Of a stretch of 50,546 bases of DNA, positions 1 through 50,546 are shown one piece after another. How positions within the stretch are numbered: the stretch's first letter is position 1; the number at the start of each line of letters is the position of its first letter. The stretch spans positions 1 through 50,546 of the forward strand of contig JAMXLI010000309.1 of the NCBI GenBank assembly GCA_024281115.1, given 5' to 3'. Position numbers and translations under genes: made by a program. This stretch comes from Terriglobales bacterium. GTDB taxonomy: Bacteria; Acidobacteriota; Terriglobia; Terriglobales; Acidobacteriaceae. Under the pieces are notes generated by a model, which saw nothing but the letters and a program-made list of their open reading frames with translations, did not search any database and had not been told where the DNA came from.

Positions 1-1304
1 CGGGTCGTCACCACGGTCACCCCGGTGGCGAACTGTCCCAGCGCCCGCCGGTAGTCGCGCCGGTCGAAGCGCTCGGCCACTGCCTTGGCTTGCTGCTCGA
101 TAAAGCGCTGCGCCTCCCCGGCATCCACAAACCAGGGGAACAGGGTTCGCGGATCGTCGAACCCGTTCACTACCGCCTCGGCCACTTCGCTGATCTTGCC
201 CGCGAAATCCAGCAGCTTCAGCACGTGCGGCTTGGGCCGCAGCAGCAGGTTGGTCCACTCCACCACCCATTTCGCATACCCACTCCAGTAGCGCTCAAAA
301 GTTTGCTCCATCCAGGCAGCGTCGGCCGGACCGGCGCCGTGCTCGAGAACGCTTTCCAGGTAGATTTCGGCGCAGCGGGCGGCATTGTTGGAGCCCTGGC
401 CGGTAAGGGGATCGTTCAGCACCACCGCATCCGCCATACCCAGCACCAGCCGTCCGGACGGCAGGGCGGCCACGGGCCGGCGCACGGTGGGAGCGAATTG
501 CCCGGTCAGGATGCCATGCTCGTCGGTGAGCTGGGCGTCGCGGCAACGCTCGGCTTCCCAGGGGAGGAACTGTTCCAGGATGGCCTTGCTCCTCGCCAGG
601 TGAACTTCGGGAGAGTGGACATCCTTCCAGCAATCCATCGGCCCGCCGGGAATGCCTTCAAACACCATGATCTCGCATGCCCCGCTGGTGGTCAGGGCGG
701 GAAAGACGAAGTACTCGCCCACGTTCGGAATCATGTTGAAGCACACCGCGGCGTAGGGTTGACGCGGCTGCATGCCGCGCACGTAGGTCAAAGCCAGCAC
801 GCGCTGCGGCTCGGAGTAGGGTGAGCGCTCGCCATCGCGCGCGAACAGTTTCCCCACCTCGCCCTTGCCGCTGGCCACGATCACCAGGTCATGCGAGCGC
901 GCGCAATCTTCCAGGTCGTTGACGCCGGCAGCGCGGATACGCAACTCGCCCCCGCGCTCCTGGAACGTGCGCATCCAGCGCGGGATTTTTACCCGCTGGT
1001 CCACGGACTGGGCGTAGTTGTCGAGGCGGGCCGCCCAGGCGATGGTCTTGCCGCCCACCCCGTCGGGCACGGCGAAGCTGATGCCCTCGACGCGCGGGCA
1101 CTCCTGCTCCCAAAAATTCAGGTTGAGGCTGCGTTCAATCTCGAGCGCCGAGTCGAACATGCACTGGCTCGACATCACGGCGCCGCGCTCAATTTCGCCC
1201 GGGGCGCGGTCCGAGTAGACCGTCACCTCGCGGCCGGCGGCCTGCAGTCCCAGCGCAAGCTGCAGGCCAGACTGTCCTGCGCCGATGATGGCGACGCGCT
1301 TCAC
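1..1304 (-). CDS. Styrene/indole monooxygenase StyA-like FAD oxygenase with C-terminal flavin reductase domain beginning (StyA2B-type fusion); truncated by window edge
   Basis: Own translation of minus strand from GTG 1304: VKRVAIIGAGQSGLQLALGLQ...GKGEVGKLFARDGERSPYSEPQRVLALTYVRG...GMADAVVLNDPLTGQGSNNAA...; frame stays open to base 1 and ends ...AVAERFDRRDYRRALGQFATGVTVVTT, the typical N-terminus of FMN-binding flavin reductases. Not in the ORF track because it is open at the edge. Confidence 0.85.
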   Translation of the reverse strand, partial: MKRVAIIGAGQSGLQLALGLQAAGREVTVYSDRAPGEIERGAVMSSQCMFDSALEIERSLNLNFWEQECPRVEGISFAVPDGVGGKTIAWAARLDNYAQSVDQRVKIPRWMRTFQERGGELRIRAAGVNDLEDCARSHDLVIVASGKGEVGKLFARDGERSPYSEPQRVLALTYVRGMQPRQPYAAVCFNMIPNVGEYFVFPALTTSGACEIMVFEGIPGGPMDCWKDVHSPEVHLARSKAILEQFLPWEAERCRDAQLTDEHGILTGQFAPTVRRPVAALPSGRLVLGMADAVVLNDPLTGQGSNNAARCAEIYLESVLEHGAGPADAAWMEQTFERYWSGYAKWVVEWTNLLLRPKPHVLKLLDFAGKISEVAEAVVNGFDDPRTLFPWFVDAGEAQRFIEQQAKAVAERFDRRDYRRALGQFATGVTVVTT

Positions 1305-1311
1305 GCTGAGA

Positions 1312-2100
1312 TCATTCCATCAGTTTCGGAATCGCGGGCGCGGCCATCTCCGGTCCCATGGCGCTGTATCCGCCATCGACGGCCAGGTCGGTGCCGGTCA
1401 CGAACGAGGCATGGTCGGAGCACAGGAAGAGCACCGCGTCGGCCACCTCTTCCGGTTCGCCCACCCGTCCCAGCAAGTGGAACTGCCCGCCCACGCGATT
1501 GGTTTTCTCCTTGTCGCCGTGGGTGAGATCGTTCATCAGGCGGCACCAGGTCCAGCCCGGCGACACCGAGTTGACCCGGATTTTGTCGCCGGCGAGGTCC
1601 ATGGCCTCGTTGCGCGTCAGTTGCAGGATCGCCGCCTTGGTCACCGGGTAGAGCCAGCGGCCGGTCTGGGCCACCTTGGCGCTGATGCTGCCGAAGTTCA
1701 CCACCGCGCCGCCGCCGCGCTTTACCATGTGCGGGCGCGCCGCCTGCAGCATCATCACCCCGCCCACCACGTTCACGTTGTAGCTGTCGAGCCAATCCTT
1801 GCGCGACGACTGGAGCGCGTCGTCAATGTAGACGCACGCCAGGTTCACCAGGAAATCCACGCCGCCGAACGCCTTCACCGTCTGCTGCACGCAACCCGCA
1901 ACCTGGGCATCGTCGCTCAGGTCTGTCCTGATGAAGCGAACGCCCTCTCCCAGCTCGCGCGCCAGGGCGGAACCGCCCTTCTCCTCCACGTCGGCGATCA
2001 CCACCCGCGTACCCTCGCGATGAAACGCGCGGACCACGGCTGCGCCAATCAGGGTGGAACCGCCGGTCACGATCGCGACTTTGCCTTGCAAACCCTTCAT
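1312..2100 (-). CDS. Short-chain dehydrogenase/reductase (SDR)
   Basis: MKGLQGKVAIVTGGSTLIGAAVVRAF...NVNVVGG...YPVTKAAILQLTRNEA...IRVNSVSPGW...DLAVDGGYSAMG; classical SDR TGxxxxxG and YxxxK motifs. Alternative start at 2109. Stop lies 7 nt upstream of the StyA2B-like start. Confidence 0.92.
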   Translation of the reverse strand: MKGLQGKVAIVTGGSTLIGAAVVRAFHREGTRVVIADVEEKGGSALARELGEGVRFIRTDLSDDAQVAGCVQQTVKAFGGVDFLVNLACVYIDDALQSSRKDWLDSYNVNVVGGVMMLQAARPHMVKRGGGAVVNFGSISAKVAQTGRWLYPVTKAAILQLTRNEAMDLAGDKIRVNSVSPGWTWCRLMNDLTHGDKEKTNRVGGQFHLLGRVGEPEEVADAVLFLCSDHASFVTGTDLAVDGGYSAMGPEMAAPAIPKLME

Positions 2101-2303
2101 GGTTGCCATCTCCGCCCTCGCGCGCCTTCCACCACGCGCACGGTCCCGTCCGTATCGGTGACGGGGTGCCCAACCTAACACGGTCTCGGAACAGCGAACA
2201 AGGGCGGCAGCGGCAGGCAAAGATTGACAAGCTCGGTTATAGTGGCGGCCCAGAGCCCCGGCGCAATCATGCCGGGCCAGCCCAAGGCGCAGGAGCGGGT
2301 CAC

Positions 2304-3545
2304 ATGAGGAAAATCGCCATCTTCGGCGGAGGCCAGTCGGGGCTGCAGCTCGCCCTGGGGCTGCAACAAAACGGATACGAGGTCACCGTCGTCTCCAACC
2401 GCACGCCGGAACAAGTCTTCAACGGACGCGTCACCTCCAGCCAGTTCATGTTCCACGATTCTCTGCAAAACGAACGCGACCTGGGCATCAATTTCTGGGA
2501 GAAGGAGTGTCCGGTCACCGAAGGGATCGCTTTCACCATTCCCGGCCCGAACCGCACCAAGGCGCTGTTCTGGGAGGCCAAGCTCGACCACTATGGCCAG
2601 TCGGTAGACCAGCGGGTGAAGTTTTCCGGGTGGATGAAGGAGTTCGCCAGGCGCGGCGGCAACCTGGTGATCCAGGACGCCGGGCCGCAGGATGTGGATG
2701 CCTACAGCCAAAGCAACGACCTGGTGATCGTGGCCGCGGGAAAGGGCGAGATCAACCGCATGTTCGAGCGCGACCCGGAGCGTTCCCCGTTCGATAAGCC
2801 CATGCGCGCGCTCGCCCTCACCTACGTGAAAAACATGGTCCCGCGCCAGCCCTATACCGCCGTGTCGTTCAACCTGGTGCCCGGGGTGGGCGAGTACTTC
2901 GTGTTTCCCGCGCTTACCACCACGGGCGCATGCGAGATCATGGTGTTCGAAGGGGTCCCCGGCGGCCCCATGGATTGCTGGAACGATGTGAAGACGCCCG
3001 CCGAGCACCTGGCCAAGAGCAAGTGGATCCTGGACACGTTCATGCCGCTGGAGGGAGAGCGCTGCCGCGAGGTGGAGTTGACGGACGACAACGGTATTCT
3101 GGCGGGACGCTTCGCGCCCACGGTGCGCAAGCCCATTTGCCGGCTTCCCTCGGGCCGGCTGGCGCTGGGCATGGGCGACGTGGTGACCACGAACGACCCC
3201 ATCACCGGCCAGGGCGCCAACACCGCCAGCAAGGCCGCGGCCATCTACTTGCGCAGCATTCTGCAACGGGGCAAGCAGCCCTTCGACGCCGCTTGGATGC
3301 AGCACACCTTCGACGAGTTCTGGAACTATGCGAAGTGGGTTACGAGGTGGACCAACTCCCTGCTGGTGCCGCCGGAGGCGCAGATCCTGCAACTGATGGG
3401 AGCCGCCAGCCAGATTCCGCGGTTAGCGAGCACGATTGCCAACGGCTTCAATAATCCGCCCGATTACTCGCCCTGGTGGTTCAGCGCGGCCGAAGCCGAA
3501 AAGTTCATCAACAGCCTGGCCGCGGGCGCCGCCAGCCGCGCCTGA
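2304..3545 (+). CDS. Standalone StyA/indole-monooxygenase-like FAD-dependent oxygenase
   Basis: MRKIAIFGGGQSGLQLALGLQQNGYEVTVVSNR...DLVIVAAGKGEINRMFERDPERSPFDKPMRALAL...GMGDVVTTNDPITGQGANTASKAA; group E monooxygenase features; paralogous to the 1..1304 protein but without the reductase domain. Confidence 0.88.
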   Translation: MRKIAIFGGGQSGLQLALGLQQNGYEVTVVSNRTPEQVFNGRVTSSQFMFHDSLQNERDLGINFWEKECPVTEGIAFTIPGPNRTKALFWEAKLDHYGQSVDQRVKFSGWMKEFARRGGNLVIQDAGPQDVDAYSQSNDLVIVAAGKGEINRMFERDPERSPFDKPMRALALTYVKNMVPRQPYTAVSFNLVPGVGEYFVFPALTTTGACEIMVFEGVPGGPMDCWNDVKTPAEHLAKSKWILDTFMPLEGERCREVELTDDNGILAGRFAPTVRKPICRLPSGRLALGMGDVVTTNDPITGQGANTASKAAAIYLRSILQRGKQPFDAAWMQHTFDEFWNYAKWVTRWTNSLLVPPEAQILQLMGAASQIPRLASTIANGFNNPPDYSPWWFSAAEAEKFINSLAAGAASRA

Positions 3546-3709
3546 GAACGGCCACGCGTATGGCAGGCGACCGCAAGGCAGGGCGCCCATTGCGCGTTCG
3601 CGGAAATTTTGGCCTTCGATCTGCCAGCGGAGGGTGATGCCCGCACTCACCGCCACGGGAGATGCCCCTCTGGCTTCTGTAAAGCGAAAGCAAGACGGTT
3701 CAATAGTGC

Positions 3710-3738
3710 TTGACAACGCGGTATGACCGTTGTTGAAT
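3710..3738 (+). promoter_or_regulatory. Candidate sigma70-type promoter upstream of TonB-dependent receptor
   Basis: TTGACA (3710-3715), 17-nt spacer, TTGAAT (3733-3738, 4/6 match to TATAAT). Confidence 0.4.
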
Positions 3739-3840
3739 TTGGCCGCCCTTCGCATTCGCACGGACACTGACCCAAAATCGGATCGCACCGGAAGCACGAC
3801 ATCGGGGAACTGTAGGACGGCAAGCTGTTCACTAACACAA

Positions 3841-3859
3841 TTGTTGAATTGTTCAACAA
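3841..3859. promoter_or_regulatory. Perfect 19-bp palindrome, candidate operator
   Basis: TTGTTGAA-TTG-TTCAACAA, 8-bp perfect inverted repeat, 34 bp upstream of the receptor ATG. Confidence 0.6.
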
Positions 3860-3893
3860 AAACAGTCTGTTGTTTGTACCGGGGGAGATCGTG

Positions 3894-6800
3894 ATGCACC
3901 GAAACCGTCTTTCTTTCGCTGGCGCGGTGGTTCTCTGCATAGCCGGGCTGGGCGCGAGCCTGGCCGCCCAGGAGCTGGCTACCCTGAAAGTCACGGTGCA
4001 GGACCAATCCGGCGCGGTTATTCCGGGCGCCACCGTCACGGTGAAGAACCAGCAGACCGGGGCGCAGCGCACAGATGTCACCGAGTCCCACGGGCTGTCG
4101 GTCATCCCGGGTTTGCCGCCCGGCGCCTACACGCTCAGCACCAGCGTGAAGGGATTCACGCCGCGGGAGCAGCCCGTCACCCTGTCGGTGGGACAGACGG
4201 CATCGCTCACCGTCGTGCTCGGCATCACGGTCAAGGAAGAAGTGCAGGTGTCGGAGGTGGCGCAGGGCATTGATACTGAAAAGTCGGAGGTCAGCCAGGT
4301 CATCGACACGCCCAAGATCGCCGACCTGCCCATCTCCGGGCGCGACTTCATTGATTTTGTTCTGCTCACGCCCAACGTCAACGTGGGGCGCAGCACCGCG
4401 GTCGGGGCGCAATCGCCGTTCACCGAAACCGTGCTCAAGCTCAGCTTCGGGGGCGTGCGCGAGAGCCACACCTCCTACTTCAGCCTGGACGGCATCGATT
4501 ACACCACCAGCATTTCCGGAGTGCAGCGCATCAGCCCCTCGCAGGACTGGGTGCAGGAATTCCGCGTGGTGGACAGCCCCTATACGGGCGACAACGGCCG
4601 CAATCTCGGCTCCGTGGTCAACACCGCCATTCGATCGGGCACCAACGACGTGCACGGCTCGGTGTACGAGTTCTTCCGCAATAACGACATCAATGCCAAG
4701 AACCTGCTTTCGGCGCCCGGCTTCAATACCTTGCGCTCCAACCAGTTCGGCGGCACCCTGAGCGGTCCCATCCGCAAGGACAAGAACTTCTTTTTCCTGG
4801 GGTATGAAGGCCAGCGCCGCGCCGAATCGCCGTTGTACTCCTCGTTCATCCTGCACTGCATTGACCAGACCGGATGCCTGGGACCGGGCACGCCCAGCAT
4901 CAACCAGGTGAAGCAGATCCTGGGCCTGCAGCCGGAAAACCTGGGCTCCATTCTCCAGATTGACGATTACGACAAATCCATCGTCAAAACCAACAACGTT
5001 CTCAGCCCGAAGACCTTCCTGAACGTAGGGTACCTGTTTAACGACTCGCGCAAGCAGAACGTGCGCGGCGCGGCCCCGGGCGAAGGTTTGCCGTCCTCCT
5101 ACCGCGATAACCCGGTCCGGGACCAGACCATTTATGGCAGCCTGATTCACGTCTTCAACCACGATCTGACAGGCGAGACGCTGCTGGAGTATGGCAAACG
5201 CACCTTCAACCTGCAGCCCAAGGGCCTGGGACTGGAGCCCGCTTTGGGCATTCCCGACCTCATGTCGTCGGGCGGGTTCGTGGGCAGCGTGCGCTTTTAC
5301 CGCGAGCAGAACTTCCAGGCGGCGCAGAACCTTACCTACACGCGCGGCAACCACACCTTCAAGTTCGGCGGGCAATTCGAGCCGGTGTGGACCAGCACGC
5401 AAGTCACGCTGTTCAGCCCGGGCTTCGCCATCTTCGCGCCCCAGAGCTTTTTCGGCGTGGGACCATTTGCGGCATTCGGGCCGGCAACGCCGGTGGCGTT
5501 CCTGTTCCTCGAGCCGCGCTCCTTTTTCGGGCAGCAGATTCCGAACCGCGATCCCAATTTCCAGGCTGGGCTGTACGCCGGCCCCAACCAGGCGGCGTTC
5601 AACGATGCCACCTCGCTCAACTACGAGCACACGCTGTATTCGGCTTATGCGCAGGACCAGTGGCGCGTGCGTCCGAACCTGAGCCTGACGCTCGGCCTGC
5701 ACTACGACGTGGACCAGTTCCCCTCGGCGAGCGACATGAAGATCATCGGTCGCTTCCATCCCACCAACTATGGCAACGTGCAGCCCCGGGTGGGCCTGGC
5801 CTACTCGTTTGATGGCGGCAAGGGCGTGGTCCGCGCCGGCGCCGGCCTGTTTACCGCTCCCTTCGTTTACAGCGACGTGATGGTGAGCTGGATTGGCGCT
5901 TCCGAGTTCACCTACATGCACCAGCCGCTGTTGCCAGAGTTCTCCGATCCGAGCCAGCAACTGATCGGCTTTGGCGCCTCGGGCGCGGTGGGCGCCTGCA
6001 CCACCAACAATCCCATCCTGCCCGGCCTCTGCTTCCCCTGGTTCCCGTTCCTCAAGCAGACGGTGCAGAATTTCGTGGCCACGGGCGCGTACCCGGCGCC
6101 CAGCAACCTGGTGCAGGTGCCGCTGGGCTACGCCAAGCGCGAATTTCCCCAGCCCCTGTCGGAACTGGCCAGCCTGGAAGTTGAACACCAGATCGGCAAA
6201 GACTTTTATGCCACGGTGGGCTACCAGTACATGCACGCCTCGCGGCTGCCGGTGTACACCAGCATCAACGGCACCCCGCTGCCGGGCTGCGATGCCAACG
6301 TGGTCAGCGGTTGCAAGCAGGCCTTCATCCCCGCCGACCCAAACTTCGGGTTCGTGCTCTACGTGCACCCCATCGGCTGGTCGCTTTATAACGCCGGCAC
6401 GGTCAGCCTGCGCAAGGCCTTCTCCCATCACTTCAACCTGCTGGCCAATTACACCTATTCCAAGTCGCTGGACATCGCCACCACGGTTAACCTGCCCAAC
6501 ACGCCGGAAAACTATCTGTGCCTGAAGTGCGATCGCGCCGTGGGCGACAACGACGTCCGCAACCGCTTCACCCTGGCCCTGCTGACGGAGACGCCGCACG
6601 AAGCAACCTGGCTGCTGCGCGATTTCAAGTTTTCGCTGTTAAATACGCTGCAAAGCGCGCGTTATTTCACCATCAATGCGGGCTTCGACACCAACGGCGA
6701 CATCTTTCCCTTCCCCGACCGGGTGGGGGTAAGCGCCCGCAACAGCTACCGCGGCGATCCCTACTACAACACGGACGCGCGCCTGCAGCGCGTGTTCCCG

Positions 6801-7025
6801 GTCGGCGAGAAGGTGAAGGCGGAGGCCAGCGTGGAAATGTTCAACGTGTTCAACCGGCCCAACGTGCTGGATGTGGACCACGCGTACGGGCTTCCGGATT
6901 TCGCCGGACCGGTGCCGACGCATTTTGGCGATCACATCAGCAGCCCGGCCAACCCGACGTTCGGACAGCCCAAATTCGTCGCTGCCGCGCGCCAGTTGCA
7001 GATTTCTCTGCGCCTGAATTTCTAG
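3894..7025 (+). CDS. TonB-dependent receptor (Oar-like) with N-terminal carboxypeptidase-regulatory-like domain
   Basis: Signal peptide MHRNRLSFAGAVVLCIAGLGASLAAQ, LKVTVQDQSGAVIPGATVTVKNQQTG, plug-like VSQVIDTPKIADLPISGRDFIDF, many beta strands, C-terminal ...LQISLRLNF. Confidence 0.9.
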   Translation: MHRNRLSFAGAVVLCIAGLGASLAAQELATLKVTVQDQSGAVIPGATVTVKNQQTGAQRTDVTESHGLSVIPGLPPGAYTLSTSVKGFTPREQPVTLSVGQTASLTVVLGITVKEEVQVSEVAQGIDTEKSEVSQVIDTPKIADLPISGRDFIDFVLLTPNVNVGRSTAVGAQSPFTETVLKLSFGGVRESHTSYFSLDGIDYTTSISGVQRISPSQDWVQEFRVVDSPYTGDNGRNLGSVVNTAIRSGTNDVHGSVYEFFRNNDINAKNLLSAPGFNTLRSNQFGGTLSGPIRKDKNFFFLGYEGQRRAESPLYSSFILHCIDQTGCLGPGTPSINQVKQILGLQPENLGSILQIDDYDKSIVKTNNVLSPKTFLNVGYLFNDSRKQNVRGAAPGEGLPSSYRDNPVRDQTIYGSLIHVFNHDLTGETLLEYGKRTFNLQPKGLGLEPALGIPDLMSSGGFVGSVRFYREQNFQAAQNLTYTRGNHTFKFGGQFEPVWTSTQVTLFSPGFAIFAPQSFFGVGPFAAFGPATPVAFLFLEPRSFFGQQIPNRDPNFQAGLYAGPNQAAFNDATSLNYEHTLYSAYAQDQWRVRPNLSLTLGLHYDVDQFPSASDMKIIGRFHPTNYGNVQPRVGLAYSFDGGKGVVRAGAGLFTAPFVYSDVMVSWIGASEFTYMHQPLLPEFSDPSQQLIGFGASGAVGACTTNNPILPGLCFPWFPFLKQTVQNFVATGAYPAPSNLVQVPLGYAKREFPQPLSELASLEVEHQIGKDFYATVGYQYMHASRLPVYTSINGTPLPGCDANVVSGCKQAFIPADPNFGFVLYVHPIGWSLYNAGTVSLRKAFSHHFNLLANYTYSKSLDIATTVNLPNTPENYLCLKCDRAVGDNDVRNRFTLALLTETPHEATWLLRDFKFSLLNTLQSARYFTINAGFDTNGDIFPFPDRVGVSARNSYRGDPYYNTDARLQRVFPVGEKVKAEASVEMFNVFNRPNVLDVDHAYGLPDFAGPVPTHFGDHISSPANPTFGQPKFVAAARQLQISLRLNF

Positions 7026-7108
7026 CCGCAGAGCGCGCGGCGCGCAGCCTGAGCGGCCGACGTTATTTTGGCCCGGCCGCCGCACAACAGCGAGGACCCT
7101 TCAACGTG

Positions 7109-8173
7109 ATGAAACCCTATACCGCGGTCGGCCTCATCCCGGCCGTTCGCGGCATCCGCCGCCGCAAAGACATACGCATCAACCTGGAACACCTGCGCCA
7201 CCTGGTGAAGGCGGCGAGTTGGCTTTCCGCGCTCGACCTCCCGGTGCGCCTCATCGCCTTTCCCGAAGGCGCGCTGCAGGCCTTCAACGACGAGGTGCTC
7301 GACCTGGATCATGTGAAGTTCGCGCGCGAATGCGCCATTGACATTCCGGGCGAGGAAACCGAGGAACTCGGCAAAATCGCGCGCGAGTACGGCGCCTTCA
7401 TCATGGCGCAAGCCAAGGCGCGCCACCCCGACATCAAAGACCGCTTCTTCAATGTGGGCTTTATCCTCGATCCCAAAGGTAAAGTAATACTTCAGCATTA
7501 CAAGGTGTCGCCGCTCTTCCCGGTGGAACATTCGGTTTGTCCGCACGACATCTACGACTGGTGGATCGAAAAGTACGGCCGCAACCTCGACGCCTTCTGG
7601 CCGGTAGCCGATACCGCCATCGGCCGGCTGGGCATCATGATGGCCAACGAGGGCTCCTACCCGGAGAACGCGCGCGCGCTTGCGCTCAATGGGGCCGAGG
7701 TGGTCTACCGCGCCTCCTACCCGCACCCGGGCACGGGCAATGAAATCTTCGAAATCCAGAGCCGGGCCCGGGCGCTGGACAACAACATGTACGTTGTGGC
7801 GCCCAACCTGGGCACCTATTACCTGTTCCCCGAAGAGACCACGCCGATTGACACCTTTGGCGGGCGATCGTTCATCATCAACTACAAGGGCCAGATCGTG
7901 GGGCGGCAGGAATACGGCGGCGATTCGACCTACGTTGCCGGCGTCATCGACATCGAGGCGCTGCGCGACCATCGCGCCCGGGCGCAGTGGGACAACTGGC
8001 TGAAAGACGTGCGCACCGAACTGTACCAACTCCTGTACGAGCAGCCCATCTATCCCAAGAACCTCTATCTCAAGCGCGAACCAATGAAGCATGCCGAATA
8101 CCGCGAGAAGGTGATCAAGCGGCAGATCCGGTTAATGCACGAGCGCGACATCTGGAAAAAGCCGGGGCGCTAG
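7109..8173 (+). CDS. Nitrilase/carbon-nitrogen hydrolase superfamily protein, catalytic Cys position is Ala
   Basis: LIAFPEGALQ (Glu), ILQHYKVSP (Lys), RLGIMMANEGSYPENARALALNGAEVV (Cys box without Cys). Confidence 0.85.
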   Translation: MKPYTAVGLIPAVRGIRRRKDIRINLEHLRHLVKAASWLSALDLPVRLIAFPEGALQAFNDEVLDLDHVKFARECAIDIPGEETEELGKIAREYGAFIMAQAKARHPDIKDRFFNVGFILDPKGKVILQHYKVSPLFPVEHSVCPHDIYDWWIEKYGRNLDAFWPVADTAIGRLGIMMANEGSYPENARALALNGAEVVYRASYPHPGTGNEIFEIQSRARALDNNMYVVAPNLGTYYLFPEETTPIDTFGGRSFIINYKGQIVGRQEYGGDSTYVAGVIDIEALRDHRARAQWDNWLKDVRTELYQLLYEQPIYPKNLYLKREPMKHAEYREKVIKRQIRLMHERDIWKKPGR

Positions 8174-8199
8174 GGCAGGCGGCGCCCATCCCAGCGAGG

Positions 8200-9303
8200 C
8201 TAGATGGGAACGGCGGCGAGCGCGTCCAGCCAGGACTGCACCGGGACCCGCTCGGGATGCGCCGGGGCGTAGGGCCAGGTAATGCGGCGCCCCGCGGCCG
8301 CCGATTCATACGCCGCGTAGATGATTTCCAGGGTGGCACGGCCGTCCTCGCCGGTTTCGCGCGGTTCCTGGTCGTTGAGGATGCAATCCACAAAGTGGCG
8401 CATTTCGTGGGGGAAGCCGTAGATGTGCCCTTCCTCGGAGGCGGTGAACGTCCAACCAGTGGTGTCGCCGGCCTTCTCCACCGCATAGTCGTAGCCGCGC
8501 TGGCTGTAGGTCTGCATGGAAGCGCCGCCCAGCAGATCGCAATAGATGACGCCTTCGCTCCCATAGAGCTCGATGCGATCGTCCATGCCGCCCGGCTTGG
8601 CCCAGCTGTTCTCGATCAGCGCAACCGCGCCCCCTTCAAACTCCAGGAGCACGACGCTGTTCTCTTCGCCGCGCGTCCGGCTGGTGTGCAGGACCCGCTG
8701 GCAGTGCGCAAGCACGCTTTTCGGACGCGGCTTTCCGTACATCCAGCGTGCCCACTCGATTCCATGGCAGCCCATATCCATGAGCGCGCCGCCGCCGGAG
8801 CGGCCGATGTCATAAAACCACTCGGCGTGCGGCCCGGAGTGCTTTTCGGACTGCTTGACCATGTAGAGCGCGCCCAGGGCGCCCTCGTCGGCGAGCTGCT
8901 TGGCCCGAACATACTTGGGAGAAAAGCAGATGGTTTCAGCGTAGAAGAGCTTGACGGCGGCGTGGCGGCAGGCCGCGATCAGGGCGTCGGCATCTGCCAG
9001 GGTGTGCGCGATGGGCTTTTCCAGGAAAACATGCTTGCCCGCCTGGGCGGCGGCGACCACCACCTCGCGGTGCAGGTCGTTGGGGATGCCGACGACGATG
9101 GCGTCCACGTCCTTGCGCTCGAGCAGCTGCCGGTAGTCCGTGCAGGTGGCGGGAATGTTCCACTTGCGCGCAAAATCTTCGACTCGGTCGCGACGGGATG
9201 AACAGGCGGCGGTCACCACCGCGCCGGCAACCTGGGCGAGCGCCTCCGCGTGCAGATTCGACGAGAACGCCGATCCCACAATCCCGATGCGCACACGCTC
9301 CAT
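8200..9303 (-). CDS. Gfo/Idh/MocA family oxidoreductase
   Basis: MERVRIGIVGSAFSSNLHAEAL...DYRQLLERKDVDAIVVGIPNDLHREVVVAAAQAGKHVFLEKPIAHTLADADAL; start ATG 9303 inside longer ORF 8200..10371. Confidence 0.92.
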   Translation of the reverse strand: MERVRIGIVGSAFSSNLHAEALAQVAGAVVTAACSSRRDRVEDFARKWNIPATCTDYRQLLERKDVDAIVVGIPNDLHREVVVAAAQAGKHVFLEKPIAHTLADADALIAACRHAAVKLFYAETICFSPKYVRAKQLADEGALGALYMVKQSEKHSGPHAEWFYDIGRSGGGALMDMGCHGIEWARWMYGKPRPKSVLAHCQRVLHTSRTRGEENSVVLLEFEGGAVALIENSWAKPGGMDDRIELYGSEGVIYCDLLGGASMQTYSQRGYDYAVEKAGDTTGWTFTASEEGHIYGFPHEMRHFVDCILNDQEPRETGEDGRATLEIIYAAYESAAAGRRITWPYAPAHPERVPVQSWLDALAAVPI

Positions 9304-9431
9304 TCCGCTTCCGCTCCTGGAAAAGCCAGCAGTATTCCACAAACGCGGGCGGCTTATGAAGGACATTGCCGCAGGACGTAAGGCAGCAGCAACTGCGGTT
9401 CCGGGCCGCGGATGAGCGCCGGCGAGCCGGG

Positions 9432-11657
9432 TTAGCGGGCGGATTCGTGCAGTTCGCGGCGCAACTGGTTGAGCAGTTCGTCGCGCTGGCCGGAGCCCAA
9501 ATTGCGCTGCAATTCCTCGAGCGCGAGGCCGATCACGTGGTAGTGGTGCAGCCCGGCATAGCGGGGATCGGAGGTGATCTGCAGCCAGATCTTGTGCAGC
9601 AGCTCCAGGTCGCTGGGCCGCAGCCTGGGCTCGTGCGGTCCCAGGGGATATTCGTGGCGGCTGCCGTCGGGGCTGATGATCTCCAAAACCAGGCGCGGCT
9701 TGGGCTCGGGCAGCCGCTCCCAGGCATCGCCGGTAAACTTCGCCTGCTCGTCGGCGGTGAGCTTGGTGGACAGGCCGGAGACCACGCGCGAGGAATCCAG
9801 GCGCTGCGCGGTCATCATGATGGCGTCGAAGACGTTGGTCCCGGGGACCACCAGCAGGCTCACTTTCTTGCCGATTTTTTCCGCCAGCGCCACCACGCGC
9901 GAAAACAACTCCTGCTCGTAAGTGTCGAAGACGTCCTTGGCCTCGTAGGTGGTGCTGCCGCTGAAGGAGTGGCGCCGCGGCGAGAGCCGGGCGCTGAGCA
10001 CCACCACGTCCTGTTGCGTGGTGTCGGTGCGCGCCAGGATGTCGCGCAGGTGGTACATGCCGTGGGGGTCCCGCACGGTGACCAGGATGTTGCCCGGGCG
10101 CACCCCTACCAGCCCAAAGTCGAGTTCGGGATTGTCGAAAACGCGAAACTGTTCGAGGGTCTCGGCCTCGCCCGCCTGCTCGCGGCGCGCGTGCCGCTCC
10201 GAGATGGTGAAGATGCCGTAGAACAAGGCGCTGAAGATCACTCCGGCGATGGTGGCTTCCTGCTTGGTAAGCAGGTTGGCCAGCGCGATCAGGAAGAGCA
10301 GCGCGGTGATCAGCACCAGGCCGACGGGGATTTCCTTGTTGCCGATGCGCAGGTTGCCGGGGACCTTCCAATCGCGGTGGCCGGGCGCCTTGTAGCGCAG
10401 CACCAGGACAGCCAGCGCGTTGAAGGCGAAACTCCAGATGACGCCGAAGGCGTAGAGCGCCGCCAGCAGGTAGAAATTCCCCCGGCTGAGCACAATCGTC
10501 AGCACCTGAAAAAAGACGATGAGGTTGATGGTGCGATAGCTGGTGCCGTAGCGGCGGTGCGGCCGCTGGAACCAGGAGGTGAGCACGCGGGTTTCCGCCA
10601 GCCGGTTCAACACCCCGTTGGCGCCCAGGATGGCGGTATTGGCGGCGCCGGAGAGGATGAGCACGCCCACCAGCACCACGAACAGGTGGAAGGCCAGCTT
10701 GGCCAGGACCGGGCCGCTCAGGTACATGGCCAAACCGCCGATCAGGTTGGCAAAGTAATTGGGGCGGTCGGCATCCGGAATGATCATCACCGCCAGGAAG
10801 GAAACGAAACTGGTGAACACCAGGCTGTAAACAAAGATCACCAGGCCGGCGCGTTTCAGGTTCTGCAGCTTGGGACTCTCAATTTCGCGGTTGACCTGCG
10901 CCAGGGTCTCCTCGCCGCTCATGGCCAGCACCGAATGTCCCATGCCGACGATCAGGATGATCCAGGTAATGCGGCTCATCCACGTTCCCGTCATCCATCC
11001 CAGGAACTCGTGGTCGAGCTTCATGTTCTGCAGGCTGGGCAGCGGAGGCAGGTGCGCTCCGATTTTCGCGAGGGTGACCAGGCACCAGACGATCAGCATG
11101 ACCACCATCACGGTAGTGATCTTCATGATGGTGAGCGCCTTGTCGGACGATTCGTGGATGCCCTGGATGTTCTTCCACCAGAAGTAGAGCACCGCGGCGA
11201 TGCCGAACGCGGCCGCGAAATAATTCTGGTTGAAGTGCAAGGGATGATGCCAATACTGGCCCAGTTCCGCCAGGAAGCCGGCCAGGTATTGCCCGGCGGT
11301 GACGGCGCTGATGGGGCCGGTCAGGATGTAATCGAACAGCAGGGCGGCCACCGACAGCTTGGCCAGGGTGTTGCCCATGCCCTGGCGCACCACGCGGTAC
11401 ACTCCGCCGCGCACGAACATGCTGCTGGCCTCGATGTACACCGCGCGCACGGCATAGCTGAAGAGCATGACGGCGAGAATGAACCAGGGCGCGCTCTTGC
11501 CGATCACCTTCTCCGCATCGCCGCCGGCGTAATAGGCGGAGGAGGCCAGGTCGGAGAGCACGATGGCCGCCGCCCGCCAGAACGAAATGAAGCTCAGCAT
11601 CACCGTGGTGGCGATGAAGACGGGAACGCGGGGACGGGCGGGGGCACGCGAGGACAT
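9432..11657 (-). CDS. APC superfamily amino acid permease with large C-terminal soluble domain
   Basis: Multiple hydrophobic helices in the N-terminal two-thirds (FFWRAAAIVLSDLASSAYYAGGDAEKV, IYGIFTISERHARRE end of membrane part), then a roughly 240-aa soluble tail. Confidence 0.8.
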   Translation of the reverse strand: MSSRAPARPRVPVFIATTVMLSFISFWRAAAIVLSDLASSAYYAGGDAEKVIGKSAPWFILAVMLFSYAVRAVYIEASSMFVRGGVYRVVRQGMGNTLAKLSVAALLFDYILTGPISAVTAGQYLAGFLAELGQYWHHPLHFNQNYFAAAFGIAAVLYFWWKNIQGIHESSDKALTIMKITTVMVVMLIVWCLVTLAKIGAHLPPLPSLQNMKLDHEFLGWMTGTWMSRITWIILIVGMGHSVLAMSGEETLAQVNREIESPKLQNLKRAGLVIFVYSLVFTSFVSFLAVMIIPDADRPNYFANLIGGLAMYLSGPVLAKLAFHLFVVLVGVLILSGAANTAILGANGVLNRLAETRVLTSWFQRPHRRYGTSYRTINLIVFFQVLTIVLSRGNFYLLAALYAFGVIWSFAFNALAVLVLRYKAPGHRDWKVPGNLRIGNKEIPVGLVLITALLFLIALANLLTKQEATIAGVIFSALFYGIFTISERHARREQAGEAETLEQFRVFDNPELDFGLVGVRPGNILVTVRDPHGMYHLRDILARTDTTQQDVVVLSARLSPRRHSFSGSTTYEAKDVFDTYEQELFSRVVALAEKIGKKVSLLVVPGTNVFDAIMMTAQRLDSSRVVSGLSTKLTADEQAKFTGDAWERLPEPKPRLVLEIISPDGSRHEYPLGPHEPRLRPSDLELLHKIWLQITSDPRYAGLHHYHVIGLALEELQRNLGSGQRDELLNQLRRELHESAR

Positions 11658-11900
11658 GGGCCGGATATCTGTTGTAAAGGATTTTGGATGCGTCTGCCAG
11701 TGGGCAGTTCAGGCGGCCCGGCACGCGAGGTCGCCGGCACCGCCAGCGGCAGGGTGGCCGGCGCCAGGGTCGTCGGCCCCGGGGTGGCCGCAACCCGGGC
11801 CGATTCCGCGTGTTTACATGTGAGTTACCCGCGCCGAGCGGCCCCGTTTTCGCGCACCGGCTCCCGGCCCTCGATGGTAATTTTCGTGGCACCTGTCTTT

Positions 11901-12407
11901 ATGCGAAGGCAAAGCTCCCTTGCGCTGACCCTGGCGATCGCCTCCATGGGCGGCCTCACGGCGTGCACACGGACGGCCCGTCCCCGACCGGAGCCGCCCG
12001 CCAGTTCCCTTCCCGCACCCGAAGCGCCGGCGGTTCTGTCCAAGGATGACGGTTTCGCCATCGCGGAGAGAGCGCTTGCGTATCCGGCGCGGCATCATGC
12101 CGCCATGGACTGCTCGCACCTGGTGAACAGGATCTACGTCCGGGCCGGCTTTCCTTTCGCCTACGCAACCTCGACGCAAATCTTTGAGGGCGCAGCCGGA
12201 TTTGTTCGCGTTCCGCGGCCGCAGGCCGGCGATCTGGTGGCCTGGCGCGGGCACGTCGGTATTGTCGTGGACCCGGCGCGGCATTCCTTCTATAGCGCGC
12301 TCCGCTCAGGGCTCGGAGTGGACAACTATGAAAGCCCCTACTGGCGCCGGCGCGGAGACCCGCGCTTCTACCGCTACCTCATCCCCAGCTCAGCCCAATT
12401 GCGGTAA
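11901..12407 (+). CDS. NlpC/P60-like putative lipoprotein
   Basis: MRRQSSLALTLAIASMGGLTACTR (lipobox LTAC), MDCSHLVNRIYVRAGFPFAYA (DCS-HLV active-site Cys), QAGDLVAWRGHVGIVVD (His box). Confidence 0.75.
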   Translation: MRRQSSLALTLAIASMGGLTACTRTARPRPEPPASSLPAPEAPAVLSKDDGFAIAERALAYPARHHAAMDCSHLVNRIYVRAGFPFAYATSTQIFEGAAGFVRVPRPQAGDLVAWRGHVGIVVDPARHSFYSALRSGLGVDNYESPYWRRRGDPRFYRYLIPSSAQLR

Positions 12408-12408
12408 G

Positions 12409-12432
12409 GGACGGGGGGAGGAACTCCGTCCC
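12409..12432. terminator. Stem-loop between convergent genes, possible transcription barrier (no clear U-tract)
   Basis: GGGACGG ... CCGTCCC inverted repeat between stops at 12407 (+) and 12474 (-). Confidence 0.3.
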
Positions 12433-12473
12433 TGCAGGGGCCGATCACGCTCGGCGCTCTCAGCCTGGGGAGG

Positions 12474-13709
12474 TCAGAAGAATTCGCCCATGTCGGGTGC
12501 GTTGGCCGAGGCCCCCGGGTAACCTTTGGCCCCCGTCAGCTCCACCAGCATGCGCAGCAGGCTCTCGTGCTTGTACAGAGTTTGCGAGAAGAACCCCGCT
12601 TTGGCCAGCGGGCTGATGACGGTCATGAACACGTGGCCGCCGCCGTTGACCGTATCGGTTGAGTCGGACTCGTCAAATACAACGATCAGCACGCCATCGC
12701 CCCCGGCCTGAAACAGCGAACTGGAGAGCAGCGGCTGAAGATTGCTCTGCAACCACGTATCCGCGGCCTGCAGCTTCTGCGCGTCGGTGCAATTGGGGAT
12801 CGTGCCCGGGCAGTCGTGGGCGTCGTGCGCTGCGTTCGGCAGCAGGAAAGAGAACGTCGGCAGCTGGTTATTGGCCAGGTCCGTGGAAAATTGCGTGAAG
12901 GGCACCAGGTTCAGGAGCTGCGTGGGGCTGTTGCGCACATCCGAGAAAAAGGTGAAGGGATTATGGTGCGCGAGATACGGCGGCAGATCCGGCCCGATAT
13001 AGCCGATTACCGGCAGGTTCTCCGCGTACGACTTCCAGGTTTTGCCGGCTGCCAGCAACTCCCGCACCAGGTTATCCGCGTCTACCGTCTGGGTGAACAG
13101 GTCGTCATTGGTGATGATCTGGCCGGTGGTCAGCATGAAGTAATTGCCAATCGAGGGGTGCGTGTCGGCAAAGTAGTTCATAGCCAGCCCATGAGCATTG
13201 GCCAGGCCCACCAGGTAGGGCATGGGCGTGGGCTGCGTGGTCACACTGGCGAAGCTGTGGTTCTCCTCCAGCAGCAGGAACACGTGCTGCGAGGGCGGCA
13301 ACTGCACTGTGACCGTGGCCGTGCCGCTGGTGCTGGCATCCGCCTTGGATACCGCTTTGATGGTAACTGTCGCCGCGGCCGGCGAACTCGCGTTGGGCAC
13401 GTTTACGGGCGCGGTGTACAAGCCGTTGCTGTCGATGGTTCCGGTGGCCGCCGCGCCGCCGGCCACCCCGTTCACCTGCCAGGTAACGCTGCTGTTGCTC
13501 CCATTGGAAGCCGTCGCCTGGAATTGCTGCGTCTTGCTCACCACCACAGCGGTGCTCGAGGGCGTGACCGTCATCGAGGACCCTTGCGGGGGGTTATTGG
13601 AAGGGGAGCCGGACGAACTTGAGCCGCCGCCCCCACAACCGGTGGTCAAGATGGCAAGAAAAAGGAGGGATGTTGCAGAAAGATAGCTAAGAAGTTGAAA
13701 GGGCTTCAT
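12474..13709 (-). CDS. Phosphoesterase-family (acid phosphatase-like) lipoprotein with N-terminal Ig-like domain
   Basis: Lipobox LTTGCGGGG; Ig-like MTVTPSSTAVVVSKTQQFQATASN...GTIDSNGLYTAP; phosphoesterase HVFLLLEENHSFASV, DTHPSIGNYF, GVLIVVFDESDSTD. Confidence 0.82.
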   Translation of the reverse strand: MKPFQLLSYLSATSLLFLAILTTGCGGGGSSSSGSPSNNPPQGSSMTVTPSSTAVVVSKTQQFQATASNGSNSSVTWQVNGVAGGAAATGTIDSNGLYTAPVNVPNASSPAAATVTIKAVSKADASTSGTATVTVQLPPSQHVFLLLEENHSFASVTTQPTPMPYLVGLANAHGLAMNYFADTHPSIGNYFMLTTGQIITNDDLFTQTVDADNLVRELLAAGKTWKSYAENLPVIGYIGPDLPPYLAHHNPFTFFSDVRNSPTQLLNLVPFTQFSTDLANNQLPTFSFLLPNAAHDAHDCPGTIPNCTDAQKLQAADTWLQSNLQPLLSSSLFQAGGDGVLIVVFDESDSTDTVNGGGHVFMTVISPLAKAGFFSQTLYKHESLLRMLVELTGAKGYPGASANAPDMGEFF

Positions 13710-13857
13710 GGGTATCCATTTGCGGCACGGTTAGTTTAGAAGGCGTGAGTACCCGCTGAAGTTGCATTCGAAGAAAGCCGAAATCAGGGCAGGCGGGGAG
13801 CTGGAAACCCCTTTCGGCCATGAAGATACGCAGTTTCCCTTAGCAAACTCCCGGATA

Positions 13858-14682
13858 TCACTCCAGGAACAACTTCAGGCAGCAAACGCTGCCGCCGGAT
13901 TTCTCGAACTCCGACGTGTCCACAAGCACCGGCTGCAGGCCTTCGCAGTCGAGCGCTTTGGCTACGCTCGCGGGCAAGTGAGGAAGCAAAAATCTACCGT
14001 TTGCGGAAACACCATTGCACACGAACCGCAACGCCTCGTCGCGAGTCACCTCGTACACCCGCGGGCATTTGTCGCGGATGGCCGCGAGCGCGCTCGGGGA
14101 GAATGCGCCGGGATAGATGAGGACGGCGCCGGGAGTGAGCGGGGCGAAGCAGGTATCCAGGTGATAGAAAGTGGGGTCCGTCAGCTCGAGCGCGACCACC
14201 TCGAGCCCCAGCTCACGCATTGCGTGCGCGAAGCTGTCCACGCCTCCACGCGAAGAGCGAAAGCCGAAGCCCGCCCAGATCCGCGAGAAATCCACGTCCC
14301 AGAGCAGGTCGCCGTGGCCCTCCAGGTAATCGTTCTCCAGGGCCAGCTCCACAACCTTATAACCGCGCTGACGAAACCATTCCACAAAGTGCGGCACCTC
14401 GCGCCGGCGCGAGTGGTGACGCATGTGCCCAGGCACGATGAATCTGCCGATCGTCGGAGACTTGCCGACAAAAGTCTGGTTGGCCGCGAACACCATATCT
14501 TCCAGATCGGGCACCGCAGGTATGCTCTCAAGTTCAAATCCCGCCTCTTGAAAAGCAGCCCGCAGCGCATGCCATTGACGCGCGGCGCGCTCCCGGTCCA
14601 CGGGATCTCCGGGCTGCATGAAGGGATTCTTGACGTCGCGGACCTCGAAGTAGGTCGGCGGGCAGAACAGGACTTTGCGCAT
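13858..14682 (-). CDS. Amidinotransferase/dimethylarginine dimethylaminohydrolase-like hydrolase
   Basis: MRKVLFCPPTYFEVRDVKNPFM...DMVFAANQTFV...LEGHGDLLWD...FYHLDTCFAPL...EFEKSGGSVCCLKLFLE. Confidence 0.82.
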   Translation of the reverse strand: MRKVLFCPPTYFEVRDVKNPFMQPGDPVDRERAARQWHALRAAFQEAGFELESIPAVPDLEDMVFAANQTFVGKSPTIGRFIVPGHMRHHSRRREVPHFVEWFRQRGYKVVELALENDYLEGHGDLLWDVDFSRIWAGFGFRSSRGGVDSFAHAMRELGLEVVALELTDPTFYHLDTCFAPLTPGAVLIYPGAFSPSALAAIRDKCPRVYEVTRDEALRFVCNGVSANGRFLLPHLPASVAKALDCEGLQPVLVDTSEFEKSGGSVCCLKLFLE

Positions 14683-14706
14683 GGAGGATGACGAGCTACC
14701 TCGTCA

Positions 14707-16062
14707 TCATACTGTCCTGCCGCTCACCGCTTCCAGCCGGTGTTCGAAGCGTTGGCTGAACTCGGAGAGCACGGAACGCAGATTGCTTCCCGCGCGTTCC
14801 TCGATCTCATAACGCACGCGCACCGCCGGCTTGTTGAGGCGCAGGATGCTCCCGAGATCAATGGGCGTGGCCACCAGCACCAGGTCGCAGGGCACGCGGT
14901 TGATGGTTTCTTCCAGTTCGTGGCGCTGCATGCCGCTGTAGCCCATTGCGGGGAGCAAGGTGGTCAGATGCGTGTACTTGCCATAGGTGCCGCGAATCGA
15001 GCCGACCGCGTAGGGCCGCGCATCCACCAGCTCGGAAGCGCCGTACTGCCGCGCCGCCACGACTCCCGCTCCATAGGCCATTTCGCCGTGCGTGAGCGTG
15101 GGACCGTCTTCGACCACCAGCACGCGTTTACCGGCGATGAGTTCGGGATGGGCCGTGGTCACGCGGCAGGCGGTCTCGATCACCTGCGCCTGCGGGTTGG
15201 TTTTGCGGATGTTGCTGCGCACCGTCTCGATATCGTGCAGCGCGGCCGTGTCCACCTTGTTGATGATGACCACGCCGGCGCGCCGCAAATTGACTTCGCC
15301 GGGATAATAGCCAATTTCATGGCCGGGACGGTGCGGGTCGGCCACCACGATCTCCAGGTTGGCGCCATAAAACGGCGTGTCGTTGTTGCCGCCATCCCAG
15401 AGCACCAGGTCGCCTTCACGTTCGGCCTGGCGCAGGATGGCCTCGTAGTCCACGCCGGCATAGACCACGGTCCCCTGCGCGATGTGCGGCTCGTACTCTT
15501 CGCGCTCCTCAATGGTGCACTGCTCGTGTTCCAGGTCGGCCAGGGTGGCAAAGCGCTGCACGGCCTGCGCTGCCAGGTCGCCATAGGGCATGGGATGGCG
15601 CACCACGACCGGCTTCCAGCCGAGCGTCCGCAATTCTTCGGCCACGCGCCGCGAAACCGGGCTCTTGCCGCACCCCGTACGGACGGCGCAAACGGAAATG
15701 ACGGGCACCTCGGCGGCGATCTGGGTGCGTTCGGCCGCCAATAGCCAGAAGTCCGCCCCGGCGGCGGCGGCGCGCGAAGCCAGGTGCATCAGCGTGGCGT
15801 AAGAGACATCGCTGTAGGAAAAGACGCACACGTCTACCTCGCGCTCACGGATGATGCGCTCCATCTCATGTTCTTCCAGGATGGGAATGCCGTTTGGATA
15901 GAGCGGGCCGGATAATCGCGGCGGATATTTGCGCCCGGCAATGTCGGGAATCTGCGTGGCGGTGAACGCCACCACGGTGTAGTCCGGGTCGTGCCGGAAC
16001 ACGACGTTGAAGTTGTGAAAGTCTCTGCCTGCCGCACCGAGAATCAGGACGTTTTTTGACAT
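14707..16062 (-). CDS. Cyclic 2,3-diphosphoglycerate synthetase-like P-loop protein
   Basis: MSKNVLILGAAGRDFHNFNVVFRHDPDYTVVAFTATQIPDIAGRKYP...RTGCGKSPVSRRV...LVVEDGPTLTHGEMAYGAGVVAA. Confidence 0.82.
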   Translation of the reverse strand: MSKNVLILGAAGRDFHNFNVVFRHDPDYTVVAFTATQIPDIAGRKYPPRLSGPLYPNGIPILEEHEMERIIREREVDVCVFSYSDVSYATLMHLASRAAAAGADFWLLAAERTQIAAEVPVISVCAVRTGCGKSPVSRRVAEELRTLGWKPVVVRHPMPYGDLAAQAVQRFATLADLEHEQCTIEEREEYEPHIAQGTVVYAGVDYEAILRQAEREGDLVLWDGGNNDTPFYGANLEIVVADPHRPGHEIGYYPGEVNLRRAGVVIINKVDTAALHDIETVRSNIRKTNPQAQVIETACRVTTAHPELIAGKRVLVVEDGPTLTHGEMAYGAGVVAARQYGASELVDARPYAVGSIRGTYGKYTHLTTLLPAMGYSGMQRHELEETINRVPCDLVLVATPIDLGSILRLNKPAVRVRYEIEERAGSNLRSVLSEFSQRFEHRLEAVSGRTV

Positions 16063-16185
16063 GGGCGCACCCGCATGAACCCGACTATTGTGGCGGGGAG
16101 GCGGGCGGGGCGGCAGTGAGGACTATCACAGCGGGAGGTGACGACGGTGGTCGCGCGCGGGTTACCGGCGCTCCCCTCGCGGCTC

Positions 16186-17262
16186 TCAGCCCTTGGCCCA
16201 GGAGCGCCAATCCTGCTCGGTTTTTTCCACCATCTTCGCGGTGGCGGCGCGCAGCCACCCTCGCCGGCGGCCTCGCAGGTCCTTGCGCACGCGTTTAGCT
16301 GTGGCGGCGTCGCCCAAATGGATGTTGGCCGTTTCCCATCCCATCGCGTACAGCAGCCGGGTTTGGTCGCCTTCCCGGGGCAGGTCGGCCAGCTCGACCC
16401 GGGAACAGTCGGGGGAGAGTCGCCGGACAATCCATTTGCCGCGCAGGTGAACAAAAGGATCGGGACAACGCACCGCGCGCGAAACAATGGCCTGATACAT
16501 GATTTCCGGGGCGCAGTCGTCAGCCCAGGCCCAGTAATGCGCCGAAGGCACCAGCGCCTTAGCCTCCCGCGCAATGCGCCCGCCGCGCCATTCGGCCAGC
16601 GCAACCAGGCGGTGATGGCCCAGGCTGCCCGTACCCGCCACCCGACGTACCACCCGGTACCGCAGCCCGGGCTCGGGCAGAAGATGCTCCAGCGCGTCCC
16701 GCGCCGAAGCCGGAATGGGGGCTCGCGCCAGCGGCCAGGAGTCCATCTTTTTCCAGAAGCGCACCGGGTCGCGCAGCTTGCTGGCTGCGATCTGGCGCAA
16801 CCAGGAATGCTTCTCGCTTAAAACAAACGACTCTCCCCCGGCAGCCAGCGAGTCGCTGTAGCCCTCGAGGATGGCGTCGCAGGCCGAATCGACCTGCAGG
16901 CGCAGCCGCTGCTCTTGAGCCGCCAGGGCAGCGCTGGCGGCCAGGCGCACCAGATCGTTGGTATAAGCGATGGTGGTGGCCTCATCGAAATCGTTGACGC
17001 CCCAGATGAGCCGCCCTTCGATGTCGCGCCAGGTGCCGAAGTTCTCGACGTGCAGGTCGCCCACGGCCAGCAGGTGGGGGGCGCGGGCCAACTCGGGACA
17101 GAGCTTGGGCCAGATCTGCGCCCAGCGATAGAAGGTGCCGCGAAAAAAAAGAAAGACGCTTTCCGCCAGGTGCTGATGTTTCAGACGCAGGTCCGCGGCC
17201 AGGATGGGAGTGTGCCGGGCCAGCCAGGCTTCATATTTCCGGGTGCACTTGCGAATGTTCAT
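16186..17262 (-). CDS. DUF2252 family protein
   Basis: FFRGTFYRWAQ...LLAVGDLHVENFGTWRDIEGRLIWGVNDFDEA...TNDLVRLAASAALA; start at MNIRKCTRKYE. Confidence 0.8.
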   Translation of the reverse strand: MNIRKCTRKYEAWLARHTPILAADLRLKHQHLAESVFLFFRGTFYRWAQIWPKLCPELARAPHLLAVGDLHVENFGTWRDIEGRLIWGVNDFDEATTIAYTNDLVRLAASAALAAQEQRLRLQVDSACDAILEGYSDSLAAGGESFVLSEKHSWLRQIAASKLRDPVRFWKKMDSWPLARAPIPASARDALEHLLPEPGLRYRVVRRVAGTGSLGHHRLVALAEWRGGRIAREAKALVPSAHYWAWADDCAPEIMYQAIVSRAVRCPDPFVHLRGKWIVRRLSPDCSRVELADLPREGDQTRLLYAMGWETANIHLGDAATAKRVRKDLRGRRRGWLRAATAKMVEKTEQDWRSWAKG

Positions 17263-17297
17263 CCGGGCGGTCACGATAATCGCCCGCTCCCGGGGTG

Positions 17298-18128
17298 TCA
17301 ATTCGCTTTCGCCGGGGTCCCGATCCGCTTTTCTGCCTGCAGCAGCAGCGCGTGCAGCGATGCGCCGGTGCGGTATTCGGCCGCGCCGCAGCACAGCGCC
17401 ATTTCCAGTTGGTTGTGGCCCAGGTTCCACTGGTCGGCGCGATCGCGCAGGCGGAGGGTGGCGCGTTCCGCCTGGCGCCGGTTCGTGTCCGGCATGACCA
17501 CGAGGAATTGGTTGCGGCTGTAGCGGATGAGGATATCGCCGCCGCGGAACGTTGCCTTCATCAATTGGGCGGCTTCGCCGACCAGCCGCTCCTCCGCCGG
17601 CCCGGAATTCCGGCTGGCTTCCTCCGGCAGCCGCAGCTCGATCATGAGGAAGGTCAGAGCATTGCCGGTGCGGTTGGCCCGCGAAATTTCGTGCAGAGCG
17701 AATTGTTCGAGCGCGGGACGGCTGAAGAGCTGGGTCGCCGGATCAATCAGGGAGAGCGTCTCCAGCCTTTCGTTGAAAGCAAGTTCGTGGATGAGGGCGC
17801 TGCGGGTGGCGTTCAGGGAACGCTTTTGCAGGATGATGTAAGCATTAAAGAGCAGGATCAGGGAAATGAGCCCATAAAACAGCTGCGGCAGGTACTTCTC
17901 CTGCACGTGCAGGCTGCCGATGGAGGCCTTCCACATCATGTTGGGGACGATCAAGGCGGAAAACCCGGCGGCCAGCACCACCATCACCAGCAGGCCGATG
18001 GACCACAACTGCAGGTCGCGTCCGCCCAGCAGGTCGAGCTGCTCCCGGATGTGCAGGCTGCGGGTCTCGCGGGGATCAGGCGAAACGTTGGTCAGAGTCG
18101 GCAACGCTTGAGCGAAATGTATGGTCAT
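17298..18128 (-). CDS. Membrane-anchored degenerate GGDEF-domain protein
   Basis: Two N-terminal hydrophobic helices, then SLIDPATQLFSRPALEQF...FRGGDILIRYSRNQFLVVMPDTN; GGDEF replaced by SRNQF. Confidence 0.82.
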   Translation of the reverse strand: MTIHFAQALPTLTNVSPDPRETRSLHIREQLDLLGGRDLQLWSIGLLVMVVLAAGFSALIVPNMMWKASIGSLHVQEKYLPQLFYGLISLILLFNAYIILQKRSLNATRSALIHELAFNERLETLSLIDPATQLFSRPALEQFALHEISRANRTGNALTFLMIELRLPEEASRNSGPAEERLVGEAAQLMKATFRGGDILIRYSRNQFLVVMPDTNRRQAERATLRLRDRADQWNLGHNQLEMALCCGAAEYRTGASLHALLLQAEKRIGTPAKAN

Positions 18129-18471
18129 AATTGTGCCGGGTTGGCGGAACGACGGCAGCGCCCGCCTTTGACCCTTGCGCTATTCTGCAAGGCGGCGGGA
18201 GCCCCGGCCGCACAAAGGGCGGTAATGGTTACTGACGCTTCTCCCACTGTGGATGGCTGGGCCCTTTTTGGTTTGCCCCAAGCCCATGCCGTCGCGCCGA
18301 AACTCTGAAGCCTCCCTTCGCGCAACCGCTTGCGGTTCTCCGAGTCGGTGGGCCGGGTGCGCTCTCGGCCCGCGCCCGCCGCGTCCGGTGTAGTATGGCG
18401 CGTTGCCGGCGGCGGGGTCTGTCTGTTCGCACGGCCGGCGGCCGAGTATCGATTACCCGAGGCGTTCAGTC

Positions 18472-20451
<1,980 letters not shown>

Positions 20452-20500
20452 TCCTGGAACTTCGTCTGAGCCGACGACGCTGATTTACCATACTCAGCGC

Positions 20501-21868
20501 ATGCCCACCGATGTCAGCGGATTGAGCCTGGCCGAGGTCTCCGAACTGGTGCGCACCCAGTCGGTGTCGCCGGTGGAACTCACGCGCGCCTGCCTGGAGG
20601 AAATTGAGCAGCGCGACTCCAGCCTGAACGCTTTCATCACGCTCACGGCCAATTCGGCGTTGGAACAGGCGCGGCAAGCCGAAAGCGACATCCGCCGCAG
20701 CCGCTGGCTGGGTCCCCTGCACGGCATACCCTTGGCGCTGAAAGACCTGATTGACACAGCGGGCGTGCGTACCACTGCCGCGAGCGCCCTGTATGCCGAG
20801 CGCATTCCCCAGAAGGACGCGGAGGTGGTCCGCCGCCTGAAGAATGCCGGGGCGGTGCTGCTGGGCAAGACCAATCTGCACGAGTTCGCGTTTGGCGGCA
20901 GCGGCATCATCAGCCATGTGGGCCCGGCGCGGAACCCACACAATCCCGCGCACATCACCGGCGGCTCCTCTTCCGGGTCAGCGGCGGCGGTGGCGGCCAA
21001 CTTTTGCTACGGGGCGCTGGGCACCGACACAGCAGGCTCCATTCGCCTGCCCGCATCGTGCTGCGGCATCGTGGGGCTGAAGCCGACCTATGGACGGGTG
21101 AGCGCGCGCGGCGTGGTCCCGCTTTCCTGGTCGTACGACCATGTGGGGCCCATGGCACGGAGCGTGCGCGACAGCGCCATGCTGCTGCAGGCCCTTGCCG
21201 GGTACGATGCGGACGATGCCGCCAGCCAATCCGTTCCCGTTCCCGATTACGCCTTTGCCTTGCAGCAGGACCCCCGGCACTTGCGGGTGGGCCTGGAGCG
21301 CCAGTTTTTCTGCGCCGATCTCGATCCAGAGGTGGCCGCGTGCTTCAACGACGCGCTGCGCCGGGTGGAGCGGGTTGCGGCCGGATTGTGGGAAATTGCG
21401 ATCGCGGTGGACACGGATCGCACGGTGGCCAAGGCGGAAACCTGGGCCTACCATCGCGACCTTGTCAGCGAACATCCGGAGGCATATCAGCCGGAGACTT
21501 TGCGGCGGGTGCGGGCCTGCGCCGATGTTCAGACCTACGAATACATCGCGGCGCGGCGCTCGCTGGAAAGGATGCGGCGGACGGTGCCAGGCATCTTCCA
21601 TCACGTGGACCTGCTGGTCACGCCCACCGTGCCCATTCCACCGCCCAGCTTCGTCGAACTGGGGGCCAAGCCCGAAGAACTGCGCGCGAAAGAGCTCACC
21701 CTGCTGCGCAATACGCGGCCCTTCAACGTGCTGGGCCTGCCCGCGATTTCCATCCCCTGCGGACGGACGCGCTCAGGGTTGCCGCTGGGCTTGCAGATTG
21801 CCGGCCGCCCCTGGGACGAGGCGTCGGTGTTGTGCCTGGCGCTGGCGCTGGAGCAGGCGGCAGCCTGA
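20501..21868 (+). CDS. Amidase signature family enzyme (GatA-like)
   Basis: ALKDLIDTAG, GGSSSGSAAAVAA, GTDTAGSIRLPASCCGIVGLKPTYGRVS; Ser-Ser-Lys triad motifs intact. Confidence 0.9.
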   Translation: MPTDVSGLSLAEVSELVRTQSVSPVELTRACLEEIEQRDSSLNAFITLTANSALEQARQAESDIRRSRWLGPLHGIPLALKDLIDTAGVRTTAASALYAERIPQKDAEVVRRLKNAGAVLLGKTNLHEFAFGGSGIISHVGPARNPHNPAHITGGSSSGSAAAVAANFCYGALGTDTAGSIRLPASCCGIVGLKPTYGRVSARGVVPLSWSYDHVGPMARSVRDSAMLLQALAGYDADDAASQSVPVPDYAFALQQDPRHLRVGLERQFFCADLDPEVAACFNDALRRVERVAAGLWEIAIAVDTDRTVAKAETWAYHRDLVSEHPEAYQPETLRRVRACADVQTYEYIAARRSLERMRRTVPGIFHHVDLLVTPTVPIPPPSFVELGAKPEELRAKELTLLRNTRPFNVLGLPAISIPCGRTRSGLPLGLQIAGRPWDEASVLCLALALEQAAA

Positions 21869-21959
21869 AGCGGAACGGACCCGGGTGGCAACCGTGAAAA
21901 AAAATATTGAACGCAAGATCCGGATATTGGCCCCAGGGCGGCCGCCGTACGATCGCGGC

Positions 21960-23093
21960 ATGAGCACACAGACGGATGTCGCGCTGGAAACACCTTCGCC
22001 GCAGTCAGCGGTCCCGGCAGAACCCGAAGGCCAGGAGCGGCGCTGGCGTGCCGTGCTCGAGCACGATTTCCGCGAGGACGGCGCGTTCTTCTATGCGGTG
22101 ACCTCGACCGGTGTGTACTGCCGTCCCTCCTGCGCGTCGCGCCGGCCGCGCCGGGAAAATGTGCGTTTCTTCGAGCGGGCGCAGGACGCGGAGAATGCCG
22201 GGTTCCGGCCCTGCCAGCGCTGCCGGCCGCGCTCGGCCACGAGCAACCCGAAGGCGGAAATGGTCAAGGCCATCTGCCGCTATATCGAGCAGCACCTGGA
22301 TGAGCCGCTCACCCTGACTCGCCTGGGACGGGCCTTTCGCCAAAGCCCCTTTCACCTGCAGCGTACTTTTAAATCGGTGCTGGGATTGACGCCGCGGCAA
22401 TACGCGGAGAGCTGCCGGATCAAGACCTTCAAGAGCAAGCTGCAAGCGGGCGACTCCGTAACCAGCGCCATTTACGATGCGGGTTTCAGTTCGAGCAGCC
22501 GCGTCTACGAGCGCAGCACCTCCGAACTGGGCATGACACCGGACCGCTACCGGCGCGGCGCTATCGGCACGCTCATCTTCTACACCACAGTGCGCACGCC
22601 TGTGGGCCATGCGTTGATCGCTGCCACGGACCGCGGCCTGTGCGCCATCCGACTGGGTGAATCGGCGGCGGAACTGGAACACGGCCTGCGCCGCGAGTTT
22701 CCCTTCGGCACGCGCCGCCGCGACGATGAGCGCCTGGGGCATTACCGGCAGGGCTTGCTGGAATACTTCCAGGGCGGGCAGATGGGCAATGACTTGCCGC
22801 TCGATATCCAGGCAACCGCCTTCCAGCGGCGAGTCTGGTCCTACCTGAAGACCATCCCCACCGGCGAGACGCGCTCCTACGCAGAGGTGGCGCAAGCCGT
22901 GGGGCAGCCGACGGCCGCGCGCGCGGTGGCGCGGGCCTGCGCCGCCAACCCGGTCGCGATTGCGATTCCCTGCCATCGCGTAGTGCGGGGATCGGGCGCC
23001 ATGGGCGGCTATCGCTGGGGATTGGCCCGCAAGCGGCGGCTGCTGCAATGGGAAAAACGCACGCTTACTGCGGCAGCACGAAATTCACATTGA
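21960..23093 (+). CDS. ada: Bifunctional AraC-type regulator / O6-methylguanine-DNA methyltransferase Ada
   Basis: TGVYCRPSCASRRPRRENVRFF...FRPCQRCRP (Ada zinc/methyl-phosphotriester domain), AraC-type HTH, and ...IAIPCHRVVRGSGAMGGYRWG. Confidence 0.93.
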   Translation: MSTQTDVALETPSPQSAVPAEPEGQERRWRAVLEHDFREDGAFFYAVTSTGVYCRPSCASRRPRRENVRFFERAQDAENAGFRPCQRCRPRSATSNPKAEMVKAICRYIEQHLDEPLTLTRLGRAFRQSPFHLQRTFKSVLGLTPRQYAESCRIKTFKSKLQAGDSVTSAIYDAGFSSSSRVYERSTSELGMTPDRYRRGAIGTLIFYTTVRTPVGHALIAATDRGLCAIRLGESAAELEHGLRREFPFGTRRRDDERLGHYRQGLLEYFQGGQMGNDLPLDIQATAFQRRVWSYLKTIPTGETRSYAEVAQAVGQPTAARAVARACAANPVAIAIPCHRVVRGSGAMGGYRWGLARKRRLLQWEKRTLTAAARNSH

Positions 23094-24807
23094 TCCGCGT
23101 ACGCGCTTCATGGGGCGCGCCGTTCAACTGCGAAGGCCGGTAGAGCCAGTCGGAAACGGCGGCGCGCGCGGCGCCTACCAGCAGCGGGTGGCCGCTGATG
23201 AGCTGCAGATGGCGAACCCGGCCGTCGCTTCCCACCGTTCCTTCGAAGACCACTACGCCCTGCAGGTGCATCTCCCGCGCCGCCAGCGGGTAGGCAGGCC
23301 GCACCTGCCGCAGCAGCACCGGCGGGGTGGCGCCCTGCGACACTCGCACCGCGGGCAAATCCGCGCGAGAAGAGGGCACGTTCATCTCGGGCTGAGCGGC
23401 GGGCACATTCATGACTTCCGCGAGCGCGCCCGGCGCGGCTTGGAGCGTTGCCGGCGGTAAAGCGCCGAGGGCGACTGCCGTGCGCCCGGGCTCCCGCGGC
23501 ACAGGCGTGGTGCCACCATCCCTGCGATCGCTTGCAGCCGTCGCCGCTTTTGGAGTAGCGGAATGCGCGCGGCGCACGGCGGGCATTGCCGATTTGCCGG
23601 CTTCGGTGGTCCTGTTTGGCACTCGGCCAGGCACGCTGGCTTGATCGCCGGGCGGCGTCTTCGCGGTTTCCGGCGATGAAACCGAGACTGCTACCATCGG
23701 CCCGGTTAGCGCGGGCTTGCGCGAGTACCGCGCAAGGACTAGGACACAAATCAACGTCGCCGCAATCGCCACGCCCATTGCCATCTTCTTGTTCAACCGC
23801 GGCGAGGAAAGCGGCAGGCGATAAAGGCTCGGGTCCTCGGTGACCCAGGTGGCGACGGACTCTGCTTGCGATGCGGCTGTTACCGGCTGGCGGAGGATAT
23901 CCCTGGCCGGCGCTGCGGGCTTTGCTTGTAGCGGCTCCGGCGTGACCGGCGGCGCCGAGGCAGCTGCAGGCACCACGGTTTCATTCACTCGCAAAAAACT
24001 CGCCGGCACAGACGCGTGCGCAACCGCTTCCTCAAGGGGGGCTGCTTGCGGTTGCGACGGCATTGCCGGCGCAGCCGGGATGGAGGAGGGCGCGGCGTTT
24101 GGCGCGGTCTCTGTTTCGGAGGTCGTCTGCGCTGCCGGGGAAGGCGTTGAAGTTGGCGGCGCGCTGGCGAAGCTCGGAACGGGCTCGGCCGACTGCGCTG
24201 GCCGAACACCAGGCCAGGGTTGCGCAATTCCGGCCAGCGGGGTGCTCACCGGCGACGACAGGGGCATCGGCTCCCCAAACGCAACCGTCGCAGCCTCGGC
24301 CGCAAGGTTGGCCAGGCGCTCCACGTGTTGCGGGGTGAAGGCCTGCGGCCGTTCTGAAAACAGTTCGAAAATGCCGCCTACCCGTCCGGCGCGGAGGATG
24401 GGCGCGGCCACGATGGAGCGAATTCCCAATTGGCGGCACACATCCGCATCCACGCGCGGATCGTCGCTGGCGTCGTCACAGACCAGCAACTGCGCCGAAC
24501 GCACGCACTCCCCGGAGAAGCCGGCCTTGGTATCCAGACGCCAGCCCAACCCGGGAGCAAGAATGCCGGCCGAGGCACGACACAACATGCCGTCGCCGTC
24601 CTCCAGCGCGATGGCCGCGCCGCCCGCGCCGGTCGCGTAGCGCGCGTCTTCGGCCAGCACATGCAGGGCGGAATTAACGATTTCGGGAGTGGGAGGGGCT
24701 GCTTGCGGCGCCAGGGCGGCGCCGTGCGCTCTTAATGCGGCCGTAACCGCCGCCGCTGTGGCGGCATCGGCCGCCAGGCGCGGACGGTGGTGTCGTGGGA
24801 GGGCCAT
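23065..24807 (-). CDS. GAF domain - Pro/Ala-rich linker - TM - TonB C-terminal domain fusion protein
   Basis: N-terminal GAF-like LHVLAEDARYATGAGGAAIALEDGDGMLCRASAG...IRSIVAAPILRAGRVGGIFELFSERPQAFTPQHVERLANLA; TM KMAMGVAIAATLICVLVLARY; TonB_C VRPAYPLAAREMHLQGVVVFEGTVGSDGRVRHLQLISGHPLLVGAARAAVSDWLYRPSQLNG. Confidence 0.82.
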   Translation of the reverse strand: MALPRHHRPRLAADAATAAAVTAALRAHGAALAPQAAPPTPEIVNSALHVLAEDARYATGAGGAAIALEDGDGMLCRASAGILAPGLGWRLDTKAGFSGECVRSAQLLVCDDASDDPRVDADVCRQLGIRSIVAAPILRAGRVGGIFELFSERPQAFTPQHVERLANLAAEAATVAFGEPMPLSSPVSTPLAGIAQPWPGVRPAQSAEPVPSFASAPPTSTPSPAAQTTSETETAPNAAPSSIPAAPAMPSQPQAAPLEEAVAHASVPASFLRVNETVVPAAASAPPVTPEPLQAKPAAPARDILRQPVTAASQAESVATWVTEDPSLYRLPLSSPRLNKKMAMGVAIAATLICVLVLARYSRKPALTGPMVAVSVSSPETAKTPPGDQASVPGRVPNRTTEAGKSAMPAVRRAHSATPKAATAASDRRDGGTTPVPREPGRTAVALGALPPATLQAAPGALAEVMNVPAAQPEMNVPSSRADLPAVRVSQGATPPVLLRQVRPAYPLAAREMHLQGVVVFEGTVGSDGRVRHLQLISGHPLLVGAARAAVSDWLYRPSQLNGAPHEARTRINVNFVLPQ

Positions 24808-25055
24808 AAATACCTCTTGAAAACACGACGAGCGCCGCTGTAGCTACGGCCTCGCAGAGTTCAGGAATTCTCAGGCTTGCGCCGGGGTTTGGGCTGAGTC
24901 TGGACTGCACCAGGTCGAAAGTCAATCGAGCAAATGCAGGAAAAGTTACCTAAGGGAAAGTCAAGGTAGGCAGAGGTACAGGAGGGTACTTCAAAGGCTG
25001 GGACGTGGGGTGGCGCGCGTTGCGGCGTCGGGCGTAAGCATTACATGCGCGGCGC

Positions 25056-26141
25056 TTAGCCGGGATTCACGCGGTAAACCCATTCACTGCGCGGCGCCTC
25101 CGCGGGAGCGGAATTCGCCTCTGCGACCACCGCCTGCACCCGGTGGTGGGCGGGCGCGAGTTCGCAGACAGGATCAGTAGCGGCGGGATCCCCGGCAAGC
25201 AGCAGGGCCTGGCAGCGGCAGCCGCCAAAGTCCAGCGCGCGGCGCTCGCAGCTGCGGCAAGGTTCGGCCATCCACTCCTCCCCGCGAAACCGCTGGAACG
25301 AAGGCGACTCCGCCCAGATCCAGGAGAGCGGCTTGTGGCGGACGTTTTCGAATACCATCTCCTGGATGATATGGGCGGCATGGCAGGGCAGCACTTCCCC
25401 GCCCGGTTCGATCAGCATGAGCTTGCGTCCCCAACCGCCCATGCAGGGCTTGGGATAGCGGCCGTAATAGTCGGGCACAACGTAGTCGATCCGCATCCGG
25501 CCCTTCAGGCGCTGGCGGGCCCTCTCCACCGTGGCGGCGGAGCGTTCCAGCTGGGCGCGCGTAGGCAGCAAGCGCTCGCGGTTCACAAAGGCCCACCCGT
25601 AATACTGCACGTTGGCAATCTCCAGCTTGTCGGGTTGGAGCTGCTCGGCCAGCGCGATGATGTCCTCCAGGCCGTCGAGGTTCTCGCGATGCACCACTAC
25701 GTTCAAGGTGAAGGCGACGCGGCGCCGGCGGATGAGCCGCGCGATTTCCAGCTTGCGCTGGTGCGCGCGCGTGCCGGCAATGTCGTCCGCCGCGCCCGGG
25801 TCCACGCCCTGCAAGCTGAGCTGGATGTGCTCCACGCCGGCGGAAAGCAACTCGTCGAGGCGCGGCTCGGTGAGCCCGATGCCCGAGGTGATCAGGTTGA
25901 CGTAGAGGCGCGCGCCGCGGGCCGCCGCCGCCAGTTCCACCAGGTCCGGGCGGGCCAGGGGCTCACCCCCGGTGAAGTCCACTTGCAGAACGCCCAGCTC
26001 CGCCGCCTGGCGAAAGACCGCGGCCCACTCGGCGGTGGAGAGCTCGTGGGCGCGCGCAGTCATCTCGGAAGGATTCGAGCAGTAGACGCAACGCAGCGGA
26101 CAACGGTGGGTCAGCTCGGCGATGAGCGCCAGCGGAGTCAT
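25056..26141 (-). CDS. pqqE: PqqA peptide cyclase, radical SAM
   Basis: LIAELTHRCPLRCVYCSNP (CxxxCxxC), QVDFTGGEPLARPDL, C-terminal Cys-rich CRSCERRALDFGGCRCQA. Confidence 0.96.
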   Translation of the reverse strand: MTPLALIAELTHRCPLRCVYCSNPSEMTARAHELSTAEWAAVFRQAAELGVLQVDFTGGEPLARPDLVELAAAARGARLYVNLITSGIGLTEPRLDELLSAGVEHIQLSLQGVDPGAADDIAGTRAHQRKLEIARLIRRRRVAFTLNVVVHRENLDGLEDIIALAEQLQPDKLEIANVQYYGWAFVNRERLLPTRAQLERSAATVERARQRLKGRMRIDYVVPDYYGRYPKPCMGGWGRKLMLIEPGGEVLPCHAAHIIQEMVFENVRHKPLSWIWAESPSFQRFRGEEWMAEPCRSCERRALDFGGCRCQALLLAGDPAATDPVCELAPAHHRVQAVVAEANSAPAEAPRSEWVYRVNPG

Positions 26142-26416
26142 TCGTAATCCAGCACGCGGCGGTCGTGCAGCCGGTCGAGAAAGGCGGCGGTGTCGCGCTC
26201 GATCTGCGGCGCCGAGGATGCAGGAAAACCGCGCTGCAGTTCGGTGACAAGTTCCCGGAAAGTTTTGCCGTCACACAGCCGCAGGATGTTGACGCCCGTG
26301 GGGTTCAGGCGAAGGGCGCCCTCGGGGACCATGAGCGTGGCGTCCTGCCCGGGAGCGTCGCTGATGCGGCAGCCGGGCCGCAGGCGCGGGCGAGAAAGTT
26401 CGGTGGGCGGGCTCAT
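26138..26416 (-). CDS. pqqD: PQQ biosynthesis peptide chaperone PqqD
   Basis: MSPPTELSRPRLRPGCRISDAPGQDATLMVPEGALRLNPTGVNILRLCDGKTFRELVTEL; ATGA overlap with pqqC stop and pqqE start. Confidence 0.93.
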   Translation of the reverse strand: MSPPTELSRPRLRPGCRISDAPGQDATLMVPEGALRLNPTGVNILRLCDGKTFRELVTELQRGFPASSAPQIERDTAAFLDRLHDRRVLDYE

Positions 26417-27153
26417 GCCTGCTCCCGCGGACGAAATGCGCCGGGGGGCGGCCAGCCGGGCTGCACGTAGGCGAAGTAGAGGGCGTCGAGCTGCGCCCAC
26501 AAGATGTCGCACTTGGCGCGCAATGCGCCGCAGGCCAACTCCTGGAGTTCCGGTGTGCCGGCGTGGCGCGCCACCCAGGCCAGCGCGAACTCCGCGTCCT
26601 CCGGGGCTTGCGTAAGCCGCGCCTGAAAATAGTCCAGGCCGCCCGCGAGCCAGGGGTAGTGCTTGCGCAAAGCGTCCACGCGCAGGGCAATCAGAGAACC
26701 CGAGAACAGCTCGGTCAGGGAGGAAGCAACCGCCTCCAGGAACGAGCGTTCCGAAACCCAGCGCAGGTAGGCGTCCACGGCATAGCGGGTGGCAGGCAAA
26801 ACTCCCTCGCCGCGCTCGACTGCCGTGCGCTCCAGTCCCGTGGCTTCGGCCAGCTTCAGCCATTTTTCGATGCCGCCGGGGCGGCCCGGCTCGCCGTCGT
26901 GATCTACGATGCGCTTGCGCCAGGCCCGGCGGAACTCGGGGTCGCGGCTGCGCGACAGGATGATGGAATCCTTGATGGGAATAACGCTCTGGTAGCAGAA
27001 GCGATTCAGCGCCCAGGCCTGCAACTGGGCGCGCGTGAGCCGGCCCTCATGCATCAGCAGGTGGAAGGGATGGCGGTGGTGATAGCGTTCTTCGCCGATC
27101 TGGCGCAGGCGGGCCAGCAGTTCCGTCGGGGTCAGCAGCGGCGCGGCGCTCAC
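26413..27153 (-). CDS. pqqC: Pyrroloquinoline-quinone synthase PqqC
   Basis: LLARLRQIGEERYHHRHPFHLLMHEGRLTRAQLQAWALNRFCYQSVIPIKDSIILSRSRDPEFRRAWRKRIVDHDGE; GTG start overlapping pqqB stop (GTGA). Confidence 0.95.
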   Translation of the reverse strand: MSAAPLLTPTELLARLRQIGEERYHHRHPFHLLMHEGRLTRAQLQAWALNRFCYQSVIPIKDSIILSRSRDPEFRRAWRKRIVDHDGEPGRPGGIEKWLKLAEATGLERTAVERGEGVLPATRYAVDAYLRWVSERSFLEAVASSLTELFSGSLIALRVDALRKHYPWLAGGLDYFQARLTQAPEDAEFALAWVARHAGTPELQELACGALRAKCDILWAQLDALYFAYVQPGWPPPGAFRPREQA

Positions 27154-28061
27154 AATTCGAACTCCCATCCATCCTGGGCGATCTCCCACCCGGCATCGCG
27201 CGCCTGGCGGTGCTCGGCGCTGTCTTCGTCCAGAACAGGGTTAGTGTTGTTGATGTGAATATAAATCTTTCGCGGACGGCGCACGCGGGCAAACAGCTCG
27301 AGGGTGCCGCCGCTGCCGGAGATGGGCAGGTGGCCGATCTCGCGCGCACTCGGACCGGAGCCGCGAACACGGCGCAGCTCGTCGTCGCTCCAGAAGGTGC
27401 CGTCCACCAGCACCAGGTCGCAGTTCTCCACCATCTCCAGGAAACCGGGGTCCATCTCAGGTAGGCCGGGGGCGTACAACAGGCGCTTGCCCTGGTCCGA
27501 TTGCAGTACGAGGGCGAGCACGGCCTCTTGAGCAGGAAGCGCGTTGCTGAGCGCCGCGGGCACGTAGTCGGGGAATTGGCCGGGCAAGCCTAGGGGCGTA
27601 ATGCTGATGCCCGGCGCCGGCGAGAATGCCCGCCCGGCCACAATCCCGGTCCACTCACTCTGCCCTGCAAAACGGTCGAGCACGCGGAAGAGAGAATTGT
27701 CGTCGCGCAGGATGCGCATTACCGATGCCGTCGCAAACAGCCGCAAAGGCTGAAACTCGCGCAACAGCAAAAGGCCCAGGACGTGGTCAGCGTCGGCGCC
27801 GGTGAGGCAAACACCGCGGATGGGCGACTGGCGTAAGCCTTCGCCGGGATGCAGCGCGGGCGTTGCCTCGATTTGCGCCCGTAGATCGGGCGAAGCGTTT
27901 ACCAGCCACCAGGCAAGACCGTCGGCGGATACGGCAAGCTGCGCCTGAGTGCGGGCCACGCCGCGCAAGCGGCCCTGGCGCAGGCGCAAGCAATTGGAGC
28001 AGGCGCAATTCCACTGCGGAAAGCCGCCGCCGGCGGCCGAGCCCAGGATCCTGGCGCGCAA
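27150..28061 (-). CDS. pqqB: PQQ biosynthesis protein PqqB (metallo-beta-lactamase fold)
   Basis: MRARILGSAAGGGFPQWNCACSNCLRLR...LTGADADHVLGLLLLRE...YIHINNTNPVLDEDSAEHRQARDAGWEIAQDG. Confidence 0.95.
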   Translation of the reverse strand: MRARILGSAAGGGFPQWNCACSNCLRLRQGRLRGVARTQAQLAVSADGLAWWLVNASPDLRAQIEATPALHPGEGLRQSPIRGVCLTGADADHVLGLLLLREFQPLRLFATASVMRILRDDNSLFRVLDRFAGQSEWTGIVAGRAFSPAPGISITPLGLPGQFPDYVPAALSNALPAQEAVLALVLQSDQGKRLLYAPGLPEMDPGFLEMVENCDLVLVDGTFWSDDELRRVRGSGPSAREIGHLPISGSGGTLELFARVRRPRKIYIHINNTNPVLDEDSAEHRQARDAGWEIAQDGWEFEL

Positions 28062-28068
28062 GGGCGGG

Positions 28069-28146
28069 CTAGAACTCCGCGTTGACGTAGCTGTTGATTT
28101 CGCAGCTCAGGGTGATCTCTTCAAAGGATGGCGCCAGCCAAGACAT
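28069..28146 (-). CDS. pqqA: PQQ precursor peptide PqqA (25 aa), not in supplied ORF track
   Basis: Own translation: MSWLAPSFEEITLSCEINSYVNAEF*; conserved E-x3-Y pair (E16, Y20); immediately upstream of pqqB. Confidence 0.92.
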   Translation of the reverse strand: MSWLAPSFEEITLSCEINSYVNAEF

Positions 28147-28611
28147 GGAGGGTCTCCGTTCGAAAGCGGGAATCTCGGGGGAAAAATGACTCGCGTGCAA
28201 AGCAACCCGTCAAGATTCTAAGGGCGGATTCGGCCCAGGGCAAGGCCTAAACGCCTCAGCGCCTACCGTGCTTTTCCGTCGTTCTCTAAGGTCTACTACT
28301 GCCAAACCTTAGGGCATTCCTCTAATTGGAACGTTCCTGCTGGGCGGCTACGATGCCTGCAGTCGTTACGACGTTGTGGAAGCAGTTTGAGTAAGCGGTT
28401 CGCAAGTTATCTACAGCTCTTTTTCAACCAAGCTCGATGTTCGGATAGCCTGCTGTACCTCTCTGGCTGATTTTCCAAGGGGACCCCTGTTCTTGTTGTT
28501 GTGCTGGCGCAGTCCAGATGCTTCATTTCCGCGGGTTCGGTGCGATTTGCTCCTTGGACGACGTTAACGAATTCAATCTGTAAGCGAAATCCACACCGAG
28601 AGGATTTATCA

Positions 28612-29856
28612 ATGCGGATGGGAAAGTATCTTATTGCCGTTTTATCCCTGTTGCTGCTGGGCGGGCTGGCCTCTGCCCAAACCACCATCTATTCCTACAA
28701 CGGTACCAGCACGATCAGCAACCAGTTGTTCAACGTACACGGTTGGGGATTCGCCAGCTATAACACACCCTGGCCCTCGGCTTCGATCGGCGGTTTTCGC
28801 ACCTGGGACTCGGGAGCGGTGTGGGCCAACATTGAAACTTCCCGGGGATACTACAACTGGAGCCAGCTCGACCAGATTGTTAACTACATGCAGGGCAAGG
28901 GCGCGAATGTCCTTTTCACCTTCGGCAGAACACCCCGCTGGGCCTCGTCCAATCCTAACGCCACCATCTGCGGAGGCGGCCCCGGACAGTGCTATGCGCC
29001 TTATTCCATGACCGACTGGAGCAACTTCATTTGGGCGCTCACCAGCCGCTACAAGTACAAGATCCGCTACTACGAGTTGTGGAACGAGCCCAATGCCACC
29101 AATTGGTGGAGCGGAAGCACCTCCCAGATGGTGCAGATGGCTTCCATCGCCTACGGCATTATCAAGAAGCAGGACCCGGGCGCGACCGTGCTCTCCCCCG
29201 CTCCGCAAGGCGCGTATGCCTGGCAATGGATGGACTACTTCCTCGCGGCCGGCGGCGGCAGGTATTTTGATGCCGCGTCATTCCATGGCTATGTGGGCGC
29301 TTCCGGCGGCTACACGCGCAGCCCGGAAAGCTGGATTCCCATCGTTCAGAACTTCCGCAGTACGCTGAACAAGTACGGTGTGGGCTGGAAGCACATCTAC
29401 GACACGGAGTTGAGTTGGGGCGCCAGCTGGCAGACGCCCAGCACCTATAACCAGGCCTCGTGGGTGGCCCGCATCTTCCTGCTTCACTGGCTGTATGGCG
29501 CCAGCCGATTGTATTGGTACATGTGGGACAACAGCACCTACGGAACGATGTACAACGGCGGCATGAAGCCCGCGGGGTACGCGTTTCAATACCTGAACAA
29601 ATGGATGGTGGGGGCCAGCCTGGACAAGTGCCTGCAGTACAGCAATGGCACCTGGGCCTGCCACCTGGCGCGTGGCGGCGGGTACAACGCCTGGGTGCTG
29701 TGGAACGTATACGGCACCACCAGCTTCCAGCTCAGCTCGACCTGGGGTATGCACCAGATGCGCAACCTGAGCGGCGGCAAGTGGTCGATCGCGTCCAACG
29801 CATGGATCTCGGTCTACACGCAACCGCAGTTAGTGGAAAGCTGGTCGGTCTTCTAG
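28612..29856 (+). CDS. Secreted clan GH-A-like glycoside hydrolase
   Basis: Signal peptide MRMGKYLIAVLSLLLLGGLASAQ; VLFTFGRTPRWASS; YYELWNEPN (acid/base Glu) and IYDTELSWGA (candidate nucleophile Glu). Confidence 0.75.
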   Translation: MRMGKYLIAVLSLLLLGGLASAQTTIYSYNGTSTISNQLFNVHGWGFASYNTPWPSASIGGFRTWDSGAVWANIETSRGYYNWSQLDQIVNYMQGKGANVLFTFGRTPRWASSNPNATICGGGPGQCYAPYSMTDWSNFIWALTSRYKYKIRYYELWNEPNATNWWSGSTSQMVQMASIAYGIIKKQDPGATVLSPAPQGAYAWQWMDYFLAAGGGRYFDAASFHGYVGASGGYTRSPESWIPIVQNFRSTLNKYGVGWKHIYDTELSWGASWQTPSTYNQASWVARIFLLHWLYGASRLYWYMWDNSTYGTMYNGGMKPAGYAFQYLNKWMVGASLDKCLQYSNGTWACHLARGGGYNAWVLWNVYGTTSFQLSSTWGMHQMRNLSGGKWSIASNAWISVYTQPQLVESWSVF

Positions 29857-29890
29857 AACCTCCAGCTGGAAAGCAGCCTGGACGCACAAA

Positions 29891-29919
29891 GGGCACCCTC
29901 GCGGGTGCCCTTCTTTATT
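29891..29919 (+). terminator. Rho-independent terminator
   Basis: GGGCACCC-TCGC-GGGTGCCC perfect 8-bp stem followed by TTCTTTATT, 35 bp after the stop at 29856. Confidence 0.88.
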
Positions 29920-29968
29920 GGTTTATTCGCGCCCAGCCGCGGTCGGATTGTAATCCGTCAGCCGGCCG

Positions 29969-32900
29969 CTACTGCCCGTTGATGGCCACAGCCACCACCG
30001 AGTAGTGGGGCACGTTGACCGTGACCGAGTAGCCGCCGGTCACCGGGGTGATGGTCAACGATTGGCTGGCAATTCCCGGAAACGTGCTCGTGCCGCTGAT
30101 CAGGTACGAGTTGGCCGACTGCACGGTGCTGAAGCCCGGGTTCTGCGCCACCACGGTCAGATTCGTGTAGTCGGTAGTGGTCGGATTGACGATGTAAATG
30201 GCATCGCTGCCGGGCGTGTAGAAGGCCAGGGGCGCCAGTCCTCCCTGCGTAATCGGCGGCGACACGGAGTTCGCCAGGTAGCCGCCGTTGCCCAGATTGA
30301 GGAAGCTGGGCCCGGCCAGGAGCTGGTAGGCGTAATACTGCGGATACGGCGCCGCCGTGCTCGCGGTGGTGCTCGAATAGGCGCAATCCATGTTCGTGTC
30401 CACCACGCCGATCAGGCAGAACGGGCCGCTGGGAATGCTGGCGCCGTAGTAGAGCAGTCGCGCCGGGACGGCACCAGCCGGAGCCACGGCTGCGCCTGCA
30501 TATACCGAGCTCAACATGTCGGCCATGAACAAGCCATTCCAGATAGGACCGTAGACGTAGTCGTTGCGGCAGCAGTCCGGCTGGAACGCCGACGAGGTAT
30601 TGAACTCGGTCACAAAGACGGGCGTGGAGCTGGCGTTCGGTTGCGAGCCCTTGGCCACCAGCCCGGCGATGTTGGCGTAGAGCGCGGCCGCGCCGTACTG
30701 CGGGTCCTGGGTCCGCTGGTACAAGGGTGTCTGGGAGGTGCTGGAATCCCAGTTCATCCCGTTGTTAATGGCGAACGCAGACGCCTGGTAGTGGTGATAG
30801 CTGACAAAGTTCACGTAGGGCGAGGCGTTGGGGTCCGCCAGCAAGGCCGGAATCCAAGTGGGATAGGTGCCGTTGGCATTGCCCAGCACCGGGCCGCCGA
30901 GATTGATGGTTGCTCCGTCGAGCTGGGCCTGCGCCCGCATGGCGGAGGCGGCCGCGGCGAACATCTGGATGTAGGTGTTCATCGCGCTGGTGCCCGAGGG
31001 AACGCACAAGCCTCCGGCCAGGTCGGGCTCGTTCCAGATTTCGTAATCCTTCACGAAGTTGGGGAACTTCAGGTCCACGTGGCCCACGAACTGCGCCGTT
31101 AATTGCGCCCAGGTGCTGATGTTGGCGGGCACGCTGTGATAAATGGCCGCTCCCGAAACCGTGCACGGATTGGGGCTGGGCTGCAGCCAGTAGGGCGTGT
31201 AGCCCATCATGATCATGGGACGCAAGCCCGCCGTCTGAAAAGCCGTCAGGATGGGATCGATGTAGGTCCAGTTGGGCGTGTTCGCGCCGTTGGCAAAAAT
31301 GTTCTGCAGCAGGGCGTCAATGCGCAGCTGGGTAACGCCCGCCTGGGCAAGCTGCGCCAGCGCGGTGGGATTCTGGTACAGGTTGTCGGAATAGGTGCCC
31401 AGGGCCGCGCCCAGGATGCCCGAGGGCACGGGATAGGCGGTGTTCTGGCGCGATCCGAAGTCAGCCGTGAGCTGGTTGAACACGGTCACGTTGGCCGCCG
31501 CGAATTTGTTCGGGTCCTGCACGCTTCGCGCCTTAACCACGTGAACGCCGGCGGTGGCCGGGGCGGTGTAGAAGCCGGTGCCGTCAATGGTGCCCACGCT
31601 GGCGTTGCCGCCGGCCACGTTGTCCACCGACCAGCTCACCGCGTTGCTGCTGGTGGAGTTGGTCACGGCCGCCGAGAACTGCTGTGTCCCAGCCGGAGCG
31701 ATTACTGATGCCGAGTTGGGCATGATGGTCACAATGATGGGCGGGCCGACCGTCACCGTGGCGCTGCCGCTCTTAGTGGGATCCTGCACGCTGGTCGCGG
31801 TGATGGTGTGCTTCTGGGTCCCGCTGTTGACCACCGGGGAGGAGTACAGGCCGGAGGCGGAAATGGCGCCCACGGTCGAGTTGCCGCCGGCGACGCCGTC
31901 TACCGCCCAGGTCACGTTGCCGTTGCTGCTGCCCGTGATGGTGGCCTGGAACTGCTGGGTGAGCGGACTGGGAATGCTGACCGACTGCGGGCTCACGGCC
32001 ACGCTGATGCCGGAGGAGACGGTCACGTTCGCCGCATTGGACGTCTTGCTGGGATCGGCGAGGCTTTGTGCAGTGACAATGTGCGATCCCGTGGACGCCG
32101 GCGCGGTGTACACGCCGCCGCCGGAAATCGTGCCCACCGTGGCGTTCCCTCCCGCGATGCCGTCCACAAACCAGTTCACACCTGTAAAGCGCGTGTTGGA
32201 AACCGTGGCGGTGAAGGTTTGCGTCAGGTTCATGGGGACGGTGGCGCTGGCTGGCGCAACCGTCACGCTGATGGCCGAGGTGGACGTGAGCGCAACTGCC
32301 ACCACGGAGTAGTGCGGCACGTTAATGGTCGCGGAAAACCCATTGCCGCTGGCGGTCAGCGGCAACTGCTGGGCGGTGATGTTCTGATTCGAGCTGTTCA
32401 GCAGGAAGTATGTCCCGTAGCTCAACACCGAGCCCGGGTTCTGCAGGCTCACCGTCAGGTTGTTGTAGTCGGTGCTGCTGGGATTGGTGATGACCAGCCC
32501 GTCGGAGCCGGCGGTGTAAAAAGCGGAGACTACCAGTCCGGCCTGCGCGATGGGCGGCGAGACGCTGGGCGCCATGTAGCCGCCGCTGGCCAGCCCCAGG
32601 TTATTTGCGGCCCCCAGCAGGCTGAACGCATACAACTGCGGGTAAGGCTGCGTCGGCCCGGCGGCGTTGTAGGAGCAATCCATCGCGCTGTTCACTGTTC
32701 CCAGCAGGCAGAACCAGAATGTGCCGGAAGTATTGGTTGGGAACCAGTCCTGCGCGGCGAAGTAGTCCACGCGCAGAGGGGTGCCGTAACCGCCGTAGAC
32801 GCCGCTGAGCACGTCCTGCACGGCCATGGCATTGAACAACGGCGCATAGGCCGGGCTGTTGCGGCAGCAATCCCAGGCGAAAGCGGCGGTGGTGTTGTAT

Positions 32901-34369
32901 TCGTCGAGGATGAGCGGCGGGACCGGCCGGCCCGCGGGCGTGTTCTGCCGCGTCAGGTTCGTCAGATACCGGAACACGGCGAAGAAGCCGATGCTGGGAT
33001 CCTGGGCGCGAGACGACATGGACTGCGCCCCCACCGTATTGTCCCAAAGCATGCCGGCGTTGGTGGCGGAAGGATAGCCGGGGTACTGGTGGTAGCTGAC
33101 GAACTGGACGTAGGGTCCGGTCGAGGTATTGGACAGCAGGGCCGAAATCCAGTTGGCGGCGTTGCCGGCGTTGGTGAGTGCCGGTCCGCCGACACGGAAC
33201 GTGGCGCCATCCGCCTGTCCTTGGGCAATCATTGCAGGCGCCACCGCGGCATACATGGAGAGATAGGTGCTGCGGCGCTGCGCGTCGGTGCTGGGCGAGG
33301 TACACAGGCCGGCCGCCTGGTCAGGCTCGTTCCAGATTTCGTAGTTCTGCACCAGGCCGGGGAAATTCAGGTCAATGTGCTGCACCAGCTGGGTCGCCAG
33401 CTGCACCCACGTCTGCAAGTTCGTAGGGGGCGCGTGATACGGCTGCACGCCGGTGCCGCACGGCGTGGTGGCGGGCTGCAGCCAGGCCGGCGTGTAGTCC
33501 ACCACAACCAGCGGGTGCATCCCGGCGGACTGAATGCCGGAAAGAATGGGATCAATCTGCGACCAGTCGGGCGTGGCGCTGGAGAAAAAGATGTTCTGCA
33601 GGCCGGCGTCCACGCGCAGTTCATTGAACCCGGCCTGCGCCAGGGTCTGCATGGACGCGGAATCGTTATAAAAATTGTTTTGCGTGTAGCCGAGCTGTGC
33701 CCCGAACATCCCCGCGGGCACCGGATACTGGGTGCTGGTCCGCGAACCGAAGTCGGCCGCGATCTGCGTGTAGACGTTGATGGTGGCGGTGGTTGTCTTG
33801 GTGGTGGTGCCGTTGCTCGCGCTGATGGTCAGCTTATGCGTTCCCGCCGCGGCCGGGGCCTGGTAAACGCCGCCCGAAACGGTTCCCACCGTCGCATTGC
33901 CATTGAGCACGCCGTCCACTGAATAGGTGATGGTGGCGTTGGTCCAGCCGCACACCGTGGGATAGAACTGCTGGGTGCCGCCGGCCAGCACGCTCGCGCT
34001 GGTGGGCAGCACGGAAACGCTGGGCGCCGTCACTACGTTGACCTGGGTGCTGGTGGAATAGCCGCTGTTCGCCTGGCTGACCGCCTTTACGTAGTGCGTG
34101 CCCGCCGACGAAGGCGCGGTGTAAAGGCCCGTGCTGGTGACGAATCCACCGGCGCTGTAGCCGCCGTTCACGTTATCGACCTGCCATTTCACGGCAGTGT
34201 TCGTCGTACCCGTGACCGTAGCGGTGAACTGCTGCTGTTGGCCAGTCAGAAGACAGGCAAACTTGGGCGACAGAGAGATGCTGATCTGCGCGGCCGAGGA
34301 TGCGCTGACGCCGACAACGACCGCCAGCGCGATGGCCAGGTGTTCCAGGACCCGAACTGCTCGATTCAT
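29969..34369 (-). CDS. Large secreted multimodular protein: 2 Ig-like + glycoside hydrolase-like + 3 Ig-like + glycoside hydrolase-like
   Basis: Start MNRAVRVLEHLAIALAVVVGVSASSAAQ; Ig-like repeats of form TVxPxSASV...QQFxATVTxT...VxWxVDxVxGGNxxVGTIxxxGxYTAP; two catalytic modules with NYEIWNEPD + LILDEYNTTAAF and DYEIWNEPD + VFVTEFNTSSAF. Confidence 0.85.
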   Translation of the reverse strand: MNRAVRVLEHLAIALAVVVGVSASSAAQISISLSPKFACLLTGQQQQFTATVTGTTNTAVKWQVDNVNGGYSAGGFVTSTGLYTAPSSAGTHYVKAVSQANSGYSTSTQVNVVTAPSVSVLPTSASVLAGGTQQFYPTVCGWTNATITYSVDGVLNGNATVGTVSGGVYQAPAAAGTHKLTISASNGTTTKTTTATINVYTQIAADFGSRTSTQYPVPAGMFGAQLGYTQNNFYNDSASMQTLAQAGFNELRVDAGLQNIFFSSATPDWSQIDPILSGIQSAGMHPLVVVDYTPAWLQPATTPCGTGVQPYHAPPTNLQTWVQLATQLVQHIDLNFPGLVQNYEIWNEPDQAAGLCTSPSTDAQRRSTYLSMYAAVAPAMIAQGQADGATFRVGGPALTNAGNAANWISALLSNTSTGPYVQFVSYHQYPGYPSATNAGMLWDNTVGAQSMSSRAQDPSIGFFAVFRYLTNLTRQNTPAGRPVPPLILDEYNTTAAFAWDCCRNSPAYAPLFNAMAVQDVLSGVYGGYGTPLRVDYFAAQDWFPTNTSGTFWFCLLGTVNSAMDCSYNAAGPTQPYPQLYAFSLLGAANNLGLASGGYMAPSVSPPIAQAGLVVSAFYTAGSDGLVITNPSSTDYNNLTVSLQNPGSVLSYGTYFLLNSSNQNITAQQLPLTASGNGFSATINVPHYSVVAVALTSTSAISVTVAPASATVPMNLTQTFTATVSNTRFTGVNWFVDGIAGGNATVGTISGGGVYTAPASTGSHIVTAQSLADPSKTSNAANVTVSSGISVAVSPQSVSIPSPLTQQFQATITGSSNGNVTWAVDGVAGGNSTVGAISASGLYSSPVVNSGTQKHTITATSVQDPTKSGSATVTVGPPIIVTIMPNSASVIAPAGTQQFSAAVTNSTSSNAVSWSVDNVAGGNASVGTIDGTGFYTAPATAGVHVVKARSVQDPNKFAAANVTVFNQLTADFGSRQNTAYPVPSGILGAALGTYSDNLYQNPTALAQLAQAGVTQLRIDALLQNIFANGANTPNWTYIDPILTAFQTAGLRPMIMMGYTPYWLQPSPNPCTVSGAAIYHSVPANISTWAQLTAQFVGHVDLKFPNFVKDYEIWNEPDLAGGLCVPSGTSAMNTYIQMFAAAASAMRAQAQLDGATINLGGPVLGNANGTYPTWIPALLADPNASPYVNFVSYHHYQASAFAINNGMNWDSSTSQTPLYQRTQDPQYGAAALYANIAGLVAKGSQPNASSTPVFVTEFNTSSAFQPDCCRNDYVYGPIWNGLFMADMLSSVYAGAAVAPAGAVPARLLYYGASIPSGPFCLIGVVDTNMDCAYSSTTASTAAPYPQYYAYQLLAGPSFLNLGNGGYLANSVSPPITQGGLAPLAFYTPGSDAIYIVNPTTTDYTNLTVVAQNPGFSTVQSANSYLISGTSTFPGIASQSLTITPVTGGYSVTVNVPHYSVVAVAINGQ

Positions 34370-34394
34370 AAACCTGTTCCCCACTTCCCCGCGC

Positions 34395-36542
34395 TTAATG
34401 CGCGGGCACTGCAATGGCCAGGACCGTGTATTGCGGCACGGCCACATTCACCGTGAATCCATTTCCGGAGACGGTGAGGGGGAGTGAGCTGCTGCCGATT
34501 GCCGGATGTGCTGGATTCAGCGTGTACAGCGTTGCATTGGTGGCGCTGGGCGCCGTGGTGAACGCGTTTTGCAGGTTCACCGTGATCGACGAGTAGTTGA
34601 TGCTGGTCGGATTGGTGATCACTACCAGGTCTTTCGGCGAAGCCCCGGTGGTGTAAAACCCGGAAACCGTCAGTCCGCCTTGATCAATCGGCGGATACGG
34701 CGGCTTGCTGAGGAAACCGCCATTGGTCAGGCCCAGCATGCCCGAGATCAGGCTGTAGGCGTAAAACTGGGGATAGGGTACGTCCAGGCTCAGGTTGCTG
34801 GAATTGTAGGCGCAGTCCATCGCTGAGTCCGGAGTACCGATCAGACAGAAGAAGCTGGCGCCCGCGGCGCCCGGGAACCAGTCCTGGGCCGCGAAATAGA
34901 GCAGCTTGGGAATGGGCAGCGAACTGTTACCCAGGTTGATGGCGTCCTGAACCACCATGGCATTGAACAGCGGCGCATACTTGGGATCGTTGCGGCAGCA
35001 GTCGCGCGAGTAGGTAGCCGTAACGTTGTATTCGTCAATGTAGATGGGCGTAGCCGCGGCGTTCGGCTGCAGGCCCGCCTTTACGTAGTTGTAGACGTAG
35101 CGGTACACGCCCTGCACGCCGGCTCCGCTGTCCTGCATGTGGTAGGAAACCGATTGCGCCCCCTGGGTGTTGTCCCAGAGCATTCCCGCCTGCGTGGTAG
35201 AGAGGCCGCCAACGTAGTAGTGATAGCTGACAAAATTTACGTAAGGGGCGGTGGTGGAGTTATTCAGCAGCGCGGGCAACCAGTTGGGTGAGTTGCCGTA
35301 GGTGGTGAGCGCCGGACCGCCAATGCGGATCGCTTTCCCGTCGGCCTTGGCCTGCGCGGCCATCACGGGCGCGGCCGCGGTATAGAGCGCCACGTAGGTG
35401 CTGCGCCGCTGCGCGTCGGTGTTGGGTGAGGTGCACAGGGCCAGCGAGTTATCGGGTTCGTTCCAGATCTCGTAGTCGGCGACGAAACCTGCCGGATAGG
35501 TGGCATCAATGTGTTTGACCAGCAAACCGGCGAGGCTCCCCCAGGTATTCGCATCGGTGGGCGCGGCATGATACGGGGTGCTGCTGCTGGTGCCGCACGG
35601 ATTGGGAGTGCCCTGCAGCCAGGTGGGCGTATATCCCACGATCAGCAGGACCTTGAGGCCGGCGGAGTTCAGTTTGCCCAGCACCGCGTCGAGAGAACCC
35701 CAGCTCGGGTTGCTGACCGAGGCGGCCGTGGGGAAGGCGTTTTGCAAGCCCGCATCCACGCGCACCTCGGTGATACCCGCCGTCTTCAGTTGAGCGAGCG
35801 CAGTGGCATTGTTGTAGAAACCATTGGTGGTGTAGCCGAGCTGCGCGCCCACTCCGTTGGCGGGAATGGGATGCGTGCTGTTGGCGCGCGAGGCGAAATC
35901 CACTGCCACGCTGCTGAAAACGTGCACGGTCGCGGTCGAACTCCCGCCATTCGAGGCGATGACCTTCACGGTGTGAGTGCCGCCGCTGGCCGGCGCCGTA
36001 TATACGCCGTTGGAGATCGTGCCCACGCTCGAGTTGCCGCCCGTGATGTTGTCCACTTGCCAGGTAACGCTGGTATTGCTCAGGCCGCACACAATGGGCG
36101 TGAAGGTGAAGCTGGTGGCCGCCGGGACCGCGGCGCTGGTGGGCTGAATCATCACGCCTGCGCTGGAGCGCACGGTCACCTGCGCTACCGCGACGCTGTT
36201 GCCATTGGCCACACTGATGGCCTTTACGAAATGAGTGCCTGATGCGGTGGGTGCGGTGTAGAACCCGGCCTGCGAAATGGTGCCGCCACCGCTGTAGCCG
36301 TTGGTGACGTTGTCCACCTGCCAGGTCACCGCGGTATTGGTTGTGCCCGTCACCTTATCGGAGAACTGCTGCGTCTGCGACACGGTGAGACACGCCGAGA
36401 GTGGGCTGATCGCGACTGTGACCTGGGCGGAAGCGCCAAGGCAAAAAACAGCCATCGCGATCACGGCGCCCAGCAACCTGGAACACACACTTCGCGACTT
36501 CCAACGCCAGGGTTGGCGGCTAGCAACAGAAAATTGGGTCAT
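34395..36542 (-). CDS. Secreted 2 Ig-like + glycoside hydrolase-like protein, paralogue of the preceding gene
   Basis: Ig-like LTVSQTQQFSDKVTGTTNTAVTWQVDNVTNGY...; DYEIWNEPDNSLALCTSPNTDAQRRSTYVALYTAAAPVMAAQAKADG; IYIDEYNVTATYSRDCCRNDPKYAPLFNAM. Confidence 0.83.
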   Translation of the reverse strand: MTQFSVASRQPWRWKSRSVCSRLLGAVIAMAVFCLGASAQVTVAISPLSACLTVSQTQQFSDKVTGTTNTAVTWQVDNVTNGYSGGGTISQAGFYTAPTASGTHFVKAISVANGNSVAVAQVTVRSSAGVMIQPTSAAVPAATSFTFTPIVCGLSNTSVTWQVDNITGGNSSVGTISNGVYTAPASGGTHTVKVIASNGGSSTATVHVFSSVAVDFASRANSTHPIPANGVGAQLGYTTNGFYNNATALAQLKTAGITEVRVDAGLQNAFPTAASVSNPSWGSLDAVLGKLNSAGLKVLLIVGYTPTWLQGTPNPCGTSSSTPYHAAPTDANTWGSLAGLLVKHIDATYPAGFVADYEIWNEPDNSLALCTSPNTDAQRRSTYVALYTAAAPVMAAQAKADGKAIRIGGPALTTYGNSPNWLPALLNNSTTAPYVNFVSYHYYVGGLSTTQAGMLWDNTQGAQSVSYHMQDSGAGVQGVYRYVYNYVKAGLQPNAAATPIYIDEYNVTATYSRDCCRNDPKYAPLFNAMVVQDAINLGNSSLPIPKLLYFAAQDWFPGAAGASFFCLIGTPDSAMDCAYNSSNLSLDVPYPQFYAYSLISGMLGLTNGGFLSKPPYPPIDQGGLTVSGFYTTGASPKDLVVITNPTSINYSSITVNLQNAFTTAPSATNATLYTLNPAHPAIGSSSLPLTVSGNGFTVNVAVPQYTVLAIAVPAH

Positions 36543-36694
36543 GGAGAGAGTAGAGAGTTCCCCTTCGTCGTGCGGGGGACACGATCAGAAGATTTGCTAT
36601 GGCAAAAATTCGTGCTGGGGGGGCGCCGCCTGCGTTCACCCGCTGCGCCGCCCACCCAGACACGGCCAAAAAGGGGGGAGCCTGGTAAAGCGAT

Positions 36695-37708
36695 CTATCC
36701 AACCGCCACGTGCTCGGCAACGCCTTTCTTCGGCAGGCGGCCGTGGGCCCGAAGTTCCTGTTCGATCCAGGGATAGGTGATGGCCAGTCCCTGGCGCAGC
36801 GGCATCTTCGGCTCCCAGCCCAGCTCTTTGCGCAGCCGGCTGTTGTCGCTGTTGCGCCCGCGAACGCCCTGCGGGCCGGTCAGATTGTGGCGCTTGTTGA
36901 TCTTCTTGCCGGCCACCTCGGCCACCATGTCCACCAGTTGATTGATGGTGACCAGTTCGTCGGTGCCCAGGTTGAGCGCGTCGCGGCAATCGGAAGCCAT
37001 GATGCGAATCAGCCCTTCCACGCAGTCGTCCACGTACATGAACGAGCGCGTCTGCTCGCCGTCACCCCAGACTTCGATCTCCCCGGGGTTGGAGGCCAGG
37101 GCTACCTTGCGCGACATGGCGGCCGGCGCTTTCTCCTTGCCGCCGTCGTAGGTGCCGAGCGGGCCATACACGTTGTGGAAACGCACGATGCGCGTCTCGA
37201 ACTTGTAGTCGTGGTAGTAGTAGCGGCACAGCTCTTCCGCGTACAGCTTCTCCCAGCCGTAGCCCGGCTCGGGTTCCGCGGGGAAAGCGTCCTCTTCCTT
37301 CAGCGGAGCCACGTCGGCGTCCTTCTGCTTACTCTGTGCGTAGACGCAGGCCGAGCTGGAGAACAGGAAGCGCTTCACCTCGTGCTGGCGCGACGCCTCG
37401 AGCATGTGCGCGTTGATCAGGATGTTGTTGCGCGCGATGTCGGCGTGGTTGGCGGTGATGTAGCCGATGCCGCCCATGTCGGCCGCCAGGTTGAACACCT
37501 GGTCGATGCCGCCGCGGGTGGCCATCAGGCACTCATCCCACTTGCGCAGGTCGTGAATTTCGAACTCATCGGCCGCCGAGGCCTGGTATTCGGGATATTT
37601 AATGTCCACACCCCGGACCCAGTTTCCATCGGCCTTGAGACGGCTGACCAGGTGGTGGCCAATAAAACCACCCGCGCCGGTTACCAGAATACGTTTTTGC
37701 TGCTTCAT
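36695..37708 (-). CDS. GDP-mannose 3,5-epimerase-like NAD-dependent epimerase
   Basis: ILVTGAGGFIGHHLVSRLK; FNLAADMGGIGYI; SSSACVYAQSKQ; YGWEKLYAEELCRYY; GGKEKAPAA; GVRGRNSDNSRLRKELGW: motif series characteristic of plant GME. Confidence 0.85.
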   Translation of the reverse strand: MKQQKRILVTGAGGFIGHHLVSRLKADGNWVRGVDIKYPEYQASAADEFEIHDLRKWDECLMATRGGIDQVFNLAADMGGIGYITANHADIARNNILINAHMLEASRQHEVKRFLFSSSACVYAQSKQKDADVAPLKEEDAFPAEPEPGYGWEKLYAEELCRYYYHDYKFETRIVRFHNVYGPLGTYDGGKEKAPAAMSRKVALASNPGEIEVWGDGEQTRSFMYVDDCVEGLIRIMASDCRDALNLGTDELVTINQLVDMVAEVAGKKINKRHNLTGPQGVRGRNSDNSRLRKELGWEPKMPLRQGLAITYPWIEQELRAHGRLPKKGVAEHVAVG

Positions 37709-37747
37709 TACATCCCCCTTTTTGGTTTACAGATCGGAACGAACAAA

Positions 37748-38563
37748 TTAACGAACCCTGCCTCCGGCGCGCGCTGCTTCCAGCGCGACGTAGAAGACAA
37801 ACTGCGAATTCGAAACCAGGTAGCGCCGCCACAGCCGCCGCGGCTCCGAGAGCAGGCGGAACAGCCACTCCAGTCCGTGCTCCCGCATCCAGCGGGGAGC
37901 GCGCTTCAGAGTGCCGGCGTGAATATCGAAGGCCTGCCCCACGGCCAAAATCACGGGAACGTTCAGGCGATGGCGATGTTCGACCACCCAGTATTCCTGC
38001 TTGGGGCAGCCCAGGCCCACCCAGAGCACGTCCGGCTTGGCGCGGTTGATCATCTCGACGATGTAGTTGTCTTCCTCCGCGCTCAGCGGGCGGAAGGGCG
38101 GGGAGAACGCGCCGGCGATTTCCATGCCGGGCGCCATCTTCTGCAGGTTCTCGCCCATCTTTTCGGCAATGCCCGGGGCCGCGCCGTAAAAGTAATGGCG
38201 ATAGTGGCGCTGTTCCGTGGCCTGGCAGAATGCGGGCACGAAGTCAGGCCCGGCGATGCGGCGCGCCTGGCGATGTCCCAGCCGCCGCGCCAGCCACGCC
38301 AGCGGCATGCCGTCGGGCAGGCTCAAGTCCATGGCTTCCATGGCGGCGTGGAAACGCTGGTTGTGGCGCGCTTCCATCACGTTGTTGACGTTGGTCAGCG
38401 CCACGCAGCGGCCACGATCGCCCGCCGCGATCCACTTCTCGATCTCCGCAATCGCGCGCTCCACCGTGATCGGATCCACCCGCGTGTCCAGGACGCGGAA
38501 CGACGGCAGCGCGTCGGGTGGAACACTGGGGGGATAATTTCCGAGTACCGCAACCTGCGACAT
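37748..38563 (-). CDS. WecG/TagA/CpsF family glycosyltransferase
   Basis: VALTNVNNVMEARHN, SLPDGMPLAWLARRLG, FYGAAPGIAEKMGENLQK, KPDVLWVGLGCPKQEYWVVEHRHRL, VGQAFDIHAGTLKRAPRWMREHGLEWLFRL. Confidence 0.93.
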   Translation of the reverse strand: MSQVAVLGNYPPSVPPDALPSFRVLDTRVDPITVERAIAEIEKWIAAGDRGRCVALTNVNNVMEARHNQRFHAAMEAMDLSLPDGMPLAWLARRLGHRQARRIAGPDFVPAFCQATEQRHYRHYFYGAAPGIAEKMGENLQKMAPGMEIAGAFSPPFRPLSAEEDNYIVEMINRAKPDVLWVGLGCPKQEYWVVEHRHRLNVPVILAVGQAFDIHAGTLKRAPRWMREHGLEWLFRLLSEPRRLWRRYLVSNSQFVFYVALEAARAGGRVR

Positions 38564-38585
38564 AATTTCCTACTCCCGGGGAGGC

Positions 38586-39860
38586 CTAGTGAGCAGAGTT
38601 CTCGAATAATTGAGGGGAGAAAGTGATTCTGAGCTGCTTCGGATTGGCGATTTTTTTGCTTTCACCCGAAAGCGTGCGTACTTGCCGCGCGTTCCACGCG
38701 CTGGGCAGATCCCAGTTCACGTCCTGGTTCGGATTCCACACGATCCAGCCGGAGTAACCGCCGTCCCGCGTGACATGGCAAGTCCAGGTGCCGCCGCTGT
38801 CGGAAGCGCAGGCCTGCATGCGCGCTCCCACCAGCCAGTTCTCGATTTCGCTGTAGGCGTGGGCCGCGGCTTTGGGCGTCTTCTCGTCGTACTGGGTGAG
38901 GCCCATGGTCTGGTGTCCCCAGGCGTACCAGTAGAAGCGCTGCACGCCGGCGGCCCAGGAGAGCACGTAGGCGCGGGCCACGTACGCCGAGGATTCCTCG
39001 GCGGTGAGGAAGCGCCCCAGCCAGTCGTCGGCCGGGTCTTCCTTGTTCTGATCGTCATTCGAGAAGCGCCAGCCGGTTTCGGTATTCCACAGCGGCTTGT
39101 TTACGCCTGCCTGATGCAGCGCCGACTTCACCTGCTCGATTTGCTCGAGCATGGCTTCGGGCGTGCGCTTCCCCACGTAAAAGTGATAGCCGATCACGTC
39201 TGCCGAGTTGCCGCCGCCCGCAGCCAGGTACCGCTGCAGGAAGGGTAGCGCGGTGCCGCTGCCCGACATGGACGATGACACCACGGTGATCCCCGGATCT
39301 ACCGCCTTCAGGGCCTCGTAGGCCTGCTGGTTGAGCTCGGCCAGCTTCTCCGGCGAGCCCGAATAGAAGCGCGCCACGTCGGGCTCGTTCCACAACTCGT
39401 ACACACGCACCCGGCCGCGGTAGCGCCGCGCCACCTGGGTCACATAGTCGCGCCAGTCTGATGCGCGCGCGGCCTCGGCCTTGGTGCCCTTGGGCGAAGC
39501 CGGACCACAGCAGCCACCCTCGTCCGGCCGGGCCGAGGCCCAGGTGGGCGTCGTGCCCAGCACCAGCATCATCTCCACGCCGTGCTCACGCGCCATCTCC
39601 ACTTCTTTGTCGAGCTGCGTGAAGTTCCACTTCCCTTTTTGCGGCTCGACTTTTACCCACACCGAGTGGCCATCGCGCCAGCCGTAAAACTTGACGCTCG
39701 GCCATGACGCGCCCCACTCCAGGTTGATCACGTTCAAGTCGAACAGGCTGGCGGGCACCGGGTCAGCGGGCGGAGTCAGCTTCTCGCCGAACGCAGCCAG
39801 CCCCGAGCCCATCAGCAAAGCCACGATGAACCATCCCCAGATCAGAGACTTGCGGAGCAT
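38586..39860 (-). CDS. Secreted clan GH-A-like glycoside hydrolase within EPS operon
   Basis: Signal peptide MLRKSLIWGWFIVALLMGSGLAAFG; VYELWNEPD and LWNTETGWRF; C-terminal part resembles the 28612..29856 product (ENWLVGARMQACASDSGGTWTCHVTRDGGYSGWIVWN). Confidence 0.78.
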   Translation of the reverse strand: MLRKSLIWGWFIVALLMGSGLAAFGEKLTPPADPVPASLFDLNVINLEWGASWPSVKFYGWRDGHSVWVKVEPQKGKWNFTQLDKEVEMAREHGVEMMLVLGTTPTWASARPDEGGCCGPASPKGTKAEAARASDWRDYVTQVARRYRGRVRVYELWNEPDVARFYSGSPEKLAELNQQAYEALKAVDPGITVVSSSMSGSGTALPFLQRYLAAGGGNSADVIGYHFYVGKRTPEAMLEQIEQVKSALHQAGVNKPLWNTETGWRFSNDDQNKEDPADDWLGRFLTAEESSAYVARAYVLSWAAGVQRFYWYAWGHQTMGLTQYDEKTPKAAAHAYSEIENWLVGARMQACASDSGGTWTCHVTRDGGYSGWIVWNPNQDVNWDLPSAWNARQVRTLSGESKKIANPKQLRITFSPQLFENSAH

Positions 39861-39861
39861 G

Positions 39862-41106
39862 CTAGAGCTCGCCTCCCAGCGGCAGGCGGCGCTCCGCCAT
39901 CCAGAACAGAACCAGCAGCATGAGTGCCATAGGGAATACAAACCCATTGGCCGCTTCCGTGATGCCCCGTACCAGCGCAAAAATCAGCAGCGACATGGCC
40001 AGCGCCGCCTGCGCCGTGGTGCCCGGCCAGCGCGCCGCCCGGCGCGCCTGCCGGAAGAACGCAAAATACGAAGCCGCCGCCAGCCCCACCCCCACCAGCC
40101 CCAGCGTGAACCACAGGTTCAACCATTCGTCGTGCGCGTGCACCACCCGGATATCGGAAAAGGGCTGCGGCCCGTAGTCGCGGAACGAGAGAAAGCCGTA
40201 TCCCTGAAGGGGGCGGTCGCGAATCATGTCCAGCGTCTGCTGCCACAACTCGGTACGACCGGAGAAGCTTTCCACCCGGCTGCGGCCCTCACTCTGGTAG
40301 ACGCGGTTCAACACCAGCGGCACCGCGACCAGCGCCAGCACCAGCACCAGCAGCGTGGCCCCCACCTTCTGCCAGCGCGGCCGGCGGCTGCGCAGGAAAT
40401 ACATGAAGCAGGCGATGGCAAAGGCGCCCAGGGCGGTCTTGCTGCCGCTGCGCAAAAGCGTGACCAGCAGCACAAGCCCGACGCCCACCCAGAACAACCG
40501 CTCCCAGGAACGCCGCGCGGCGCGTAGCACCAGGTAGATGGTGCAGAGCAGCGCCACCCCGGTGTAGTTCCCTACCGAGTTGGGGTGCAGCAGGTCGTCA
40601 TCGCCCAGCCGCGCGCCGGAGTGCGCCAGGAACACCAGGGCGAGCACCGACAACACCGCTGTCCCCAGCACCAGGCCCTCCACGGAACGCAGCGCAACAA
40701 ACTCCAGGTCGCCCAGCCGCACCAGCAACACCACGATGAGCAGGTCCAGCAGCATGAGGCCCCAGTAGCCGACCGCGCTTGCGGGAGTATCGGAGTGCGT
40801 CCAAAGCAGGCTGGCGGCCGCCCAGGCCATGAACAGGAACATCAGCTTGGCGGCGCCCGGCCACACAATTTCGCTCTCGCCCACGCGGTGCAGCACCAGG
40901 CGTGAGACGAAGGCGAAGAACAGGACGGCGAAGAACAGAGCATCGCCGAAGCTGAGCACCAGGGTTCCGGTGGCCGGGTTGTTGGCGAACAGAAAAACCA
41001 GCACCGGCTTCACTCCCACGAAGAACCAGAAGAGGAAGCCAACGGTCTCGATCAAGCTGCGGCTGTGGACGCCGACCCGGGGTACGATGTAGCTCTGCGT
41101 GCTCAT
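39862..41106 (-). CDS. O-antigen ligase/polymerase-like membrane protein (Wzy/WaaL type)
   Basis: Multi-TM; GRTELWQQTLDMIRDRPLQGYGFLSF...VVHAHDEWLNLWFTLGLVGVG. Confidence 0.85.
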   Translation of the reverse strand: MSTQSYIVPRVGVHSRSLIETVGFLFWFFVGVKPVLVFLFANNPATGTLVLSFGDALFFAVLFFAFVSRLVLHRVGESEIVWPGAAKLMFLFMAWAAASLLWTHSDTPASAVGYWGLMLLDLLIVVLLVRLGDLEFVALRSVEGLVLGTAVLSVLALVFLAHSGARLGDDDLLHPNSVGNYTGVALLCTIYLVLRAARRSWERLFWVGVGLVLLVTLLRSGSKTALGAFAIACFMYFLRSRRPRWQKVGATLLVLVLALVAVPLVLNRVYQSEGRSRVESFSGRTELWQQTLDMIRDRPLQGYGFLSFRDYGPQPFSDIRVVHAHDEWLNLWFTLGLVGVGLAAASYFAFFRQARRAARWPGTTAQAALAMSLLIFALVRGITEAANGFVFPMALMLLVLFWMAERRLPLGGEL

Positions 41107-42353
41107 GCGAGATTGCCGCCCGCCAAAAGAGTTTGCGGCTCGCCCGCGTAACAGGAAGCCACGATGTTTTCCCAGCGAAAATCGCGCGCGCGCGCCAAGG
41201 CGCCGCACGCGGCCCGCTGCCATTCCTGGGGGGAAGCCAATTCGAGCACGGCCTCGGCCAGCCCGCTGACTACATCCGCTTCCGAGCGCTGGGCGGTAGC
41301 CACCGCGCGGCCGCACTCGCGGTTGACAATCACGCCCGGACCGCCCAGATCCAGGCAAACCACGGGCAATCCTCGCGCCAGCGATTCCAGCACCACGTTG
41401 CCGCTCGACTCGTGCAGGCTGGGAAACAGCAGCACGTCATGCTGCGCGTACGCCTGTAACGCTTGTTCCTGGGGAAGCCACGGCACCCACTGCACCGAGG
41501 CGTCCAGCTTCAGCCCGGCCGCCACGCCGTGCAGCCACTTCTCGTCGGGACCGCTGCCGATCACCGTCATGCGGGCCTGCGGTAGCGTTGTGCGCGCTTC
41601 CGCAAAGGCGCGCAGCGCCAGGTGCAATCCCTTCCAGTAGATGAGCCGCCCCATGTACAGCACGCGCAACTGCCGCAAATCGCGATCTTCCACGCGCGGC
41701 ACCGCGACCGGCGCGGAGTCGGTGCCGATCTCGAGCTGCACGCGGCACTTGTGCCGGTAGGCTGCCGGGATGCGCGCCTCGGTTTCGCGCGTCTTGCACA
41801 GGATGAGGTCCGAGCGCCGGAACACCGTCCGGCTCACGGGATGAACGGCCACGGCAGCGTTGGCGGAATCGCGCACGTGCTCCAGCAGGCGCCGCTTCCA
41901 GGGAAAGCCCCGGCGCAACGCCCGGGGAGCGCGTTCCCCGCCGCCGATCGGGCCGAAGGTGAATGGTTTGTTCAACAGCATCATGAACGACGGAAGATGG
42001 AACCCGCCAAATGTAATGTGGTGTACGCGATCAAACTGCACGTTCCGTGCCAGCGCTTGCGCCCGGCGGTACGCTCCCCACTGCCACAGCGTGTAATACA
42101 GGCGGATGCCCCGTCCGCCTTTCTTCCACCACCGCGCCCAGCGCGGCAGGTCGTAATACTCGAACCGCAGGTTCGGCTGCGGAAAGCGGTGCAGCTCGGC
42201 CTCGATCGGCAACTGGTTGTTCGCGCGCGTGATAACCCACACGCGATGTCCCAGGCGCGCCAGCTCCCGGGCCCAATGCCAGCCCACCCCGGGCTCGGAG
42301 CCTTTCCCCGGCTCGCAGGCATAAGCCGAAAGCAAAATGTTCAAAGCCGGCAC
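41103..42353 (-). CDS. Glycosyltransferase (GT4-like)
   Basis: GTG start VPALNILLSAYACEPGKGSEPGVGWHWARELARLGHRVWVITR...VLYMGRLIYWKGLHLALRAFAEA...LLFPSLHESSGNVVLESLARGLPVVCLDLGGPG; 4-nt overlap with downstream polymerase. Confidence 0.9.
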   Translation of the reverse strand: MPALNILLSAYACEPGKGSEPGVGWHWARELARLGHRVWVITRANNQLPIEAELHRFPQPNLRFEYYDLPRWARWWKKGGRGIRLYYTLWQWGAYRRAQALARNVQFDRVHHITFGGFHLPSFMMLLNKPFTFGPIGGGERAPRALRRGFPWKRRLLEHVRDSANAAVAVHPVSRTVFRRSDLILCKTRETEARIPAAYRHKCRVQLEIGTDSAPVAVPRVEDRDLRQLRVLYMGRLIYWKGLHLALRAFAEARTTLPQARMTVIGSGPDEKWLHGVAAGLKLDASVQWVPWLPQEQALQAYAQHDVLLFPSLHESSGNVVLESLARGLPVVCLDLGGPGVIVNRECGRAVATAQRSEADVVSGLAEAVLELASPQEWQRAACGALARARDFRWENIVASCYAGEPQTLLAGGNLA

Positions 42354-42418
42354 CGATTGTCCTTGAGGGCTACTACTTTGGAAAGTAACAGCGGTACCCC
42401 GGCCCAGAATTTCCGAAG

Positions 42419-43285
42419 TCACTTGCAGGTGGTTACCTCGGCGGTCTTGCGCTGCGCCATGGCCGGCTCCAACCCGGGCATGGACGGCGGCTCGATGTAA
42501 ATCTTTTCCTTGGGCGAATAGCATCCCAGGACGACGCGCCACAAGGTGCGCGCGCTCATGGCCAGGCGCCGCTTCAGCGTGTAGAAGGCCGGCTTGGCGG
42601 TGCCCCAGTAGCGCTCGCGGATGCGCAGGTCTTCCAGGTAAGTCTTGTCGCGCAGGCGCGTGTTCTTCTGCTCGGCGTAGAAGCGCATGCACGACCAGAG
42701 GCGGCGCATGTGCTTGATCCTGGCGCCGGCATAAGCGAAGCGGATCCACAGGTCGGCGTCCATGGAGAGATCGAATGCGGGGTCCAGCCCGCCTACCTTG
42801 TCGTAGATGCGCTTGCGCCAGAACGCCGACATGCCGGGAATGTAGTTGTAGGTGTACATCCACAGCGCGCGATTGAAGGGGATCTCGCGGCGCGGCGCGA
42901 TCGCATTGCCTTCGCCGTCTACCCACAGCGTGTCGCCGTACACCATGTCCACGCCGGGATGTTTCAGGAAATACTCGCCCACCTCGCGCAGGCTGCCGGG
43001 ACGGAGCAGATCGTCGCTGTTGATCCAGCACTGGATGTCGCCGGTGGAGCGGTTGAAACCCTTGATCAGGCCCCGCGTCTGTCCCCCATCCGGCTCGCTC
43101 ACCCAGTAGGCAATTTGCGAGCTGTAGCGGCGGATGATCTCGACGCTGCCATCCTTGGAACCGCCGTCAATGACGATCAGCTCCAGGTTGGGGTAGTTCT
43201 GGTCGAGGATGCTGCGCAGGGTCGCTTCCAGGAAGCGCTCCTGGTTGTACGAAGGAACGATCACGCTGATTTTCGGCAGATTCAT
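42419..43285 (-). CDS. Glycosyltransferase family 2
   Basis: MNLPKISVIVPSYNQERFLEATLRSILDQNYPNLELIVIDGGSKDGSVEIIRRY...WINSDDLLRPG. Confidence 0.94.
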   Translation of the reverse strand: MNLPKISVIVPSYNQERFLEATLRSILDQNYPNLELIVIDGGSKDGSVEIIRRYSSQIAYWVSEPDGGQTRGLIKGFNRSTGDIQCWINSDDLLRPGSLREVGEYFLKHPGVDMVYGDTLWVDGEGNAIAPRREIPFNRALWMYTYNYIPGMSAFWRKRIYDKVGGLDPAFDLSMDADLWIRFAYAGARIKHMRRLWSCMRFYAEQKNTRLRDKTYLEDLRIRERYWGTAKPAFYTLKRRLAMSARTLWRVVLGCYSPKEKIYIEPPSMPGLEPAMAQRKTAEVTTCK

Positions 43286-44433
43286 GACAACGAACTCCAC
43301 TCCGCAAAACGGTCGATGAGCTTTCCATAACGGAGCACCACCATGTCGCCACGGTCGTCGCCGTTATTGGACTCCAGGTAGAACAGACAAACATCCAGCA
43401 GGTAAGCCAGCATTTGCGCCGGCGCGGCCACGCACTTCGAAGCGCCCTCGGGCAGGCCGCCCGCCTCGCTTACCGCGCTGCGCACGGCGCTGCGCGCCTG
43501 GCCCACGCTGACGTCTTTGCGCACAGCCACCGGCATCAGGTGGTAATGGAACAGGTCGTACAGGGGCGTATAGCCTTCGCGCGCAAACTCCCAATCGAAC
43601 ACGAACAGCCGGTCCGCCGACTCCAGCATGTTCCAACCGGCGAAATCGCGGTGCGCGGCCACCATGGGCAGCGGAGCGGCGTCCAGTTCCTGTCCCACAA
43701 GGGCCAGGGCATTCTCCGCCCGGCGCCGCCACTCGTCCGTCAGCTTGCCGTGCAGCGCTCCAAAAGTTTCGTGCAGCGCCGCTTGCATGCGGCTGCCGCA
43801 AAAGCCTGCGTGCGGAGCCGTCGCCTGCTGCAGGTGCGCGAGAAACTGAAGATGGTGGAGCTGGGGACGGCGGCTGCTGCCAGGCTCGCCTGCGCCCGCG
43901 CCCTCCAGCAACACGCAGGCGCTGGCGCGCTCGAAAAAGTCGATCAGGCGCGGCACCTGGACGGCCAGCGGCGTGCCCGCCAGCCGCGCCAGCCAGCGCG
44001 CCTCGTTACACAGCAGAGCGGCTGCGGCATCGCTGGTGCCAACCTTGGCGATGGCCAGCGGCTCGCCTTCCTCTCCCATGAAAAACACCGTGTTCTTGGT
44101 GTAGGGACCCGGCGTTCCGATGCGCGCGATGCTCACCGCCTGGGGATTGCCCGCAACCTCTTTCAGTTCCCGCAGCAGTTCGGTTTCGCGCAGCCACGCG
44201 GGGGCCGGCGAGTAGCGCATGGTCAGGCTTTCCATGGCCTGCATGGCCAGGCGCTTGCCGGCGGGCAGAAACGTCGCCAATCCCAGGGAAGCCAGCTTGC
44301 GCTGCACCGGCACGATGAAGCGCGTGCGGCGCAGGTCCGAGATGGCGCGGTGGGTAGCCGTTTCACGCGTGGTCGAGGACCACAGCGGCGATCCTGCGGC
44401 TTGCTCCGTCCAGGTTTGTGCTAAGACCGCCAT
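43282..44433 (-). CDS. Aminoglycoside phosphotransferase/choline kinase-fold family protein
   Basis: PMVAAHRDFAGWNMLESADRLFVFDWEFAREGYTPLYDLFHYHL (H-x-D-x4-N and D-x-E/D kinase motifs). Confidence 0.8.
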   Translation of the reverse strand: MAVLAQTWTEQAAGSPLWSSTTRETATHRAISDLRRTRFIVPVQRKLASLGLATFLPAGKRLAMQAMESLTMRYSPAPAWLRETELLRELKEVAGNPQAVSIARIGTPGPYTKNTVFFMGEEGEPLAIAKVGTSDAAAALLCNEARWLARLAGTPLAVQVPRLIDFFERASACVLLEGAGAGEPGSSRRPQLHHLQFLAHLQQATAPHAGFCGSRMQAALHETFGALHGKLTDEWRRRAENALALVGQELDAAPLPMVAAHRDFAGWNMLESADRLFVFDWEFAREGYTPLYDLFHYHLMPVAVRKDVSVGQARSAVRSAVSEAGGLPEGASKCVAAPAQMLAYLLDVCLFYLESNNGDDRGDMVVLRYGKLIDRFAEWSSLS

Positions 44434-45716
44434 GGTTGCAGGATCACTCCGTTGAAGGCTGAAACCACTTCCGGCAGCGGCCGCGCCGCGTCGATGATGA
44501 TGCCGTTCTTCATGTTGCCGACAATCTGGCGATAGGCTTCACGTTGCCGGATGCTTTCCTCCGCGGTTACTTCCTGCTTGCGCGCCTGCAACACCTCGGC
44601 GGGGGCGTCCAGCAGAATGCAGACATCCGGCTTGAGAATGAGCTTGCCGATGAGCTTCACCAGCCATTTGGGCCCACGGAAGCGGTAGCGCATGGGGTCC
44701 ACGACCAGGTCGAGGTAATAGCGGTCGAAGATAATGACCGTGTTCTTGGCGCGCAGATGGGTCAGCCGCAGCCAGTACGACAAATTCCAGTCCATGGCCA
44801 TGAACAGCAGTTTGGCCACCGAGATGAAGCTGCCCCGCGGCAGGCGTCCGTGGGGATCGAGCACCGGGCCACGCTGCAACTGCGCGAAGCGGAAAAAGCG
44901 GGGATACCAGTGATACAGCTTCAGCTGGTGCAGGGTCTTGCCCAATTCCTCCTCGGCAATGCGCAGAACGGAAGACTTGCCGCTGCCGTCCGGCCCCATG
45001 ACGGCCACCATGGGCGCCGGGGGACAGGCGCGCAGCTTGATTTCGCGCGCCCAGAATTGCGCGTAACGGACCAGGGTACCGGCCACATCGCGAGACAGGC
45101 TTCTCCGCCACACCGCGCGGCGCAGGCTGGCAACATGGCGCGCCGACTCCTCCGGACGCCCTTCCCGGGCCCACTGCCACAGCCGTTCACCCCAGGCATT
45201 TCCGAAGGCCCAAGCCAGGCACGACCGCAGTTCCTCCCCGTCCGTCGCCGCCGCCTGCAGGATCACATCGCGGTATCGCGCCTTGAAGAAGCCGCCGAAC
45301 AACAGGCTGGTAAACCACGACACCATGGCCTCGTGGGCGAGCCGCGGCCGGGCAAACTCGCCCTCGCGCACAGCTTCGCGCAGTACTTTGCCGGCATCTA
45401 GAAAAATCGCGCCCCGCCACTCCAGGCGCTGCAGGAAATCAATGTGTCCCCAGGGATAGAAATACCCCTCCACGTACGAGCGACGGCAGCGCCAGAGGGG
45501 GGCGCCCGCCGCCTCAACCAGCTTGCGTCCCGCCGCCGCGGCGTCCGCCACCAGCAGGTCGAGATCGCCCTTACGAGCGAAATTGCCCCATACGTCGTGG
45601 TTGCGCAGCACCACGAACTCGGGATACCCCAGGAAGAAGCCGCTCAAGGCCTCCCGTGGCACTTGCGTGGAAGGGGGGGCCGGCGTGGTGACCATGGCTG
45701 GTTCGGCAATGCTCAC
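44421..45716 (-). CDS. Nucleotidyltransferase-like + thymidylate-kinase-like P-loop fusion
   Basis: N-terminal NFARKGDLDLLVADAAAAG; C-terminal MVAVMGPDGSGKSSVLRIAEEEL (Walker A), VIIFDRYYLDLVVDPMRYRF, CILLDAPAEVLQARKQE. GTG start overlaps upstream gene stop (GTGA). Confidence 0.78.
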   Translation of the reverse strand: MSIAEPAMVTTPAPPSTQVPREALSGFFLGYPEFVVLRNHDVWGNFARKGDLDLLVADAAAAGRKLVEAAGAPLWRCRRSYVEGYFYPWGHIDFLQRLEWRGAIFLDAGKVLREAVREGEFARPRLAHEAMVSWFTSLLFGGFFKARYRDVILQAAATDGEELRSCLAWAFGNAWGERLWQWAREGRPEESARHVASLRRAVWRRSLSRDVAGTLVRYAQFWAREIKLRACPPAPMVAVMGPDGSGKSSVLRIAEEELGKTLHQLKLYHWYPRFFRFAQLQRGPVLDPHGRLPRGSFISVAKLLFMAMDWNLSYWLRLTHLRAKNTVIIFDRYYLDLVVDPMRYRFRGPKWLVKLIGKLILKPDVCILLDAPAEVLQARKQEVTAEESIRQREAYRQIVGNMKNGIIIDAARPLPEVVSAFNGVILQPWRS

Positions 45717-46843
45717 GAAGGGCAAACCTCCAGATATGTCGTGCGCGTCCACTGGTCGGCGATCAGGCGCCAGTTCAGCTGGTTCTCGATCATGGCGCGG
45801 GAATTCCGGCTGAAGCCGGCGACGTCGTGGGCAAAATACTTTGCCTCGAAAATCTTCAAGGCCTCCGCGATCTGCGCCGGCCGGTTTTCGGCGAGAACGA
45901 ATCCCGACTGGAAGGATTCGACATAATCGCCGAGATTGGTTTCCCGGCTCACCAGCAGCGGCTTGCCCATGGCGGCGGCTTCCAGACAGCCGGTAGGCAT
46001 CACATCGCGCCTCGACGTCGAAACCACCAGGTCCATGTTGGCGATGGCTTGCAGCTTTTCCTCTTTGAATCGCGCACCCAGGAACACCACGCTGTCGGCC
46101 AGGCCAAGCGTCCCCGCGGCGCGCTCGAGTTCTTCCCGGTGCGGACCGTCGCCCAGCAACCACAACACTCCGCGGCCGCCACCGCGCTTGTATTGCGCGA
46201 AACCTTCCAGCAGCAGGTCGAGGCCCTTGGTGATCATGTCGAGGCGGCCGATGAAACCCGCCACCGGACGTGGCGAAGGCATGGGCTTCGCGACGAAGCC
46301 CTCCAGAAAGCTCAAGTCCTGTCCGTTGGGCACGGTGATGACGCGCGCGCCGGGCACCTGGCCCAGAATGTCGCAGCGTTCGCCTTCGCACACCGCGTGC
46401 ACCAGCGTGGCCTGGGCCAGCATGGCGCGATCAAACAGCGCAATGAAGATCTTTTTGGCCAAGCCGTTCTGCCGCAGGCTGCCGGGCGCGAACCCGCCGT
46501 GCGGGCTGACCCCGTAAGGAATTCCTTGCCGCCGCAGGCGACGCGCAATCATGGGAAATTCAGGAATGAAGACGCCGTGCATGTGGACGCGATGCTGCGG
46601 GCCCAACTCCTGCAGCGCGGCCTTCACCCCGTCGCTCAACAGGAAACGGCTGCGGCAGGTGGGAAAAATGCGCAGCTTGTACTCGTGCTCATGCGAAGCC
46701 GGCCGCTTGGAATCGGTCAGACCCCAGACTTGCACCTCGTGCCCCGAGCGGTGCTGCTCGGTGGCCAGGTAGTGCACCACCTTGTTGACGCCGCTCATGG
46801 TGTGCGGGTTGGCCTTGCCGACCAGAATGTGAACGATCTTCAT
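45713..46843 (-). CDS. Glycosyltransferase (GT4-like)
   Basis: MKIVHILVGKANPHTMSGVNKVVHYLATEQHRSGHEVQVWG...VAGFIGRLDMITKGLDLLLEGFAQY...TSRRDVMPTGCLEAAAMGKPLLVS. Confidence 0.92.
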   Translation of the reverse strand: MKIVHILVGKANPHTMSGVNKVVHYLATEQHRSGHEVQVWGLTDSKRPASHEHEYKLRIFPTCRSRFLLSDGVKAALQELGPQHRVHMHGVFIPEFPMIARRLRRQGIPYGVSPHGGFAPGSLRQNGLAKKIFIALFDRAMLAQATLVHAVCEGERCDILGQVPGARVITVPNGQDLSFLEGFVAKPMPSPRPVAGFIGRLDMITKGLDLLLEGFAQYKRGGGRGVLWLLGDGPHREELERAAGTLGLADSVVFLGARFKEEKLQAIANMDLVVSTSRRDVMPTGCLEAAAMGKPLLVSRETNLGDYVESFQSGFVLAENRPAQIAEALKIFEAKYFAHDVAGFSRNSRAMIENQLNWRLIADQWTRTTYLEVCPS

Positions 46844-48135
46844 GCCCCGACGGCCTCGCGGTCGCGTTGCGCGAATGTGTAGATCAGGATGCCCAAGGCA
46901 ACAACGTGCACGAACAACATGCCAAACATCGTGCCGTTCAGCCGCCATTGCCGCGCCAGGGGCACCGCCGTCAGCAGCGAAATGGAGGTGGTCGCGATAT
47001 ACGACCAGAAGATCGGCCGCGTGCGTTCGACCGCGCGCAGACCGGCGCGCAGCACCAGGTTGGCGAACATGATCAGGTACAGCACGGCGTACCACCGCAG
47101 GACGTAGCCGTAACCCACGTATCCGGGGCCGTAGAGGACCTTAAGCCAGAAGTCGGGCGCCACCGATACCACGGCGGCAAACAGCGCGGTGACCCCGCCC
47201 CAGAACGTACCCACGCCCCGCAGGTAGCGCACCATGGATTTGCGTCCCTCAAAATGCAGCAGGCGCGAGGCGGTCGCGGGCAGCACATTCTCCAGTCCCT
47301 GGAACCAGACGTGAGTGACCGCGATCAGGCTTTGGGCAACGCGGAAGATGCCGGCCGCGGCCGCGCCCCAGACCCAGGTGGCGGCCACAATAAAGAAGTT
47401 GCCCGAACTCCACTGCATCAGGGCGCAGGCGGCCAGCCACTTGGCAAAGTGCCAGTTGCGCAACGCAATGGGACGCAGCTTGTCGCCCGGCCATACCGGC
47501 TTCGGCAGCTTAAACAGGCTGAACAGGACCGCCAGCAGCGACGTTCCCCCGATGACGTACAGCGCCATGGCCGCGTCACCCTGGTGTTTCCAGAACAGCA
47601 CCGCCAGGATGGCTACCTGCCCGGCATAACTGATGCCGTCGCTCAGGAACGCCCAGAAAGCTTTTTGCACCGTGAAGAAGTAGCGGCGGAAGTACTCTTG
47701 CATTTCCCAGGCAAAGCCTACGAAGGCCAGCGGCAGGGCCAGGGAGGCAATGTGCCATTGCGGGTAGAAATAGGCGCTGGCGCACACGCCCAGCACAATC
47801 AGGACAAAGGTGAGGCAGGCCATCACCACCTGCTGCAGCAGGGTCACGCTGAAGAAGACGGGCGCATCGCGCTCCTCCTGCTTGGGGCCGATGCTCATCA
47901 TGGGCGAGATGACCAGGGCCATCTGCAGGCTGTTGAAGAAGAGCACTGCCATCCACGCCAGCGTGAAGATGCCGAACTCCTGCATGCCCAGCAGCCGGGC
48001 CAGCAGCACGTTGGTGAGGAAGTTCATCCCGCTCACCAGCGCCTGGTCGCCCAGCGCCCACGCCTCGCGGCGCAGCCGGGAGAGGTGGCTCTCCGGACGC
48101 AGTACTTCAACCCGTTCTGGAGCTAGAGTGGCCAA
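46840..48135 (-). CDS. Polysaccharide flippase (Wzx-like)
   Basis: Multi-TM; REAWALGDQALVSGMNFLTNVLLARLLGMQEFGIFTLAW; ATGA overlap with the next glycosyltransferase. Confidence 0.85.
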   Translation of the reverse strand: MATLAPERVEVLRPESHLSRLRREAWALGDQALVSGMNFLTNVLLARLLGMQEFGIFTLAWMAVLFFNSLQMALVISPMMSIGPKQEERDAPVFFSVTLLQQVVMACLTFVLIVLGVCASAYFYPQWHIASLALPLAFVGFAWEMQEYFRRYFFTVQKAFWAFLSDGISYAGQVAILAVLFWKHQGDAAMALYVIGGTSLLAVLFSLFKLPKPVWPGDKLRPIALRNWHFAKWLAACALMQWSSGNFFIVAATWVWGAAAAGIFRVAQSLIAVTHVWFQGLENVLPATASRLLHFEGRKSMVRYLRGVGTFWGGVTALFAAVVSVAPDFWLKVLYGPGYVGYGYVLRWYAVLYLIMFANLVLRAGLRAVERTRPIFWSYIATTSISLLTAVPLARQWRLNGTMFGMLFVHVVALGILIYTFAQRDREAVGA

Positions 48136-48166
48136 CAGGAAGTCCTAAAAGGCTGAAACAGCCGCG

Positions 48167-49717
48167 CTAATCCCCTGCTCCCTTGAACACGGCGGGAATA
48201 GTCTGGAGAAGGATTTTGACATCCATGGTGGGACTCCAGTTCTCGATGTACTCAAGGTCGAGCGCGATATTGCGTTCAAAGGAAGGGTCGCGGCGCGCTT
48301 TGATCTGCCACAGCCCGGTGATGCCGGGGGTGACGTCGAGCCGGCGCAGGTGCTCCAGGCTGTACTGGTCCACCTCGTCCTCGATGGGAGGACGCGGCCC
48401 CACCAGGCTCATGTCGCCCTTGAGCACGTTCCACAACTGCGGCAGCTCGTCCAGGCTGTATTTGCGCAGGATCTTGCCCACCCGGGTAATGCGCGGATCG
48501 TTTGCGATTTTGAAAAACGGGCCCTGACGTTCGTTCATGGCGCGGAGGCGCGCGCGCAGCTCATCCGCATTGTTCACCATGGTGCGGAACTTGTAGAAAG
48601 CAAAGCGCCGTCCCTTTTTGCCGATGCGCACGGAGCGGTACAGCGCCGGGCCCTCGGAATCGAGCTTCACCGCCACCGCGATCAGCGCCATGAGCGGCGA
48701 CGCGATCAGCAGAAGCAGGCCGGAGCCGGCCACATCCATGATGCGCTTGAAGAAAAGCGCAATCGCGGGGATCGGTTCGCGATGGACGGCCAGCACCGGC
48801 ACCTCTCCCATGTAGCTGAGTGGAGCACGCCGGGTCAAGTCCGTAAAAAGGTCCGGCACGATGCGGACGTCGAGCCGGCTGCGCCGGGCCTGCAACGCCA
48901 CCTCGCGCACGACCTCCCGGTCGAGCGGTTGGGTAATGAAAACTTCATCGATAAAGTGAGCGCGTGCCACCTGCGGCAAGTCTTCCAGCTGACCGAGCAC
49001 GTTCACGTCATCGGCCGGGTCGGTGTCCAGGAAACCGCGCACCACGTATCCCAGCTTGCGATTGCGTTCGAAGTAGTTGGCCAGCTTGCGGCCGGCGTCG
49101 CTGACGCCCACAATCAGGATGTTGCGCACCGCCTGGCCCTGGGCCACGCGCAACTCAAACATTCCGCGCCGTATCACGCGCCAGCCCGCCAGGGTCGCCA
49201 TGTCGAGCGTCGCCGCGATCGCCAGAACGGTCAGCGGAAACGTGCTGCTGCCGCCCAGCGAAATGAAGATGGCGAACAGCAGGCCGGCCAGGATCAGCGA
49301 CTTCCACACCGACAGCGTCTCGTCCAGCTTCGAGCGGTTGGGTTGCAGCCGGTACAGCCCGTAGTTGTGGCAGAACAGCACCGTGAAGGTGCCGAACAGC
49401 AGCATCAACGCCAGGTGCTCACGGCTGAACCAGATGCCGTGAATGCGATACATGCCCGGGTGGTAGGGCTTGCGGAACAGGAACTTGATGTAGAACGCCG
49501 CCAGCGAGTTGATGGTCAGCAGCAGGAAGTCAAGGGTGATCAGTCCCAGGCGCGCCCAGCGCGAATCGGGAACATGCCACAGCTCTGCTGCGTCCTTCTC
49601 GGCGCCTGCCCTCGGGCGAACGACCTCGAGCTGGGGAAGTTCGGCGACGATGTTTCGCAGTGCGCTGATTGTGGTCGGGCGGTGCGCCTCAGTTGCCACG
49701 GTTACCTCTATTTCCAA
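48167..49717 (-). CDS. Undecaprenyl-phosphate sugar phosphotransferase (WcaJ/polyprenyl glycosylphosphotransferase)
   Basis: [59 protein letters not shown]...[26 protein letters not shown]...[15 protein letters not shown]. Confidence 0.96.
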
Positions 49718-49844
49718 TCGTCCTTGGATTCAGCTGAGCTGGATACCGGTTGCAAACGGCAGCGGCCCAGGCGAGGGGAGGGATGTGAGTCCGGAGCGTG
49801 GCGCCAGGGGTAACTCGCCTTAACCCCGCCGCCCGTTCAAAGTT

Positions 49845-50546
49845 TTACAGGCGCGAATAAATCGCGTCCGGGATGGGAAACTCGCGCTCATTGAGCACGG
49901 CTCCCAGTAAACGCACCCGCGCTGCCTGCATGTCCTGCTTAAGCTTGCGGGCAGCCTCGCGGCGGGTGGTATTGGCCTGCAGCACCACCACCATGCCATC
50001 CACCAGCTTGCCCAGGTGCATGGCGTCCACGTAAGCGGCGGCCGGGGGCGCGTTCACCAGCACGTGGTCGTAGAGCTCGGTGAGCTCGTGCAGCCGCAGG
50101 CGCATGCGCTCGGAGTTCACCAGGGCCGGCCACTCCGGCCCGATGTGTCCGGCGGGCACCAGCCACAGATTGGCCCCCCGCAGGCGGTGAGCGTAGTCAG
50201 TAATGGGACCCGATTGCAGGACGGCATCGGTGATGCCGCCTTCGTTCCCGACGCCGAAATAATCGTGCAGCGAAGGGCTGGGGAAGTTGCAGTCCACCAG
50301 GCACACCGAGCGCGGCGCCTGGCTGTCGAGAATTTCGCCTACCTGGGCGCAGATGCGGCCGCAGCCGTTCTCCTGGTCCACGCCGGCGAACACCACCGAG
50401 CGGAAGGCGCCGGGCAGCAGGAACAGCCGCTGCGCCAGCTTCACCAGCTCTTCCCGCAGCATGCGGTCAACATTCACCTCGCCGCGCTTGCCGGAAGGCG
50501 CGATCGCCGGAGTGCCGGCCAGGACCAGGCGGGAAAGATCTTCGGC
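49845..50546 (-). CDS. CpsD/BY-kinase-like P-loop family protein with degenerate Walker A; truncated at window edge
   Basis: Frame open through 50546 (AEDLSRLVLAGTPAIAPSGKRGEVNVDRMLREELVKLAQRLFLLPGAFRSVVFAGVDQENGCGRICAQVGEIL...SVCLVDCNFPSPSLHDYFGV...YDHVLVNAPPAAAYVDAMHLGKLVDGMVVVLQANTTRREAARKLKQDM). Confidence 0.8.
   Translation of the reverse strand, partial: AEDLSRLVLAGTPAIAPSGKRGEVNVDRMLREELVKLAQRLFLLPGAFRSVVFAGVDQENGCGRICAQVGEILDSQAPRSVCLVDCNFPSPSLHDYFGVGNEGGITDAVLQSGPITDYAHRLRGANLWLVPAGHIGPEWPALVNSERMRLRLHELTELYDHVLVNAPPAAAYVDAMHLGKLVDGMVVVLQANTTRREAARKLKQDMQAARVRLLGAVLNEREFPIPDAIYSRL

Follow-up and report, generated by a model that had tools for sequence, protein, structure and literature searches.

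Enzymes of the nitrilase superfamily are taught as Cys-Glu-Lys(-Glu) enzymes that work through a thioester, and the locus analyzed here raises the question of what such a protein does when an alanine stands where the cysteine should be. The gene lies on a 50,546-nucleotide stretch of DNA from a Terriglobales soil bacterium; we call the whole stretch the window, and an earlier note on this DNA had proposed that it encodes a nitrilase-fold protein with an alanine nucleophile position. The open reading frame begins with an ATG at 7109 and its stop codon ends at 8173 on the forward strand, giving a product of 354 residues. The protein matches CN_hydrolase (PF00795) with 93.5 bits against a cut-off of 23.2 (E = 1.8e-26), and its top fold matches are AmiF and AmiE, which bears out the proposed fold. 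The nearest solved relatives found by phmmer in the PDB are Helicobacter pylori formamidase and aliphatic amidases (E = 2e-15 and weaker). When phmmer aligns the protein with H. pylori AmiF (2dyu/2e2k), Ala179 (codon GCC at 7643–7645), which sits within LGIMMANEGSYPE, falls on Cys166, the position that is a serine in the 2e2k mutant. Glu53, the general-base glutamate of FPEGA (7265–7267), falls on the FPE glutamate, Lys132 of HYKVSP (7502–7504) on the catalytic lysine, and Glu140 of PVEHS (7526–7528), the counterpart of E142 in the Geobacillus pallidus amidase, on the second active-site glutamate. The spacing of 8 between Lys132 and Glu140 is that of AmiE and AmiF. The earlier note had correctly seen an alanine in the nucleophile box, but it read the box against the generic nitrilase motif, which is not the best reference; MANEGSYPE matches the aliphatic amidase and formamidase box (ICHDGMIPE / ICDDGNYPE) position by position.

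The AlphaFold model, built with 46 homologues (mean pLDDT 85, pTM 0.86), has a strand at residues 172–177 followed by a helix at 179–183, so that A179 occupies the turn between strand and helix, the expected place of the nucleophile; the loop between Lys132 and Glu140 is of low confidence (pLDDT 64). A Foldseek search of the PDB ranks AmiF first and AmiE close behind (E about 1e-22). The scores of the protein lie far below the NCBIfam equivalog cut-offs for both AmiF (56.5 against 406 bits) and AmiE (50.2 against 427 bits). As it belongs to the PF00795 fold and has the Glu, Lys and second Glu of the catalytic carbon–nitrogen hydrolases but not their defining nucleophilic cysteine, annotation as a carbon–nitrogen hydrolase should await an assay. 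Plasmid records do annotate members as "nitrilase-related carbon-nitrogen hydrolase", a label that may mislead pathway prediction.

The simplest way to remove the puzzle would be an ordinary cysteine enzyme whose nucleophile has been misread or relocated, and the protein does contain two cysteines, Cys75 and Cys144. We compared 84 intact Ala-type proteins (38–100% identity), drawn from 78 related loci together with plasmid and genome searches. E53, K132, E140 and A179 are each present in 100% of these proteins, a conservation of the alanine far beyond chance, and among the 78 related loci, which come from independent assemblies and include cultured isolates, alanine is present in each orthologue for which the sequence extends over the nucleophile region. 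Its codon is GCC in 34 cases, GCG in 34, GCT in 9 and GCA in 7; four synonymous codons are thus in use, which indicates drift at synonymous sites and retention of the residue itself. A sequencing or frame error is ruled out by these codons, by the independent genomes and by the two base changes that a Cys-to-Ala replacement needs. No other conserved cysteine was found in the clade, Cys75 occurring in 83% and Cys144 in 67% of members, and the serine of EGSYPE, considered as a unique nucleophile, varies to Asn, Ala or Cys. Neither of the outcomes that the earlier note said would overturn its reading, a different cysteine as nucleophile or a cysteine on resequencing, was therefore encountered, and we consider a misread or relocated cysteine refuted for practical purposes.

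A decaying pseudogene or neutral relic would likewise explain the missing catalytic residue, and frameshifted or split copies are present in some assemblies (L092, L099, L106, L109 and L112). Against decay, pairwise NG86 estimates of dN/dS are about 0.02–0.12, with dS saturated for distant pairs, and among close Acidobacteriota the Ala protein is the best conserved of its cluster (91–94%, compared with 81–85% for the short-chain dehydrogenase (SDR), 82–86% for the oxygenase and 67–80% for the receptor). This conservation, the invariant Glu-Lys-Glu (E-K-E) set and the occurrence of a single clade over many phyla and two domains refute the relic explanation, to which we give very little weight. 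Probably, then, the Ala-type protein is functional, with a different mode of action, and is not a broken enzyme.

In an IQ-TREE phylogeny of 48 representatives the Ala clade is monophyletic (support 100/99). Its members come from Acidobacteriota, Rokuibacteriota, Chloroflexota, Dormibacterota, Actinomycetota, Alpha- and Gammaproteobacteria, Myxococcota, a Bacteroidete plasmid and haloarchaeal plasmids. The haloarchaeal megaplasmid homologues (L166, L167, L168 and L170; LAIEGAYPE) keep the E-K-E set. The sister of the Ala clade is a Cys clade of Terriglobia, joined to it with support of 89/93, and the window's own genome carries a Cys-bearing sister paralogue (G000:C241), 52% identical, elsewhere in the genome. 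The tree gives the Ala clade a single origin, with the cysteine replaced by alanine once and the alanine kept since. A second, independent Cys-to-Ala change, on the same branch of the superfamily, is found in an acidobacterial family (f70; L159, L160 and L161; LLAFDGKFPE) that also keeps E-K-E, and placing all Ala proteins in a single clade is rejected (p-AU 1.7e-57), which makes f70 a separate origin. The f70 genomes hold up to four paralogues each. A distant nitrilase-fold homologue (L154, in genome G475) has a serine at the nucleophile position (AVASEEILYPE) and an arginine aligned to the lysine. The Ala gene is rare. Samples of 396 Acidobacteriota genomes and of 299 genomes from the order that includes Actinomycetospora each yielded two carriers, and 289 genomes from the class to which Rhodoplanes belongs yielded three; this rare and patchy occurrence is consistent with horizontal spread. 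The clade is best read as a previously uncharacterized, horizontally spread branch of aliphatic-amidase/formamidase-like proteins.

The genes around the Ala gene in the window provide a first indication of its setting. At the window edge, which cuts it, lies the gene of a second indole-type monooxygenase that ends in a flavin-reductase domain at its C-terminus (1–1304, reverse strand); the full-length orthologue in another locus (L117) is a fused monooxygenase and reductase of 574 residues. It is followed by an IifB-like SDR (1312–2112, reverse strand; NF006121, 413 bits) whose start codon is not fixed and which is 56% identical to the SDR of an Acinetobacter baumannii cluster and 55% to one on a Tsukamurella plasmid. 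On the forward strand comes an IifC/IndA-like flavin monooxygenase of the indole/styrene type (2304–3545; Smoa_sbd PF17885, E = 2e-42), which is 56% identical to the A. baumannii iif-type oxygenase and has as its best PDB match 7z4x (E = 2.5e-178), which we take to be the Variovorax indole monooxygenase VpIndA1. Between this gene and the Ala gene, on the same strand, an open reading frame at 3849–7025 encodes a large protein that, judged from its sequence, resembles outer-membrane receptors of the TonB/Oar type; its stop codon lies 83 bases before the ATG of the Ala gene. The earlier note had also placed a TonB receptor upstream. Receptor orthologues hold the same place in at least 12 Acidobacteriota loci, and the receptor is one element only of the acidobacterial version of the neighborhood.

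Genes for the oxygenase and SDR also adjoin each other in the A. baumannii iif-type cluster and, as the same pair, in Variovorax and Burkholderia, and the third A. baumannii gene shares 51–58% identity with the reductase found in related acidobacterial clusters. Positions 1–8173 of the window bring together the indole-type oxygenase, reductase and SDR orthologues that mark iif/ind-type clusters. We found no IifA homologue in the window or in the Ala-bearing loci, save for a part in L115, the A. baumannii query being an open reading frame named IifA by position only. Nor did we find a cyclase gene beside the Ala gene in the window's cluster; weaker cyclase homologues (34–41%) occur elsewhere in the genomes of several Acidobacteriota carriers. 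In some Acidobacteriota clusters (L069, L115 and L116), genes for an isochorismatase, a molybdenum hydroxylase, a Nit6803-type nitrilase or the Cys paralogue turn up as well; in L115 and L069 the Ala gene is accompanied by those for a Nit6803-type nitrilase, an isochorismatase and a Cys amidase-like protein, with the molybdenum hydroxylase added in L115. Farther along the window are a dimethylargininase / arginine dihydrolase-like gene (13,858–14,682, reverse strand; NF045659, 205 bits, below cut-off), two long open reading frames on the reverse strand with no NCBIfam match at 1e-10 (14,707–16,062 and 16,186–17,430), and an AtzE/GatA-like amidase-signature gene (20,438–21,865, forward strand; 350 bits, below cut-offs) that follows an acetyl-CoA-synthetase-like open reading frame.

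The association with the oxygenase holds across Acidobacteriota. Among 61 relatives, the four carriers of the Ala gene are exactly the four carriers of the oxygenase (p = 1.9e-6; p = 2.9e-5 without the window's own genome). In the 396-genome sample of the phylum, a close oxygenase (at least 71%) occurs in two genomes, which are also the two that carry the Ala gene, and a third genome has a 36% homologue only; in one carrier (G251) the two genes are unlinked, on separate contigs. Outside the phylum the indole monooxygenase is not enriched (2 of 39 carriers compared with 1 of 27 controls, p = 1), and so as a universal partner it fails there.

In other lineages the Ala gene is often found with a TrpB-like PLP enzyme (NF009057, 741 bits; TIGR01415), which adjoins it or lies within about 6 kb in 33 loci from several phyla. 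The pair occurs in both gene orders, often 2–365 bp apart, and several of these loci also have NitT/TauT- or Liv-type ABC transporters. TrpB-like enzymes may serve roles besides indole use. The TrpB-like gene is absent from the Terriglobia carriers, which rules it out as a universal partner as well. A Tsukamurella plasmid carries the Ala gene (63%) immediately after the gene of an isatin hydrolase (5nmp, E = 1.4e-75), and the region also contains the SDR related to that of the window, genes of the indolepyruvate oxidoreductase family, a ligase of the benzoate-CoA / 2-aminobenzoyl-CoA type and a monooxygenase-reductase of the salicylyl-CoA/2-aminobenzoyl-CoA type. A Chloroflexota locus (L064) has the Ala gene and the TrpB-like gene together with homologues of two Tsukamurella genes, the ligase (54%) and the monooxygenase (60%). 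Plasmids of Alloyangia and Azospirillum have the same indole oxygenase and SDR beside a salicylyl-CoA/2-aminobenzoyl-CoA-type monooxygenase or a cyclase gene, with no Ala gene in the stretch shown. In Actinomycetospora the Ala gene is flanked instead by an NCS2 permease and an SfnG-like monooxygenase; one such genome (G099) carries, on a different contig from the Ala gene, genes of the isatin-hydrolase-like and 2-aminobenzoyl-CoA types that lie 2 kb from each other. The haloarchaeal neighborhoods are uninformative. From gene content, the recurring theme is probably the route from indole or tryptophan to anthranilate. No single partner is universal, given the lack of monooxygenase enrichment outside Acidobacteriota and of the TrpB-like gene in Terriglobia, and these two facts, together with the differing neighbors in Actinomycetospora, leave the pathway assignment probable rather than proven.

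What, then, might the protein do? With the nucleophilic cysteine lost, a thioester acyl-enzyme cannot form, while the invariance of Glu53, Lys132 and Glu140 in all 84 proteins disfavors a structural relic or purely structural role. The earlier note had offered a binding or structural protein and an enzyme with another mechanism; these were the right alternatives, except that the structural part now recedes. That the pocket is functional appears highly likely, and a role in metabolism of the indole/tryptophan/anthranilate type is reasonably well favored. On balance we lean, by a little, toward a conserved amidase-like protein that either carries out a non-covalent reaction on, or binds, an indole- or tryptophan-derived amide or lactam in its Glu-Lys-Glu pocket. 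Most likely, this pocket would bind an amide- or lactam-type metabolite from indole or tryptophan breakdown. Glu53 could then act as a general base that activates water for direct attack while Lys132 stabilizes the oxyanion, making the reaction non-covalent; alternatively, the pocket may only bind its ligand. We slightly favor the former, although catalysis without the cysteine is in itself evenly balanced.

A true pseudoenzyme, which would sense or deliver a small amide or nitrile or regulate another protein, for example the TrpB-like enzyme or the Cys paralogue, is the most serious competitor, possible but short of an even chance. The lost cysteine fits it, Cys-to-Ala mutants of relatives have been solved, some with ligand bound, and potential partners would be the TrpB-like enzyme, whose gene in several phyla forms a close operonic pair with the Ala gene, and a Cys paralogue, encoded near the Ala gene in four cases (L069, L109, G025 and G055). 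A pure binder, however, would not obviously require Glu53 without exception in 84 sequences. Most carriers are without the Cys sister and the Terriglobia without the TrpB-like gene, so no obligate partner is known; an obligate heteromer with the Cys paralogue, found in a minority of carriers only, is rejected. For the Acidobacteriota protein a more specific possibility is that it is the ring-opener of an iif/ind-like pathway, substituting for IifA or a cyclase-type isatin hydrolase through thioester-free hydrolysis of the 3-hydroxyindolin-2-one or isatin lactam. The Ala gene fills the IifA slot of a cluster that has the oxygenase, reductase and SDR, and its co-occurrence with the oxygenase is perfect in this phylum. 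But the Tsukamurella cluster holds isatin hydrolase and Ala gene together, most carriers outside Acidobacteriota are without the oxygenase, and several Acidobacteriota carriers have the cyclase homologues mentioned above. This guess at a substrate is an unlikely one.

It is a tentative proposal, somewhat less than evenly weighted, that the whole cross-domain branch performs C–N or related chemistry on an indole-derived substrate by means of Glu-Lys-Glu and water, with no Cys thioester; if true, a superfamily regarded as defined by its cysteine would gain a new mechanism. The alanine fixed in this strongly selected clade, with the rest of the active site intact, offers a clean natural test of thiol-free chemistry versus ligand binding in the nitrilase fold, and the indole and tryptophan neighborhoods make candidate substrates directly testable and may supply a missing part of how uncultured Acidobacteriota in soil break down indole.

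Among known systems, the iif/ind clusters convert indole into anthranilate by oxidation (IifC/D), dehydrogenation (IifB) and ring opening by IifA (PMC6221969), and the Providencia indole cluster employs a cyclase (PMC9871250). The oxygenase, reductase and SDR of these clusters in Acinetobacter, Cupriavidus and Providencia are orthologous to those of the window, but no nitrilase-fold gene is mentioned there (PMC6221969, PMC9871250), and neither IifA nor a cyclase gene was detected in the cluster of the window. AmiF and AmiE share with the Ala protein the fold, the Glu-Lys-Glu set, the Lys-to-Glu spacing and an elbow of the xxDGxYPE type; the Ala protein differs in the replacement of Cys166 and in a longer segment from Glu140 to the elbow. 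The Cys sister family (G000:C241 and L003), sometimes encoded in the same cluster, is likewise full length with E-K-E kept and is about 50–56% identical; unlike the Ala protein, it has ICMEGSFPE with cysteine, and its Lys-to-Glu distance is one residue shorter. Our literature search, which covered sources other than subscription journals, found no paper on natural Cys-less nitrilase-fold pseudoenzymes. The closest parallels are two laboratory mutants among the Foldseek matches, C145A of a Nesterenkonia amidase with butyramide (4izs) and C171A of a carbamoylase (1uf4, C171A/V236A), which have the same substitution in the same fold. Where theirs was made in the laboratory, that of the Ala family is natural and conserved, making this family their natural counterpart.
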